In this document: one piece after another, positions 1 through 47,846 of the stretch
Numbering within the stretch: position 1 is the first letter of the stretch
Layout: each line of letters opens with the position of its first letter
Assembly: GCA_013152925.1 (NCBI GenBank)
Contig: JAADFK010000190.1
Coordinates: forward strand, 1-47,846
DNA: 47,846 nt
Direction: 5' to 3'
Origin: Acidobacteriota bacterium
Lineage (GTDB): Bacteria; Acidobacteriota; Thermoanaerobaculia; Thermoanaerobaculales; Sulfomarinibacteraceae
Program-made: the position numbers and the translations under genes
The notes under the pieces: model-generated
Seen by the model: only the letters and a program-made list of their open reading frames with translations
Told to the model about the DNA's origin: nothing
The model's database searches: none

Positions 1-124
1 CACCGCCGTCGTCCGGCCGCTGACGCGCCGCCCCCTGCGCCCGGCGGCCGGGGAGCTCGCGGACAACCCGCGCGCGCGGTCCGCCAGGTTACGCGCCGTG
101 GAGCGAATCGGGGAAGGCCCATGA
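1..124 (+). CDS. rsmH: 16S rRNA (cytosine-1402-N4)-methyltransferase RsmH, C-terminal end only
   Basis: Only the last 40 codons are in the window; the frame opens at base 2 and stops at 122-124. The end reads PRARSARLRAVERI, preceded by Leu-Ala-Asp-Asn, which is the usual C-terminal signature of RsmH (ENPRARSAKLRVAER in relatives). RsmH N4-methylates C1402 of 16S rRNA in the ribosomal P site and normally sits just before ftsL in dcw clusters, as here. Its TGA overlaps the ATG of ftsL in ATGA, so the two are probably translationally coupled. The gene is cut by the window edge, not broken. Confidence 0.9.
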   Translation, partial: TAVVRPLTRRPLRPAAGELADNPRARSARLRAVERIGEGP

Positions 125-465
125 CCGAGCCCCTGGCCATCCGCCCCTCCAACCGTTTCCTGGTCCGCCAGCGGGACCGGCACTGGCTCCGCGTTCTGGC
201 GGCGGCCCTCCTGCTGGCGCTGGCCCTCGGCAGTGTCCTGGCGCTGGTGGGCTGGCCGCCCCTGGAGGTGACGGCGATCCATTACGATCTCCTGCGCCTG
301 CGTGCCCAGGTCAGCAAGCTGGAGCGGCAGCGGCGCATCCTCGAGGTTCAGCTGGAGGCCCAGCGCTCTCCCAGGGTCCTGGCGCGCCGGGCGCGGGCCC
401 TTGGCCTGGTTCCACCCGAGGAGGCCGGCGCGGTATCGGGCGCCAACGCCGGGAGGACGCCGTGA
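121..465 (+). CDS. ftsL: Cell division protein FtsL
   Basis: Small bitopic divisome protein of 114 residues, a usual size for FtsL. It has a short basic cytoplasmic N-terminus, one hydrophobic segment at about residues 25-48, then a Leu/Arg/Gln-rich coiled coil at about 50-90 (LRAQVSKLERQRRILEVQLE) in the periplasm. FtsL sequences are poorly conserved, so the call rests on topology, length and its place between rsmH and ftsI. In other bacteria FtsL works with FtsB and FtsQ to activate FtsWI; no ftsB is seen here. Start ATG overlaps the rsmH stop, and its own stop overlaps the GTG start of ftsI (GTGA). Confidence 0.88.
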   Translation: MTEPLAIRPSNRFLVRQRDRHWLRVLAAALLLALALGSVLALVGWPPLEVTAIHYDLLRLRAQVSKLERQRRILEVQLEAQRSPRVLARRARALGLVPPEEAGAVSGANAGRTP

Positions 466-2186
466 GCGTCCGCCGGCTGAGATTCGTGGTGGTGGTCCTC
501 CTGCTGGCCGTCGCCCTGGTGGGAGCACGGGCCGTCCAGGTCATGGTGGCCGGCCACCGCCGCTACGCCCTCCTGGCGCGGCGGCAACAGCAGCAGACGC
601 TGACCGTTCCGTCCCTGCGTGGAGAGATCCGGAGCCGGGACGGGTACCTCCTGGCCACCAGCGTGAGCCGGATCGCCGTACAGGTGGACCGGAAGGCCTT
701 GCCCTACCCCGAGCTCTTCGCCGAGGCCGCAGCGCCCCTGTTGCACCGGAGCCCGCAGGCCCTTCTCGATCGCCTCCTGAGCGGCCCGAGGATGGTGTGG
801 GCGGCCCAACAGGTGGAGGTGGCGGCCGCCACGGCGGTCCGGCGCCTGGCGCCCGGCGCCGTCGTCCTGGTTCCCGACAGCTCCCGGCTCTATCCCCTGG
901 GCCGCCTTGCAGCACCGGTTCTCGGCTTCGTCGGACGGGAGGAGCTTCGCACCGTGGGCCGAGCCGGCCTTGAGCACTACTACGATACGATCCTCGCCGG
1001 CGAATCCAGCCGCTACCTGGCCGTCCGCGACGCCGTCCAGCGCAAGCTCCTGCTTCGCCGCCTCAAGAGCGGCCGGGCTGGCTTCGACCTGGAGCTGACC
1101 CTGGACGCGCGGCTCCAAGAGGCCTGTGAGTCGATCCTCTCGGAGACCGTTCACGAGGTGACCGCCCGGTCGGCCTCGGCCGTGGTGCTCGAGCCCTTCA
1201 CCGGAGAGATCCTGGCCCTGGCGTCCGTGCCCGGCTTCGATCCCTCCGATCCCGGCGCCGCCCCGCGTTACAACTGGCGCTGCCACCCCTTGCAGGAGGC
1301 CTTCGAGCCCGGATCCACCGCCAAGCCGCTGGTGGCGGCCGCCGCCCTCGCCGCCGGCGTCCTTCGCCGCGGCGAGCGCTTCGACTGCCGCGCCCGGGGA
1401 ATCCTCCTCGCGGGTCACTGGATCCGAGACCACGCCACCCCGGGGGTCTACACCATCGACGACGTCATCGCCCAGTCCTCCAACGCGGCCATGGCGCGCA
1501 TCGCCGGCAGGATCCCCAGGGCCTTTCTGTGGCGGGCCCTGGACGGTTTCGGCTTCGGCCGCCGTACGGGCATCGGCTTCCCCGCCGAGGCTCACGGCAG
1601 CCTCCACCCTCCGAAGACCTGGTCCAAGCTGAGCGCCTCCGGTCTCGCCCTGGGCCAGGAGCTGACAGTGACGCCGCTGCAGCTGGCCGCGGCCTACGCC
1701 GCCATGGCGAACGGCGGCTGGCTGGTCCGGCCCCGCCTGGTGCTCAAGGCGAACGGGGGCGGTATCCGCTCGGCCACCGGCCCCACCTACACGGCCCGCG
1801 TGCTGGACGCCGGCCTGGCACGCCGCATCCGCCGGATGCTCCGCCAGGTGGTGGTGGAGGGTACCGGCACCCTGGCCGAGGTCCCCGGTTACCCCGCGTG
1901 CGGCAAGACGGGGACCGCGCAGCGGGCCACCGCCGGACACTTCGACGACATTCACCACGTGGCGTGGTTCGCCGGCTTCCTCCCATGGGACGCCCCGCGG
2001 GCGGTCATCGTCGTCGCCGTGGAGCAACCGGTCCGCGATTACTGGGCCTCCTCGGTGGCCGCCCCGTGCTTCCGCAGGATCGGCGCGGCGGCCATGCGGA
2101 TTCTCGAGGTGCCGCCGACGGGCGCCGCCCTGCCCGTCCGCCTGGCCCGCTCCGACGCCCGGACCGACGGTGGAGGTGGGGTGTGA
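462..2186 (+). CDS. ftsI: Septal peptidoglycan transpeptidase FtsI (PBP3, class B PBP)
   Basis: Class B penicillin-binding protein of 574 residues that cross-links septal peptidoglycan in the periplasm together with FtsW. An N-terminal membrane anchor lies at about residues 7-25, followed by a PBP dimer domain and the transpeptidase domain. The three catalytic motifs are present: S285-T-A-K288 (nucleophile Ser285), S339-S340-N341 and K482-T-G484. No PASTA domain is seen at the C-terminus. GTG start, chosen because it overlaps the ftsL stop and sits behind GGGAGG. The C-terminal end overlaps murE by four bases. Confidence 0.95.
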   Translation: MSVRRLRFVVVVLLLAVALVGARAVQVMVAGHRRYALLARRQQQQTLTVPSLRGEIRSRDGYLLATSVSRIAVQVDRKALPYPELFAEAAAPLLHRSPQALLDRLLSGPRMVWAAQQVEVAAATAVRRLAPGAVVLVPDSSRLYPLGRLAAPVLGFVGREELRTVGRAGLEHYYDTILAGESSRYLAVRDAVQRKLLLRRLKSGRAGFDLELTLDARLQEACESILSETVHEVTARSASAVVLEPFTGEILALASVPGFDPSDPGAAPRYNWRCHPLQEAFEPGSTAKPLVAAAALAAGVLRRGERFDCRARGILLAGHWIRDHATPGVYTIDDVIAQSSNAAMARIAGRIPRAFLWRALDGFGFGRRTGIGFPAEAHGSLHPPKTWSKLSASGLALGQELTVTPLQLAAAYAAMANGGWLVRPRLVLKANGGGIRSATGPTYTARVLDAGLARRIRRMLRQVVVEGTGTLAEVPGYPACGKTGTAQRATAGHFDDIHHVAWFAGFLPWDAPRAVIVVAVEQPVRDYWASSVAAPCFRRIGAAAMRILEVPPTGAALPVRLARSDARTDGGGGV

Positions 2187-3640
2187 GGCTCGAGACCCTC
2201 GCCCGGCGTCTTCCCGGAGCCCTGCTCGAAGGGGATGGCGCCGTCGATGTGCGTGGCATCAGCCACGATTCCCGGCGCATCGAGCGGGGTTGGATCTTCG
2301 CCGCCCTCCCGGGAGCCAGGACCCACGGCCTGGAATACCTGGAGGAGGCAGTCTCGCGGGGGGCCGCCGCGGTGCTCAGCGACCGGAGCCCCGGGGGCTT
2401 GTGTCCCTGGCTTCACAGCGACCGGCCGCGCCGGGACACGGCGCTGGCCGCCTGGGCGCTGGCCGGCGATCCGCAGGACCGCCTGCAGCTGGTGGGTATC
2501 ACTGGCACCAACGGCAAGAGCACGACAGCGGACCTCCTGGCCCGGGTCTTCGGGGCGGCCGGCCGGCCCGCCGGCCTCTTCGGCACCCTCTCCTACCGGG
2601 TCGCCGGCCGGTCGATCCCCGCCGAGCGGACCACCCCCGAGGCGCCCGACCTCGCCCCGCTCCTGGCGGCACTGGAGGCGGCCGGGGGCCGGTCCGCCGT
2701 CATGGAGGTCTCCTCCCACGCCATCGCCATGGACCGGGTCGCCGGCTTGAAGTTCCAGGTGGCCGTCCTGACCAACCTCTCGCGGGACCACCTGGACTTC
2801 CACGGCGACATGGAGAGCTACTTCGCCGTCAAGCGCCGACTCTTCGACGAGTTGCTGGCGCCCGGCGGCCGGCGGGTGTTGCCCGCCGGCGATCCCTGGG
2901 CCCGGAGGCTCCTCGAGACCCCCCGGGAGGGCGACGTCACCTGGGGAATCGGGGCGGGGACGGTCGCCGCGGTCCGGCCGGCGATGAGCCTCGAGGGAAG
3001 CGACTTCACGCTGCGTTACGGCGAGGAGGAGGCGCCGGTCCACTTCCCCCTGGTCGGCGAGCACAACCTGAGCAACGCCATGGCGGCCGCCGCCGCCGCG
3101 CTCGCCGCCGGCTTGCCGCTCCGGGCCGTTCGCGAGGCATTGGAGATGGCCACGCCACTGCCCGGGCGTCTGCAACCGGTCTCCACCGGCCTGCCCTTCC
3201 CTGTGTTCGTCGACTACGCCCACACGCCCGACGGCCTCCGGGCCGTGCTCGAGAGTCTCCGGGCAGTGACCAGCCGGCGGATCGTGCTTGTGTTCGGGGC
3301 CGGCGGAGACCGCGACACCGGAAAACGGGGGCCCATGGGCGAGGCGGCGGGCCGGCTCGCCCACACCGTCATCGTCACCTCCGACAACCCTCGCAGCGAG
3401 GATCCGGCGACCATCGCCGCCGCCGTCGCCGCGGGCGTCCGTGCGGCCGGCGGCTCGCCCCTGGTGGAGCTCGACCGGCGGCGGGCCATCGCCATGGGCC
3501 TCGAAGCTGCGGACGAGCATTCGCTGCTCCTGGTGGCGGGCAAGGGCCACGAGGACTACCAGGAGATCGATGGGCGGCGGCTGCCCTTCTCCGATGCCGC
3601 GGTGATCGCCGAGCTGGCCGGAGGTATCACATGCGCCTGA
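2183..3640 (+). CDS. murE: UDP-MurNAc-tripeptide synthetase MurE (meso-diaminopimelate-adding)
   Basis: ATP-dependent cytoplasmic Mur ligase of 485 residues that adds the third residue to UDP-MurNAc-L-Ala-D-Glu. The P-loop GITGTNGKST is at 105-114. The specificity motif D401-N-P-R404 is the one found in meso-diaminopimelate-adding enzymes rather than L-lysine ones, so the peptidoglycan is inferred to be mDAP type. The open frame runs far upstream into ftsI, but GTG at 2183 is the right start: it overlaps the ftsI stop in GTGA, follows GGAGGTG, and gives the usual family length. Confidence 0.95.
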   Translation: MRLETLARRLPGALLEGDGAVDVRGISHDSRRIERGWIFAALPGARTHGLEYLEEAVSRGAAAVLSDRSPGGLCPWLHSDRPRRDTALAAWALAGDPQDRLQLVGITGTNGKSTTADLLARVFGAAGRPAGLFGTLSYRVAGRSIPAERTTPEAPDLAPLLAALEAAGGRSAVMEVSSHAIAMDRVAGLKFQVAVLTNLSRDHLDFHGDMESYFAVKRRLFDELLAPGGRRVLPAGDPWARRLLETPREGDVTWGIGAGTVAAVRPAMSLEGSDFTLRYGEEEAPVHFPLVGEHNLSNAMAAAAAALAAGLPLRAVREALEMATPLPGRLQPVSTGLPFPVFVDYAHTPDGLRAVLESLRAVTSRRIVLVFGAGGDRDTGKRGPMGEAAGRLAHTVIVTSDNPRSEDPATIAAAVAAGVRAAGGSPLVELDRRRAIAMGLEAADEHSLLLVAGKGHEDYQEIDGRRLPFSDAAVIAELAGGITCA

Positions 3641-5010
3641 GCGCCGGGCGGATCGCGGAGATTGTCGGGGGTATTCTCGAGGGAGAGCCCGGCGCTGTCG
3701 TCACCGGCGCCGAGGTGGACTCGCGCCGGGTTCGTCCCGGGGACCTCTTCATCGCCCTGCCCGGCGCCCAACGGGACGGTCACGCCTACGTGGCCTCGGC
3801 GCTCGACGCCGGAGCGGCAGCCCTGGTCCGCAGGTCGGCCGATCTGTTGCCGCCACCGGAGGGCAAGGCGCTGATCCGGGTCGGGGACCCGCTGGCGGCC
3901 TACCATCGTCTTGCCGCCCACGAGCGGGACCGTCATTCCTGGAAGGTCGCAGGTATCACCGGCTCCGTCGGCAAGACCACCACCAAGGAGATCCTGGCCC
4001 GCCTGCTGGAGGTCCGTTGGCGCACCGGGGCCTCGGAGGGCAACCGCAACTCCACGCTCGGGCTGCCGGCCGAGCTACTCAGCCAGCCGGAGGATGTGGA
4101 GGTCTTCGTCGCCGAGCTGGGCATGAGCCACCCCGGCGAGCTGGACATGCTGGGGAGCATCGTCCGCCCCGACCTCCTGGTCTACACCCGCATCACGGCG
4201 GCCCACACCGAGTTCTTCCCCGATATCTCGGCCATCGTGCGGGCCAAGGCCGAGCTCCTGGAGCACGTGGCGCCGGACGGTGTCGTTCTGCTCAACGCCA
4301 TGGATCCCCACCACGAGGAGCTGGCCGCGGAGGCGACGGTCCGGGTCGTCCGCTTCGGCGCCCAAGGCACCGCCGCCTGGGCCGAAGAGGTCGAGGACCG
4401 TGGGCTCCTGGGGTCGGCATTCACGCTGGTCCTCGGCGACGGGCGATACCGTGTGGAGCTTCCACTGGCTGGCCTTCACCAGGTGGAGAACTACCTGGCC
4501 GCCGTGACGGCCGCCGCCGAGCTGGGGGTAGCCGCCGAGGATTCGGTGAAGACCGCCGCCGAGCTCGAGGCGGCGCCCCGGCGCGGGCGTGTGCTGCGCC
4601 TGCCCTCCGGAATCACCCTGGTCGACGACAGCTACAACGCGTCGCCGCTGGCCATGGAGCGCGTTCTCGCCCTGCTGGCCGGATCGCCCGGACGGCGGGT
4701 GGCCGTGCTCGGCGAGATGTACGAGCTCGGGCCCATGGCCCGGGAAGCGCACCAGGAGATCGGCGCCCTGGCCGCAGCCTCCTGTGACCGGTTGCTGACC
4801 GTCGGCGCGGCCCACGCCGCCCTGATGGCCCACGCCGCGCGCGACGCCGGCATGGACCCCTCCGCCGTCATGGAGGCCGCCGACGCCCACGAGGCGCTGG
4901 AATTGCTGCGCCCGGTGCTCGAGAGCGGAGATCTCGTGCTGGTCAAGGGCTCCCGGGGTGTGGGCTTGGACGCGCTGGTGGACGAGATCGTCCGGGAGGA
5001 GGTGGCCTGA
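3631..5010 (+). CDS. murF: UDP-MurNAc-tripeptide:D-Ala-D-Ala ligase MurF
   Basis: Mur ligase of 459 residues that adds D-Ala-D-Ala to complete the UDP-MurNAc-pentapeptide in the cytoplasm. The P-loop GITGSVGKTT is at 108-117, followed by the Mur ligase middle domain with a GNxN motif (EGNRNSTLG) and the C-terminal domain with VDDSYNASP, all typical of MurF. It overlaps murE by ten bases (ATGCGCCTGA), with GGAGGT just upstream inside murE. The supplier of D-Ala-D-Ala, ddl, is not in this window. Its stop shares one base with the mraY start (TGATG). Confidence 0.95.
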   Translation: MRLSAGRIAEIVGGILEGEPGAVVTGAEVDSRRVRPGDLFIALPGAQRDGHAYVASALDAGAAALVRRSADLLPPPEGKALIRVGDPLAAYHRLAAHERDRHSWKVAGITGSVGKTTTKEILARLLEVRWRTGASEGNRNSTLGLPAELLSQPEDVEVFVAELGMSHPGELDMLGSIVRPDLLVYTRITAAHTEFFPDISAIVRAKAELLEHVAPDGVVLLNAMDPHHEELAAEATVRVVRFGAQGTAAWAEEVEDRGLLGSAFTLVLGDGRYRVELPLAGLHQVENYLAAVTAAAELGVAAEDSVKTAAELEAAPRRGRVLRLPSGITLVDDSYNASPLAMERVLALLAGSPGRRVAVLGEMYELGPMAREAHQEIGALAAASCDRLLTVGAAHAALMAHAARDAGMDPSAVMEAADAHEALELLRPVLESGDLVLVKGSRGVGLDALVDEIVREEVA

Positions 5011-6095
5011 TGCTCTACTGGCTCCTCTACCCGCTCCACGACGTCTGGATCGGCTTCAACGTCTTCCGGTACATCACCTTCCGCGTCGGCATGGCGATCA
5101 TCACGGCCTTCTTCGCCAGCCTCCTCCTGGGACCTTCGATCATTGACTGGCTGGCCGGCCTCAAGATCCGCCAGACCATCCGCGAGGAGGGACCGGCGCA
5201 CCACCAGGTCAAGTCGGGAACGCCAACCATGGGGGGCGTCCTGATCGTCAGCGCCACGGTCGTGTCCACACTCCTGTGGACCGATCTCGCCAACCGCTAC
5301 GTCTGGACCGTGCTGGCCGTGACCCTGGCCTATGCGGCCATCGGCTTCGCCGACGACTGGATCAAGGTGGTCAAGCATCGCAACCTCGGCCTGAGGGCCT
5401 GGCAGAAGCTGGTCCTCCAGGCCATGTTCGGCCTCGCTGCAGGCCTGGCCGTCCGCCAGGTGGCTCTCCCCGCGGCCCATGCCGGTGCCCTGGCCTTCCC
5501 CTTCTTCAAGGACCTGCTCGTCCCGCTGGGGTGGCTCTACCTTCCCTTCGTCATGATCGTCCTCATGGGCGCCTCGAACGCGGTCAACCTGACCGACGGC
5601 CTGGACGGCCTGGCCATCGGCGCCATGGCCATCGCTTCGGCCACGTACACCATCCTGCTCTACGCCTCGGGCCACGCCCGAATCGCCGACTACCTCCACA
5701 TTGTCTCGGTCCCGGGCTCGGGCGAGGTGGCCGTCTTCACCGGCGCCGTGGTCGGGGCGGCCATGGGCTTCCTCTGGTTCAACTGTCATCCGGCGCGAGT
5801 GTTCATGGGCGACGTGGGCTCGCTCGGGCTCGGCGGCGCCATCGGCGTCGTCGCCGTGGTCGCCAAACAGGAGCTCCTCCTGGTCATCGTCGGCGGCCTC
5901 TTCGTGGTGGAGGCCCTCTCCGTCATGATCCAGGTGGGCTCCTACAAGCTCCGCCGCAAACGAGTCTTCCGCATGGCGCCCCTGCACCACCACTTCGAGC
6001 TCAAGGGGTGGAGCGAGACCCAGGTTGTCGTTCGCTTCTGGATCATCGCCATCCTCTTCGGCCTGGCGGGCCTGGCCACCCTGAAGCTGAGGTGA
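5010..6095 (+). CDS. mraY: Phospho-MurNAc-pentapeptide transferase MraY (lipid I synthesis)
   Basis: Polytopic inner-membrane enzyme of 361 residues, the normal MraY length with about ten membrane spans. It moves phospho-MurNAc-pentapeptide to undecaprenyl phosphate to make lipid I. Family motifs are visible: GTPTMGG near residue 70, ADDWIK near 115, NLTDGLDGLA near 192, MGDVGSL near 266 and HHHFELKGW near 324. Start ATG overlaps the murF TGA by one base and follows AGGAGGTG. Its stop overlaps the murD GTG. Confidence 0.97.
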   Translation: MLYWLLYPLHDVWIGFNVFRYITFRVGMAIITAFFASLLLGPSIIDWLAGLKIRQTIREEGPAHHQVKSGTPTMGGVLIVSATVVSTLLWTDLANRYVWTVLAVTLAYAAIGFADDWIKVVKHRNLGLRAWQKLVLQAMFGLAAGLAVRQVALPAAHAGALAFPFFKDLLVPLGWLYLPFVMIVLMGASNAVNLTDGLDGLAIGAMAIASATYTILLYASGHARIADYLHIVSVPGSGEVAVFTGAVVGAAMGFLWFNCHPARVFMGDVGSLGLGGAIGVVAVVAKQELLLVIVGGLFVVEALSVMIQVGSYKLRRKRVFRMAPLHHHFELKGWSETQVVVRFWIIAILFGLAGLATLKLR

Positions 6096-7438
6096 GCGTG
6101 GCGTACACGGCCCCCTCCCGCCTCCTCGTCGCCGGCCTGGGCGCCTCCGGGCAGGCGGCCGTGCGCCTGGCCGCGGCCGGCGGCTCGGCCATCGCCGTCA
6201 CCGATCTGCGCCCCGAGGCCGAGCTGGCGGAGATCCTCCATGAGCTTCCCCCCGTGGAGGCCGTCTTCGCCGGGGGTCACCCGGAGGCGTGTCTGGATGG
6301 AGTGGAGCTCGTGGTGACCAGCCCCGGCGTCCCCGCGGACGCACCGCTGCTCGCAGAGGCCCGGCGGCGGATGATTCCCGTGGTAACGGAGGTCGAATTC
6401 GCCTGGTTCCACCGGCCCGGCGTTCCCCTGGCCGCCGTCACCGGGTCCAACGGCAAGAGCACGGTGACGAGCCTGATTGCCGAAATGCTGCGCCACGGCG
6501 GCACGGCCGCCGCCGCCGGAGGCAACCTGGGGCCACCGGCCTCCCAGTTGATCCTCGAGGGGGGCTGGGACGCCTGGGTCCTGGAGATCTCCAGCTTCCA
6601 GGCCGAGATGCTGACCGCCATGGCGCCCCGTGCCGGCGTCCTCCTCAACCTGTGCCAGGACCACCTGGAGCGCCACCCGGACATGGCGTCCTACCTCGCC
6701 GCCAAGCTGCGCCTCTTCGCCCACCAGGGCCCGGGCGACCTGGCCGTGCTCAACGCCGACGATCCCGCGGTCGCCGCGGCCTCCACCCCCGGCCGCCGCA
6801 TGTTCTTCTCCCTCGAAGGCGCGGCCGACGCGTGGAGCGACGGCACATGGCTCATTCTCGAGGGCCAGCCCCTGATGGAGGTCTCGCGCCTGGGCCTCGC
6901 CGGCCGGCACAACGTGGCCAACGCCCTGGCGGCTACCCTGGCGGCCCACGAGCTCGGAACGCCCCGCGAGGCCATCGCCACCGCCCTCGAGAGCTTCCGT
7001 GGATTGCCCCACCGCCACACCGTGGTCGCCGACCACAACGGTATCCGGTGGGTGGACGACAGCAAGGCCACCAACGTGGGCGCCACCCTGGCGGCGCTGA
7101 GCGGCTACGACCAGCGCTCCGTCCTCCTGATCCTCGGCGGCCTGGGCAAGGGCCAGGACTTCTCCATCCTGGCGCCGGCCGTTCACAGGGCGGCTCGCAA
7201 GGTCTACCTGATCGGGCGGGACGCCGGGCTCATCGCCCAGGCCCTCGGGGACACCGTTCCCCTGGAGCGCTGCGGCACGCTCGAACGAGCCGTCGAGTCC
7301 GCACGCGCCGATGCCCGTCCCGGTGAAACCGTCCTCCTGGCGCCGGCCTGCGCCTCCTTCGACCAGTTCACGGGCTACGCGGAGCGTGGCGACCTGTTCG
7401 CCGCCCTGGCGGCCAAGGAGGGGGTCCCATGCCGCTGA
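6092..7438 (+). CDS. murD: UDP-MurNAc-L-alanine:D-glutamate ligase MurD
   Basis: Mur ligase of 448 residues adding D-Glu to UDP-MurNAc-L-Ala. It has an N-terminal Rossmann-like domain (LVAGLGASGQAA), a P-loop with K122 (TGSNGKST), and the C-terminal DDSKATN motif that is a MurD hallmark. GTG at 6092 is preferred because it overlaps the mraY stop (GTGA) like other junctions here; GTG at 6098 is a possible alternative two codons later. A much longer upstream open frame is only the alternate frame of mraY. It overlaps ftsW by ten bases. Confidence 0.94.
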   Translation: MSVAYTAPSRLLVAGLGASGQAAVRLAAAGGSAIAVTDLRPEAELAEILHELPPVEAVFAGGHPEACLDGVELVVTSPGVPADAPLLAEARRRMIPVVTEVEFAWFHRPGVPLAAVTGSNGKSTVTSLIAEMLRHGGTAAAAGGNLGPPASQLILEGGWDAWVLEISSFQAEMLTAMAPRAGVLLNLCQDHLERHPDMASYLAAKLRLFAHQGPGDLAVLNADDPAVAAASTPGRRMFFSLEGAADAWSDGTWLILEGQPLMEVSRLGLAGRHNVANALAATLAAHELGTPREAIATALESFRGLPHRHTVVADHNGIRWVDDSKATNVGATLAALSGYDQRSVLLILGGLGKGQDFSILAPAVHRAARKVYLIGRDAGLIAQALGDTVPLERCGTLERAVESARADARPGETVLLAPACASFDQFTGYAERGDLFAALAAKEGVPCR

Positions 7439-8520
7439 AGCAGCGCTACGACCGCATCCTGATCGCCGCCACGGCCGTTCAAACCGTCCTCGGCCTGGCC
7501 CTGGTCGCCTCGGCCTCGTGGCTGATCGCCGAGGAACGGTACAACCGCCCGGGCACCTGGTTCGTCCTCTGGCAGGCGGCCGCCGCCGTCACCGGCCTGG
7601 CCGTTCTCGTGGCCGCCATGCACCTGCGCCGGCGTCTGTTGGAGGATGAGCGGCTGGCCTGGGCCGGCCTCGCCGCGGCCTGGCTTGCCCTGGCGGCGGC
7701 TTTCGTCAGCCCCGAGATCGCCCACACGCACCGATGGCTGAGCCTCGGCGGCCTCTCTATCCAGCCATCCGTTCTGGCCCGCGTGGCGGTGATCTTCTTC
7801 GCCGCGGTGGAGCTGGCGCGGGCGGCCGGCGAGGGCTGGCCCGTGCGCCGTCTGCTGCGCTTCGGCGCCGCCATCGGCGTCACGGCGCTGCTGATCGTCC
7901 TGGAGCCCGACCTGGGCTCGGCCGCCCTACTCGTCGCCGTCGCCGCCACCATGGCCTGGGTCGCCGGCCTGCCGGCACGGTACATGGCCGCTCCGGCAGC
8001 CGTCGGGCTTCTCGGCGGCATCGTCGCCGTCCTCGCCGAGCCCTACCGCCTGGCTCGAATCCGTGCCTTCCTCGATCCGGACGCCGCTTCCGCCGCCGCC
8101 TGGCAGACCCGCCAGAGCCTGATCGCCCTGGGCTCCGGAGGTCTGACCGGCCGCGGCTATGGCGCCGGCCTCCAGAAGCTCTTTTTCCTTCCCGAACCCC
8201 ACACGGACTTCATCCTCGCCATCGCCGGGGAGGAGCTCGGCCTCCTGGGGGTCGGGTTCATCCTGCTGATCGCCGCCGTCATCGTCTGGCGGGGACTGGC
8301 CATCGCCGGGCGGCAGGAGCAACGGTCCCTGGGTCTCCTGGCCTTCGGCCTGACATTCGCCTTCGCCCTGCAGACCCTGCTCCACGCGGCGGTGTGCTTC
8401 GGTCTGGCGCCCCCCAAGGGCATCCCGCTGCCGCTCATCAGCTACGGACGCACCGACCTGGTCGTGACCATGGCCTCGCTCGGTCTGCTGCTCAACCTGT
8501 CGCGGGAGGTCGGCGCATGA
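7429..8520 (+). CDS. ftsW: Septal peptidoglycan glycosyltransferase FtsW (SEDS family)
   Basis: SEDS-family membrane protein of 363 residues with about ten membrane spans; with FtsI it polymerises septal glycan from lipid II. The conserved extracytoplasmic stretch EPHTDFILAIAGEELG contains the Asp that aligns with the catalytic Asp of characterised SEDS proteins. The last conserved motif reads LISYGRTDLV, where most FtsW/RodA proteins have ISYGGSS, a notable departure. RodA paralogues have the same fold; position between murD and murG makes FtsW the better call. ATG overlaps murD by ten bases behind AAGGAGG. Confidence 0.92.
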   Translation: MPLKQRYDRILIAATAVQTVLGLALVASASWLIAEERYNRPGTWFVLWQAAAAVTGLAVLVAAMHLRRRLLEDERLAWAGLAAAWLALAAAFVSPEIAHTHRWLSLGGLSIQPSVLARVAVIFFAAVELARAAGEGWPVRRLLRFGAAIGVTALLIVLEPDLGSAALLVAVAATMAWVAGLPARYMAAPAAVGLLGGIVAVLAEPYRLARIRAFLDPDAASAAAWQTRQSLIALGSGGLTGRGYGAGLQKLFFLPEPHTDFILAIAGEELGLLGVGFILLIAAVIVWRGLAIAGRQEQRSLGLLAFGLTFAFALQTLLHAAVCFGLAPPKGIPLPLISYGRTDLVVTMASLGLLLNLSREVGA

Positions 8521-9596
8521 CGCCGCGCGTCGTGATCGCCGGAGGCGGGACCGGGGGGCACATCTTCCCCGGCCTGGCGGTCGCCGAGGAGCTTGCCGGC
8601 CTCGGCGTCGAGACCCACTGGCTGGGGGCCCGTCACGGCCTCGAGGAGGAGCTGGTCGGCCAGCGAGGGATTCCCCTGACCCAGGTCCGGCTGGAGGGCG
8701 TTCGCGGGCGGGGCAAGGCCGCCGCGGCCCGCGCCGCCGTCACCATGCCGGCCGCCGTGGCCACCGCCGTCCGGACGCTGCTCGACCTGGAACCGGTGGC
8801 CGTCCTCGGGGTCGGCGGCTACGCCTCCAGCGCGGGCCTCCTGGCCGCGGGTCTCCTGGGAATCCCCTGGGTTCTCCAGGAGCAGAACGCCGTTCCCGGC
8901 TGGACCAACCGCTCCATGGCGCCGTGGGCGGACCTGATCTGCTGCGGCTTCGCCGACGCCGTCCGCGCCTTCCCTTCCCTTCACGCCGAATGGACGGGCA
9001 ACCCCGTCCGCCGGGAGTTCTTCCAGATGCCCGATGTGGCGCCCGAGACGCCGCGCCGCCTGCTGATCCTCGGGGGCAGCCAGGGCTCGCTGTTCATCAA
9101 TCGCCTGGTCCCCAGGGCCTTGCGTATCCTGGCCGACCGCGGCGTCCTGCCGGTGGTCAACCACCAGGCGGGCAACCGGTGGGCGGACGTGGTCCGGACG
9201 GCCTACGGCGACCTCGGTCTGACGGCGAAGGTCACGGCGTTCATTCCGGAGCCCTGGAACGCCCTGGCCGCCGCCGACCTTGTGGTCGCCCGCTCGGGCG
9301 CCCTCACCGTCGCCGAGCTGGCGGCCGTCGGGCGCGGCGCCGTGCTGATCCCCTTCGCCGCCGCTGCCGGCAACCACCAGGAGTACAACGCCCGCTCCCT
9401 GGAACGGGCGGGCGGCGCCGTGGTCCTGACCGAGGCCGAGGCAACGCCACAGTCGCTGGCCCGGGTCCTGGAACGGCTGCTGGCCGATGAGTCCACTCTG
9501 AGGAGCATGGGCGCTGCCGCGCGCACCGTGGGCCGCGCCGAGGCCGCCGTCCGCATCGCCCGGCGCCTCCTGGCCGTGGGGAGGTGCCTGCCATGA
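8517..9596 (+). CDS. murG: UDP-GlcNAc:undecaprenyl-PP-MurNAc-pentapeptide GlcNAc transferase MurG
   Basis: GT28-family glycosyltransferase of 359 residues that turns lipid I into lipid II on the cytoplasmic face of the membrane. The N-terminal GGGTGGHIFPGLAVAEEL and the second-domain LGGSQGS loop are standard MurG motifs. ATG at 8517 overlaps the ftsW stop in ATGA and follows GGGAGGT. The frame is open much farther upstream, but that part is an ftsW alternate frame. Its stop overlaps murC. Confidence 0.96.
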   Translation: MTPRVVIAGGGTGGHIFPGLAVAEELAGLGVETHWLGARHGLEEELVGQRGIPLTQVRLEGVRGRGKAAAARAAVTMPAAVATAVRTLLDLEPVAVLGVGGYASSAGLLAAGLLGIPWVLQEQNAVPGWTNRSMAPWADLICCGFADAVRAFPSLHAEWTGNPVRREFFQMPDVAPETPRRLLILGGSQGSLFINRLVPRALRILADRGVLPVVNHQAGNRWADVVRTAYGDLGLTAKVTAFIPEPWNALAAADLVVARSGALTVAELAAVGRGAVLIPFAAAAGNHQEYNARSLERAGGAVVLTEAEATPQSLARVLERLLADESTLRSMGAAARTVGRAEAAVRIARRLLAVGRCLP

Positions 9597-10960
9597 GGCT
9601 CGACCGCCTCCACCTCCACTTCATGGGCGCCGGAGGCGTCGGCATGGCCGCGCTGGCCGAGCTCCATCTGGCCCGCGGCGGGGTGGTCAGCGGCTGCGAC
9701 GCCCATCCCGGCCAACGCCTCGAGGAGCTGCGGCGCCTGGGCGCTCAGATCAGCGCCGGACATTCCCTGTCCCACGTGGCCGGCGCCGACGCGCTCGTCT
9801 ACAGTGCTGCGATCCCCTCCGACCACGAAGAGCTTGCCGCCGCCCGGAGCGCAGGGATCCCCGTGGTCCGCCGCGCGACCCTCCTCGGAGAAGTCATGCG
9901 CGGCCACACGGGCCTGGCCGTCTCCGGGACACATGGCAAGACGACGACCACGGCGCTGCTGGGATGGATCCTGAGCCGTTGCGGCCTTGACCCGACCGTT
10001 GTTGCCGGCGGCTTCGTCCCCGCCTTCCACGGGCACGCCCGGCGCGGTTGCGGCCCCGTGATGGTCTGCGAGGCCGACGAGTACGACCGCTCCTTCCTGG
10101 AGCTCCGCCCGGCCTGGCTGATCGTCACCAACGTGGAACCGGAGCACCTGGAGGTCTACGGAACGGTGGAGGCGCTGGAGGCGGCCTTCGTCGAGTTGGC
10201 CCTCCGCCTTCCGTTCCACGGGGCCCTCGTCGTCTGTACCGACGATCCGGGGGCGTCCCGCGTCGCCCGGGCGGCCGGCGGTCGCGTGCTTGGTTACGGT
10301 ACCGGAACGGACGCCTGGCTGCGCGCCGAATCGATCCGGCCCGAGGGTGGCGGATCGGCCTTCGCGGTGCGGGCCGGCGGACGGCGGCTCGGCGAGCTCC
10401 GGCTCCCCATGCCGGGGATCCACAACGTCCGAAACGCCCTGGCCGCCACGGCCGTCGCCCTGGACCTCGGCGTGGAGCTTCAGGAGATCGCCGTTGCCGC
10501 CGCCGCTTTCTCCGGCGTCGCCCGGCGTTTTCAGGTCCTGGGTGACGCCGGCGGGATCACGGTCATCGACGATTACGCGCATCACCCGACGGAGCTCGAG
10601 GCCGTGATCGCCGCCGCCCGCGAACGCTTCGCCGGACGGCGGCTGGTCGTGGTCTTCCAGCCACACCTGTACACCAGGACCCAACAGTTCTCCCGGGAGC
10701 TGGGACGCTCCCTGGCGGCGGCGGACCTGGTGATCGTCCTGCCCATCTTCCCCGCCCGGGAGGCGCCCATCCCCGGTGTCGACTCCATCCTGGTGGCGCG
10801 GGCCGTGGAGTCGGCCGGTGGGCTGGCGGAGGCCGTCGACGGCTTCGACCGGGGCATGGACCGGCTTCGCGAGATACTGTCCGCCGGGGACGTGCTCCTG
10901 ACGGCCGGCGCCGGGGACGTGGACCGGCTGGCGCGCCGCTGGCTGGAGGAGGGCCCATGA
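9593..10960 (+). CDS. murC: UDP-N-acetylmuramate:L-alanine ligase MurC
   Basis: Mur ligase of 455 residues that adds L-Ala to UDP-MurNAc, the first peptide step. It has the N-terminal nucleotide-binding loop HFMGAGGVGM, the P-loop SGTHGKTTTT at 111-120 (K116), EADEYDRSFL and the DDYAHHPTE motif, all as in MurC. ATG at 9593 overlaps the murG stop (ATGA) and follows GGAGGTG; an in-frame GTG nine bases earlier is possible but lies inside that ribosome-binding site. Many relatives have murB and ddl next; here ftsQ follows directly. Confidence 0.95.
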   Translation: MRLDRLHLHFMGAGGVGMAALAELHLARGGVVSGCDAHPGQRLEELRRLGAQISAGHSLSHVAGADALVYSAAIPSDHEELAAARSAGIPVVRRATLLGEVMRGHTGLAVSGTHGKTTTTALLGWILSRCGLDPTVVAGGFVPAFHGHARRGCGPVMVCEADEYDRSFLELRPAWLIVTNVEPEHLEVYGTVEALEAAFVELALRLPFHGALVVCTDDPGASRVARAAGGRVLGYGTGTDAWLRAESIRPEGGGSAFAVRAGGRRLGELRLPMPGIHNVRNALAATAVALDLGVELQEIAVAAAAFSGVARRFQVLGDAGGITVIDDYAHHPTELEAVIAAARERFAGRRLVVVFQPHLYTRTQQFSRELGRSLAAADLVIVLPIFPAREAPIPGVDSILVARAVESAGGLAEAVDGFDRGMDRLREILSAGDVLLTAGAGDVDRLARRWLEEGP

Positions 10961-11679
10961 GCAGCCAGCCACTGGCCTTCCCCGTGAAGCTGCGGCCGGT
11001 CGCCGTCCGGCGGCACCGGAGGGTCCGCCGCCGCGTGCTGGCAGCCCTGGCCATGGGGGCGCTGGCGGCCGTCTTCCTGCTGCGCTGGCGGGTGGAATCG
11101 GTGGCCGTGTCGGCATGTCGCGGCCTTCCCCAGGCGGCCCTCGTTTCCCTCCGGAGCCTTTCCGGTACACCGATCGTGCTTCTTTCGCTGGACGGCGTGC
11201 GCCGCCTGGCCGAGGTGTGGCCGGGCGTCGATTCTGTCGAGGCGCGCCTCGAATTGCCGGGCCGGCTCGTGGTGGCGGTCCATCCATCGCCGGTCGCCGG
11301 CAGCTTCGCCACCGGCCGCGGCTGGCACGCCGTCGGACCGGACGGCACCCCCGGAGGCCGCCTGGAGGGTCCCGCCCCACCCGTGCTGGAGCAGTTCCCA
11401 ACGCAGGCCAACCGGCTCCGGGAGGGCCTCGTGATCGCCCAGCGCCTCGCGGCGGAAACAGGGCGCCAGGTGCGCGTCGTGCGACGTATTCTCCCCGGCG
11501 ATCTGGAAGTCCGCCTGGCCGGGCGCGAGGCCGGATTGGACGGTCCCGTCCTTCACGTAAGGCCGGCCGGCAGCCGTGCGGAGGCGTGGTGGACCGCGCG
11601 GCTGCGCCGGGGCCAGACGCCCGGCCGCTGGGCCGATCTGCGGCGAGACGACCGGGCCGTCGTGGGAGGCCAAGGATGA
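10957..11679 (+). CDS. ftsQ: Cell division protein FtsQ (POTRA domain)
   Basis: Bitopic divisome protein of 240 residues. A very basic cytoplasmic N-terminus (HRRVRRR) precedes one membrane span at about residues 27-48, then a POTRA-like domain (about 50-115: VESVAVSACRGL... through ...VHPSPVAG) and a C-terminal beta domain. FtsQ scaffolds FtsL/FtsB and links them to FtsW/FtsI in other bacteria. Sequence similarity alone is modest, and the call also rests on its place between murC and ftsA. Coupled at both ends by four-base overlaps. Confidence 0.88.
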   Translation: MSSQPLAFPVKLRPVAVRRHRRVRRRVLAALAMGALAAVFLLRWRVESVAVSACRGLPQAALVSLRSLSGTPIVLLSLDGVRRLAEVWPGVDSVEARLELPGRLVVAVHPSPVAGSFATGRGWHAVGPDGTPGGRLEGPAPPVLEQFPTQANRLREGLVIAQRLAAETGRQVRVVRRILPGDLEVRLAGREAGLDGPVLHVRPAGSRAEAWWTARLRRGQTPGRWADLRRDDRAVVGGQG

Positions 11680-12917
11680 ACGAGCTGAGCCCCCTGGTGG
11701 GGATCGACGTGGGCTCGGCCGCCGTTTCCGTCGTCGTGGCCATCGAGGACGAGGGCCGGATCCGCGTCGTCGGTTCCGGGCGTGCCCGCCACGAGGGCGC
11801 CAGGAAGGACGTCATCTCCGAGCTCGGCGCCGTGGCCGAAGCCGTACGAGAGGCAGCGGAGGAGGCGGAGGCCATGTCCTCCCTTCCCGTGGAACAGGCC
11901 GTGGTCGGCCTCGGCGGCACGCCGGTTACCGGGATGTGCGCCACCGCCTCGGTCCCCATCACCGGGCGGGCCAGCACCGTGTGCTCCGAGGATCAACGGC
12001 GCGCGCTCCGCGCCTGTACGCGAATGAACATCCCCGACGACTACGAGGTCCTCTCCATCCTCCCGGCAGGCTTCGCCGTCGACGGGCAGGGTGGCCTGCG
12101 GACCGCCGTCGGCATGCCCGGCAAACGCCTGGACGCCTCGGCCTACGTGCTCTTCACACACAAGACCCACGCCCAGGCTGTGGTTCAGGCCGTTAACACC
12201 GCCGGCATCGTCGTCAAACGCCTGACCTACGAGCCCGTGGCGGCCGCCGAGTCGGTCCTGACCAACGACGAGCGGGACCTCGGCTGCCTGCTCCTGGACC
12301 TCGGTTACGGCTCCAGCGAGTGGGTGGCCTACTCGGACGGCGTGGCCGTCGCCTCCGGCGCCATCCCGGTTGGCGGCCGGCTCTTTACCAACGACCTGGC
12401 CGTTCTGATCAAGACCACGACCGAGGCCGCCGAGCGCGTCAAGCGGGAGGTCGGCGCCACACCCACCCGCTCGGGCGCCGGTGGCGGCGGTGTCGAGGTG
12501 CCGGCCATCGGCGAGCAGGGCCACTTCCTCGTGGAGCGGGGCTTCGTCTCGGAGATCCTTTCCGAGCGGGCCCGGGACCTCTTCGTCCGCGTGCACCGGC
12601 AGATGATCGGCCAGGGGGTCGAGCGAACGCCGCGGGCGGGCGTCGTGCTGACCGGGGGCGGTGCGCGGCTGATCGGGATCACCGAGCTGGCACAGGAGAT
12701 CTTCGGCTTTACGGCGCGCCTCGGCACGCCTCGCGGCTTGACGGGCTCCACGGAACCCGTGGCGGGCCCGGAATGGTCCGTGGCCTGCGGCCTGGCGCTC
12801 GAGGAGCACCGGGCCGGCAACGATGGATCGGCAATCGGCCGGGAAGGTCAAACGGGTATCCTTTCCTGGTTGCGGAACGCTCTCAACGAGCTTTTTGAAA
12901 TAGGAGGTGGAAGATGA
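11676..12917 (+). CDS. ftsA: Cell division protein FtsA (actin-like membrane tether of FtsZ)
   Basis: Actin/Hsp70-fold ATPase of 413 residues. The phosphate-1 loop [14 protein letters not shown], the SHS2 insert, the phosphate-2 region [12 protein letters not shown] and the adenosine motif [10 protein letters not shown] are in order. The extreme C-terminus, [14 protein letters not shown], looks like the amphipathic membrane-targeting helix by which FtsA tethers FtsZ to the inner membrane. Start ATG overlaps ftsQ; the earlier open frame is an alternate frame of ftsQ. Its last codons contain the ftsZ ribosome-binding site. Confidence 0.95.
12902..12909 (+). promoter_or_regulatory. Strong ribosome-binding site of ftsZ
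   Basis: AGGAGGTG lies four bases before the ftsZ ATG at 12914, inside the last codons of ftsA. It settles the ftsZ start in favour of the long N-terminus over the in-frame ATG codons at 12983 and 13001, which lack such a site. Confidence 0.8.
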
Positions 12918-14116
12918 TCGAGCTGGATAGGGGAGTCGCAAACGCCGGAATCGGAGCGGAAGGCGAGGCTGCCGAAGAGGGGATGATTCTCCTCGACGAC
13001 ATGGCCTCTCCGGCCTGCATCAAGGTCGTCGGCATCGGCGGTGGCGGGGGCAACTCCGTCAACCGCATGATGGAGGCCGGGCTGGCCGGTGTGGAGTTCA
13101 TCGCCGCCAACACGGATTCCCAGGCCCTGGCGCGGTGCCACGCGCCCGTCAAGCTACAACTTGGGCCCGAGCTGACCCGCGGCCTCGGGGCGGGTGCCGA
13201 CCCGGAGATCGGCCGCAGCGCCGCGCTGGAGGAGACCGAACGGATCTACGACCTGCTGACCGGCGCCGACATGGTGTTCATCACCTGCGGCATGGGCGGC
13301 GGCACGGGGACCGGCGCGGCCCCCGTCATCGCCCAGATGGCGGCCGAGGCAGGTGCTCTGACCGTCGCCGTGGTGACCAAGCCGTTCAGCTTCGAGGGCT
13401 CACGGCGCCGTAACGTGGCCGAGCAGGGCATCCTGGCGCTCTCAGAGCACGTGGACACGCTGATCACCATCCCCAACGATCGGCTCCTGAAGTTCGTCGA
13501 ACGGACGACCAACTTCACCGACGCCATGCGCATTGCCGACGACGTGCTGCGCCAGGCGGTCCAGGGGATCGCCGACATCATCACGGTCCCCGGCCTGATC
13601 AACCGGGACTTCGCCGATGTCCGTACCGTCATGAAAGGGATGGGTCACGCCATCATGGGGATCGGCGTCGCCTCCGGAGAGCACCGGGCCGTGGAGGCCG
13701 CCCAGCAGGCCATCGCCTCGCCGCTCCTCGAAGAGACCTCCATCCAGGGCGCCCGTGGCGTGCTGATCAACATCACGGGTGGCGACGATCTGACGCTCAA
13801 CGAGATCAACGAGGCCGCCGAGATCATCACCGAGGGGACCGATCCGCAGGCCCAGATCCTCTTCGGCGCCGTCATCGATCCCGAGGTGACCGACGACATC
13901 AAGGTCACCGTCATCGCCACCGGCTTCCAGGTGGAGCAGGAGGCCAGCCAGCTGCCGGCCCAGGCGCCCGAGCTCGGTATCTCGCCGGCCGAGGAGGAGC
14001 GTTCGAAAACCGGGCGGCGCGGTTTCTTCGTGCCCGGCGGCGCCAACCCGGAGTACGGCATCAACGTCAGCGACGAGTACGAGATTCCGGCCATCCTGAG
14101 GAAACAGATGGACTGA
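12914..14116 (+). CDS. ftsZ: Cell division GTPase FtsZ
   Basis: Tubulin-like GTPase of 400 residues that forms the Z-ring. It has the N-terminal GGGGGN loop (42-47), the tubulin signature GGGTGTG at 128-134, the synergy-loop region and a C-terminal tail [10 protein letters not shown] that matches the conserved FtsA-binding peptide. The N-terminus runs about 35 residues before the core, longer than the usual dozen, and is rich in Gly, Ala and Glu. Last gene of the dcw cluster, with a terminator about 85 bases downstream. Confidence 0.97.
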
Positions 14117-14200
14117 GCAACGCCCGCCGGGCGAGGGCAGGGGTGAAAGGGGATAGATTCTGACGAAGGCCTGAGAGCCACTCTACGACCCTTCGCATTT

Positions 14201-14250
14201 GGCGCCGGTCCGCCGATCCACCTCCCGGCGGATCTGGCGCCAACTTTTTT
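14201..14250 (+). terminator. Rho-independent terminator after ftsZ
   Basis: A two-part stem: GGCGCC (14201-14206) pairs with 14236-14241, and TCCGCCG (14209-14215) pairs with 14226-14232, separated by a small internal bulge and closed by a 10-base loop. It is followed by a six-T run (14245-14250). This closes the dcw transcript and separates it from the kinase gene downstream. Confidence 0.85.
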
Positions 14251-14327
14251 GTGTTTCGGTGGTGAGAGGGGTCTCTGCTGCGGCCGCGGCCCGAGGTTCC
14301 ACGAGGGCCTCGAGAGGAGGCGCCGGT

Positions 14328-14333
14328 TACAAT
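14328..14333 (+). promoter_or_regulatory. Putative -10 box of the hybrid kinase gene
   Basis: TACAAT lies eight bases before the ATG at 14342. Initiation six to eight bases downstream would give a leaderless or nearly leaderless mRNA starting at this ATG, which itself has no Shine-Dalgarno sequence at normal spacing. No convincing -35 box is seen at 16-18 bases, so this is suggestive only. Confidence 0.4.
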
Positions 14334-14341
14334 GCCTCTTG

Positions 14342-16717
14342 ATGAGCTCTCGGGAATCAGCCATGAAGGTCTGGATTCCGTTGGGAATCTTCCTGTTTCT
14401 TGCGGGGGGGTTCACCGGCGTGTGGTTGATGAACGCCCGGCACGGGGAGAAGATCCTCGAGACACAGTGCCGCGTCATTGCCTCCCAGAGTGCATCCCGG
14501 ATGGAGGAAGCGGTCCGCGTCCGCCTGGCCCTCGTCCGGCAGCTACGGGTCGAGTGGCTCCTTCAACCCTTCACCGATCCGGAGTCGTTCCGCCGCCGGG
14601 TTCAGCCTCTCCTGGACCAGTTTCCCGGTTTCCTCGCCATCAACTGGATCGATTCCCGCGGCATCATCCGCTGGGTGGTTCCACCCGGGCCGAACCGTGC
14701 CGCCGTCGGCAAGGACCTCCACTTTCATCCCACGGCCCGGGAGACATTCGTCGAGGCCGAGCGAACGGGACAGGACCAGCTGACCCCTCCTATCACCCTC
14801 TACCAGGGCGGTCTCGGGATTGCCGCCTATTTCCCCATCCGGGAGGACGGACGGAACATGGGGTATCTCAACGCCGTGTTCCGCATCAACCCGCTGGTCC
14901 GGCGGGTCCTCGGCCCCTCCGTGCTTCAGAACTATGCCGTCCGGATCACCGCCGGGAACCGGCTCCTGTTCTCCAACGGTCGCCACCCTCTCCAGGGGTG
15001 GGAAACCCGGATCCCGGCCGCCACGGTCAGCGTCGGCACCACCAACAGGAAGCTCTACGTGTTTCCCATCGAGACGGCAATTCCCATCAAACGTCAGATG
15101 GCGTACCTGGGGCTCCTCTTCGCCGGCCTGCTGTTCGCCGGAGCCATCGCCGGCCTGACTCGCCAGGCGCTTTCCGCTCACGAGCGTCTCCGCTCCTCGG
15201 AGGAGCGGTACCGGGATATCTTCGAGACCTCGATGGATGCCATCTACCTGACAACGCCGGATGGACGCTTCGTCGATTTCAACGAGGCCATGGTACAGCT
15301 CTTCCGCGCCGGGGATCGCCCCGAGCTGCTTCGGGTGGATGTCGAGAATCTGTACCAGGACCCCGCGGAACGCCACCATTTCCTGGGGCTGCTGGAACGG
15401 AACGGCTCGGTCCGGGACTACCCGCTCCGGCTCAGAGCGCTGGATGGCACACCGCTCCTCGTCCGGGCCTCGGCCACCATGACGGCCTCGCCCCGGAACG
15501 AGGGCGAGGCCGTCCTGATCCGGGGAATCCTGCACGACGAGACCGAGGCACACAAGATGCGGGAGGAGCTGGTCCGGATCCAGCGTCTCGAAAGCATGAG
15601 CGATCTGGCCGGCGGCGTCGCCCACGATTTCAACAACATCCTGGCGGCCATCATGGCCAACGCATCGATGCTCGAGCTGCACCTGGAGGACGCCGAGCAG
15701 CGTGTGTACACCGAGCAGATCCAGGCCAGCGTGGAGAGCGCTTCCCGGCTGACCGGCCAGCTCCTGGAGTTCGCCCGTGGATCTCTCCGCAAGACCGAGC
15801 TCGTCGATCTCAACGCTCTGGTCAACGATACGCTGCTGATTCTCGAACGAAGCGTCGACCCCAACATCATCGTTCACCGCCAGCTCGACGAAGGTCTCCC
15901 GCCGGTGGAGGGAGACCCCGGCCGCCTCCAGCAGATCCTTCTCAACCTTCTGGTCAACGCCCGCGACGCCCTCCCGGAGGGTGGTGTCATCACCATCCGG
16001 ACAGCCAACTCCGGCCCGCCCATGGATCAGACGGGTGCCGCCATCGTCTCCGGACGGCCCGTCGTGAGCACGTGGATCCGGATGACGGTCTCCGACACCG
16101 GTCGCGGCATGGACGAGGCGACCCGGAAACGGATCTTCGAGCCCTTCTTCACGACGAAGGGCAGGGCCAAGGGTACGGGTCTCGGCCTGGCGGTGGCCTA
16201 CGGTGTGGTCCGCGACCATGGCGGCACGATCCGTGTGGAGTCGGCCCCCGGTCACGGGACCACGTTCGAAGTCTTCCTGCCGGCCACGACCGATACGGCG
16301 GCTCCCGCGGGCGGCGCGGCATCCAGGGCGCACCAGAGCCGGTCGGCGACCGTCCTCGTGGTGGATGACGACGAGGCCGTGCGCCGCGGGCTAGTGGCCA
16401 TGCTGACCTCGGCGGGCTATCGTGCGGTGGAGGCTGTGGATGGCGTCGAGGCCCTCGAGATCTTCCGGCGCGACAACGCCTCCATCGATGTGGTGATCCT
16501 CGACATGACCATGCCCGGACCCAGCGGAATCGAGACCATGAGAAGCCTCCGGGAGGTGGCCACCGGAATCCCCATCATCCTCTCCACCGGCTACAGCGAG
16601 GGCGGATGGGATCGCGAAACCGATGCCCCGGACGCTTTCCTTCAGAAACCGTACGGGCGGGACCTCCTGCTCACGACGATCGAGAAGGTGCTCGACACGG
16701 CCCGCCAGGCGGAGTGA
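14342..16717 (+). CDS. Membrane-bound hybrid sensor histidine kinase (PAS, HisKA, HATPase, receiver)
   Basis: Protein of 791 residues. A membrane span at about 9-31 and another at about 253-275 bracket a periplasmic sensor that resembles CHASE-type domains. A PAS domain follows at about 283-395, then HisKA with phospho-acceptor H428 in VAHDFNN, a HATPase with N, G1 (DTGRGM) and G2 (GTGLGL) boxes, and a C-terminal receiver with D721 as the likely phosphorylation site. The DFNN context is common in NtrB-like kinases. No output domain or separate response regulator is adjacent, so the target is unknown. ATG 14342 is chosen with the -10 box upstream; ATG 14363 is an alternative. It faces radA with 26 bases between the stops. 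Confidence 0.88.
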   Translation: MSSRESAMKVWIPLGIFLFLAGGFTGVWLMNARHGEKILETQCRVIASQSASRMEEAVRVRLALVRQLRVEWLLQPFTDPESFRRRVQPLLDQFPGFLAINWIDSRGIIRWVVPPGPNRAAVGKDLHFHPTARETFVEAERTGQDQLTPPITLYQGGLGIAAYFPIREDGRNMGYLNAVFRINPLVRRVLGPSVLQNYAVRITAGNRLLFSNGRHPLQGWETRIPAATVSVGTTNRKLYVFPIETAIPIKRQMAYLGLLFAGLLFAGAIAGLTRQALSAHERLRSSEERYRDIFETSMDAIYLTTPDGRFVDFNEAMVQLFRAGDRPELLRVDVENLYQDPAERHHFLGLLERNGSVRDYPLRLRALDGTPLLVRASATMTASPRNEGEAVLIRGILHDETEAHKMREELVRIQRLESMSDLAGGVAHDFNNILAAIMANASMLELHLEDAEQRVYTEQIQASVESASRLTGQLLEFARGSLRKTELVDLNALVNDTLLILERSVDPNIIVHRQLDEGLPPVEGDPGRLQQILLNLLVNARDALPEGGVITIRTANSGPPMDQTGAAIVSGRPVVSTWIRMTVSDTGRGMDEATRKRIFEPFFTTKGRAKGTGLGLAVAYGVVRDHGGTIRVESAPGHGTTFEVFLPATTDTAAPAGGAASRAHQSRSATVLVVDDDEAVRRGLVAMLTSAGYRAVEAVDGVEALEIFRRDNASIDVVILDMTMPGPSGIETMRSLREVATGIPIILSTGYSEGGWDRETDAPDAFLQKPYGRDLLLTTIEKVLDTARQAE

Positions 16718-16743
16718 GCCCGGAGCCTCGCCTCCCCGCCGGC

Positions 16744-18096
16744 TCACCCGGACGGTGGTGAGAGCACGCGGAGCAGCTCCTCGACGCGACGGAGACCCGA
16801 GGCCTCGAGCTCCGCCGTTCCTCCCGTATCCCGTTCGGGAAGCAACGCCCGCGCAAAGCCCAGGGCCGCCGCCTCCCGGATCCGCTCGGCGGCCCGGCTG
16901 ACCCCCCGGACCTCCCCCAGCAGCCCGATTTCACCGAAGACCACCGCATCCGAGGGCAGCGGCCGGTCGATCATGCTGGAGAGCACGGCCGCCGCCACGG
17001 CCAGGTCCAGCCCGGGCTCCCGCAGGGAGAGGCCACCGACCACGTTGACGAAGATGTCCCGGTCACCGAAGGACAGCCCGGTCCGCCGTTCGAGAACGGC
17101 CAGCAACAGCGCCAGACGCGATCCGTCCAGGCCGTGAGCGACGCGCCGGGGAGTCCCCAGAGCCGAAGGTACCACCAGGGCCTGGACCTCCACCAGCAGG
17201 GGTACCGTGCCCTCCAGGGCGACGGCGATGGCCGAGCCCGGCGCCCCCGACTGCCGGTCTTCCAGCAGCCAGGCGGAAGGGTTCCGCACGTGTTCCAACC
17301 CACTGCCCGTCATGGAGAAGAGCGCGAGCTCGGCCACGGTCCCAAAGCGGTTCTTCACGGCCCGCAGGACGCGAAGGTCGTGTCCGGGCTCTCCCTCCAG
17401 GGAGAGGACGACGTCCACCAGGTGTTCCAGGAGCTTGGGCCCGGCGATGGCGCCGTCCTTGGTGACGTGTCCCACGAGGACGACGGGGATCCCGCGCACC
17501 TTGGCGAGCCACTGGAAGCGCGCCGCCACCTGGCGCACCTGGCTGGGAGAGCCCGCCACGGATTCAACCCCGTCCGCCACCATGGTCTGCACCGAGTCGA
17601 CGACCACCAGCCGCGGCTCGAGCGGCTCCAGGTGGGTCAGGACGGCCTCGCACGATGTCTCTGGAAGCAGCAGGAGGCTCTCGCTGGCAAGTCCCAGCCG
17701 GCGGGCCCTGAGCGCCACCTGCTGGGCCGACTCCTCCCCGCTGATGTAGACCACCGGCCGCCCGGGCGAGGCCAGCGCCCCGGCCACCTGCAGGAAGAGG
17801 GTCGACTTGCCGATACCCGGCTCTCCGGCCAGCAGCACCAGGGCGCCCTCCACCAGGCCCCCGCCCAGCACACGATCGACTCCGGGCAGCCCCGTGGGCG
17901 TCCGGTCGTGGCAGGCCCGGGCGGCCTCGGTGACCGGGATCGGCCGGGCGCCGCGCGCCGCCGGTCCGAGCGACGGCTTGACCGGGGCCGGCCGGTTTCT
18001 GAAGGTGTTCCAGCCCCCGCATCCGGGGCACCGTCCGAGCCACTTGCGGGACTCGTGGCCGCACTCGGCGCAGAAGAAGAGCTCACCCTCCTTCAC
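16744..18096 (-). CDS. radA: DNA repair protein RadA (branch-migration ATPase)
   Basis: RadA/Sms of 450 residues, which drives branch migration in recombination. The N-terminal zinc finger has C9, C12, C23 and C26. A RecA-like core follows with Walker A GEPGIGKS at 91-98 and the RadA-specific KNRFG motif at 248-252, then the C-terminal Lon-protease-like domain. GTG at 18096 is chosen because it places the zinc finger at the usual distance and starts 25 bases after the mlaD stop; a longer in-frame start would run into mlaD. It is the last gene of a dnaB-mlaEFD-radA operon. Confidence 0.95.
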   Translation of the reverse strand: MKEGELFFCAECGHESRKWLGRCPGCGGWNTFRNRPAPVKPSLGPAARGARPIPVTEAARACHDRTPTGLPGVDRVLGGGLVEGALVLLAGEPGIGKSTLFLQVAGALASPGRPVVYISGEESAQQVALRARRLGLASESLLLLPETSCEAVLTHLEPLEPRLVVVDSVQTMVADGVESVAGSPSQVRQVAARFQWLAKVRGIPVVLVGHVTKDGAIAGPKLLEHLVDVVLSLEGEPGHDLRVLRAVKNRFGTVAELALFSMTGSGLEHVRNPSAWLLEDRQSGAPGSAIAVALEGTVPLLVEVQALVVPSALGTPRRVAHGLDGSRLALLLAVLERRTGLSFGDRDIFVNVVGGLSLREPGLDLAVAAAVLSSMIDRPLPSDAVVFGEIGLLGEVRGVSRAAERIREAAALGFARALLPERDTGGTAELEASGLRRVEELLRVLSPPSG

Positions 18097-18121
18097 ACCG
18101 GGGTCGCCCTTCGTGGCGTCC

Positions 18122-19603
18122 TCAGAACGCAGCTCCCGCGAGGCCCAGCAGCTCCTTGATGCCCTCGTCACCCCAGCGGATGCCGGCGCCGAGGGTATAG
18201 GACTGGCGTTCCGAGAAAGCCGGGTCGTCCCAGCCGGCCGACAGGAAGATGTTCTGGGTCACGAAGAAGCGTCCCTGGAGGCGGAGATGGGGCGCGTTTT
18301 TCTCCGGCCGATCCCAGTCGTAGGCCTCCAGGATCAGCTGTGCGGGGTGTGAGGCGAGGTTGAAGCCCTGGTCGATGCCAATGCCACCCTGGCCCTCGAA
18401 GACGCCGGCCCGCACGATCGTCTTCGGGAAGAGCCGGTAGCCGATCTGGAGGTTGAACGTGAAACGATCATCCGTCTTGATGGTCTGCCGGGTAAAGCTC
18501 GCCTCGTTGCCGTCGGGGTAGAAGTAGGTGACGTCCTCCGTGGTGACCCGCCGTCTGCCGTAGGGCGCATGGACTCCCTCGACCCGGAAGAAACGCCGGG
18601 TTCCGGTCTCCCAGATGTCCACGCCGAAGACGCCCCGGCTCTCGCCGACGCGGCCCAGGGATTCGCCGCTGAAGCCCAGGTCGAGCCGGAACCTCTTCAT
18701 CTTGAGCCGGTCCTCGATGGTGTGCACCCCGTCCTTGATGGAGGTCAGCGTGTCGTTGAGGTTGTCCACCGTGGTCTCGTCATTGACCAGCTTGCCGATG
18801 GAGCCCTCCCCCTTGGCGATCTTGGTCGTGATGGCGTTGAGGTTGTCGGCCGAGGTCCTCAGGCGTCCCGAGAGATCGCGGATGTTGGCCAGGGAGGCGT
18901 GAAGGTCGCCCCGATCCTCGTTGACCACCCCCTGCAACGAGTCGGCCAGCCGGTTCATCTTCTCGGCGATACGGGGCAGCTCCACCTTGAGGGTGGTGGA
19001 GAAGTCCTTGAAGTTCTCCATGGTGGCGTTGACGTTCCCCTGGTTCTGCTGAATCAACACCTTGAGGGTGGCGGTCAGCTCGTCGATGTTGTCGACGATC
19101 TCGGTCAGCTTCTCGGCGCCCACCTGGCCGCCGATGGACTCGCGGAGCGCCAGCGTGACCTGCTTGACGTCTGCACCGATATCCGTCGCCACCTTGAGCA
19201 CGTCGTCGAAGCTCGGCGGTGAGGTGCCGTGGAGCACGGTACCCGGTGGCAGGAGGGGCGCGTTGGGATCGCCCGGCACGACCTCGACGAACTTGTCCCC
19301 CAGCATGCCCAGGCTGGAGACACGGACGGAAGCGCCCCGGTGGAGCTCGACGCTGGGATCGAGCGAGAGGGTCAGCAGGGCCTGCCCACCGGCCAGCTCC
19401 ACGTCCTTGACCTTGCCGACGCGAACGCCGGCGATCCGAACGTCGGCCTTCCGGTCGATGCCGGAAACCGTTTGGAATTCCGCCCTGACCGTCAGACGAT
19501 CGCCACGTTCACCGATGGGGATATCCTCGATCTTGAGGATGAAAATGCCGAGGACGATCAGTCCCATCAGCACGAAGAGCCCGATTTTTGCGGCAGGCGT
19601 CAT
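18122..19603 (-). CDS. mlaD: MCE-domain lipid transport protein MlaD with C-terminal barrel-like extension
   Basis: Protein of 493 residues; Escherichia coli MlaD has under 190. A signal-anchor helix is at about 6-24 and an MCE domain at about 38-115 (VSGIDRKADVRIAGVRVGKV). A long, mostly helical, Asn/Leu-rich stretch runs from about 145 to 303 and suits a coiled tunnel or stalk. Residues about 304-493 alternate polar and hydrophobic residues with turns, as in RFTFNLQIGYRLFP, FFVTQNIFLSAGWDDP and SYTLGAGIRWGDE, which resembles an outer-membrane beta-barrel. The inner-membrane anchor plus barrel could span the periplasm. MlaD with a fused barrel has been reported in Veillonella. Start overlaps the mlaF stop (ATGA). 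Confidence 0.88.
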   Translation of the reverse strand: MTPAAKIGLFVLMGLIVLGIFILKIEDIPIGERGDRLTVRAEFQTVSGIDRKADVRIAGVRVGKVKDVELAGGQALLTLSLDPSVELHRGASVRVSSLGMLGDKFVEVVPGDPNAPLLPPGTVLHGTSPPSFDDVLKVATDIGADVKQVTLALRESIGGQVGAEKLTEIVDNIDELTATLKVLIQQNQGNVNATMENFKDFSTTLKVELPRIAEKMNRLADSLQGVVNEDRGDLHASLANIRDLSGRLRTSADNLNAITTKIAKGEGSIGKLVNDETTVDNLNDTLTSIKDGVHTIEDRLKMKRFRLDLGFSGESLGRVGESRGVFGVDIWETGTRRFFRVEGVHAPYGRRRVTTEDVTYFYPDGNEASFTRQTIKTDDRFTFNLQIGYRLFPKTIVRAGVFEGQGGIGIDQGFNLASHPAQLILEAYDWDRPEKNAPHLRLQGRFFVTQNIFLSAGWDDPAFSERQSYTLGAGIRWGDEGIKELLGLAGAAF

Positions 19604-20367
19604 GTCACAACCTCCTCACCGGCCGGAACCTCCCCCTTGAGGAAGGCCTGAACGTAGGGGTCCGGATCGTTCCGGAAGGCCTCCGGATCTCCCTGGGCGA
19701 TGATGACACCGTCCTTGATCATCGCGAGGCGATCGGCGATCCGGAAGGCCAGACCCATGTCGTGGGTGATGGTCACGGCCGTCACCTTCATTTCGTGCCG
19801 CATGTGATTGATGACGTTGGCGATGGCGGCGGTGTTGATGGGATCGAGGCCGGTGGTCGGCTCGTCGAAGAGGAGGATCTCGGGCTCCAGCGCGATGGCC
19901 CGGGCAAACCCCACACGCCGCCGCATCCCACCGGAGAGCTCGGCGGGGAACCGGTCTTCGATCCCCTCCAGGCGCACCAGGGAGAGACAGCGCCGAACCT
20001 GCCCGGCGATCCCGCGCTCATCGAGGCCGGAGTGCCGCCGCAAGGGAAAGGCGATGTTCTCGAAGACCGACATGGAATCGAAGAGGGCGCCCTCCTGGAA
20101 GCTCATGCCGAAGCGTTTCCTCAGGCCGATGGCCACCGTCGGCTCGGCCACAGTGATGTCGACGCCGTCGACCACCACGTGGCCCTCGTCAGGGTGCAGC
20201 AAACCGATCAGGTGCTTGAGAAAAACGCTCTTGCCGGCGCCGGACCCCCCCAGCACCACCAGGGACTCTCCGGGAAAGATCTCGAGGTCGATCCCACGGA
20301 GAACGGCCTTGCCCCCGAAGGCCTTCGTGAGGCCGATGATGCTGATGATGGGGGATCCTTGCGGCAT
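19600..20367 (-). CDS. mlaF: Phospholipid ABC transporter ATPase MlaF
   Basis: ABC ATPase of 255 residues powering MlaE. Walker A GGSGAGKS, a Q-loop in GMSFQEGALF, the signature LSGGM, Walker B ILLFDEP and the His switch in TITHDM are all present. FQEGALFDS is typical of the MlaF/Mce branch of ABC proteins. ATG at 20367 is chosen; a GTG three bases earlier is in frame but leaves too little room for the GAGG upstream. It sits seven bases after the mlaE stop and overlaps the mlaD start by four bases. Confidence 0.95.
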   Translation of the reverse strand: MPQGSPIISIIGLTKAFGGKAVLRGIDLEIFPGESLVVLGGSGAGKSVFLKHLIGLLHPDEGHVVVDGVDITVAEPTVAIGLRKRFGMSFQEGALFDSMSVFENIAFPLRRHSGLDERGIAGQVRRCLSLVRLEGIEDRFPAELSGGMRRRVGFARAIALEPEILLFDEPTTGLDPINTAAIANVINHMRHEMKVTAVTITHDMGLAFRIADRLAMIKDGVIIAQGDPEAFRNDPDPYVQAFLKGEVPAGEEVVT

Positions 20368-20374
20368 CACGGCC

Positions 20375-21181
20375 TCAGAACAGGATCTTCGTCAGGAAGA
20401 AGTCGGAAAGGAGGATCGAGAGGGAGGCCATCACCACCGCGGCGGTTGTCGAACGGCCGACCCCCTCGGCGCCGCCGGTTGTGTAGAAGCCCTTGGCGCA
20501 CCCGGTTCCGGCCAGAATCATGCCGAAGAACGCAGCCTTGATCAGGCCCGAGGTCAGGTCGTTGACCTCCAGGTACTGGAACGTGCTGTGCCAGTACTGG
20601 ACGGGATTGGCGTGGAAGAGCCCCACGGAAACGAACCAGCCGCCGAGCACGCCGACGCCGTCGGCCACCAGGGTCAGGATTGGCAGCATCAGGATGGACG
20701 CCCCCACGCGCGGCACCACCAGGTACTGCACCGGTTCCACCGCCATGGCGTAGAGAGCGTCGATCTGCTCCGTCACCCGCATGGTCCCCAGCTCGGCGGC
20801 GATGGCCGATCCCACGCGGCCGGCAACGATCAGTCCCGTCAGCACCGGCGCCAGCTCCCGGGTCAGGGAGAGGGCGACCACCGAGCCCACATACCCCTCG
20901 GCGTGAAAGCGCTCGAAGCCGCGGTAGGTCTGGAGGGCCATCACCATCCCCGTAAACATGGCGGTCAGCAGGACGACCGGCATGGAATCGTAGCCCACCC
21001 GCACCATCTGGCGCAGCCATTCCGCAAAATCGAAGGGGCGCCGGAGGGTCCACAGGAAAGCCTGGGTCAGGACGTAGAAGAAGCGGCCCAACTCCTCGAG
21101 CAGCTCCACCGAGGACCGGCCGATGCTGTCGAGCCAGCGGAAAACCAGACCCGGGTCCCGGCTCTCTGTGGCCGCTACCAT
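20375..21181 (-). CDS. mlaE: Phospholipid ABC transporter permease MlaE
   Basis: Inner-membrane permease of 268 residues with the MlaE-family pattern: an amphipathic N-terminal helix and about five membrane segments. The conserved core runs from LTRELAPVLTGLIVAGRVG to EQIDALYAMAVEP, and the end (VMASLSILLSDFFLTKILF) is typical. It forms the lipid-transport channel with MlaF and MlaD. The start overlaps the dnaB stop by seven bases. No mlaA, mlaB or mlaC gene is adjacent. Confidence 0.94.
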   Translation of the reverse strand: MVAATESRDPGLVFRWLDSIGRSSVELLEELGRFFYVLTQAFLWTLRRPFDFAEWLRQMVRVGYDSMPVVLLTAMFTGMVMALQTYRGFERFHAEGYVGSVVALSLTRELAPVLTGLIVAGRVGSAIAAELGTMRVTEQIDALYAMAVEPVQYLVVPRVGASILMLPILTLVADGVGVLGGWFVSVGLFHANPVQYWHSTFQYLEVNDLTSGLIKAAFFGMILAGTGCAKGFYTTGGAEGVGRSTTAAVVMASLSILLSDFFLTKILF

Positions 21182-22560
21182 TGTTCCTCGGTCTCCTCGC
21201 GGGAAAGCTCGGCGTTCTCGAAACGGGTGATCTCGTGCTGGAAGACCAGCTTGATCTCGCCGATGGGACCGTTCCGCTGCTTGGCGATGATGAGCTGGGC
21301 GAGTCGATCGTCTTCCACGCTTTGATCATATACCGAAGGTCTGACGATGAACAGGACCACGTCGGCGTCCTGCTCGATGCTGCCGGACTCGCGCAGATCG
21401 CTCAGCTGAGGGCGGTGGTCACCACCACGGCGATCGGGCTGCCGGGAGAGCTGGGAGAGCACCAGCATCGGAACGTCCAGCTCCTTGGCCGTCGCCTTGA
21501 GGGCCCGCGAAATGGCCGAAACCTCCTCGTTCCGGCTGTTGAACCGCCCCCCGCCGGACATCAGCTGCAGGTAGTCCACCAGCACCAGGTCCAGGCCGTG
21601 CTCCTGCTTGAGGCGGCGGGCCTTGGCGGAAAGCTCCAGCACGGTCATCGCCGGCGTGTCATCGATCCAGATCTGGGCGTCTTCCAGGGACTGGGCCGCC
21701 AGGGTCAGCTTGGGCCAGTCCGAACGCATCAGGTAGCCCGAGTTGATTCGCTTCTGATCGACCCGTGCCACCGACGAGAGCATCCGCCGTACCAGCTGCT
21801 CGGCGGACATCTCCAGGGAAAACACCGCCACCCGCTTGCCGTTCCTGAGCGCCGCGTGGGTGCAGACGTTGACGCCGAGGGATGTCTTGCCCATGGAGGG
21901 CCGCGCCGCCAGGATGATCAGGTCCTTGGGCTGAAGGCCCAGGGTCATCTCGTCCAGCCGCGTGAACCCCGTTTCGATACCGGTGACGCCCGAGCGGCGC
22001 TCACCGGCCGCCTCCAGCATCTCCACCTCGTGCCGCGCCAGCTTGCGCACGTGGACCAGGCCACCAGCCAGGGTGTCTTCGGCGATGCGGAACACGTCCC
22101 GCTGGGCGGTTTCCACGGCCTCGCGTGCCTCGCCCTGATCGAGCGTACAGGTGGTCAGGATGCTCTGGGCTGCCCGGATCAGCCGCCGCTTGACCGCCTT
22201 GTCGTGCACGATCTCCGCGTAGTGGGCGACGTTGGCCACGTCTGGCACCGTGTCCACCAGGGACGACAGATAGGATGCCCCTCCAACCCGTTCCAGGAGC
22301 CCATCTTCACGGAGATGGTTGGTCAGGGTCAGAAGATCCGCCGCCTGTCCCCGTTCGTGCAGGCCAATACAGCCCTCGAAGATCAGCTGATGGGACTCCA
22401 GGTAAAACTCCTCGGGCCGGAGCTTGTCCAGAACCTGGAGAAGGGCAGCCGGGTCGAGCAACACCGCTCCCAGGACGGCCCGCTCGGCTTCCGGCTCGTG
22501 GGGAAAGCGAAGGGCGGCATCCTGGGACATCGGTGCAGAGGTGGCGATCTCGGCGCTCAT
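21175..22560 (-). CDS. dnaB: Replicative DNA helicase DnaB
   Basis: Hexameric replicative helicase of 461 residues, the usual length. The N-terminal helical domain (PHEPEAERAVLGAVLLDP) is followed by the RecA-like motor with Walker A ARPSMGKTS (K225), Walker B LVLVDYLQLM, and DLRESGSIEQDAD near the end, a standard DnaB motif. No intein is present. It is the first gene of an operon with mlaEFD and radA. A -10-like hexamer nine bases before the ATG suggests transcription starts at or near the start codon. Confidence 0.97.
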   Translation of the reverse strand: MSAEIATSAPMSQDAALRFPHEPEAERAVLGAVLLDPAALLQVLDKLRPEEFYLESHQLIFEGCIGLHERGQAADLLTLTNHLREDGLLERVGGASYLSSLVDTVPDVANVAHYAEIVHDKAVKRRLIRAAQSILTTCTLDQGEAREAVETAQRDVFRIAEDTLAGGLVHVRKLARHEVEMLEAAGERRSGVTGIETGFTRLDEMTLGLQPKDLIILAARPSMGKTSLGVNVCTHAALRNGKRVAVFSLEMSAEQLVRRMLSSVARVDQKRINSGYLMRSDWPKLTLAAQSLEDAQIWIDDTPAMTVLELSAKARRLKQEHGLDLVLVDYLQLMSGGGRFNSRNEEVSAISRALKATAKELDVPMLVLSQLSRQPDRRGGDHRPQLSDLRESGSIEQDADVVLFIVRPSVYDQSVEDDRLAQLIIAKQRNGPIGEIKLVFQHEITRFENAELSREETEEQW

Positions 22561-22569
22561 GGGCCACCC

Positions 22570-22598
22570 ATCCTATCCCAAATCGCCTCCGGCCGGAA
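22570..22598 (-). promoter_or_regulatory. Putative promoter of dnaB-mlaEFD-radA
   Basis: On the minus strand TTCCGG (22598-22593), a 17-base spacer and TAGGAT (22575-22570) stand nine bases before the dnaB ATG. The -35 match is poor. If real, the mRNA would be leaderless or have only a base or two of leader; no Shine-Dalgarno sequence is seen before this ATG. Confidence 0.4.
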
Positions 22599-22737
22599 GC
22601 CGGTATCCGGATCCAGATCACCGGAAGACCCCACACTGTCCGAATGCCAACACGGCATCGCACGGCTCGCCGTTTGGATACGGGGGCTCTCGTGCCGCAG
22701 TGCGGCTTGACAGCTCCCGGATCAGGACGGATCCTAT

Positions 22738-22765
22738 AAAACAAAACGAACGTTCGGTTTGTTTT
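22738..22765 (+). promoter_or_regulatory. 28-bp palindromic operator upstream of tetR
   Basis: Two 14-base arms meet at GAAC|GTTC (22748-22755) and pair at 13 of 14 positions; only 22746/22757 mismatch. The outer arms are A/T-rich (AAAACAAA / TTTGTTTT) in a GC-rich genome. The site lies 17 bases before the TetR start, next to its AAGGAG ribosome-binding site, and overlaps a TATAAA at 22735-22740. A TetR-type protein binding here would block its own operon. Confidence 0.75.
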
Positions 22766-22781
22766 TGACAAGGAGCGGGCC

Positions 22782-23462
22782 ATGGGACAAACACAACGGG
22801 CCAAGAGCCTGGCAGCAGAAACCAAGATCCTCGACGCCGCCCTTCATCTCTTTTCACGACAGGGGTTTCAAGCAACCTCGGTGCGTGAGATCGCCGAGCT
22901 GGCCGGCGTTTCCGTGGGCAACGTCTACCATCACTTCGGCAACAAGGAGGCGATCTTCCAGCGGCTCATCGACCGTTACTGGGAGGCCCTGCTCGACCCC
23001 GATCTTCCGCTCAACCAGGTCTTCCGGCAGGCACAGTTTCCCGATGATCTCGAGCTGGCGGCCTCGGCCATCGAGCAGATCGTCGATCAGCACCAGGAAG
23101 AGATCCTCCTCATCTACGTGGACGTCATCGAGTTTCGCGGCGAGCACATCCGGACGTTCTACGAAACCATGGCCGACCGTTTCCAGGAGGCCTACGCCGA
23201 TTCCTTTGCCAAGGCCAAGAGGGAAGGTCGGCTGGGAGACATCGACCCCATGGTTGCGGTGATGACGGCCTGCCGTTGGCTGTTCTACTTCTTCACCGTC
23301 GAGAAATGCTTCGGTGTGCCCATGCACCTGGGGAGAGGATCCAAGGAGGTTGTGGATGAGTTCATTCGCATCCTCCGGTACGGCGTACTGCCACGCGACG
23401 ACGGCCACCGTCCACGTGTGGCCACGGACAAGGACGGAACAACGTCTGGGAGGAGAGCATGA
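22782..23462 (+). CDS. TetR/AcrR-family transcriptional regulator
   Basis: Regulator of 226 residues. The N-terminal TetR helix-turn-helix is clear at about 14-60 (ILDAALHLFSRQGF, then VREIAELAGVSVGNVYHHF). The C-terminal ligand-binding part is helical and of unknown specificity. AAGGAG at 22770-22775 gives a well-spaced ribosome-binding site. The stop overlaps the start of the TonB-dependent receptor gene, so regulator and receptor are co-transcribed. The operator just upstream makes autoregulation likely, with a fatty acid or acyl-CoA as a plausible effector given the downstream enzymes; that effector is an inference. Confidence 0.9.
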   Translation: MGQTQRAKSLAAETKILDAALHLFSRQGFQATSVREIAELAGVSVGNVYHHFGNKEAIFQRLIDRYWEALLDPDLPLNQVFRQAQFPDDLELAASAIEQIVDQHQEEILLIYVDVIEFRGEHIRTFYETMADRFQEAYADSFAKAKREGRLGDIDPMVAVMTACRWLFYFFTVEKCFGVPMHLGRGSKEVVDEFIRILRYGVLPRDDGHRPRVATDKDGTTSGRRA

Positions 23463-26260
23463 TGCGAGGAGGGATTTCATTCCAGAAAGCGGTGCGTACC
23501 GTAGCAAACTTGGGAATCGCAGGCCTGGCGGCCGTGATGATCGTCGCCGGAGCCGCTCCGGTGGAGGCGCAGGTCAACACGTGCAGGCTGGAGATCACGA
23601 CCCTGGACGAGAACAGGGTGGGGTTACCGGGAGCGACGATCCGCGTGGTTTCCGTGGACAGCGGGCTCAAGCGCGTGGCGGTGACCGATGCTGCCGGCGT
23701 CGCCACGATCCCGGCGCTTCCACCGGGCACGTACGATGTGCACGTGGAGCTCGAGGGCTTTGCGCCCGTGGACCAGAAGGGGCTCGAGCTCAGGGTTGGC
23801 CAGACCGCGCGCCTGGTCATCAGCCTCCGGCCCACCATGAGCGAGACCATCACGGTCACCGCCAGGGCGCCCCTGGTGGACGTCTACAAGTCCGACACGT
23901 CCACCAACATCGTCCCGGAGCAGATCGAGCAGCTCCCGACGCCGGACCGCGATTTCCAGAAGCTGGCCTTCATCGCCCCGTCGGTTCAGCGCGAGCGGGG
24001 CGGCTACCGGTTCATCAGCGGCGGACCCGTCATCGGCTCCGTCGGCAACGCCAGTCAGTCGACGATCATGGTGGACGGTGTCGACTTTACCGACCAGGCC
24101 CTGGGCCTCGCCAGGACCCGCTTCAGCCAGGACGCCATCCGCGAGTTTCGTGTCATCACCAACCGCTTCGATGCCGAGATCGGCGGTTCGGCAGGCGGCG
24201 CCCTGTCCATCGTGACACGGTCGGGAACCAACGAGCTCCACGGCTCGGCCTTCGGTTTCTTCCGCTCGGATTCCCTGCGCTCCACCGGCGCGCTGGAATC
24301 CGGGAACCAGGACTTCTCCCGGTACCAGGTCGGCTTCACCCTCGGTGGCCCCATCGTCAGGGACCGCACGCACTACTTCCTCTCCTCGGAGTACATCGAC
24401 GAGAGCAACATCACCCTCTTCCGCCCGGGCGGGGCCTTCGCCGACCTGGCCAGGGATTACGATCACCCATTCACCGAGCTCCTCGGCCTGGCCACTCTGG
24501 ATCACCAGGCCACGGCCAGCCAGCTGCTGCGGGCCACGTTCGTTTACGAGAAGCACCGGGAGGACAACTTCCGGGTCGGCGGCGTGTGTGATATCTCCTG
24601 CGGCCAGTCCCTCAACCGGGACAACTGGAACCTGATCTTCAGCCACACGTGGGTCATCTCGGACGACAGGCTCAACGAGCTCCGGGTCCAGGCCGGCAAC
24701 CGGAAGTACGTGGAGCCGTTGAACTCCAACGCAGTTTCCGAATGGTTCTCCTCGGGGACGACGCTCCGTATCGGAGCCAACATCGTCGGCCGCATTCTCG
24801 GCGACGGCGATTACTACGGAATCAACGACACGTACAACTGGCACCTGGCCGGCGCCGGCGGCGCCCACGACCTCAAGATCGGCGGCGGCATCCAGTGGAT
24901 CGACGAGGAGTCCGACATCCCCCTCTACCCCACCGGCCTGTTCGTCTACCTGACGGACGACCGCTCGTTGCCGCTCGTCTACGCGTACGGTACCGGCTCC
25001 GCAGACGTCAACAAGGACACGAGGCTCTACCACGCTTTCGTCCAGGACGAGTGGAGGGTCCGGCCGAACCTGACGCTGACGTTCGGCCTGCGCTACGACT
25101 ACGACTCCAAGGGAAACAACCCCGATTTCACCCATCCTCTGGAACCCGAGAAGCGGCACGCCGACACGAACAACATCCAGCCACGCTTCGGCTTCACCTG
25201 GGATCCCGCCGACAACGGCCGCACCGTGGTCCGCGGTGGCGTCGGCCTGTTCACCGGACGCTACCTCCTGGTGCCGGCCTTCGCCGAGCTCCAGCAGAAC
25301 GGCGTCACGGGGAGGATCCTGCGGTCGAACCTCAACGGTCTCGTCCTGGGCCTGCCGCCCGCCTACTGGCTGGACCCCGACGATCCCCAGAATACCGGCA
25401 TTCCTCTCCCGCCGGACAGCACCCTCCTGGCACCCAGCCTCAAGGCTCCCGAGGCCACCCAGGCGAGCCTCGGTGTGACCCGGCAGCTCGGTGATACCGG
25501 ACTGTACCTCGATCTCGAGGCCATCTATGCCAAGGGCCGGGAGGAGATCATCGTCCGTGACACGAACTTCGGCGGAAACTCGAACCCCGTCAGGCTCAAC
25601 CCCGCCTGGAACCAGATCAACACGTACACCAATGAGGGGCGCTCCAAGTACACGGCATTCATCGCCAGCCTCAACGGATTCATCCCCGGCGGTCACATGA
25701 TCACCGCTTCCGTAACGGTGGCGAGCAAGAAGAACATCTCCGACGACTTCAGCCCGGACTTCCCCTTCGGCTACCCCTCGGACCCGGCGGACATCGACGC
25801 CGAGTACGGACGCAGCCGCAACGACGAGCGCTTCCGCTTCGTTCTGTCCGGTATCTTCCATCTGCCATGGGGCCTGACACTGGCGCCGGTCTACCAGTAC
25901 GGCTCGGGCCAGCCGTGGAACCACCTCCTGGGATATGACTACAACGGCGACGGCAAGAACTCGGACCGGCCCGCCGGCGTGAAGCGGAACGATAAGGACG
26001 GCCCCCGCTACAGCAACCTGAACCTGCGGCTGACCAAGACCTTCCAGGTTGGGGACGGCGAGCTCGAAATCATCATCGAGGCGTTCAACGTCTTCAATAC
26101 CACCAATTACGACGTCAACTCCGTGGATCAATTCGAGTACCTCTCCGGACCCACCCTGGCCAATCCGGATCGCTCCTACGTGCCCAACCCCAATTTCGGG
26201 AAGTACCGGGCGACCCTCGATCCGCGCGAGATCCAGCTGGGGATGAGGTACAGGTTCTAG
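23459..26260 (+). CDS. TonB-dependent outer-membrane receptor, Oar-like, with carboxypeptidase-regulatory-like N-terminus
   Basis: Outer-membrane protein of 933 residues. A signal peptide covers about 1-37 (ends APVEAQ). A carboxypeptidase-regulatory-like beta-sandwich is at about 41-124 (GLPGATIRVVSVDSGLKR, PPGTYDVHVELEGF), then a plug domain (about 125-245, with TIMVDGVDF and SGTNELHGSAFGF) and a long beta-barrel ending in the aromatic LGMRYRF. This layout is typical of acidobacterial and Bacteroidota receptors. The substrate is unknown; the enzyme genes downstream suggest a lipophilic or carboxylic compound. The start overlaps tetR; ATG 23462 is an equally good start. Confidence 0.9.
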   Translation: MMRGGISFQKAVRTVANLGIAGLAAVMIVAGAAPVEAQVNTCRLEITTLDENRVGLPGATIRVVSVDSGLKRVAVTDAAGVATIPALPPGTYDVHVELEGFAPVDQKGLELRVGQTARLVISLRPTMSETITVTARAPLVDVYKSDTSTNIVPEQIEQLPTPDRDFQKLAFIAPSVQRERGGYRFISGGPVIGSVGNASQSTIMVDGVDFTDQALGLARTRFSQDAIREFRVITNRFDAEIGGSAGGALSIVTRSGTNELHGSAFGFFRSDSLRSTGALESGNQDFSRYQVGFTLGGPIVRDRTHYFLSSEYIDESNITLFRPGGAFADLARDYDHPFTELLGLATLDHQATASQLLRATFVYEKHREDNFRVGGVCDISCGQSLNRDNWNLIFSHTWVISDDRLNELRVQAGNRKYVEPLNSNAVSEWFSSGTTLRIGANIVGRILGDGDYYGINDTYNWHLAGAGGAHDLKIGGGIQWIDEESDIPLYPTGLFVYLTDDRSLPLVYAYGTGSADVNKDTRLYHAFVQDEWRVRPNLTLTFGLRYDYDSKGNNPDFTHPLEPEKRHADTNNIQPRFGFTWDPADNGRTVVRGGVGLFTGRYLLVPAFAELQQNGVTGRILRSNLNGLVLGLPPAYWLDPDDPQNTGIPLPPDSTLLAPSLKAPEATQASLGVTRQLGDTGLYLDLEAIYAKGREEIIVRDTNFGGNSNPVRLNPAWNQINTYTNEGRSKYTAFIASLNGFIPGGHMITASVTVASKKNISDDFSPDFPFGYPSDPADIDAEYGRSRNDERFRFVLSGIFHLPWGLTLAPVYQYGSGQPWNHLLGYDYNGDGKNSDRPAGVKRNDKDGPRYSNLNLRLTKTFQVGDGELEIIIEAFNVFNTTNYDVNSVDQFEYLSGPTLANPDRSYVPNPNFGKYRATLDPREIQLGMRYRF

Positions 26261-26357
26261 GCGCCCACGGTGCCACAGAACCCATGGAAGCAGTCAGCGA
26301 AAGGCGAGGAGGGGGGCGGCGCCCCATCTTCCTTTCCAGAAAGAACGAGGAGGTTGC

Positions 26358-27140
26358 ATGATCGAGACAGGGCTCGAGGGCAAGGCGGTCATCGTCACGG
26401 GGGGAGCGGCGGGCATCGGCCGGGAAACGGCACGCCGTTTTGCCGCCGAAGGCTGCCGGGTTGCGGTATGGGATGTCAACGAGGGAGCCGCCGGCGCGGT
26501 ACTGACCGAGATCGAGGAGGCCGGGGGTCACGGGACGTTCCTGGCCGTCGATGTGGCGGACACGGCAGCGGTGGACAGCGCCGCTCGGGAGATCGTCGAT
26601 CGATGGGGCGGGATCGATGTCATCGTCAACAACGCCGGGATTGTCCGGGACGGACAGCTCGTCAAGCTCAAGGACGGCACGGTCGTTCGGCGGATGAGCA
26701 ACGAGCAGTGGGAGGCCGTGGTCGGCATCAACCTGCGCGGCGTCTTCAACTGTACCCGGGCGGCGGTGCCCTCCATGATCGAGCGCGGGGGCGGCGTTGT
26801 GCTCAACGCATCCTCCGTGGTGGGCCTGTACGGAAACTTCGGCCAGACGAACTACGTGGCCACCAAGGCCGGCGTCATCGGCATGACCCGGACATGGGCC
26901 CGCGAGCTCGGCCGGTACGGGATCCGCGTCAACGCCGTGGCGCCCGGGTTCATCAAGACCGAGATCCTCGCCTCCATGCCGCAGAAGGTCCTCGATTCCA
27001 TGGTGTCCCACACGCCCATCGGGCGCATGGGGCAAACCGCGGACGTCGCCAACGCCTACGTGTGGCTGGCCTCCGGCGCCGCCTCCTTCATCACGGGTGC
27101 GGTACTCTCGGTGGATGGAGGACTGGTGGTCGGAACGTGA
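26358..27140 (+). CDS. Short-chain dehydrogenase/reductase, FabG-like (3-oxoacyl reductase type)
   Basis: Classical SDR of 260 residues. The cofactor loop TGGAAGIG is near residue 13, NNAG near 92, and the catalytic residues S153, Y166 and K170 lie in a FabG-like context (SSVVGLYGNFGQTNY). The C-terminus ends in the usual GAVLSVDGG. An insert between NNAG and the helix after it (KLKDGTVVRRM) is found in a branch of FabG-like enzymes. It probably reduces a 3-oxoacyl thioester with NAD(P)H, but the substrate is not shown by the sequence. It follows the receptor gene by 97 bases and has GAGGAGG before the ATG. Confidence 0.88.
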   Translation: MIETGLEGKAVIVTGGAAGIGRETARRFAAEGCRVAVWDVNEGAAGAVLTEIEEAGGHGTFLAVDVADTAAVDSAAREIVDRWGGIDVIVNNAGIVRDGQLVKLKDGTVVRRMSNEQWEAVVGINLRGVFNCTRAAVPSMIERGGGVVLNASSVVGLYGNFGQTNYVATKAGVIGMTRTWARELGRYGIRVNAVAPGFIKTEILASMPQKVLDSMVSHTPIGRMGQTADVANAYVWLASGAASFITGAVLSVDGGLVVGT

Positions 27141-27215
27141 GGGAGACGGGCCAAGGCTCGCCGGGAGCGTGGGAGCAGGGGATCCCCCAACGGCCGGCAC
27201 GAGGAGGGAGGCACG

Positions 27216-28223
27216 ATGACGCGGTGTGCACAGATCGTATCCACCGGACGCTTCGTCCCGGAGCGTGAGGTCACCAATGACGAGCTCCGCCGGCGCTTCG
27301 ATCCTGTTGTGCCGGGCGTCGTGGACACGTTCGAGGCCGCCTCGAACATCGGGACACGGCGTTGGGCGCCGCAGGACTGGGCCACCTCCGACGTGGCGCT
27401 TCCCGCCGCGCGACAGGCGCTGGAGAAGGCCGGCCTGCAGCCGGAAGACGTGGATCTGATCATCCTGGGAACCGATTCTCCGGACTACATCACGCCCGCC
27501 ACCTCCGTGGTGCTCCAGCACAAGCTGGGCGCAGTGAACGCCGGCACCTTCGACGTGGGGTGTGCCTGCGCCTCCTTTCCGACGGGCCTGGCCATCGGCT
27601 CCGGGATCATCGCCACGAACCCCTCCATCCAGACGGTGCTGGTGGTGGGCGTGTACCTCATGCACAAGCTGGCCGATCCCCTGGACCCGTTGATCTTCTT
27701 CTACGGAGACGGCGCCGGCGCCGCCGTGCTGCGCCCGTCCTCCCGGCCGGGGTTCGTCGCCTCGGCCTTCCGGGCCGACGGGGCGTACCACCGGCACTGG
27801 GGGATCTACTCCGGCGGCACCGCCGAGCCGGCCTCGGAAGCCTCCGTTCGAGAGGGCCGCACGCGGGTCCGGATGCTCGAGCGCTTCCCCCCGGAGATCA
27901 ATCACGAGGGATGGCCGAGGCTGGTCCGCCGTCTCGCCTCCGAGGGGGGATTCTCCATCGACGAGATCGATCTCGCCATCTTCACCCAGGTCCGCCGGCC
28001 CTCCATCGAGCTGGTCATGGAAGACCTCGGCCTGCCCATGGAGCGAACCCACACGATCATGGAGAAATGGGGGTACACGGGCTCGGCCTGCGTGGGGATG
28101 GCGCTGGACGACGCGGTGGACGAGGGGAAGGTCCGTCCGGGCGACCTGCTCGTGCTCGTGGGCTCCGGCGTCGGCTACAACCAGGCGGCGGTGGCGTTCC
28201 GGATGGGGGCGATCCGGCCGTGA
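27216..28223 (+). CDS. KAS III-like (FabH-like) thiolase-fold enzyme with altered active site
   Basis: Protein of 335 residues with the FabH fold signatures: DVGCACASF with the likely nucleophile C118, FYGDGAGAAVL, and a C-terminal GSGVGYNQAAVAFRMG. Alignment by eye to FabH puts T257 (IFTQVRR) where the family has the His of HQAN, R260 at the Asn of that motif, and Y287 (WGYTGSAC) where GNTS carries the second catalytic Asn. Without His and Asn, normal decarboxylating condensation is doubtful; acyl transfer or a non-decarboxylating reaction is possible. It lies between a FabG-like reductase and an acyl-CoA ligase, with a strong GAGGAGGGAGG upstream. Confidence 0.85.
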   Translation: MTRCAQIVSTGRFVPEREVTNDELRRRFDPVVPGVVDTFEAASNIGTRRWAPQDWATSDVALPAARQALEKAGLQPEDVDLIILGTDSPDYITPATSVVLQHKLGAVNAGTFDVGCACASFPTGLAIGSGIIATNPSIQTVLVVGVYLMHKLADPLDPLIFFYGDGAGAAVLRPSSRPGFVASAFRADGAYHRHWGIYSGGTAEPASEASVREGRTRVRMLERFPPEINHEGWPRLVRRLASEGGFSIDEIDLAIFTQVRRPSIELVMEDLGLPMERTHTIMEKWGYTGSACVGMALDDAVDEGKVRPGDLLVLVGSGVGYNQAAVAFRMGAIRP

Positions 28224-28262
28224 AGCGTCCGGTGGAGCCGCCGCCGCTCCGGTCCCGCCACG

Positions 28263-29894
28263 ATGACCGGCCCAGACCGGCCATCCCCGGAGGGTGTCGC
28301 ACGACCCGTCCCTCCCCCGCCTCTTCACGCCACACCCGACATCTGCGGGAGCCGGACCGTGCTCCACGGTGATCTGCTCGGAGAACGGGCCCGGCTGACC
28401 CCGACCGCGACCGCCCTCGTGGAAGCGGGGAGCGGCCGCAGGTACACCTACGCCGAGCTCGACTCCCGGGCCACGGCGTGGGCCCGGTTGCTGCGCGGGC
28501 TCGGCCTGGCGGCGGGCGAGACGGCCGGGCTGCTGTGCGGCAACCGTGTGGACTTCCTGGACGTCTTCTTCGCCGCCGGCAAGTCCGGGGTGGTGCTGGT
28601 GCCGCTCAACACCCGCCTGGCTGCGCCGGAGCTGGAGCAGATCGTCCGCGATTCGGGGATGCGCGTGCTGATCCACGACGGCGGGCTGGCGGACACCGTG
28701 CGCCGACTCAAGGAGCGAGTGGAGCTGGACGCATGGGTGGCGCTGGACGAGCCGCTGAACGGCGACCGGCCGGCGGGGGCGCTGCTCTCGGCGCAGGGGG
28801 ACGGCGCCTTCGAGGGGGTGAGGCCCGCCCCCGAGGACCTCCACTGCCTGCTCTACACCAGCGGCACCACCGGCAACCCCAAGGGCGTGATGATCCCGCA
28901 CCGCATGGTGACCTGGAACGGTTACAACACGGTGGTCTGCTGGCAGCTCACGGCAGACGACGTCAGCCCCATCTTCACGCCGCTCTACCATGCCGGGGGG
29001 CTCGGCGCGTTTCTCATACCCATCTTCACGGTGGGCGGGACCATCGTCCTCCACGAGCATTTCGACGCCGAGGAGGTGTGGACCACCATCGAGCGCGAGC
29101 GGTGCACGGTGGTCCTCGGCGTTCCCACCATCTGGAAGATGCTCGCCGACAGCCCCGCCTTCCGGACGGCGGACCTCTCTCACCTTCGCTGGCTCATCTC
29201 GGGCGGCGCGCCCCTGCCGCCCTCGTTGATCGATCGCTACCGGGAGCGCGGCGTCGTGCTCCGGCAGGGGTACGGGTTGACCGAGGCCGGCGTCAACTGC
29301 TTTGCCATGACCGACCGTGATGCCTGGGAACGCCCCGGCTCCATCGGCAAGCCGTTGATGTTCACCGAGGCGCGCATCGTGGACGCTGACGGCCACGAGC
29401 TTCCCGCCGGCGAGGTGGGCGAGCTGCTGCTCCGCGGTCCCCACCTCTCGTCCGGCTACTGGCGCAATCCCGGGGCCACGGCGGCGGCGTACGACCGGGA
29501 GGGCTGGTTCCACACGGGCGACCTCGCCCGGCGCGACGGGGAAGGTTTCTTCTACATCGCCGGGAGGCTCACGGAGATGTTCATCTCGGGCGGCGTCAAC
29601 ATCCACCCGGCCGAGGTGGAGTCGGCGCTCGGGGAGCACCCCGCGGTCGCCGAGGCGGCAGTGGTCGGCATCCCCCACCCCACCTGGGGGGAGGTCGGGG
29701 TGGCCTTGGTCGTCCCGCGGACCGGCACGAGCCCCTCATCCCACGAGCTGGCCACCTTCCTCGAGACACGGATCGCCCCTTACAAGATCCCGAAACGATT
29801 CGTCCTCGTCGGCGAGATCCCGCGGACGGCGTACGGCAAGGTGAAACGCGCCGGGCTCATCCGGCGGCTGGCCCGTGAGGGAGAAGGCCGTTGA
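28263..29894 (+). CDS. Acyl-CoA synthetase / AMP-dependent CoA ligase
   Basis: Adenylate-forming enzyme of 543 residues, of the FadD/class I CoA ligase type. The P-loop-like YTSGTTGNPKGV is at 198-209, followed by the YGLTEAG motif, the hinge region WFHTGDLARRDGEGF, GRLTEMFISGGVN and the C-terminal lysine in YGKVKR. It should activate a carboxylic acid to its CoA thioester through an acyl-AMP; chain length or aromaticity cannot be read from the sequence. ATG 28263 has no ribosome-binding site and adds a Pro-rich stretch of about 32 residues; GTG at 28359, behind GGGAG, may be the true start. Confidence 0.9.
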   Translation: MTGPDRPSPEGVARPVPPPPLHATPDICGSRTVLHGDLLGERARLTPTATALVEAGSGRRYTYAELDSRATAWARLLRGLGLAAGETAGLLCGNRVDFLDVFFAAGKSGVVLVPLNTRLAAPELEQIVRDSGMRVLIHDGGLADTVRRLKERVELDAWVALDEPLNGDRPAGALLSAQGDGAFEGVRPAPEDLHCLLYTSGTTGNPKGVMIPHRMVTWNGYNTVVCWQLTADDVSPIFTPLYHAGGLGAFLIPIFTVGGTIVLHEHFDAEEVWTTIERERCTVVLGVPTIWKMLADSPAFRTADLSHLRWLISGGAPLPPSLIDRYRERGVVLRQGYGLTEAGVNCFAMTDRDAWERPGSIGKPLMFTEARIVDADGHELPAGEVGELLLRGPHLSSGYWRNPGATAAAYDREGWFHTGDLARRDGEGFFYIAGRLTEMFISGGVNIHPAEVESALGEHPAVAEAAVVGIPHPTWGEVGVALVVPRTGTSPSSHELATFLETRIAPYKIPKRFVLVGEIPRTAYGKVKRAGLIRRLAREGEGR

Positions 29895-30670
29895 GCTCCG
29901 GCGGGATTCTGCACCACCGGGTCGATGGAACCGGCGAGCCGCTGTTGTTGCTCAACGGGATCGCCATGACCATGGCCGCATGGGAGCCCGTGGCGGGGCC
30001 CCTGGCACGTCGGTTCCGGGTGATCCGTTGTGACCTGCGCGGCCAGCTGGGCTCGCCCGGCCCCCCGCCCGCGGATCTCGCGGGACACGTGGCCGACGTG
30101 GCGGCGCTCCTCGAGATCCTGGACGCCGCACCGGCCCACGTGCTGGCAACCTCCTTCGGCGCCCTGGTGGCGGTGATGCTGGCGGCCGGCCGGCCCGAGC
30201 TGATTCGCTCCCTGATCCTGGTGGCCGCGGCGGACCGGATCGACCGGGCGATGCAGGAGGAGGTGGAACGCTGGCGGGCGGCCTGCCGCGAGGCCCTGAG
30301 CTCCGGCGACAGGCGCCACCTGGTGGATGTGATGCACCCGGCGGCCTTCTCGGAGGAGTTCCGCCGGCGGCATGCGGCAGCACTGGCCGCCCGGCGATCC
30401 CGGATCCAGGAGCTCCCCGACCGCTGGCTCACCGATCTCGACGCCCTGATGGCGTCCATCGAGCACGTCGACCTGCGACCGGAGCTGGCCGCCGTTCGCT
30501 GCCCCACGCTGGTGGTGGCGGCCCGGCACGACGGCTTCATCCCACGAGAGCGCACCGAGGCACTGGCGGCGGCGATCCCCGGGGCGCGGCTCACCGTCCT
30601 CGAAGGCGCCGGTCACGCCGCCGTGGTGGAGAAACCGCTCACGATCGTCCGCCTCGTGGAGAGCCTGTAG
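29891..30670 (+). CDS. Alpha/beta-hydrolase fold protein
   Basis: Hydrolase of 259 residues. The predicted triad is S88 (in ATSFG, where the first Gly of the usual GxSxG is Ala), D214 (ARHDGFIP) and H242 (GAGHAAV). The N-terminal LLLLNGIAMTMAAW supplies the oxyanion region. The cap is short and helical. It could be a thioesterase, esterase or C-C hydrolase. TTG at 29891 is taken as the start because it overlaps the ligase stop (TTGA) and follows GGGAGAAGG. It ends the six-gene cassette, 25 bases before the stop of the convergent aroB. Confidence 0.85.
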   Translation: MSSGGILHHRVDGTGEPLLLLNGIAMTMAAWEPVAGPLARRFRVIRCDLRGQLGSPGPPPADLAGHVADVAALLEILDAAPAHVLATSFGALVAVMLAAGRPELIRSLILVAAADRIDRAMQEEVERWRAACREALSSGDRRHLVDVMHPAAFSEEFRRRHAAALAARRSRIQELPDRWLTDLDALMASIEHVDLRPELAAVRCPTLVVAARHDGFIPRERTEALAAAIPGARLTVLEGAGHAAVVEKPLTIVRLVESL

Positions 30671-30695
30671 ACGCTCCACCACACCCCGATTCCGG

Positions 30696-31772
30696 TCAGC
30701 CGTGGCGTTGCAGGTCGCCGAGGACCTCGAGAATCTCCGCCGGCTCGATCCGTTGTCTCAGCACGACACCCTCGTCGGTGGGCAGGACCCAGGCGATGCC
30801 TCCGGCGTCCCGTTTCTTGTCCACCGCCAGGTGGGCCAGGACGGTCCCGGCATCGAGGTCGTGGACCGGCGGCAGCGGTTCCAGACAGGCAACGGCATCG
30901 AGGAGCCGCCGGCCGGCCCCGGCCGAGAGCACGCCGCGGCTCCGGGCCAGCCGCACCGCCGCACGCAGCCCCCAGGCGACGGCCTCGCCGTGAAGAAAAC
31001 GCTCGTAGCCGGTGGCGGCCTCCAGAGCGTGGGCCACCGTGTGGCCCAGGTTGAGGGCCTGCCGCGCGCCGGCCTCGCGCTCGTCCTCCCGGACAACGCG
31101 CGCCTTGACACGGACCGAGCCGGCCACCAGGGCGATCCACCGTTCGGCCCGGCCCTTGGAGTACCCCCGCACGGCGTCCGGAATGAGCTCGAGCAGGGAC
31201 CGGTCACCGATCCACGCCGTCTTGATCGCCTCGGCAAGGCCCGCCCTGAGCTCCCGCAGGGGCAAGGTGGAGAGGGTGTCCACGTCGGCCACCACCAGGG
31301 AGGGCGGCCAGAAGGCGCCGATCAGGTTCTTGCCCTCGTCCAGGTTGATGCCCGTCTTGCCGCCCACCGAAGCGTCCACCATGGCCAGCAGGGTCGTCGG
31401 TACGGCGGCCCAGGAGATCCCCCGCAGAAAGATCGCCGCGGCAAACCCCGTCATGTCGGTGACGACCCCCCCGCCCACGCCCACGAGGAACGCTCCCCGC
31501 CCCGCGCCACGGCGCAGCAGCCAGCGACAGATCCGTTCCACCTGCGGCCACCGCTTCGCCGGTTCCCCGGCCGGCAGCTCCAGCGGCGGGTCCGATCCCA
31601 GGCGGGCCGCCGCCGTGGCCCCCCACAGCGGGCCGACCGTGGCATCGGTGACCACCGGCCATCCCCGGCCCGCCCGAGCCTCCTCCAGGAGATGCGGCAG
31701 CTCGGGGAGGATCTGTTCCCCCACGAGCACCCGGTAGGCACCCCGCTCGGACGCGACCTCGATCCGTTCCAT
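30696..31772 (-). CDS. aroB: 3-dehydroquinate synthase AroB
   Basis: Shikimate-pathway enzyme of 358 residues that turns DAHP into 3-dehydroquinate with NAD and a divalent metal. Family motifs include GGGVVTDMTGF, PTTLLAMVDASVGGKTGIN, the substrate-binding ELRAGLAEAIK and the metal-site HGEAVAWG. It lies downstream of, and on the same strand as, a TonB-dependent receptor, but a strong hairpin stands between them. The other shikimate gene here, aroC, is about 5 kb away on the opposite strand. Confidence 0.95.
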   Translation of the reverse strand: MERIEVASERGAYRVLVGEQILPELPHLLEEARAGRGWPVVTDATVGPLWGATAAARLGSDPPLELPAGEPAKRWPQVERICRWLLRRGAGRGAFLVGVGGGVVTDMTGFAAAIFLRGISWAAVPTTLLAMVDASVGGKTGINLDEGKNLIGAFWPPSLVVADVDTLSTLPLRELRAGLAEAIKTAWIGDRSLLELIPDAVRGYSKGRAERWIALVAGSVRVKARVVREDEREAGARQALNLGHTVAHALEAATGYERFLHGEAVAWGLRAAVRLARSRGVLSAGAGRRLLDAVACLEPLPPVHDLDAGTVLAHLAVDKKRDAGGIAWVLPTDEGVVLRQRIEPAEILEVLGDLQRHG

Positions 31773-31789
31773 CGCCCCATGGTAGACGA

Positions 31790-31815
31790 AAACGGCGGGG
31801 CCCGGAGGCCCCGCC
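31790..31815 (-). terminator. Hairpin terminator after the second receptor gene
   Basis: A perfect nine-pair GC stem, GGCGGGGCC (31794-31802) with GGCCCCGCC (31807-31815) and a four-base loop. On the minus strand it is followed by GTTTTCG, a short T-run. It lies between the receptor stop at 31838 and the aroB ATG at 31772, only 17 bases from that ATG. Confidence 0.7.
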
Positions 31816-31837
31816 CTGAATCAGCAGCTGATCGAGT

Positions 31838-34708
31838 CTACCAGCGGAACCTGACGCCCAGCTGGAACTGGCGCGGATCGCCGGAATGGCGCTTCTTGCC
31901 GAAGTCATCCCGGATGTACGCCTCGTGATTCTTCCAATCCCATCCCACGAGCTGGGTGTTGGTGGTGTACCAGTTCTCGTTGTTCAGCAGGTTGAAGATG
32001 TCCAGCATGATCTCCGCCTGGTAGTGGCCGGCGAAACGGAAGATCTTGGAGATCCGCAGGTCCACGTTGTGGAACCAGGGCTGGCGCTCGGTGTTCCTGC
32101 TGTAGTGCTTGTAGACCCCGTTGCCCAGGTCGATCGTGGCGCGGTCACGGTAGTAGCCGTCGCCGTTGAGATCGCGGCCGTCGGTCGCCGTGAAGGGGAA
32201 GCCCGAACGGATGAAGATGATGGTCGAGACGGTGAAGTCGTAGGGCAGCAGCACGGTGCCCGACGCGACGAACTTGTGCTTGACGTCGTAGTTGGAGGGG
32301 CCCCACTCGGCACCGAGGTTGTACTGGTCCTCGGGCCAGCCAGAGCTGGACGACGACACCGAGCGCTCGTTGGAGTCCTGGTCGCGGGAGCGCGAATAGG
32401 TGTAGGAGGCGTCCAGGGACCAGTTGTGGGAGAAACGCTTCCGGGCCTTGAGCACGATGGCGCGGTAGTTGGCCTTGGCGTCGGACTTGAACATCATGAT
32501 CTTGCCAAGGTCCGGGTAGTTCACACCGTAGTACCACTTGCTGTAGTGGGGGCGGCCATCGATGGTGGTTCCCCCGTCCGGTGCGATGTTCTGGTCCTGC
32601 TTGCGCTCCAGCTTGTCGGTCTTCGAGTAGATCAGGTCGAGGCCCACGGAGAAGTCCGGCGCCACCTCGCGCTCGTAGCCCAGGGAAACCCGCTTGGTCT
32701 CGGGGTTCTCGAAGTTGGGATCGTAGACGAAGATGGAGGCCTTGGCCTCGGGGAGGTCGCCGATGGACCCGATACGGTCGGGCCAGGAGGGACATCCCGG
32801 CGTGCTGGAGCAGTTGAGCTCGACGCGGACGACGCGGACGCCGTTGGTCAGCATGGCGTTGGCGTCCAGGAGGGTCGGCGTGGAGTCGTAGAAGTAGCCG
32901 GCGCCGCCGCGGAGCACCTGCTTGCCGTCACCGGCAATGTCCCAGGCGAAGCCCACCCGGGGCGCATAGTTGTTGTCGTCGTCGGGGATCTGGCCGGTCA
33001 ACGGGTACAGCGGGTTGGTCTCCTTGGGGTTGTCGTGGGCCTGGAGGTCATAGCGAAGACCGAAGGTCACGTTGAAGTTGGGCGTGATCTGCCACTGGTC
33101 CTGCATGTAGCCGGCGTAGTAGTTGGTATTGAACTTGACCTTGCCGTCGTAGTCCGAGAAGGCCTGGGTGTAGCGGAATACGTTGTCGTCGAAGAAGTCG
33201 TCCCACGAGCTGTAGTAGTACTGGCCGCCGCCGTAGCGGAAGAAGCCGTCGTCGAAGCTGGCGAAGGTGAAGTTGATCCCCGCCTTGAGGGTGTGGTCAC
33301 CGACGAACCAGGTGAAGTTGTCGACGATCTGGGTCTTCGTCTCGGTCAGGAAGTTGGGCAGGAAGTTGTTCTGACCGAAGGTCGCGTCGTAGCGGGAGCC
33401 CAGCCGGACTTCGGGGATGGCGGTGTAGTTGGCGGTACGGGGCCGCTCCTCCTTGGAGTACTGGAAGATCGCCTCGTTGGCCATGTCCTCGCCGATCACC
33501 GAGTTCAAGGTGCCAACCAGCGAGTTGAACTTGTTCTGCTCGTAGCCGTTGTTGGACCAGCCGGAGGTCGAGTAGTTGTTGGTCAGGTTCTCACCCTTGT
33601 TCTTGGAGTAGTTCCAGCGGAAGGTGGCCAGATGGTTGACGCTGGCCTGCCAGTCCAGCTTGAGCAGCGTAACGTCCTGATCGTTGGTCTGCTTGACGGT
33701 GCCCACTTCCTTGTCGTAGCTCAGGCCCGTCAGGGCCTCCCACTCCGCAGTGCGGTCGGTGGGGAAGCCGCGGAAGTACCGGTTGGTCGGCTGGTCCAGC
33801 CGCTGGCCGTCGTAGGAGATGAAATAGTGGAGCTTGTCCTGGATGATGGGGCCACCGAAGGCAAAGCCGAACTGGTTCCGCTTGAAATCGGCGGTCGTCC
33901 GCTTGTCCGCGTAATCGCTGACCCAGCTGTCGGGACGGGCATACCAGAACACCTCGCCGTGGAGCTCGTTGGTTCCCGACTTGGTGATGGCGTTGATGAC
34001 GCCGCCCGAGGAGTTGTACTGGAGGCTATACTCCGACTGCACCACCTGCAGCTCCTTGATGGCCGCCTGCGAGAAGGTGAAGGGCGGGCGCGTGCCGCCG
34101 CGCTCCTCGCCGAAGAAGCCCGACTGATCGTCGGCGCCGTCGATATTGAAGGAGTTCTGGATACCGCGCTGGCCACCGATGTGGACCCGTCCGACGCTGT
34201 CGGGGATCGACGCCGGCGTCAGCGCGACGAAGTCCAGGAAGTCGCGGCCGTTGAGCGGGAGATTGGCGATGGCCTCGCTCCCCACGGACGCCGCCACGTT
34301 GGGGTTGGTCGTCTCGACGATGGGCGCCTCGGCGGTGACCACGATCTCTTCCTTGATCTTCGAGGGCGTCAGCACGAAGTCCAGCTTGATGGAGGAACCC
34401 AGGGTCACCTTGATGCCCTTGTACGCCACCGGCTGGAAACCATCGATCGTGGCCGTCATGTCGTACTTCCCAGAGGGAAGGAAGTCCAGGCGGTACAACC
34501 CCTTGTCATCCGACACCGAGCTCCGTTTCAAGCCCGTGTCCACGTTGGCCGCCGTCACCATGACGCCCGGCAGGGGCACCCCATGGTTGTCGGAAACCAC
34601 ACCAATGATCTGTCCCGTCGCCACGTTCGACTGCGCCCGTACCACCACCGGCGCCAGCACGAACAGGACGGCGAGGGTCCACACAACACACCTTCGCAAA
34701 CCAGCCAT
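31838..34708 (-). CDS. TonB-dependent outer-membrane receptor, Oar-like
   Basis: Outer-membrane protein of 956 residues. The signal peptide covers about 1-26 (ends VVVRAQ), the carboxypeptidase-regulatory-like domain about 28-117 (GVPLPGVMVTAANVDTGLKR), then a plug with LPLNGRDF, a motif typical of acidobacterial Oar-like receptors, and SGTNELHGEVFWY, and a long aromatic-rich barrel ending in LGVRFRW. Less than half of the barrel has any close likeness to the other receptor in this window. The substrate is unknown; no enzyme cassette is attached. A strong GGGAGGAGG precedes the ATG. The barrel has many Asn/Tyr/Asp-rich loops. Confidence 0.92.
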   Translation of the reverse strand: MAGLRRCVVWTLAVLFVLAPVVVRAQSNVATGQIIGVVSDNHGVPLPGVMVTAANVDTGLKRSSVSDDKGLYRLDFLPSGKYDMTATIDGFQPVAYKGIKVTLGSSIKLDFVLTPSKIKEEIVVTAEAPIVETTNPNVAASVGSEAIANLPLNGRDFLDFVALTPASIPDSVGRVHIGGQRGIQNSFNIDGADDQSGFFGEERGGTRPPFTFSQAAIKELQVVQSEYSLQYNSSGGVINAITKSGTNELHGEVFWYARPDSWVSDYADKRTTADFKRNQFGFAFGGPIIQDKLHYFISYDGQRLDQPTNRYFRGFPTDRTAEWEALTGLSYDKEVGTVKQTNDQDVTLLKLDWQASVNHLATFRWNYSKNKGENLTNNYSTSGWSNNGYEQNKFNSLVGTLNSVIGEDMANEAIFQYSKEERPRTANYTAIPEVRLGSRYDATFGQNNFLPNFLTETKTQIVDNFTWFVGDHTLKAGINFTFASFDDGFFRYGGGQYYYSSWDDFFDDNVFRYTQAFSDYDGKVKFNTNYYAGYMQDQWQITPNFNVTFGLRYDLQAHDNPKETNPLYPLTGQIPDDDNNYAPRVGFAWDIAGDGKQVLRGGAGYFYDSTPTLLDANAMLTNGVRVVRVELNCSSTPGCPSWPDRIGSIGDLPEAKASIFVYDPNFENPETKRVSLGYEREVAPDFSVGLDLIYSKTDKLERKQDQNIAPDGGTTIDGRPHYSKWYYGVNYPDLGKIMMFKSDAKANYRAIVLKARKRFSHNWSLDASYTYSRSRDQDSNERSVSSSSSGWPEDQYNLGAEWGPSNYDVKHKFVASGTVLLPYDFTVSTIIFIRSGFPFTATDGRDLNGDGYYRDRATIDLGNGVYKHYSRNTERQPWFHNVDLRISKIFRFAGHYQAEIMLDIFNLLNNENWYTTNTQLVGWDWKNHEAYIRDDFGKKRHSGDPRQFQLGVRFRW

Positions 34709-34780
34709 ACTGTTTCCTCCTCCCGGGGAATCCCCCGATTTCCTCCAGATACGATCCCGCGGCGTCTCACCAGCGCCACG

Positions 34781-36472
34781 TCATGGCGAAACTCTAGTCG
34801 GACCGGAAGGCGATGACAAGGGGAATGGCCCCACGAGATCCGGGGCAATCCACCAGTTGCCGTCGACCCGCGGAACCCACGGATCGTGGCGCTCGAGCCA
34901 GTCGCCGATCAAATCCCTCATCTGCTCGCTGCTCTTCCACACGACTTCGGCCTGAGCCAGGTGCGGGAAGCCCCCGCCCCCGGCCGCGCGATAGTTGTTG
35001 CAGACAACGGTAAAGTTGGCGTGAAGGTCCAGGGGAAGGCCCTGAAAACGGAGATCCCGCACGCGGTGGCCCGCGGGACGCGTGGGGTCGATCCTGTAGC
35101 TCAGCCCCTCCATGGTGTCCACATTGTACCCGCGAATCCGCGGATTGGTCAGGAGCCGGCAGCCGTTGCCCCCCGGACAGTCCAGTCCGGCGTAGTACAG
35201 GGCCGCATGCTCCAACACGTCCTTGACCTGCCGGCCCGTCAGACGAACCGCCACCAGGGTGTTGGGATACACGTAGAGCGCGTAGACCCAGCGCCAGGTG
35301 ACCGGTCCCGCGGCGAGGTCCGGGGTGCGCATGGTCAACAGCGAGGCCAGGGAGAGGTCGGCTCCCGAGGCCTCGAGCTGCACCGCATGGAGCAGGTCGA
35401 GGGCGGCGCAATCCCCGAGACGGCAACCGCGGACGCTGACCGGCGCCGTCACGTGGCCCACCGGGCCGTCCAGGGCGGCCACCACGCGCCGGTGGGCCGG
35501 CGCTGCGGCGGCGGCGATGGCCGGATCGGGAGCCACCCCGCGGACGCCGAGGTTCTCGCCTTTCCACGAGGCAATCCGCCAATGCCCTCCCTGCCGCTCG
35601 AGCTCCAGATCGATACGGGTCAGGCGTTTCGCGTGGCTCGACGGCTGGGAGACGATGACGCCGTGGAGCTGCCGGGGCGGGATGTTCCGGTGGGTGTGCC
35701 CGGTCAACAACAGGTCGATTCCCGGCACCTCGCTCAGCCGCCAGGCGAAGTTCTCCTCGTCGCCGCCCACCGGCTCCCCGCTCTCGGGATCCCGTTCGAA
35801 GCCCGTGTGGGCCAGGACCACCACGAGGTCGCAGCGCTCCCGGCCACGCAGCATGGGCACCCAGTGCCTGGCCGCCTCGTCCATGGGCTGAAACCGGAGG
35901 CCCTTGTAATGCTCTGGCGTCTCCCAGCCGGGGATACGCGGCGTCGTCAGCCCCAGGACCCCAACCCGTACCGGGCCGGCCTGGAGCACCACGTAGGGAG
36001 GAAAGGCCGGCGCGCCGGTCCCCGCCTCCACCGTGTTGGCCGAGAGAAAGGGAAAGCGCGCCTGGCGTTGCGCCCGGCGCAGCACCTCCAGGCCGAAGTT
36101 GAGCTCGTGGTTGCCCACCGCCATGGCCTGGTAGCCCATGGCGTTCATGGCGGCAATCGTCGGGCTGGGCTCGCCCCACCGCACGTGCACGAACTGCTCC
36201 AGCGGCGTCCCCTGGATCGTATCTCCGGAATCCAGCAGCAGGACGGGCCCCCTGGCCTTCGCCCGGATCCCCTTCACGAGGGTCGCCACCTGCGCCAGCG
36301 ACCCGTCGGCGGGACGGTTCCTGGCGTCGTCGAAGGGCAGCACCGAGCCGTGGAGATCCGAGGTGTGGAGGACGGTCAGACGTTCACGGGCGGGCTGGCC
36401 ACCCCAAACGGCCGGTACCGCCACCACGATGGTGGCCAGGGCCGCCACGACATGCCGGAGCGGGTACCGCAC
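34781..36472 (-). CDS. Secreted 5'-nucleotidase / 2',3'-cyclic phosphodiesterase family protein
   Basis: Calcineurin-like phosphoesterase of 563 residues. An N-terminal hydrophobic stretch at about 8-24 looks like a signal peptide. The metal-binding motifs are in order: HTSDLHG (D39, H41), LDSGDTIQG, GNHELNFG, LAHTGF and LTGHTHRN, followed by a 5'-nucleotidase C-terminal domain ending in a NNYRAAGGGGFP-type substrate motif. It should release phosphate from nucleotides in the periplasm. The frame is open back to an ATG at 36568, but GTG 36472 gives a clean signal peptide and coincides with the predicted transcription start, so it is preferred. Confidence 0.87.
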   Translation of the reverse strand: MRYPLRHVVAALATIVVAVPAVWGGQPARERLTVLHTSDLHGSVLPFDDARNRPADGSLAQVATLVKGIRAKARGPVLLLDSGDTIQGTPLEQFVHVRWGEPSPTIAAMNAMGYQAMAVGNHELNFGLEVLRRAQRQARFPFLSANTVEAGTGAPAFPPYVVLQAGPVRVGVLGLTTPRIPGWETPEHYKGLRFQPMDEAARHWVPMLRGRERCDLVVVLAHTGFERDPESGEPVGGDEENFAWRLSEVPGIDLLLTGHTHRNIPPRQLHGVIVSQPSSHAKRLTRIDLELERQGGHWRIASWKGENLGVRGVAPDPAIAAAAAPAHRRVVAALDGPVGHVTAPVSVRGCRLGDCAALDLLHAVQLEASGADLSLASLLTMRTPDLAAGPVTWRWVYALYVYPNTLVAVRLTGRQVKDVLEHAALYYAGLDCPGGNGCRLLTNPRIRGYNVDTMEGLSYRIDPTRPAGHRVRDLRFQGLPLDLHANFTVVCNNYRAAGGGGFPHLAQAEVVWKSSEQMRDLIGDWLERHDPWVPRVDGNWWIAPDLVGPFPLSSPSGPTRVSP

Positions 36473-36507
36473 GCGCGGATCATAGCAAGAGCGCCGCGCC
36501 TGGCCAA
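36472..36507 (-). promoter_or_regulatory. Sigma-70-type promoter of the nucleotidase gene, probably leaderless
   Basis: On the minus strand TTGGCC (36507-36502), exactly 17 bases of spacer, then TATGAT (36484-36479). Seven bases on lies the G of the GTG start codon at 36472, so the transcript would begin at the start codon. This also argues against the upstream ATG at 36568. Confidence 0.65.
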
Positions 36508-36589
36508 ACCGGCCTCCCCATCCTCCCGTACTGGCGCTCCGCCGGCCGGATGCGTATCCTGGGACCATGACCGGCGCGTATCACCTTTC

Positions 36590-36602
36590 CTCGAGACTCG
36601 AG
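36590..36602. repeat. 13-bp perfect palindrome before aroC
   Basis: CTCGAG-A-CTCGAG lies two bases before the aroC ATG, where a ribosome-binding site would be expected and none is seen. It may be a regulator site or an mRNA structure that hides the start; chance is possible. Confidence 0.4.
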
Positions 36603-36604
36603 CC

Positions 36605-37798
36605 ATGAGACGCCTCCGGCTCCTGAGCGGCGGGGAGTCGCACGGGCCGCGGCTGACGGTGATCCTCGAGGGTCTGCCCGCCGGCCTCGAGCTCGACCGC
36701 GAGGCCATCGACCGGTGGCTGGCCCGCCGGCAGCACGGCTTCGGCCGCGGCGGCCGGCAACGCATCGAGAACGATCGGGTCGAGGTCACCGGCGGCCTGC
36801 GGGGCGGCCGGACCCTGGGCTCCCCCCTGGTCCTCCACGTGGCCAACCGCGACTGGGAGAATTGGGCCGCGGTCATGGATCCGTGGGAGCTCGACCCTGC
36901 CGCGGCCACCGCGCGCCGCGTCACCGCCCCGCGCCCCGGCCACGCCGACCTCTCGGGGGGGCTCGGCACGGGCCAGACGGAGGACCTCCGCAACGTGCTC
37001 GAACGGGCCTCCGCCCGGGAGACGGCAGCCCGGGTCGCCGCCGGGGCCGTCTGTGCCCAGCTTCTCGAACGCTACGGCATCGCCCTGCGCTCTGGCGTCC
37101 TTGGGATCGGTCCCCACGAGCTGCACCACGGCCCCCCCCACTGGGACCTCCTGGGCCAGGTGGACCCGGGCTCCCCCCTGGTCAGCGTCGACCCCGGCCG
37201 CGAGGAGGAGCTCGTGGGCTTCATCCGGAAGGTGCGTGAACGCGGCGAGACGCTCGGCGGAATCGTCGGCGCGGCCGTCCGTGGCCTGCCGCCGGGGCTG
37301 GGATCTTATGTCCACTGGGACCGCAAGCTCGACGGCCGCGTGGTCCAGGCCCTGGTGTCGATCCCCTCGGTCAAGGCCGCGGCCATCGGCGCCGGTATCG
37401 AGGCCTCCGCCCTCGAGGGCTCCTCGGTTCATGACCCGATCGTGCCGGGACCGTCCGGCCTCGAGCGGCCGAGCAACCGCGCCGGCGGCCTGGAGGGCGG
37501 CGTCACCAACGGGGCCGACCTGATCGTCCGCGCCTGGTTCAAGCCGATCTCGACCCTGAGGCGGGGACTGCCCTCGGTGGACCTGGCGACCGGTGAGCCC
37601 CGGACCACGGACTGGGAGCGCTCGGACACGGTGGCCGTGGCCTCGGCGCCCGTGATCGTCGAGGCCATGCTGGCCCTGGTCCTTGCGGACGCCCTCCTGG
37701 AGACGCTCGGCGGCGCCTGCATGGACGACGTGGACGCCGCCTGGCGCGCCTACACGGGTCGCCTCGCTCCCTGGTGGCGCCCGGAATCCGCGCCATGA
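36605..37798 (+). CDS. aroC: Chorismate synthase AroC
   Basis: Last enzyme of the shikimate pathway, 397 residues: converts EPSP to chorismate with reduced FMN. Visible motifs are GESHGP near residue 9, RRQHGFGRGGRQ near 38, the NRDWENW block, GHADLSGG near 115 and RASARETAARVAAGA near 138. A Ser-Asn/Arg-rich substrate region and RPSNRAGGLEGGVTNG follow. The frame is open about 1.7 kb upstream, antisense to the nucleotidase, and that part is not coding. It overlaps the ROK kinase gene by four bases. Confidence 0.96.
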   Translation: MRRLRLLSGGESHGPRLTVILEGLPAGLELDREAIDRWLARRQHGFGRGGRQRIENDRVEVTGGLRGGRTLGSPLVLHVANRDWENWAAVMDPWELDPAAATARRVTAPRPGHADLSGGLGTGQTEDLRNVLERASARETAARVAAGAVCAQLLERYGIALRSGVLGIGPHELHHGPPHWDLLGQVDPGSPLVSVDPGREEELVGFIRKVRERGETLGGIVGAAVRGLPPGLGSYVHWDRKLDGRVVQALVSIPSVKAAAIGAGIEASALEGSSVHDPIVPGPSGLERPSNRAGGLEGGVTNGADLIVRAWFKPISTLRRGLPSVDLATGEPRTTDWERSDTVAVASAPVIVEAMLALVLADALLETLGGACMDDVDAAWRAYTGRLAPWWRPESAP

Positions 37799-38697
37799 GC
37801 TGGACCGCCGTGGGCGTCGACTTCGGAGGCACCAAGATCCGGGCGGCCCGGATCGCCGGCGGCCGGGTGGAGGACGAGGCGACCCGCCCGACGCCGCCGG
37901 AGGATCCCACCATGATCCTCGGCGCCGTCACCGACGCCGTCGCCGCCGTCCACCGGCCCGGGTGTCCCATCGGTGTTGCCATGGCCGGGCAGATCGACCG
38001 ACGCTCCGGCGTCGTCCGCAGCTCGCCCAACATCCCGGGGCGCAACATCCCCCTTGGACCTTCGCTGGAGGACGCTTTCGGGGTCCTGGTCATCCTCGAC
38101 AACGACGTGCGCCTGGCCGCCGCCGGCGAGTGGAGCGCCCTCGGTGAGACGCCGAGTCTCCTCGTGGCTCTTTACGTCGGAACCGGCATCGGCGCGGGCG
38201 TCCTCCTCAACGGACATCCCCTGTCTGGAAGCCACAACCTGGCGACCGAGGCCGGGCACGCCACCTTCATACCCGGGGGCGAGCTGTGCAGCTGCGGCCG
38301 CCTGGGGTGTTTCGAGGCCTACGCCGGCGGCAGGGCTCTGGCGCAGCGGGCCAGGCGCCTGCTGGCGCAACGGGGCCTCGGCGCCGCCCCGCTGGACGCG
38401 GCCGCCGTCATCCGCATGGCCCGCCACGAGGATCCGGCGGCCGCCGCCGTCTGGGAGGAGGCCGTCGAGGCCCTGCGGACTCTCGCCTGGAACCTGAGCG
38501 TGCTCTTCGATCCGGAGGTCGTGGTCCTCGGGGGCGGCGTCGTCCGGGGCGCGCCGGAGCTTCTCGAGGAGATCCGCAGCCATGTGGAGGAACAGGCGTG
38601 GTCCGGCTACCCGCCGCCCGGGATCGTGCTCGGACACCCGGACGCCGCCGTCCTTGGCGCCGCGCGCACCGCCTGGCTGGAATACCACGGTGGATGA
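37795..38697 (+). CDS. ROK-family sugar kinase (glucokinase-like)
   Basis: ROK kinase of 300 residues. The ATP loop DFGGTK is near residue 10, the catalytic Asp lies in LDNDVRLAAAGE, and the zinc site is formed by H155, C165, C167 and C172 in the CxCGxxGCxE signature. A glucokinase role fits this branch, though N-acetylsugar or fructose kinases share these motifs. ATG 37795 overlaps the aroC stop (ATGA); a GTG 21 bases upstream is an alternative. It overlaps the next gene by eight bases. Confidence 0.88.
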   Translation: MSWTAVGVDFGGTKIRAARIAGGRVEDEATRPTPPEDPTMILGAVTDAVAAVHRPGCPIGVAMAGQIDRRSGVVRSSPNIPGRNIPLGPSLEDAFGVLVILDNDVRLAAAGEWSALGETPSLLVALYVGTGIGAGVLLNGHPLSGSHNLATEAGHATFIPGGELCSCGRLGCFEAYAGGRALAQRARRLLAQRGLGAAPLDAAAVIRMARHEDPAAAAVWEEAVEALRTLAWNLSVLFDPEVVVLGGGVVRGAPELLEEIRSHVEEQAWSGYPPPGIVLGHPDAAVLGAARTAWLEYHGG

Positions 38698-39571
38698 GCG
38701 GTGCCCCTCCTGCGGGGCCGAGCTGGGGCTGTCGGTGATCTGCCCCCACTGCGGCTGGGACCCCGTCACGGCCCTTCCGCGGAACCGCAAGCGCCCACCC
38801 ATCACCATCCTCGCCCGTATCCTCCTCTGGGGCGGTCTCGCCGGCCTCCTCGCGCTCGGCTGGTGGCGTTGGGTCCTCGTGGGCCCCGGACCCGACCTCC
38901 CGACGACCCTCCATTGGATCACCCTGGGCGACGGCGGCCGTGCCGCAAGCCTCGTCACGATCCACCGTGCCCACGAGATCGCCTCGGCCGCCGCCCGTTA
39001 CACCGTCCGCGAGGTGGAGCCACCCTCTTTCGACGGCGACTGGGTGAAAACCCTGGCGCCGTACTCCACCATGGCGGTCCGGGGCTGGCTCCCCCTGCTC
39101 TTCGGCGCCGCCGACGCCGCCCTGGCGCCGGATGCGGTCACCACCTTCTACCGGATCGAGGCCGTCGACGGCTGGGGACGGCCGTGGAAGGTCACCACGC
39201 GCCAGCTCCCGCGGGGCTTCGATGCCGACGCGGACCCGCAGGTTCACGCCGATCTCGAGGCCGGCCTGTGGAGGAGCTTCTTCGCCGCCGGCCGGCCCGA
39301 TTTCCACAACCTCGGCTACCTCCGCCTCGAGCTGCGTTCGGCCGGACCCGACGGCCGCCTCGCAACGCCCGACGACATCATCTTCACCAGCTACGTGCCC
39401 GTCCGCATGATCTTCCCGGCCGCCATGGCCCGCGAAGCGCTCCAACGGCAGATGGAGGCCGCCTTCCTTCGCGGCCGCCAGCTCTACACCTGGACCGGCT
39501 GCCGCTGGGACCTCATCGACGCCCGTCTTCTGGCCGAACACCGCCTGGACACGCTGTTCTTCCAGGAGTGA
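38690..39571 (+). CDS. Zinc-ribbon, single-pass membrane protein of unknown function
   Basis: Protein of 293 residues that I do not recognise. An N-terminal zinc ribbon has C5, C8, C18 and C21 (CPSCG, CPHCGW). One membrane span lies at about 36-60, leaving most of the protein outside. The C-terminal part has DGWGRPWKV and, later, LRSAGPDGRLATPDDI, a pair of motifs seen in C-terminal domains of type II secretion pseudopilins (GspG). The GTG start overlaps the ROK stop by eight bases, making it the third gene of an aroC operon. The link to sugar phosphorylation is not clear. Confidence 0.75.
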   Translation: MDERCPSCGAELGLSVICPHCGWDPVTALPRNRKRPPITILARILLWGGLAGLLALGWWRWVLVGPGPDLPTTLHWITLGDGGRAASLVTIHRAHEIASAAARYTVREVEPPSFDGDWVKTLAPYSTMAVRGWLPLLFGAADAALAPDAVTTFYRIEAVDGWGRPWKVTTRQLPRGFDADADPQVHADLEAGLWRSFFAAGRPDFHNLGYLRLELRSAGPDGRLATPDDIIFTSYVPVRMIFPAAMAREALQRQMEAAFLRGRQLYTWTGCRWDLIDARLLAEHRLDTLFFQE

Positions 39572-39619
39572 CCGCCGGCGGCGCCCGCCGCGGCCGGCCA
39601 GCGCCGGATCGCCTTCCGC

Positions 39620-41875
39620 CTATCTCCGGCGGCCGAATCCTCCCCGCGAGGCCCTGGGAGCCCGGCTGTGGGAGCGGGAGTAGCTGGGAGGCCGGGACTG
39701 GATCCGCTGGTTGCCGCGCTGGCGGGCGCGGTAGTCCGATTCCAGCGAGCGCGGTTGCCGGCCCGGCGTAGGCGGTCCCGTGGAAGGCCGGGCCGACGGG
39801 CGCGCCGTGCTTCCGCTCGGACGGCCGGGGACCGCGGGCCGGGTCGTCTTCTGCCAGGAACCCCTGTTCCGTTGCTCCCACGAGCCGTCACGCGTCCGTC
39901 GGTACACGTTGCCGTTCCGGTCCGTGTAGATGTTGTTTGGCTTGCCCCTGGCCGTCCGCGGCTGACGGGCCGTCCGCGTTCCGGCGCCCTGGGCGATCCG
40001 GGCCCGGTTGGCCTGGCTACGGTAGATGTTGTTCCTGGCGTACGGGGTGGGCCGGGGTCTCCGGCCATCCAGCCTGCCGTGCCAGTAACCGTGCCGGTAG
40101 CCGGCGCGCCAGCCCGCACGCATGGCGAATCCAGGATAGGGACGGAAGAAGCCGGGACCGAACCAGCCGCCGAAGCCGGCCCACCCGCCCCACGGACCGT
40201 GGCCGATGGTGAAGTGGAAGGGACCCGTCCCAAAGCTGAAGCCGAAGCTCCAGCCGTACCAGGGGTTCCAGCGGACGTGAAAGCCGTAGGTCACGGGACG
40301 GGGGTAGTAGTGGTGGGGACCCCACCAGGGACGGTAGTAGTGGCCGGTGCCGTAGACCACGCAGCCGTGGTGGACAAAGCTCTCCGTGTAGCCCGGGGTG
40401 TACCCCACGTAGACCACCTCGGGCGTGGTGTCGTAGATCTTGACGTAGGTCACGTTGTAGATGGGGCAGGAGGGCGGGATCTGCGAGATTTCCGCGGGAA
40501 TGGTGATCGAAACCGTCCAGGGTCCCGTGGGCGACGCCGAGTCGTACCAGACCCCCTGGTCGCAGAGGTAGTACCTGCCGGCGGCGTAGACCACCGCGGA
40601 CGAGGTGTTGACGGCATAGACCATCTTCGTCTTTTCGATGGGCTCGAACTTGGGTTGGCCGTCGTACGTGACCTCCGGTGCCGGAGCATCCCGCCTGACG
40701 GCGGCGGTGTTGGGAATCACCTGCTCCAGGACCGCTTCCTGCGCCTCCTCGGTCCCGGCCACGCTGGCCCGGAGATACCCGACCTCCGAGCCCTTCGGGA
40801 TGTTGGCAAAGCCCGCCGGCAGCTCGTCGCTGGCCACATGGGTCCAGGGGCCCCGGTCCAGGTCGGGGCTCGTGAACCAGCGTCCGGAAAGAAGCACGTA
40901 CCACTGCTTCGCCCCGTTGTCGTAGAGCACATCGGAGTCGGTGTTGCTGACCTCCGACAACCCCGTCTCGCCGAGGGGTTTCAGCTGGGGCTTGCCGTCG
41001 ATGAAGATCAGCTCGGCGGGTACCAGCGAGACGACGACCTTCGGGATCCTGGTTTCGGCCGGCTTGGAGGGGACCTGCTCTCCCGTGTCTCCGGCCGCCT
41101 CCTGCTGCACCTGCTGTTTCTTCTGCTCCTCCTTGAGCTGCTTGTCCAGCTGCTTCAGGGGATCCGGGAGCACGTTCTGGAGCCGCCATGGGCCCTCGAT
41201 ATTCCTGGCCGAGTACCAGTCCTTGTCGGTGGCCAGCCAGAAGGTTCCCTCGTACTTGACCATGACGTAGGGCGTGTTGGACACCCTCTCGAATGGGGCG
41301 TTTTCCACCTTTTCCAGCCGCGGTGTGCCATCCACGAAGATCAGCACCGAGGGTTCGTGACGAACGAGGACTCTCGGTGGCCTGTCGTTGAAACCGTCCG
41401 CCTCCCGGGTCTGCTCCTCAACCAGCTTGAGGTAGGGGATCACCAGGTCCAGGTCGTAGACCAGATCCCAGGTGGGAATCTCCGTTTCGAGCAGGGACGC
41501 CAGCTTCTTCTTGTTCCCCTCCGAGGCCCCGTCGAGCTTGACCCTGGGCACCTTGATATCGAGAATCCTCACCGTCCGGGCGTCGCGATCCACGTCGTAG
41601 CGGCCCGTCACCCAGACGGCGCCGAAGACCGGCTCGGCGGTTTTCGGGCTCTGGACCGAGACGGCCGCCCTGTAGTCCACCGTAACGTCGCCCCACCGGT
41701 CCAGCTGGGGCTGATAGATGGTGACGATGGCGTTGTCCACCTCGATGTCACGGGGCCACTCGTCGATGGGTTGGACGCCGGTGCCGGGGGAGGCCACCTG
41801 GGCCCACACGGCCGGGGAGAACAGCGACACCGCCGCAAGAACAAGGAATACCACGAGCGGCAAGCTCTTCCTCAT
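39620..41875 (-). CDS. Secreted repeat protein with three Gly-Pro-Trp modules and a basic C-terminus
   Basis: Protein of 751 residues with no function I can name. A signal peptide covers about 1-26 (ends SPAVWAQ). Three related modules each end in Gly-Pro-Trp, at 228-230, 342-344 and 451-453, with repeated IFVDG/IFIDG and VLYDNG/VVYAAG and W(Y/F)-Ser/Thr patterns. A Gly/Trp/Tyr/Pro/His-rich stretch follows at about 490-580, then an Arg-, Ser- and Pro-rich tail to the end. Similar proteins are annotated as carbohydrate-binding in other bacteria, without proof. ATG 41875 is preferred over GTG 41899 because it follows AAGGAGAGG and begins the signal peptide. Confidence 0.75.
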   Translation of the reverse strand: MRKSLPLVVFLVLAAVSLFSPAVWAQVASPGTGVQPIDEWPRDIEVDNAIVTIYQPQLDRWGDVTVDYRAAVSVQSPKTAEPVFGAVWVTGRYDVDRDARTVRILDIKVPRVKLDGASEGNKKKLASLLETEIPTWDLVYDLDLVIPYLKLVEEQTREADGFNDRPPRVLVRHEPSVLIFVDGTPRLEKVENAPFERVSNTPYVMVKYEGTFWLATDKDWYSARNIEGPWRLQNVLPDPLKQLDKQLKEEQKKQQVQQEAAGDTGEQVPSKPAETRIPKVVVSLVPAELIFIDGKPQLKPLGETGLSEVSNTDSDVLYDNGAKQWYVLLSGRWFTSPDLDRGPWTHVASDELPAGFANIPKGSEVGYLRASVAGTEEAQEAVLEQVIPNTAAVRRDAPAPEVTYDGQPKFEPIEKTKMVYAVNTSSAVVYAAGRYYLCDQGVWYDSASPTGPWTVSITIPAEISQIPPSCPIYNVTYVKIYDTTPEVVYVGYTPGYTESFVHHGCVVYGTGHYYRPWWGPHHYYPRPVTYGFHVRWNPWYGWSFGFSFGTGPFHFTIGHGPWGGWAGFGGWFGPGFFRPYPGFAMRAGWRAGYRHGYWHGRLDGRRPRPTPYARNNIYRSQANRARIAQGAGTRTARQPRTARGKPNNIYTDRNGNVYRRTRDGSWEQRNRGSWQKTTRPAVPGRPSGSTARPSARPSTGPPTPGRQPRSLESDYRARQRGNQRIQSRPPSYSRSHSRAPRASRGGFGRRR

Positions 41876-41899
41876 GACCTCTCCTTCGTGTACGGCCAC

Positions 41900-41929
41900 A
41901 TTCTACGGCAGCCGCTTGTTTCCCCACAA
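41900..41929 (-). promoter_or_regulatory. Putative promoter of the Gly-Pro-Trp repeat protein gene
   Basis: On the minus strand TTGTGG (41929-41924), 18 bases of spacer, then TAGAAT (41905-41900). The predicted start near 41893 gives a leader of about 18 bases that contains AAGGAGAGG before the ATG at 41875. Confidence 0.5.
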
Positions 41930-42202
41930 CGCCCTTGCCCTGGCTCACCGCCGTCAGCCGTGCGCCGGCCAGTCCCAGCGGTGTGCCGGGTCCACCCGAG
42001 CACCGCGCAACGCAAGGCGGTGCAGGGGCTCGGGGCATCGAACGGCCGCCGCCCTGCGAGCGTCGGCAGGCGGTGCCGTTCCCACGTGCCCCTCCACCGG
42101 CCCGTTCGCTGGACTCGTTGTGCCGCACGTCCCTGCGGGTGGCCACAGGCTCCCCCACCTCCCCGGCTCCGTCCGCACGGGCCAAACCACCTCCATGTGA
42201 GC

Positions 42203-42208
42203 TACACT
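42203..42208 (+). promoter_or_regulatory. Putative -10 box of the Ser/Thr kinase gene
   Basis: TACACT stands 11 bases before the ATG at 42220. No -35 box is convincing and no Shine-Dalgarno sequence is seen, so the mRNA leader would be only a few bases. Confidence 0.35.
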
Positions 42209-42219
42209 GGAACCAGACC

Positions 42220-44973
42220 ATGCACGACGATGATCAGCCCACTGAAGCCGGCGGTGGCGGGCAGGAACGGCCCACCCAAGCCCTGGATCGGCTCAGCCCC
42301 GGCGCCACGCTTGGCCGGTACGTGGTCCTCGAGCGGATCGGCTCCGGCGGCATGGGGGTGGTCTACGCCGTCTACGACCGGGAGCTCGGCCGCAAGGTGG
42401 CGCTCAAGGTGCTGCACGGTCACAGCGACGAGCGGTCCGGCCAGCGCCTCCTCAGGGAGGCGCAGGCCATGGCGAAGCTCGCCCACCCCAACGTGGTCGC
42501 GGTCCACGATGTGGGGGAGCACGTCGGTCACACCTTCATCGCCATGGAGTTCATCGAGGGCTTGAGCCTGGACCGGTGGCTCGTGGAGTCCGAGAGAAGC
42601 TGGCGGGATGTGGTCGGGGTCTTCCTCCAGGCCGGCCAGGGGCTCGCGGCCGCCCACCGGGCGGGCCTGGTTCACCGGGACTTCAAACCCGGCAACGTGC
42701 TCGTGGGGCGGGACGGACGGGCCCGGGTGGTGGACTTCGGGTTGGCCCGCCCGGTGGAATGGAAAGGGCTCGACGACGCAAAGACCCGGGCCTTCGACGC
42801 CACGACCGCGGCGCCGTCAACCACAATGGCTGGTCCGGCCACGCCCCTGACCCAGCCTGGCGCCATCGTGGGAACGCCACGGTACATGGCGCCCGAGCAG
42901 GTCCTCGAGGGACGGGCCGATGCCCGGTCCGACCAGTTCGCTTTCTGCGTCGCACTGTACGAGGCCCTGTGGGGAGAGCACCCGCTGCCCGGGGATGGAT
43001 TCTCCAGGGCGATCCAACACGCTTCCAGCTCTGGAATCGGCGTTCCCGCCTCACCCAGGATCCCCGCCCGGGTTCGGCGAGCCATCGCCCGGGGCCTGGC
43101 CCCGCGGCCCTCCGATCGTTTCCCCGACATGGGGTCCCTCCTTGCCGAGCTGGGGCACGATCCCGCCACCCTTCGCCGCAAATGGGCCCTCGCCGGCGGC
43201 ATCGCGCTCCTGGCGGCTGCTCTGATTCTTGGGGCGATGGAGATCCGGCGGCGCAGGGCCGCCCTGTGCAGCGGTGGAACCGACCGTCTCCAGGCGGTCT
43301 GGAACCCCAGGAGGATGGCCCGGATCGAAGCGTCATTCGCCGCCACCGGGCTTCCTGGTGCCGGCGTCCTGGCGGAGCGCGTCGGACGCGCCCTCGACGC
43401 ACGGGGCGCCCACTGGGTGGACTGCTTCACACGGGCCTGCACGGCCTCGCGTTTGAGGGGTGAGGTATCGCCGGAGGTTCTCGACCGGCAGGTGGCTTGC
43501 CTGGAGCTCCGGCTCGCCGAAACCGATGCCTTCGTCTCGTTGCTCGAAACTGCGGACACCGGCCTCGCCGTGTCCGGCCTGGATGCACTGCGCGGGCTCC
43601 CGGACCCCGAGCCTTGCACCTCCGCTGCCGAGCTGCTCGGCGAGGATCCGCTCCCCGCCGACCCCGTACGCCGTCAGGCGGTGAAGGCAGGGCAGGCCGA
43701 GCTCGCCCGGGCCGAGGCCCTTCACGCCGCCGGCCGCTACGATGCGGCCGCCAGGCTGGCCGCCGAGCTTGTCCAGGCTGGGGGGGTGGAGTATCAACCG
43801 CTCCTGGCCTCGGCGTTGCTGCTGGAAGGCAAGGCTCGCACCGCTCTCGGTGAGACCGGCATGTCCGAGCCGCTGCTCCGGAAGGCCCTGGTCGTGGCGG
43901 AACGGGGCGGCGCCAGCAGGGTGGCCTCGATGGCTGCCGAGAGGATGGCGTGGAGCCTCACGACCGTCCGGGCGGACACAACGAGGGCATTCTGGTGGCT
44001 GGACCTCGCCGAGGCCCGGGCCTCACGTCTGCTCCACGGAGCTTCCCTCCGGCGCACCATCCAGGAGACACGGGTCACGATCCTCCAGCAGGCAGGCCGC
44101 TATGAGGACGCCCTCGCGCTCGAGCGGAGGCTCCTGGCGGAGGCAAGAGAGGCCGGGGGCACCGCCGTCCAGCTCGCCGTGGCCAACGAGAAGCTGGCCG
44201 ATGTGCTGTTCTCCACCGGCGCCTACGATGAAGCCATCGAGCTCTACCGCAAGGCGGTGGCGCTCAGGGAGCGGGACCTGGGACCCGAGCATCCGCTCGT
44301 CGCCGATCCGCTCGTCAGCCTCGGGGCGGCGCTTTCCAAGGGCGGCCGTGCCGACGAGGCCGTGGGGATCCTCGAGCGGGCCCTGTCCATCGAGGAGTCC
44401 GCCTACGGGACGAAGAGCCCGCTCCTGGGCCAGGTGCTCAACAACATCGCGTACGTCCAGGAGGAACGCGGCAGGAACGAGGAGGCTCTGGCCACCTATG
44501 ACAAGGTCCTCGAGATCGTCGGCGCCGGGTGGGGACCCGGCCACCCCCAGGTGGGGCTGACCCAGATCAACCGCACCAGCGTCCTGCGCCGGATGGGCCG
44601 GCTCGGGGACGCCCTCGACGCAGCCGGTGAGGCCCAGCGCGTCCTGGCGGGAGCGTACGGTCTCGATCACCCGTACACCGCCTACGCCTTCAACTCGCAG
44701 GGCGTGATTCTGTACGAGCTCAAGAGGTACCGCGATGCGGCGGCGGCATTCGAACGGGCGCTTCGGATCCGGGAGAACGTCCTCACCGACCCGTTGGAGA
44801 CCGCCGAAACCCGCTTCTCGCTTGCCAAGGCGCTCTGCGCTACGGGCGAGCGCACCAGGGCGCGTGCCGAGGCGCGGAGGGCCCGGAGAGTGTTCGTCGG
44901 CCGCGGCGGTCAGCAGGCTGGCGAGGACCTCAGGCGCTACGAGGACTGGGCCAGGACTTCAGGCTGCAGGTAA
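42220..44973 (+). CDS. Membrane Ser/Thr protein kinase with TPR sensor domain
   Basis: Hanks-type kinase of 917 residues. The kinase domain spans about 30-310 with GSGGMGVVY, K63 in VALK, HRDFKPGN (catalytic D154), DFG at 172-174 and a GTPRYMAPEQ loop. Between DFG and APE lies a Thr/Ser-rich insert of some 40 residues. A membrane span is at about 322-345. The exterior begins with a Cys-containing helical domain (VWNPRRMARIEASF, VACLELRL) shared by many myxobacterial and acidobacterial kinases, then TPR repeats to the end, with NIAYVQEERGRNEEALATYD as one clear unit. The target is unknown. ATG 42220 is chosen over a much earlier start. Confidence 0.9.
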   Translation: MHDDDQPTEAGGGGQERPTQALDRLSPGATLGRYVVLERIGSGGMGVVYAVYDRELGRKVALKVLHGHSDERSGQRLLREAQAMAKLAHPNVVAVHDVGEHVGHTFIAMEFIEGLSLDRWLVESERSWRDVVGVFLQAGQGLAAAHRAGLVHRDFKPGNVLVGRDGRARVVDFGLARPVEWKGLDDAKTRAFDATTAAPSTTMAGPATPLTQPGAIVGTPRYMAPEQVLEGRADARSDQFAFCVALYEALWGEHPLPGDGFSRAIQHASSSGIGVPASPRIPARVRRAIARGLAPRPSDRFPDMGSLLAELGHDPATLRRKWALAGGIALLAAALILGAMEIRRRRAALCSGGTDRLQAVWNPRRMARIEASFAATGLPGAGVLAERVGRALDARGAHWVDCFTRACTASRLRGEVSPEVLDRQVACLELRLAETDAFVSLLETADTGLAVSGLDALRGLPDPEPCTSAAELLGEDPLPADPVRRQAVKAGQAELARAEALHAAGRYDAAARLAAELVQAGGVEYQPLLASALLLEGKARTALGETGMSEPLLRKALVVAERGGASRVASMAAERMAWSLTTVRADTTRAFWWLDLAEARASRLLHGASLRRTIQETRVTILQQAGRYEDALALERRLLAEAREAGGTAVQLAVANEKLADVLFSTGAYDEAIELYRKAVALRERDLGPEHPLVADPLVSLGAALSKGGRADEAVGILERALSIEESAYGTKSPLLGQVLNNIAYVQEERGRNEEALATYDKVLEIVGAGWGPGHPQVGLTQINRTSVLRRMGRLGDALDAAGEAQRVLAGAYGLDHPYTAYAFNSQGVILYELKRYRDAAAAFERALRIRENVLTDPLETAETRFSLAKALCATGERTRARAEARRARRVFVGRGGQQAGEDLRRYEDWARTSGCR

Positions 44974-45209
44974 CGCGGCTGGATCATCCCGCCGGCCACC
45001 TTGATCCATCGTGGTTGCTCGCCGGGCGCGACGGGCCTGGCGTTCCACCTCCGCGCCGGCCCGGAAACAGAACGAACGCCATCGTGCACAGTATCGTGAC
45101 GCCGTCCGGAGTGAAGCCGTGCTCCACCGAGCCGGACCCCGGTGCGCCGCACAATGGAATCCGCAGGCTGACGCCGGGATCGCACCGACGCGCCGTTTCT
45201 GGACGGGAG
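44974..45209. other. Intergenic region between convergent genes
   Basis: No gene is supported. An open frame on the minus strand is Arg-rich and unrecognised. A six-base inverted repeat, GTCCGG at 45104-45109 with CCGGAC at 45132-45137, could form a weak stem with a 22-base loop, but there is no T-run, so a terminator is not supported. Confidence 0.5.

Positions 45210-47846
<2,637 letters not shown>

Follow-up and report, generated by a model that had tools for sequence, protein, structure and literature searches.

In FabH, residues His244 and Asn274 stabilise the enolate that arises from decarboxylation of malonyl-ACP (PMC10054515). In archaeal HMG-CoA synthase the catalytic pair consists of Cys114 and Glu82, while PhlA, which has neither the catalytic Cys nor the Glu, provides a precedent for a KAS III-like subunit that is non-catalytic (PMC6392133). 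The acyltransferases CerJ and ChlB3 use Cys-His-Asp instead of Cys-His-Asn, and the triad of ChlB3 is Cys113-His296-Asp301 (PMC9573744).

The window, i.e., the whole stretch of 47,846 nucleotides analysed here (contig JAADFK010000190.1 of an Acidobacteriota bacterium), contains on the plus strand an open reading frame (27216..28223) with a clean translation of 335 amino acids, which matches Pfam ACP_syn_III and ACP_syn_III_C. Its product belongs to a KAS III-like subfamily that we designate CTY for the residues Cys/Thr/Tyr. The results from phmmer searches indicate that the best PDB match is 4dfe (E value 1.2e-40) and that E. coli FabH (PDB: 1hn9/6x7r) is aligned over the whole length (E value 2.5e-34); neither alignment has gaps across the two catalytic motifs. 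C112 of FabH corresponds to C118 (codon 27567..27569, plus strand, as are all codons below), the presumed acyl-accepting nucleophile. The catalytic H244 in the FabH motif VPHQAN is replaced by T257 (27984..27986) in IFTQVR, and the catalytic N274 in GNTS by Y287 (28074..28076) in GYTG. The window protein has no alternative Asn near Y287, and none of the several residues around T257 is a His; thus a shifted His or Asn is excluded at the sequence level, and a gap or shifted-motif error is ruled out by the ungapped FabH alignments. The original prediction, that Cys118 is kept while Thr257 and Tyr287 take the places of His and Asn, is borne out, numbering included, as is its opinion that a gap error was unlikely.

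The AlphaFold2 model (pLDDT 95.6, pTM 0.94) superposes over its full length on 4dfe (Z 46.0, 321 residues, 2.0 Å) and on E. coli FabH (Z 45.0, 1.6 Å), with aligned lengths of 316-321 residues across FabH structures. The matches listed by Foldseek and VIA-align are FabH-like entries and, lower down, PqsD and PqsBC. The window protein does not reach the NCBIfam cut-offs for fabH TIGR00747 (169.3 vs 292.1 bits), PRK09352 (183.9 vs 249 bits), PRK06840 (NF005308, '3-oxoacyl-ACP synthase'; 159.5 vs 315 bits) or HMG-CoA synthase NF003274 (55.2 vs 244 bits), nor the gathering score of Pfam Thiolase_N (18 vs 26.4 bits). No NCBIfam cut-off is passed by a protein of the CTY clade, and a literature search, its coverage lying mostly outside subscription journals, found no paper on the subfamily. 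CTY is a real KAS III-like subfamily without a name in the libraries searched, in support of the earlier suggestion that the branch may be undescribed.

In the class to which the window belongs, 57 of 149 genomes have a match at E value ≤ 1e-60, and 80 loci were taken from genome contigs. The CTY motif was found in 12 of the 301 Chloroflexota genomes screened, one more carrying Cys/Asn/Tyr, and in 2 of 349 Pseudomonadota genomes. The resulting alignment includes 100 distinct CTY proteins, 41 Cys/His/Asn rows (FabH-like apart from 11 HMG-CoA synthase copies) and 10 HMG-CoA synthases. The CTY proteins are relatives with 40-82% identity and come from Acidobacteriota, Chloroflexota, Elusimicrobiota and a few other groups. 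Cys118, Thr257, Gln258, Gly286 and Tyr287 are present in 100/100, Thr257 and Tyr287 by construction, as the set was chosen by these two residues. Independently of this selection, all collected relatives above 40% identity are CTY, with the sole exception of a Chloroflexota protein (L154; G185:C8:28636-29631) which has Cys/Asn/Tyr and forms a basal branch of the set. Variation of Cys118 among close relatives, the outcome named beforehand as adverse to the prediction, did not occur. Comparison with three relatives gave a dN of 0.12-0.18 at a dS of ~1, a ratio of approximately 0.1-0.2 since dS is near saturation. The fixed site and the low dN/dS together place the gene under strong purifying constraint with an altered site, and decay to a pseudogene is ruled out.

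Because His244 and Asn274 serve decarboxylation and both are lost in every CTY relative, the data argue against KAS III decarboxylation. The full-length FabH fold and an identity to FabH of roughly 24-32% would be expected of an ordinary decarboxylating KAS III in which the substitutions are tolerated. We consider this highly improbable, as both enolate-stabilising residues are replaced in all relatives except L154, where only the His was lost differently, and as FabH positions T81, F87, L142, L205 and F304 are also altered in the CTY alignment. Moreover, no ACP-like gene was detected among the called ORFs nearby, and the window genome encodes separate canonical Cys/His/Asn FabH paralogues (L002, L003, L004). 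The canonical FabHs of the same genomes as the relatives likewise retain His/Asn, and the three Streptomyces and Sinorhizobium plasmid matches, at 31-35% identity, are canonical Cys/His/Asn proteins.

Residues which are 100% fixed in CTY and differ from FabH include Asp87 (T81), Tyr147 (D140), Met149 (L142), Pro225 (V212), Asn229 (A216; codon 27900..27902), Trp233 (L220), His279 (V266; 28050..28052), Met282 (L269), Gly289 (S276) and Cys292 (S279; 28089..28091), of which Asn229 and His279 are subfamily-specific; Cys116 (A110) and Ser317 (F304) are near-fixed. The FabH residue Phe87, which we take to reach in from the partner subunit, falls in alignment column 93, which is Thr or Ser in 100/100 CTY proteins. 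Asp87 (27474..27476), present in 100/100, lies in the column of the catalytic Glu of HMG-CoA synthase, which is found in 10/10 of these enzymes, and the Glu-to-Cys spacing in the aligned HMG-CoA synthases is 32 residues, matching Glu82/Cys114. By alignment, Asp87 is a candidate answer to the earlier question of whether any other His, Asn or Glu enters the pocket. Judged from these columns, CTY retains the nucleophile together with an acidic residue in the general-base column of a non-decarboxylating relative, and the hydroxyls of Thr257 and Tyr287, standing in place of the FabH enolate stabilisers, could still donate hydrogen bonds. The retained Cys and the position of Asp87 would also suit an HMG-CoA synthase-like condensation, in which acetyl-Cys118, deprotonated by Asp87, would add to a keto-acyl-CoA or another keto compound, so that two substrates are joined. 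However, His and Asn are present in 10/10 HMG-CoA synthases, and the importers, CoA activation, thiolase and apparently NAD-type SDR of the operons make such a condensation improbable.

A maximum-likelihood tree was built from 79 proteins; its midpoint root serves for drawing only, and long branches occur among the FabH and HMG-CoA synthase sequences. In it, the CTY set, i.e., 46 rows including the Cys/Asn/Tyr variant, has a support of 86/96 and joins PRK06840 (100/100) at 97/89, while 20 FabH-like proteins (86/57) stand apart from both. The PRK06840 cut-off of 315 bits is passed by two Acidobacteriota proteins (415 and 463 bits). PRK06840 proteins match CerJ (E value 1.4e-15, phmmer) and carry the motif GHxGQxD where CTY has GYTGSAC. 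The five-residue His-Asp spacing of this motif is that of the ChlB3 triad (PMC9573744), and the same positions in CTY are Tyr287 and Cys292; from the spacing, the two are putatively equivalent in structure to the His-Asp pair of PRK06840 and ChlB3. Given this CerJ/ChlB3-like motif, the PRK06840 name '3-oxoacyl-ACP synthase' may be wrong too.

In several Acidobacteriota (L050:5944-7993, L079, L085, L083, L088, L091), a PRK06840 gene adjoins the CTY gene or lies close to it, and in Geothrix fermentans the two are in tandem, about 43 bp apart. On haloarchaeal plasmids, a PRK06840 gene is directly 3' of a complete branched-chain-type ABC transporter (L192:3328-10017, L193:3801-10005, L194:2803-9008) with a slight overlap into the final permease gene, which is unexpected company for a supposed fatty-acid enzyme.

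The relationship to PRK06840, with its CerJ-like spacing and a like importer adjoining it in haloarchaea, and the altered catalytic set of CerJ and ChlB3 themselves raise the alternative of an acyltransferase without C-C chemistry, in which Cys118 would move an acyl group from CoA to an oxygen, nitrogen or sulphur atom of an imported molecule. We regard it as unlikely, since the CTY pair is Tyr287/Cys292 and not His/Asp, and since the neighbouring hydrolase, ligase, SDR and thiolase genes suit breakdown more than decoration.

In the window, the CTY gene is the fourth of a six-gene operon on the plus strand. It begins with a TetR-family regulator (22782..23462; PF00440), which has a 4-bp overlap with the gene for a conserved TonB-dependent receptor (23459..26260), an importer with a carboxypeptidase-regulatory-like N-terminal domain. 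The third gene encodes a FabG-like SDR dehydrogenase (26358..27140). Downstream of CTY are an AMP-forming acyl-CoA ligase (28263..29894; PF00501/PF13193) and, with a 4-bp overlap, an alpha/beta hydrolase (29891..30670), for which the nearest NCBIfam model is the PcaD enol-lactonase, below cut-off. Both flanks are on the minus strand: a DnaB-type helicase (21175-22560), read by eye, and a 3-dehydroquinate synthase (30696-31772), identified by profile search. In SDR enzymes, an Asp that terminates strand beta-2 indicates a preference for NAD. This residue (Asp39 in the window SDR) is found in 59/61 sequences, with Tyr/Lys kept, and the operon SDR looks NAD-type.

Among 79 loci, gene counts were 63 for SDR, 43 for TetR and 35 for ligase; an SCP2-type thiolase was present in 24 + 13 (second cluster), i.e., about half, and a TonB receptor in 24 + 7. 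Many Acidobacteriota keep the order TetR/TonB/SDR/KAS/(second hydrolase)/ligase/hydrolase/thiolase/hydrolase. Chloroflexota loci comprise SDR, KAS, a CoA transferase or AMP ligase, a branched-chain-type ABC transporter and a hydrolase resembling PcaD, and these are often joined by a DUF35 protein and an SCP2-type thiolase. Those of Elusimicrobiota contain SDR and KAS followed by a CoA transferase and canonical thiolase or by a lipase-like protein. SDR and KAS are thus constant, while the importers (TonB, ABC, porin-like, sodium symporter) and the CoA-activating step (ligase or transferase) interchange. A motif scan of the called ORFs of the 79 loci, in which a small gene could be missed, revealed no carrier-protein (ACP)-like ORF. 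A catabolic context of the CTY operons is well supported; they probably serve the uptake and breakdown of a small acid or ester, not fat synthesis, and we infer the direction itself.

The CTY gene of Nitrococcus mobilis (63% identity; L098:6968-13163) is outside the operon, adjoins an NAD-glutamate dehydrogenase gene and looks like a horizontal acquisition. In one Acidobacteriota genome the CTY gene is present twice in tandem, and the two products have 74% and 72% identity to the window protein (L043; G119:C45:46565-48762). Regulators of ~390 amino acids, apparently with two TetR N-terminal domains per chain, are encoded beside KAS-like genes in Geothrix and Elusimicrobia (L050:4428-5609; cluster c15 in L107, L109-L115). 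CTY genes ~70% identical to those of Acidobacteriota were found in records labelled Bacillota, Acidimicrobiia and Myxococcota (L065, L078, L093), contigs that are possibly mis-binned. A 105-residue protein encoded 3' of the Geothrix thiolase was considered as a DUF35 protein and rejected, as it has no Pfam match and no Zn-ribbon on reading.

We propose that CTY is a non-decarboxylating KAS III-like subfamily with the site Cys118/Asp87/Thr257/Tyr287, acting in the catabolism of CoA esters by thiolase-like cleavage through acyl-Cys118, a reading which we hold as a real possibility, if somewhat short of probable, and for which we infer both reaction and substrate. An ester or acid would enter through the TonB receptor, the place of which is taken in relatives by a sodium symporter, a porin or an ABC transporter of the branched-chain type; the alpha/beta hydrolases would release the acid from the ester; and the CoA thioester would be formed by the AMP ligase or, in other loci, by a CoA transferase. 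The NAD-type SDR might then oxidise a 3-hydroxyacyl-CoA to the 3-ketoacyl-CoA, the keto carbon of which would be attacked by Cys118. An acyl-CoA enolate would leave, held by the Thr257 and Tyr287 hydroxyls and protonated by Asp87, and the acyl group on Cys118 would be passed to CoA in a thiolase-like retro-Claisen reaction. The acyl-Cys intermediate, the roles of Asp87, Thr257 and Tyr287, and the substrate are all putative. That the subfamily descends from KAS III, cleaves C-C bonds of 3-ketoacyl-CoA by retro-Claisen chemistry at a Cys-Asp-Thr-Tyr site and belongs to a widespread unrecognised catabolic pathway is a more speculative statement, and a somewhat doubtful one. The original prediction suggested that acyl transfer or joining without decarboxylation may occur. 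The loss of both enolate-stabilising residues speaks against decarboxylation, while acyl transfer and joining are putative; as the gene neighbourhoods suggest breakdown of acids or esters taken up by the cell, cleavage is equally likely as joining or more so.

Against cleavage, the SCP2-type thiolase in about half of the loci could itself perform that step and leave another to CTY; where a thiolase is co-encoded, CTY may act on another bond or carry out a plain, CerJ-like acyl transfer. NAD preference and reaction direction are, furthermore, read from sequence only, and PhlA is an example of a KAS III-like subunit without catalytic activity (PMC6392133). CTY might be a structural or sensor subunit with no catalysis of its own. 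Its partners in a complex would be the DUF35 protein and SCP2-type thiolase encoded next to it, as for PhlA in the Pseudomonas Phl acylase, or another KAS III-like protein, as for PqsB. The thiolase and DUF35 genes are adjacent in Chloroflexota, KAS adjoins the thiolase in Geothrix relatives, and Geothrix has the tandem PRK06840-CTY pair. Such a role is nevertheless quite improbable, because the Cys and acidic residue lost in PhlA are invariant in CTY (Cys118 and Asp87), and many loci have no thiolase/DUF35 pair.

A plasmid-borne CTY relative is annotated as 'ketoacyl-ACP synthase III', a label that implies fatty-acid synthesis. It is probably wrong for the whole subfamily, because the rebuilt site is fixed across phyla and the operons are of an import-and-activate type. 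If the thiolase-like reading is true, the thiolase superfamily is able to run C-C chemistry without the His/Asn pair, and a catabolic route is revealed in poorly cultured bacterial phyla; the retro-Claisen reaction would be a further route besides thiolases and beta-keto acid cleavage enzymes. Geothrix fermentans and Nitrococcus mobilis are cultured hosts of CTY, and the function is therefore testable.

Among known systems, OleA has a Cys-His-Asn site with Glu117 contributed by the neighbouring subunit. This Glu presumably falls in alignment column 93, that of FabH F87, and the SDR, KAS-like, AMP ligase and alpha/beta hydrolase genes match OleD/A/C/B by superfamily, as we understand that cluster. 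An OleABCD hydrocarbon cluster was rejected, as CTY has neither the His/Asn nor, in column 93, the Glu of OleA, and as some genes of the operon give way in relatives to importers, CoA transferases and thiolases. CTY is like PhlA of the Pseudomonas Phl acylase in being KAS III/HMG-CoA synthase-like and, in some operons, encoded with an SCP2-type thiolase and DUF35, but PhlA has lost both the Cys and the acidic residue kept in CTY. Like archaeal HMG-CoA synthase, CTY has the nucleophilic Cys, and the residue aligned with the Glu of that enzyme is the likewise acidic but shorter Asp; HMG-CoA synthase keeps His and Asn and is distant in the tree. CerJ and ChlB3 resemble CTY in combining the KAS III fold with a changed catalytic set, and they perform acyl transfer with no chain extension; their Cys-His-Asp differs from the Tyr/Cys of CTY, the correspondence being placed by spacing alone. 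FabH shares the full-length fold and the position of the catalytic Cys, but in CTY His244 is changed to Thr, Asn274 to Tyr and Thr81 to Asp, in a remodelled pocket and a catabolic-looking operon. PRK06840 is the nearest group in the tree, and its gene adjoins that of CTY in some Geothrix relatives.
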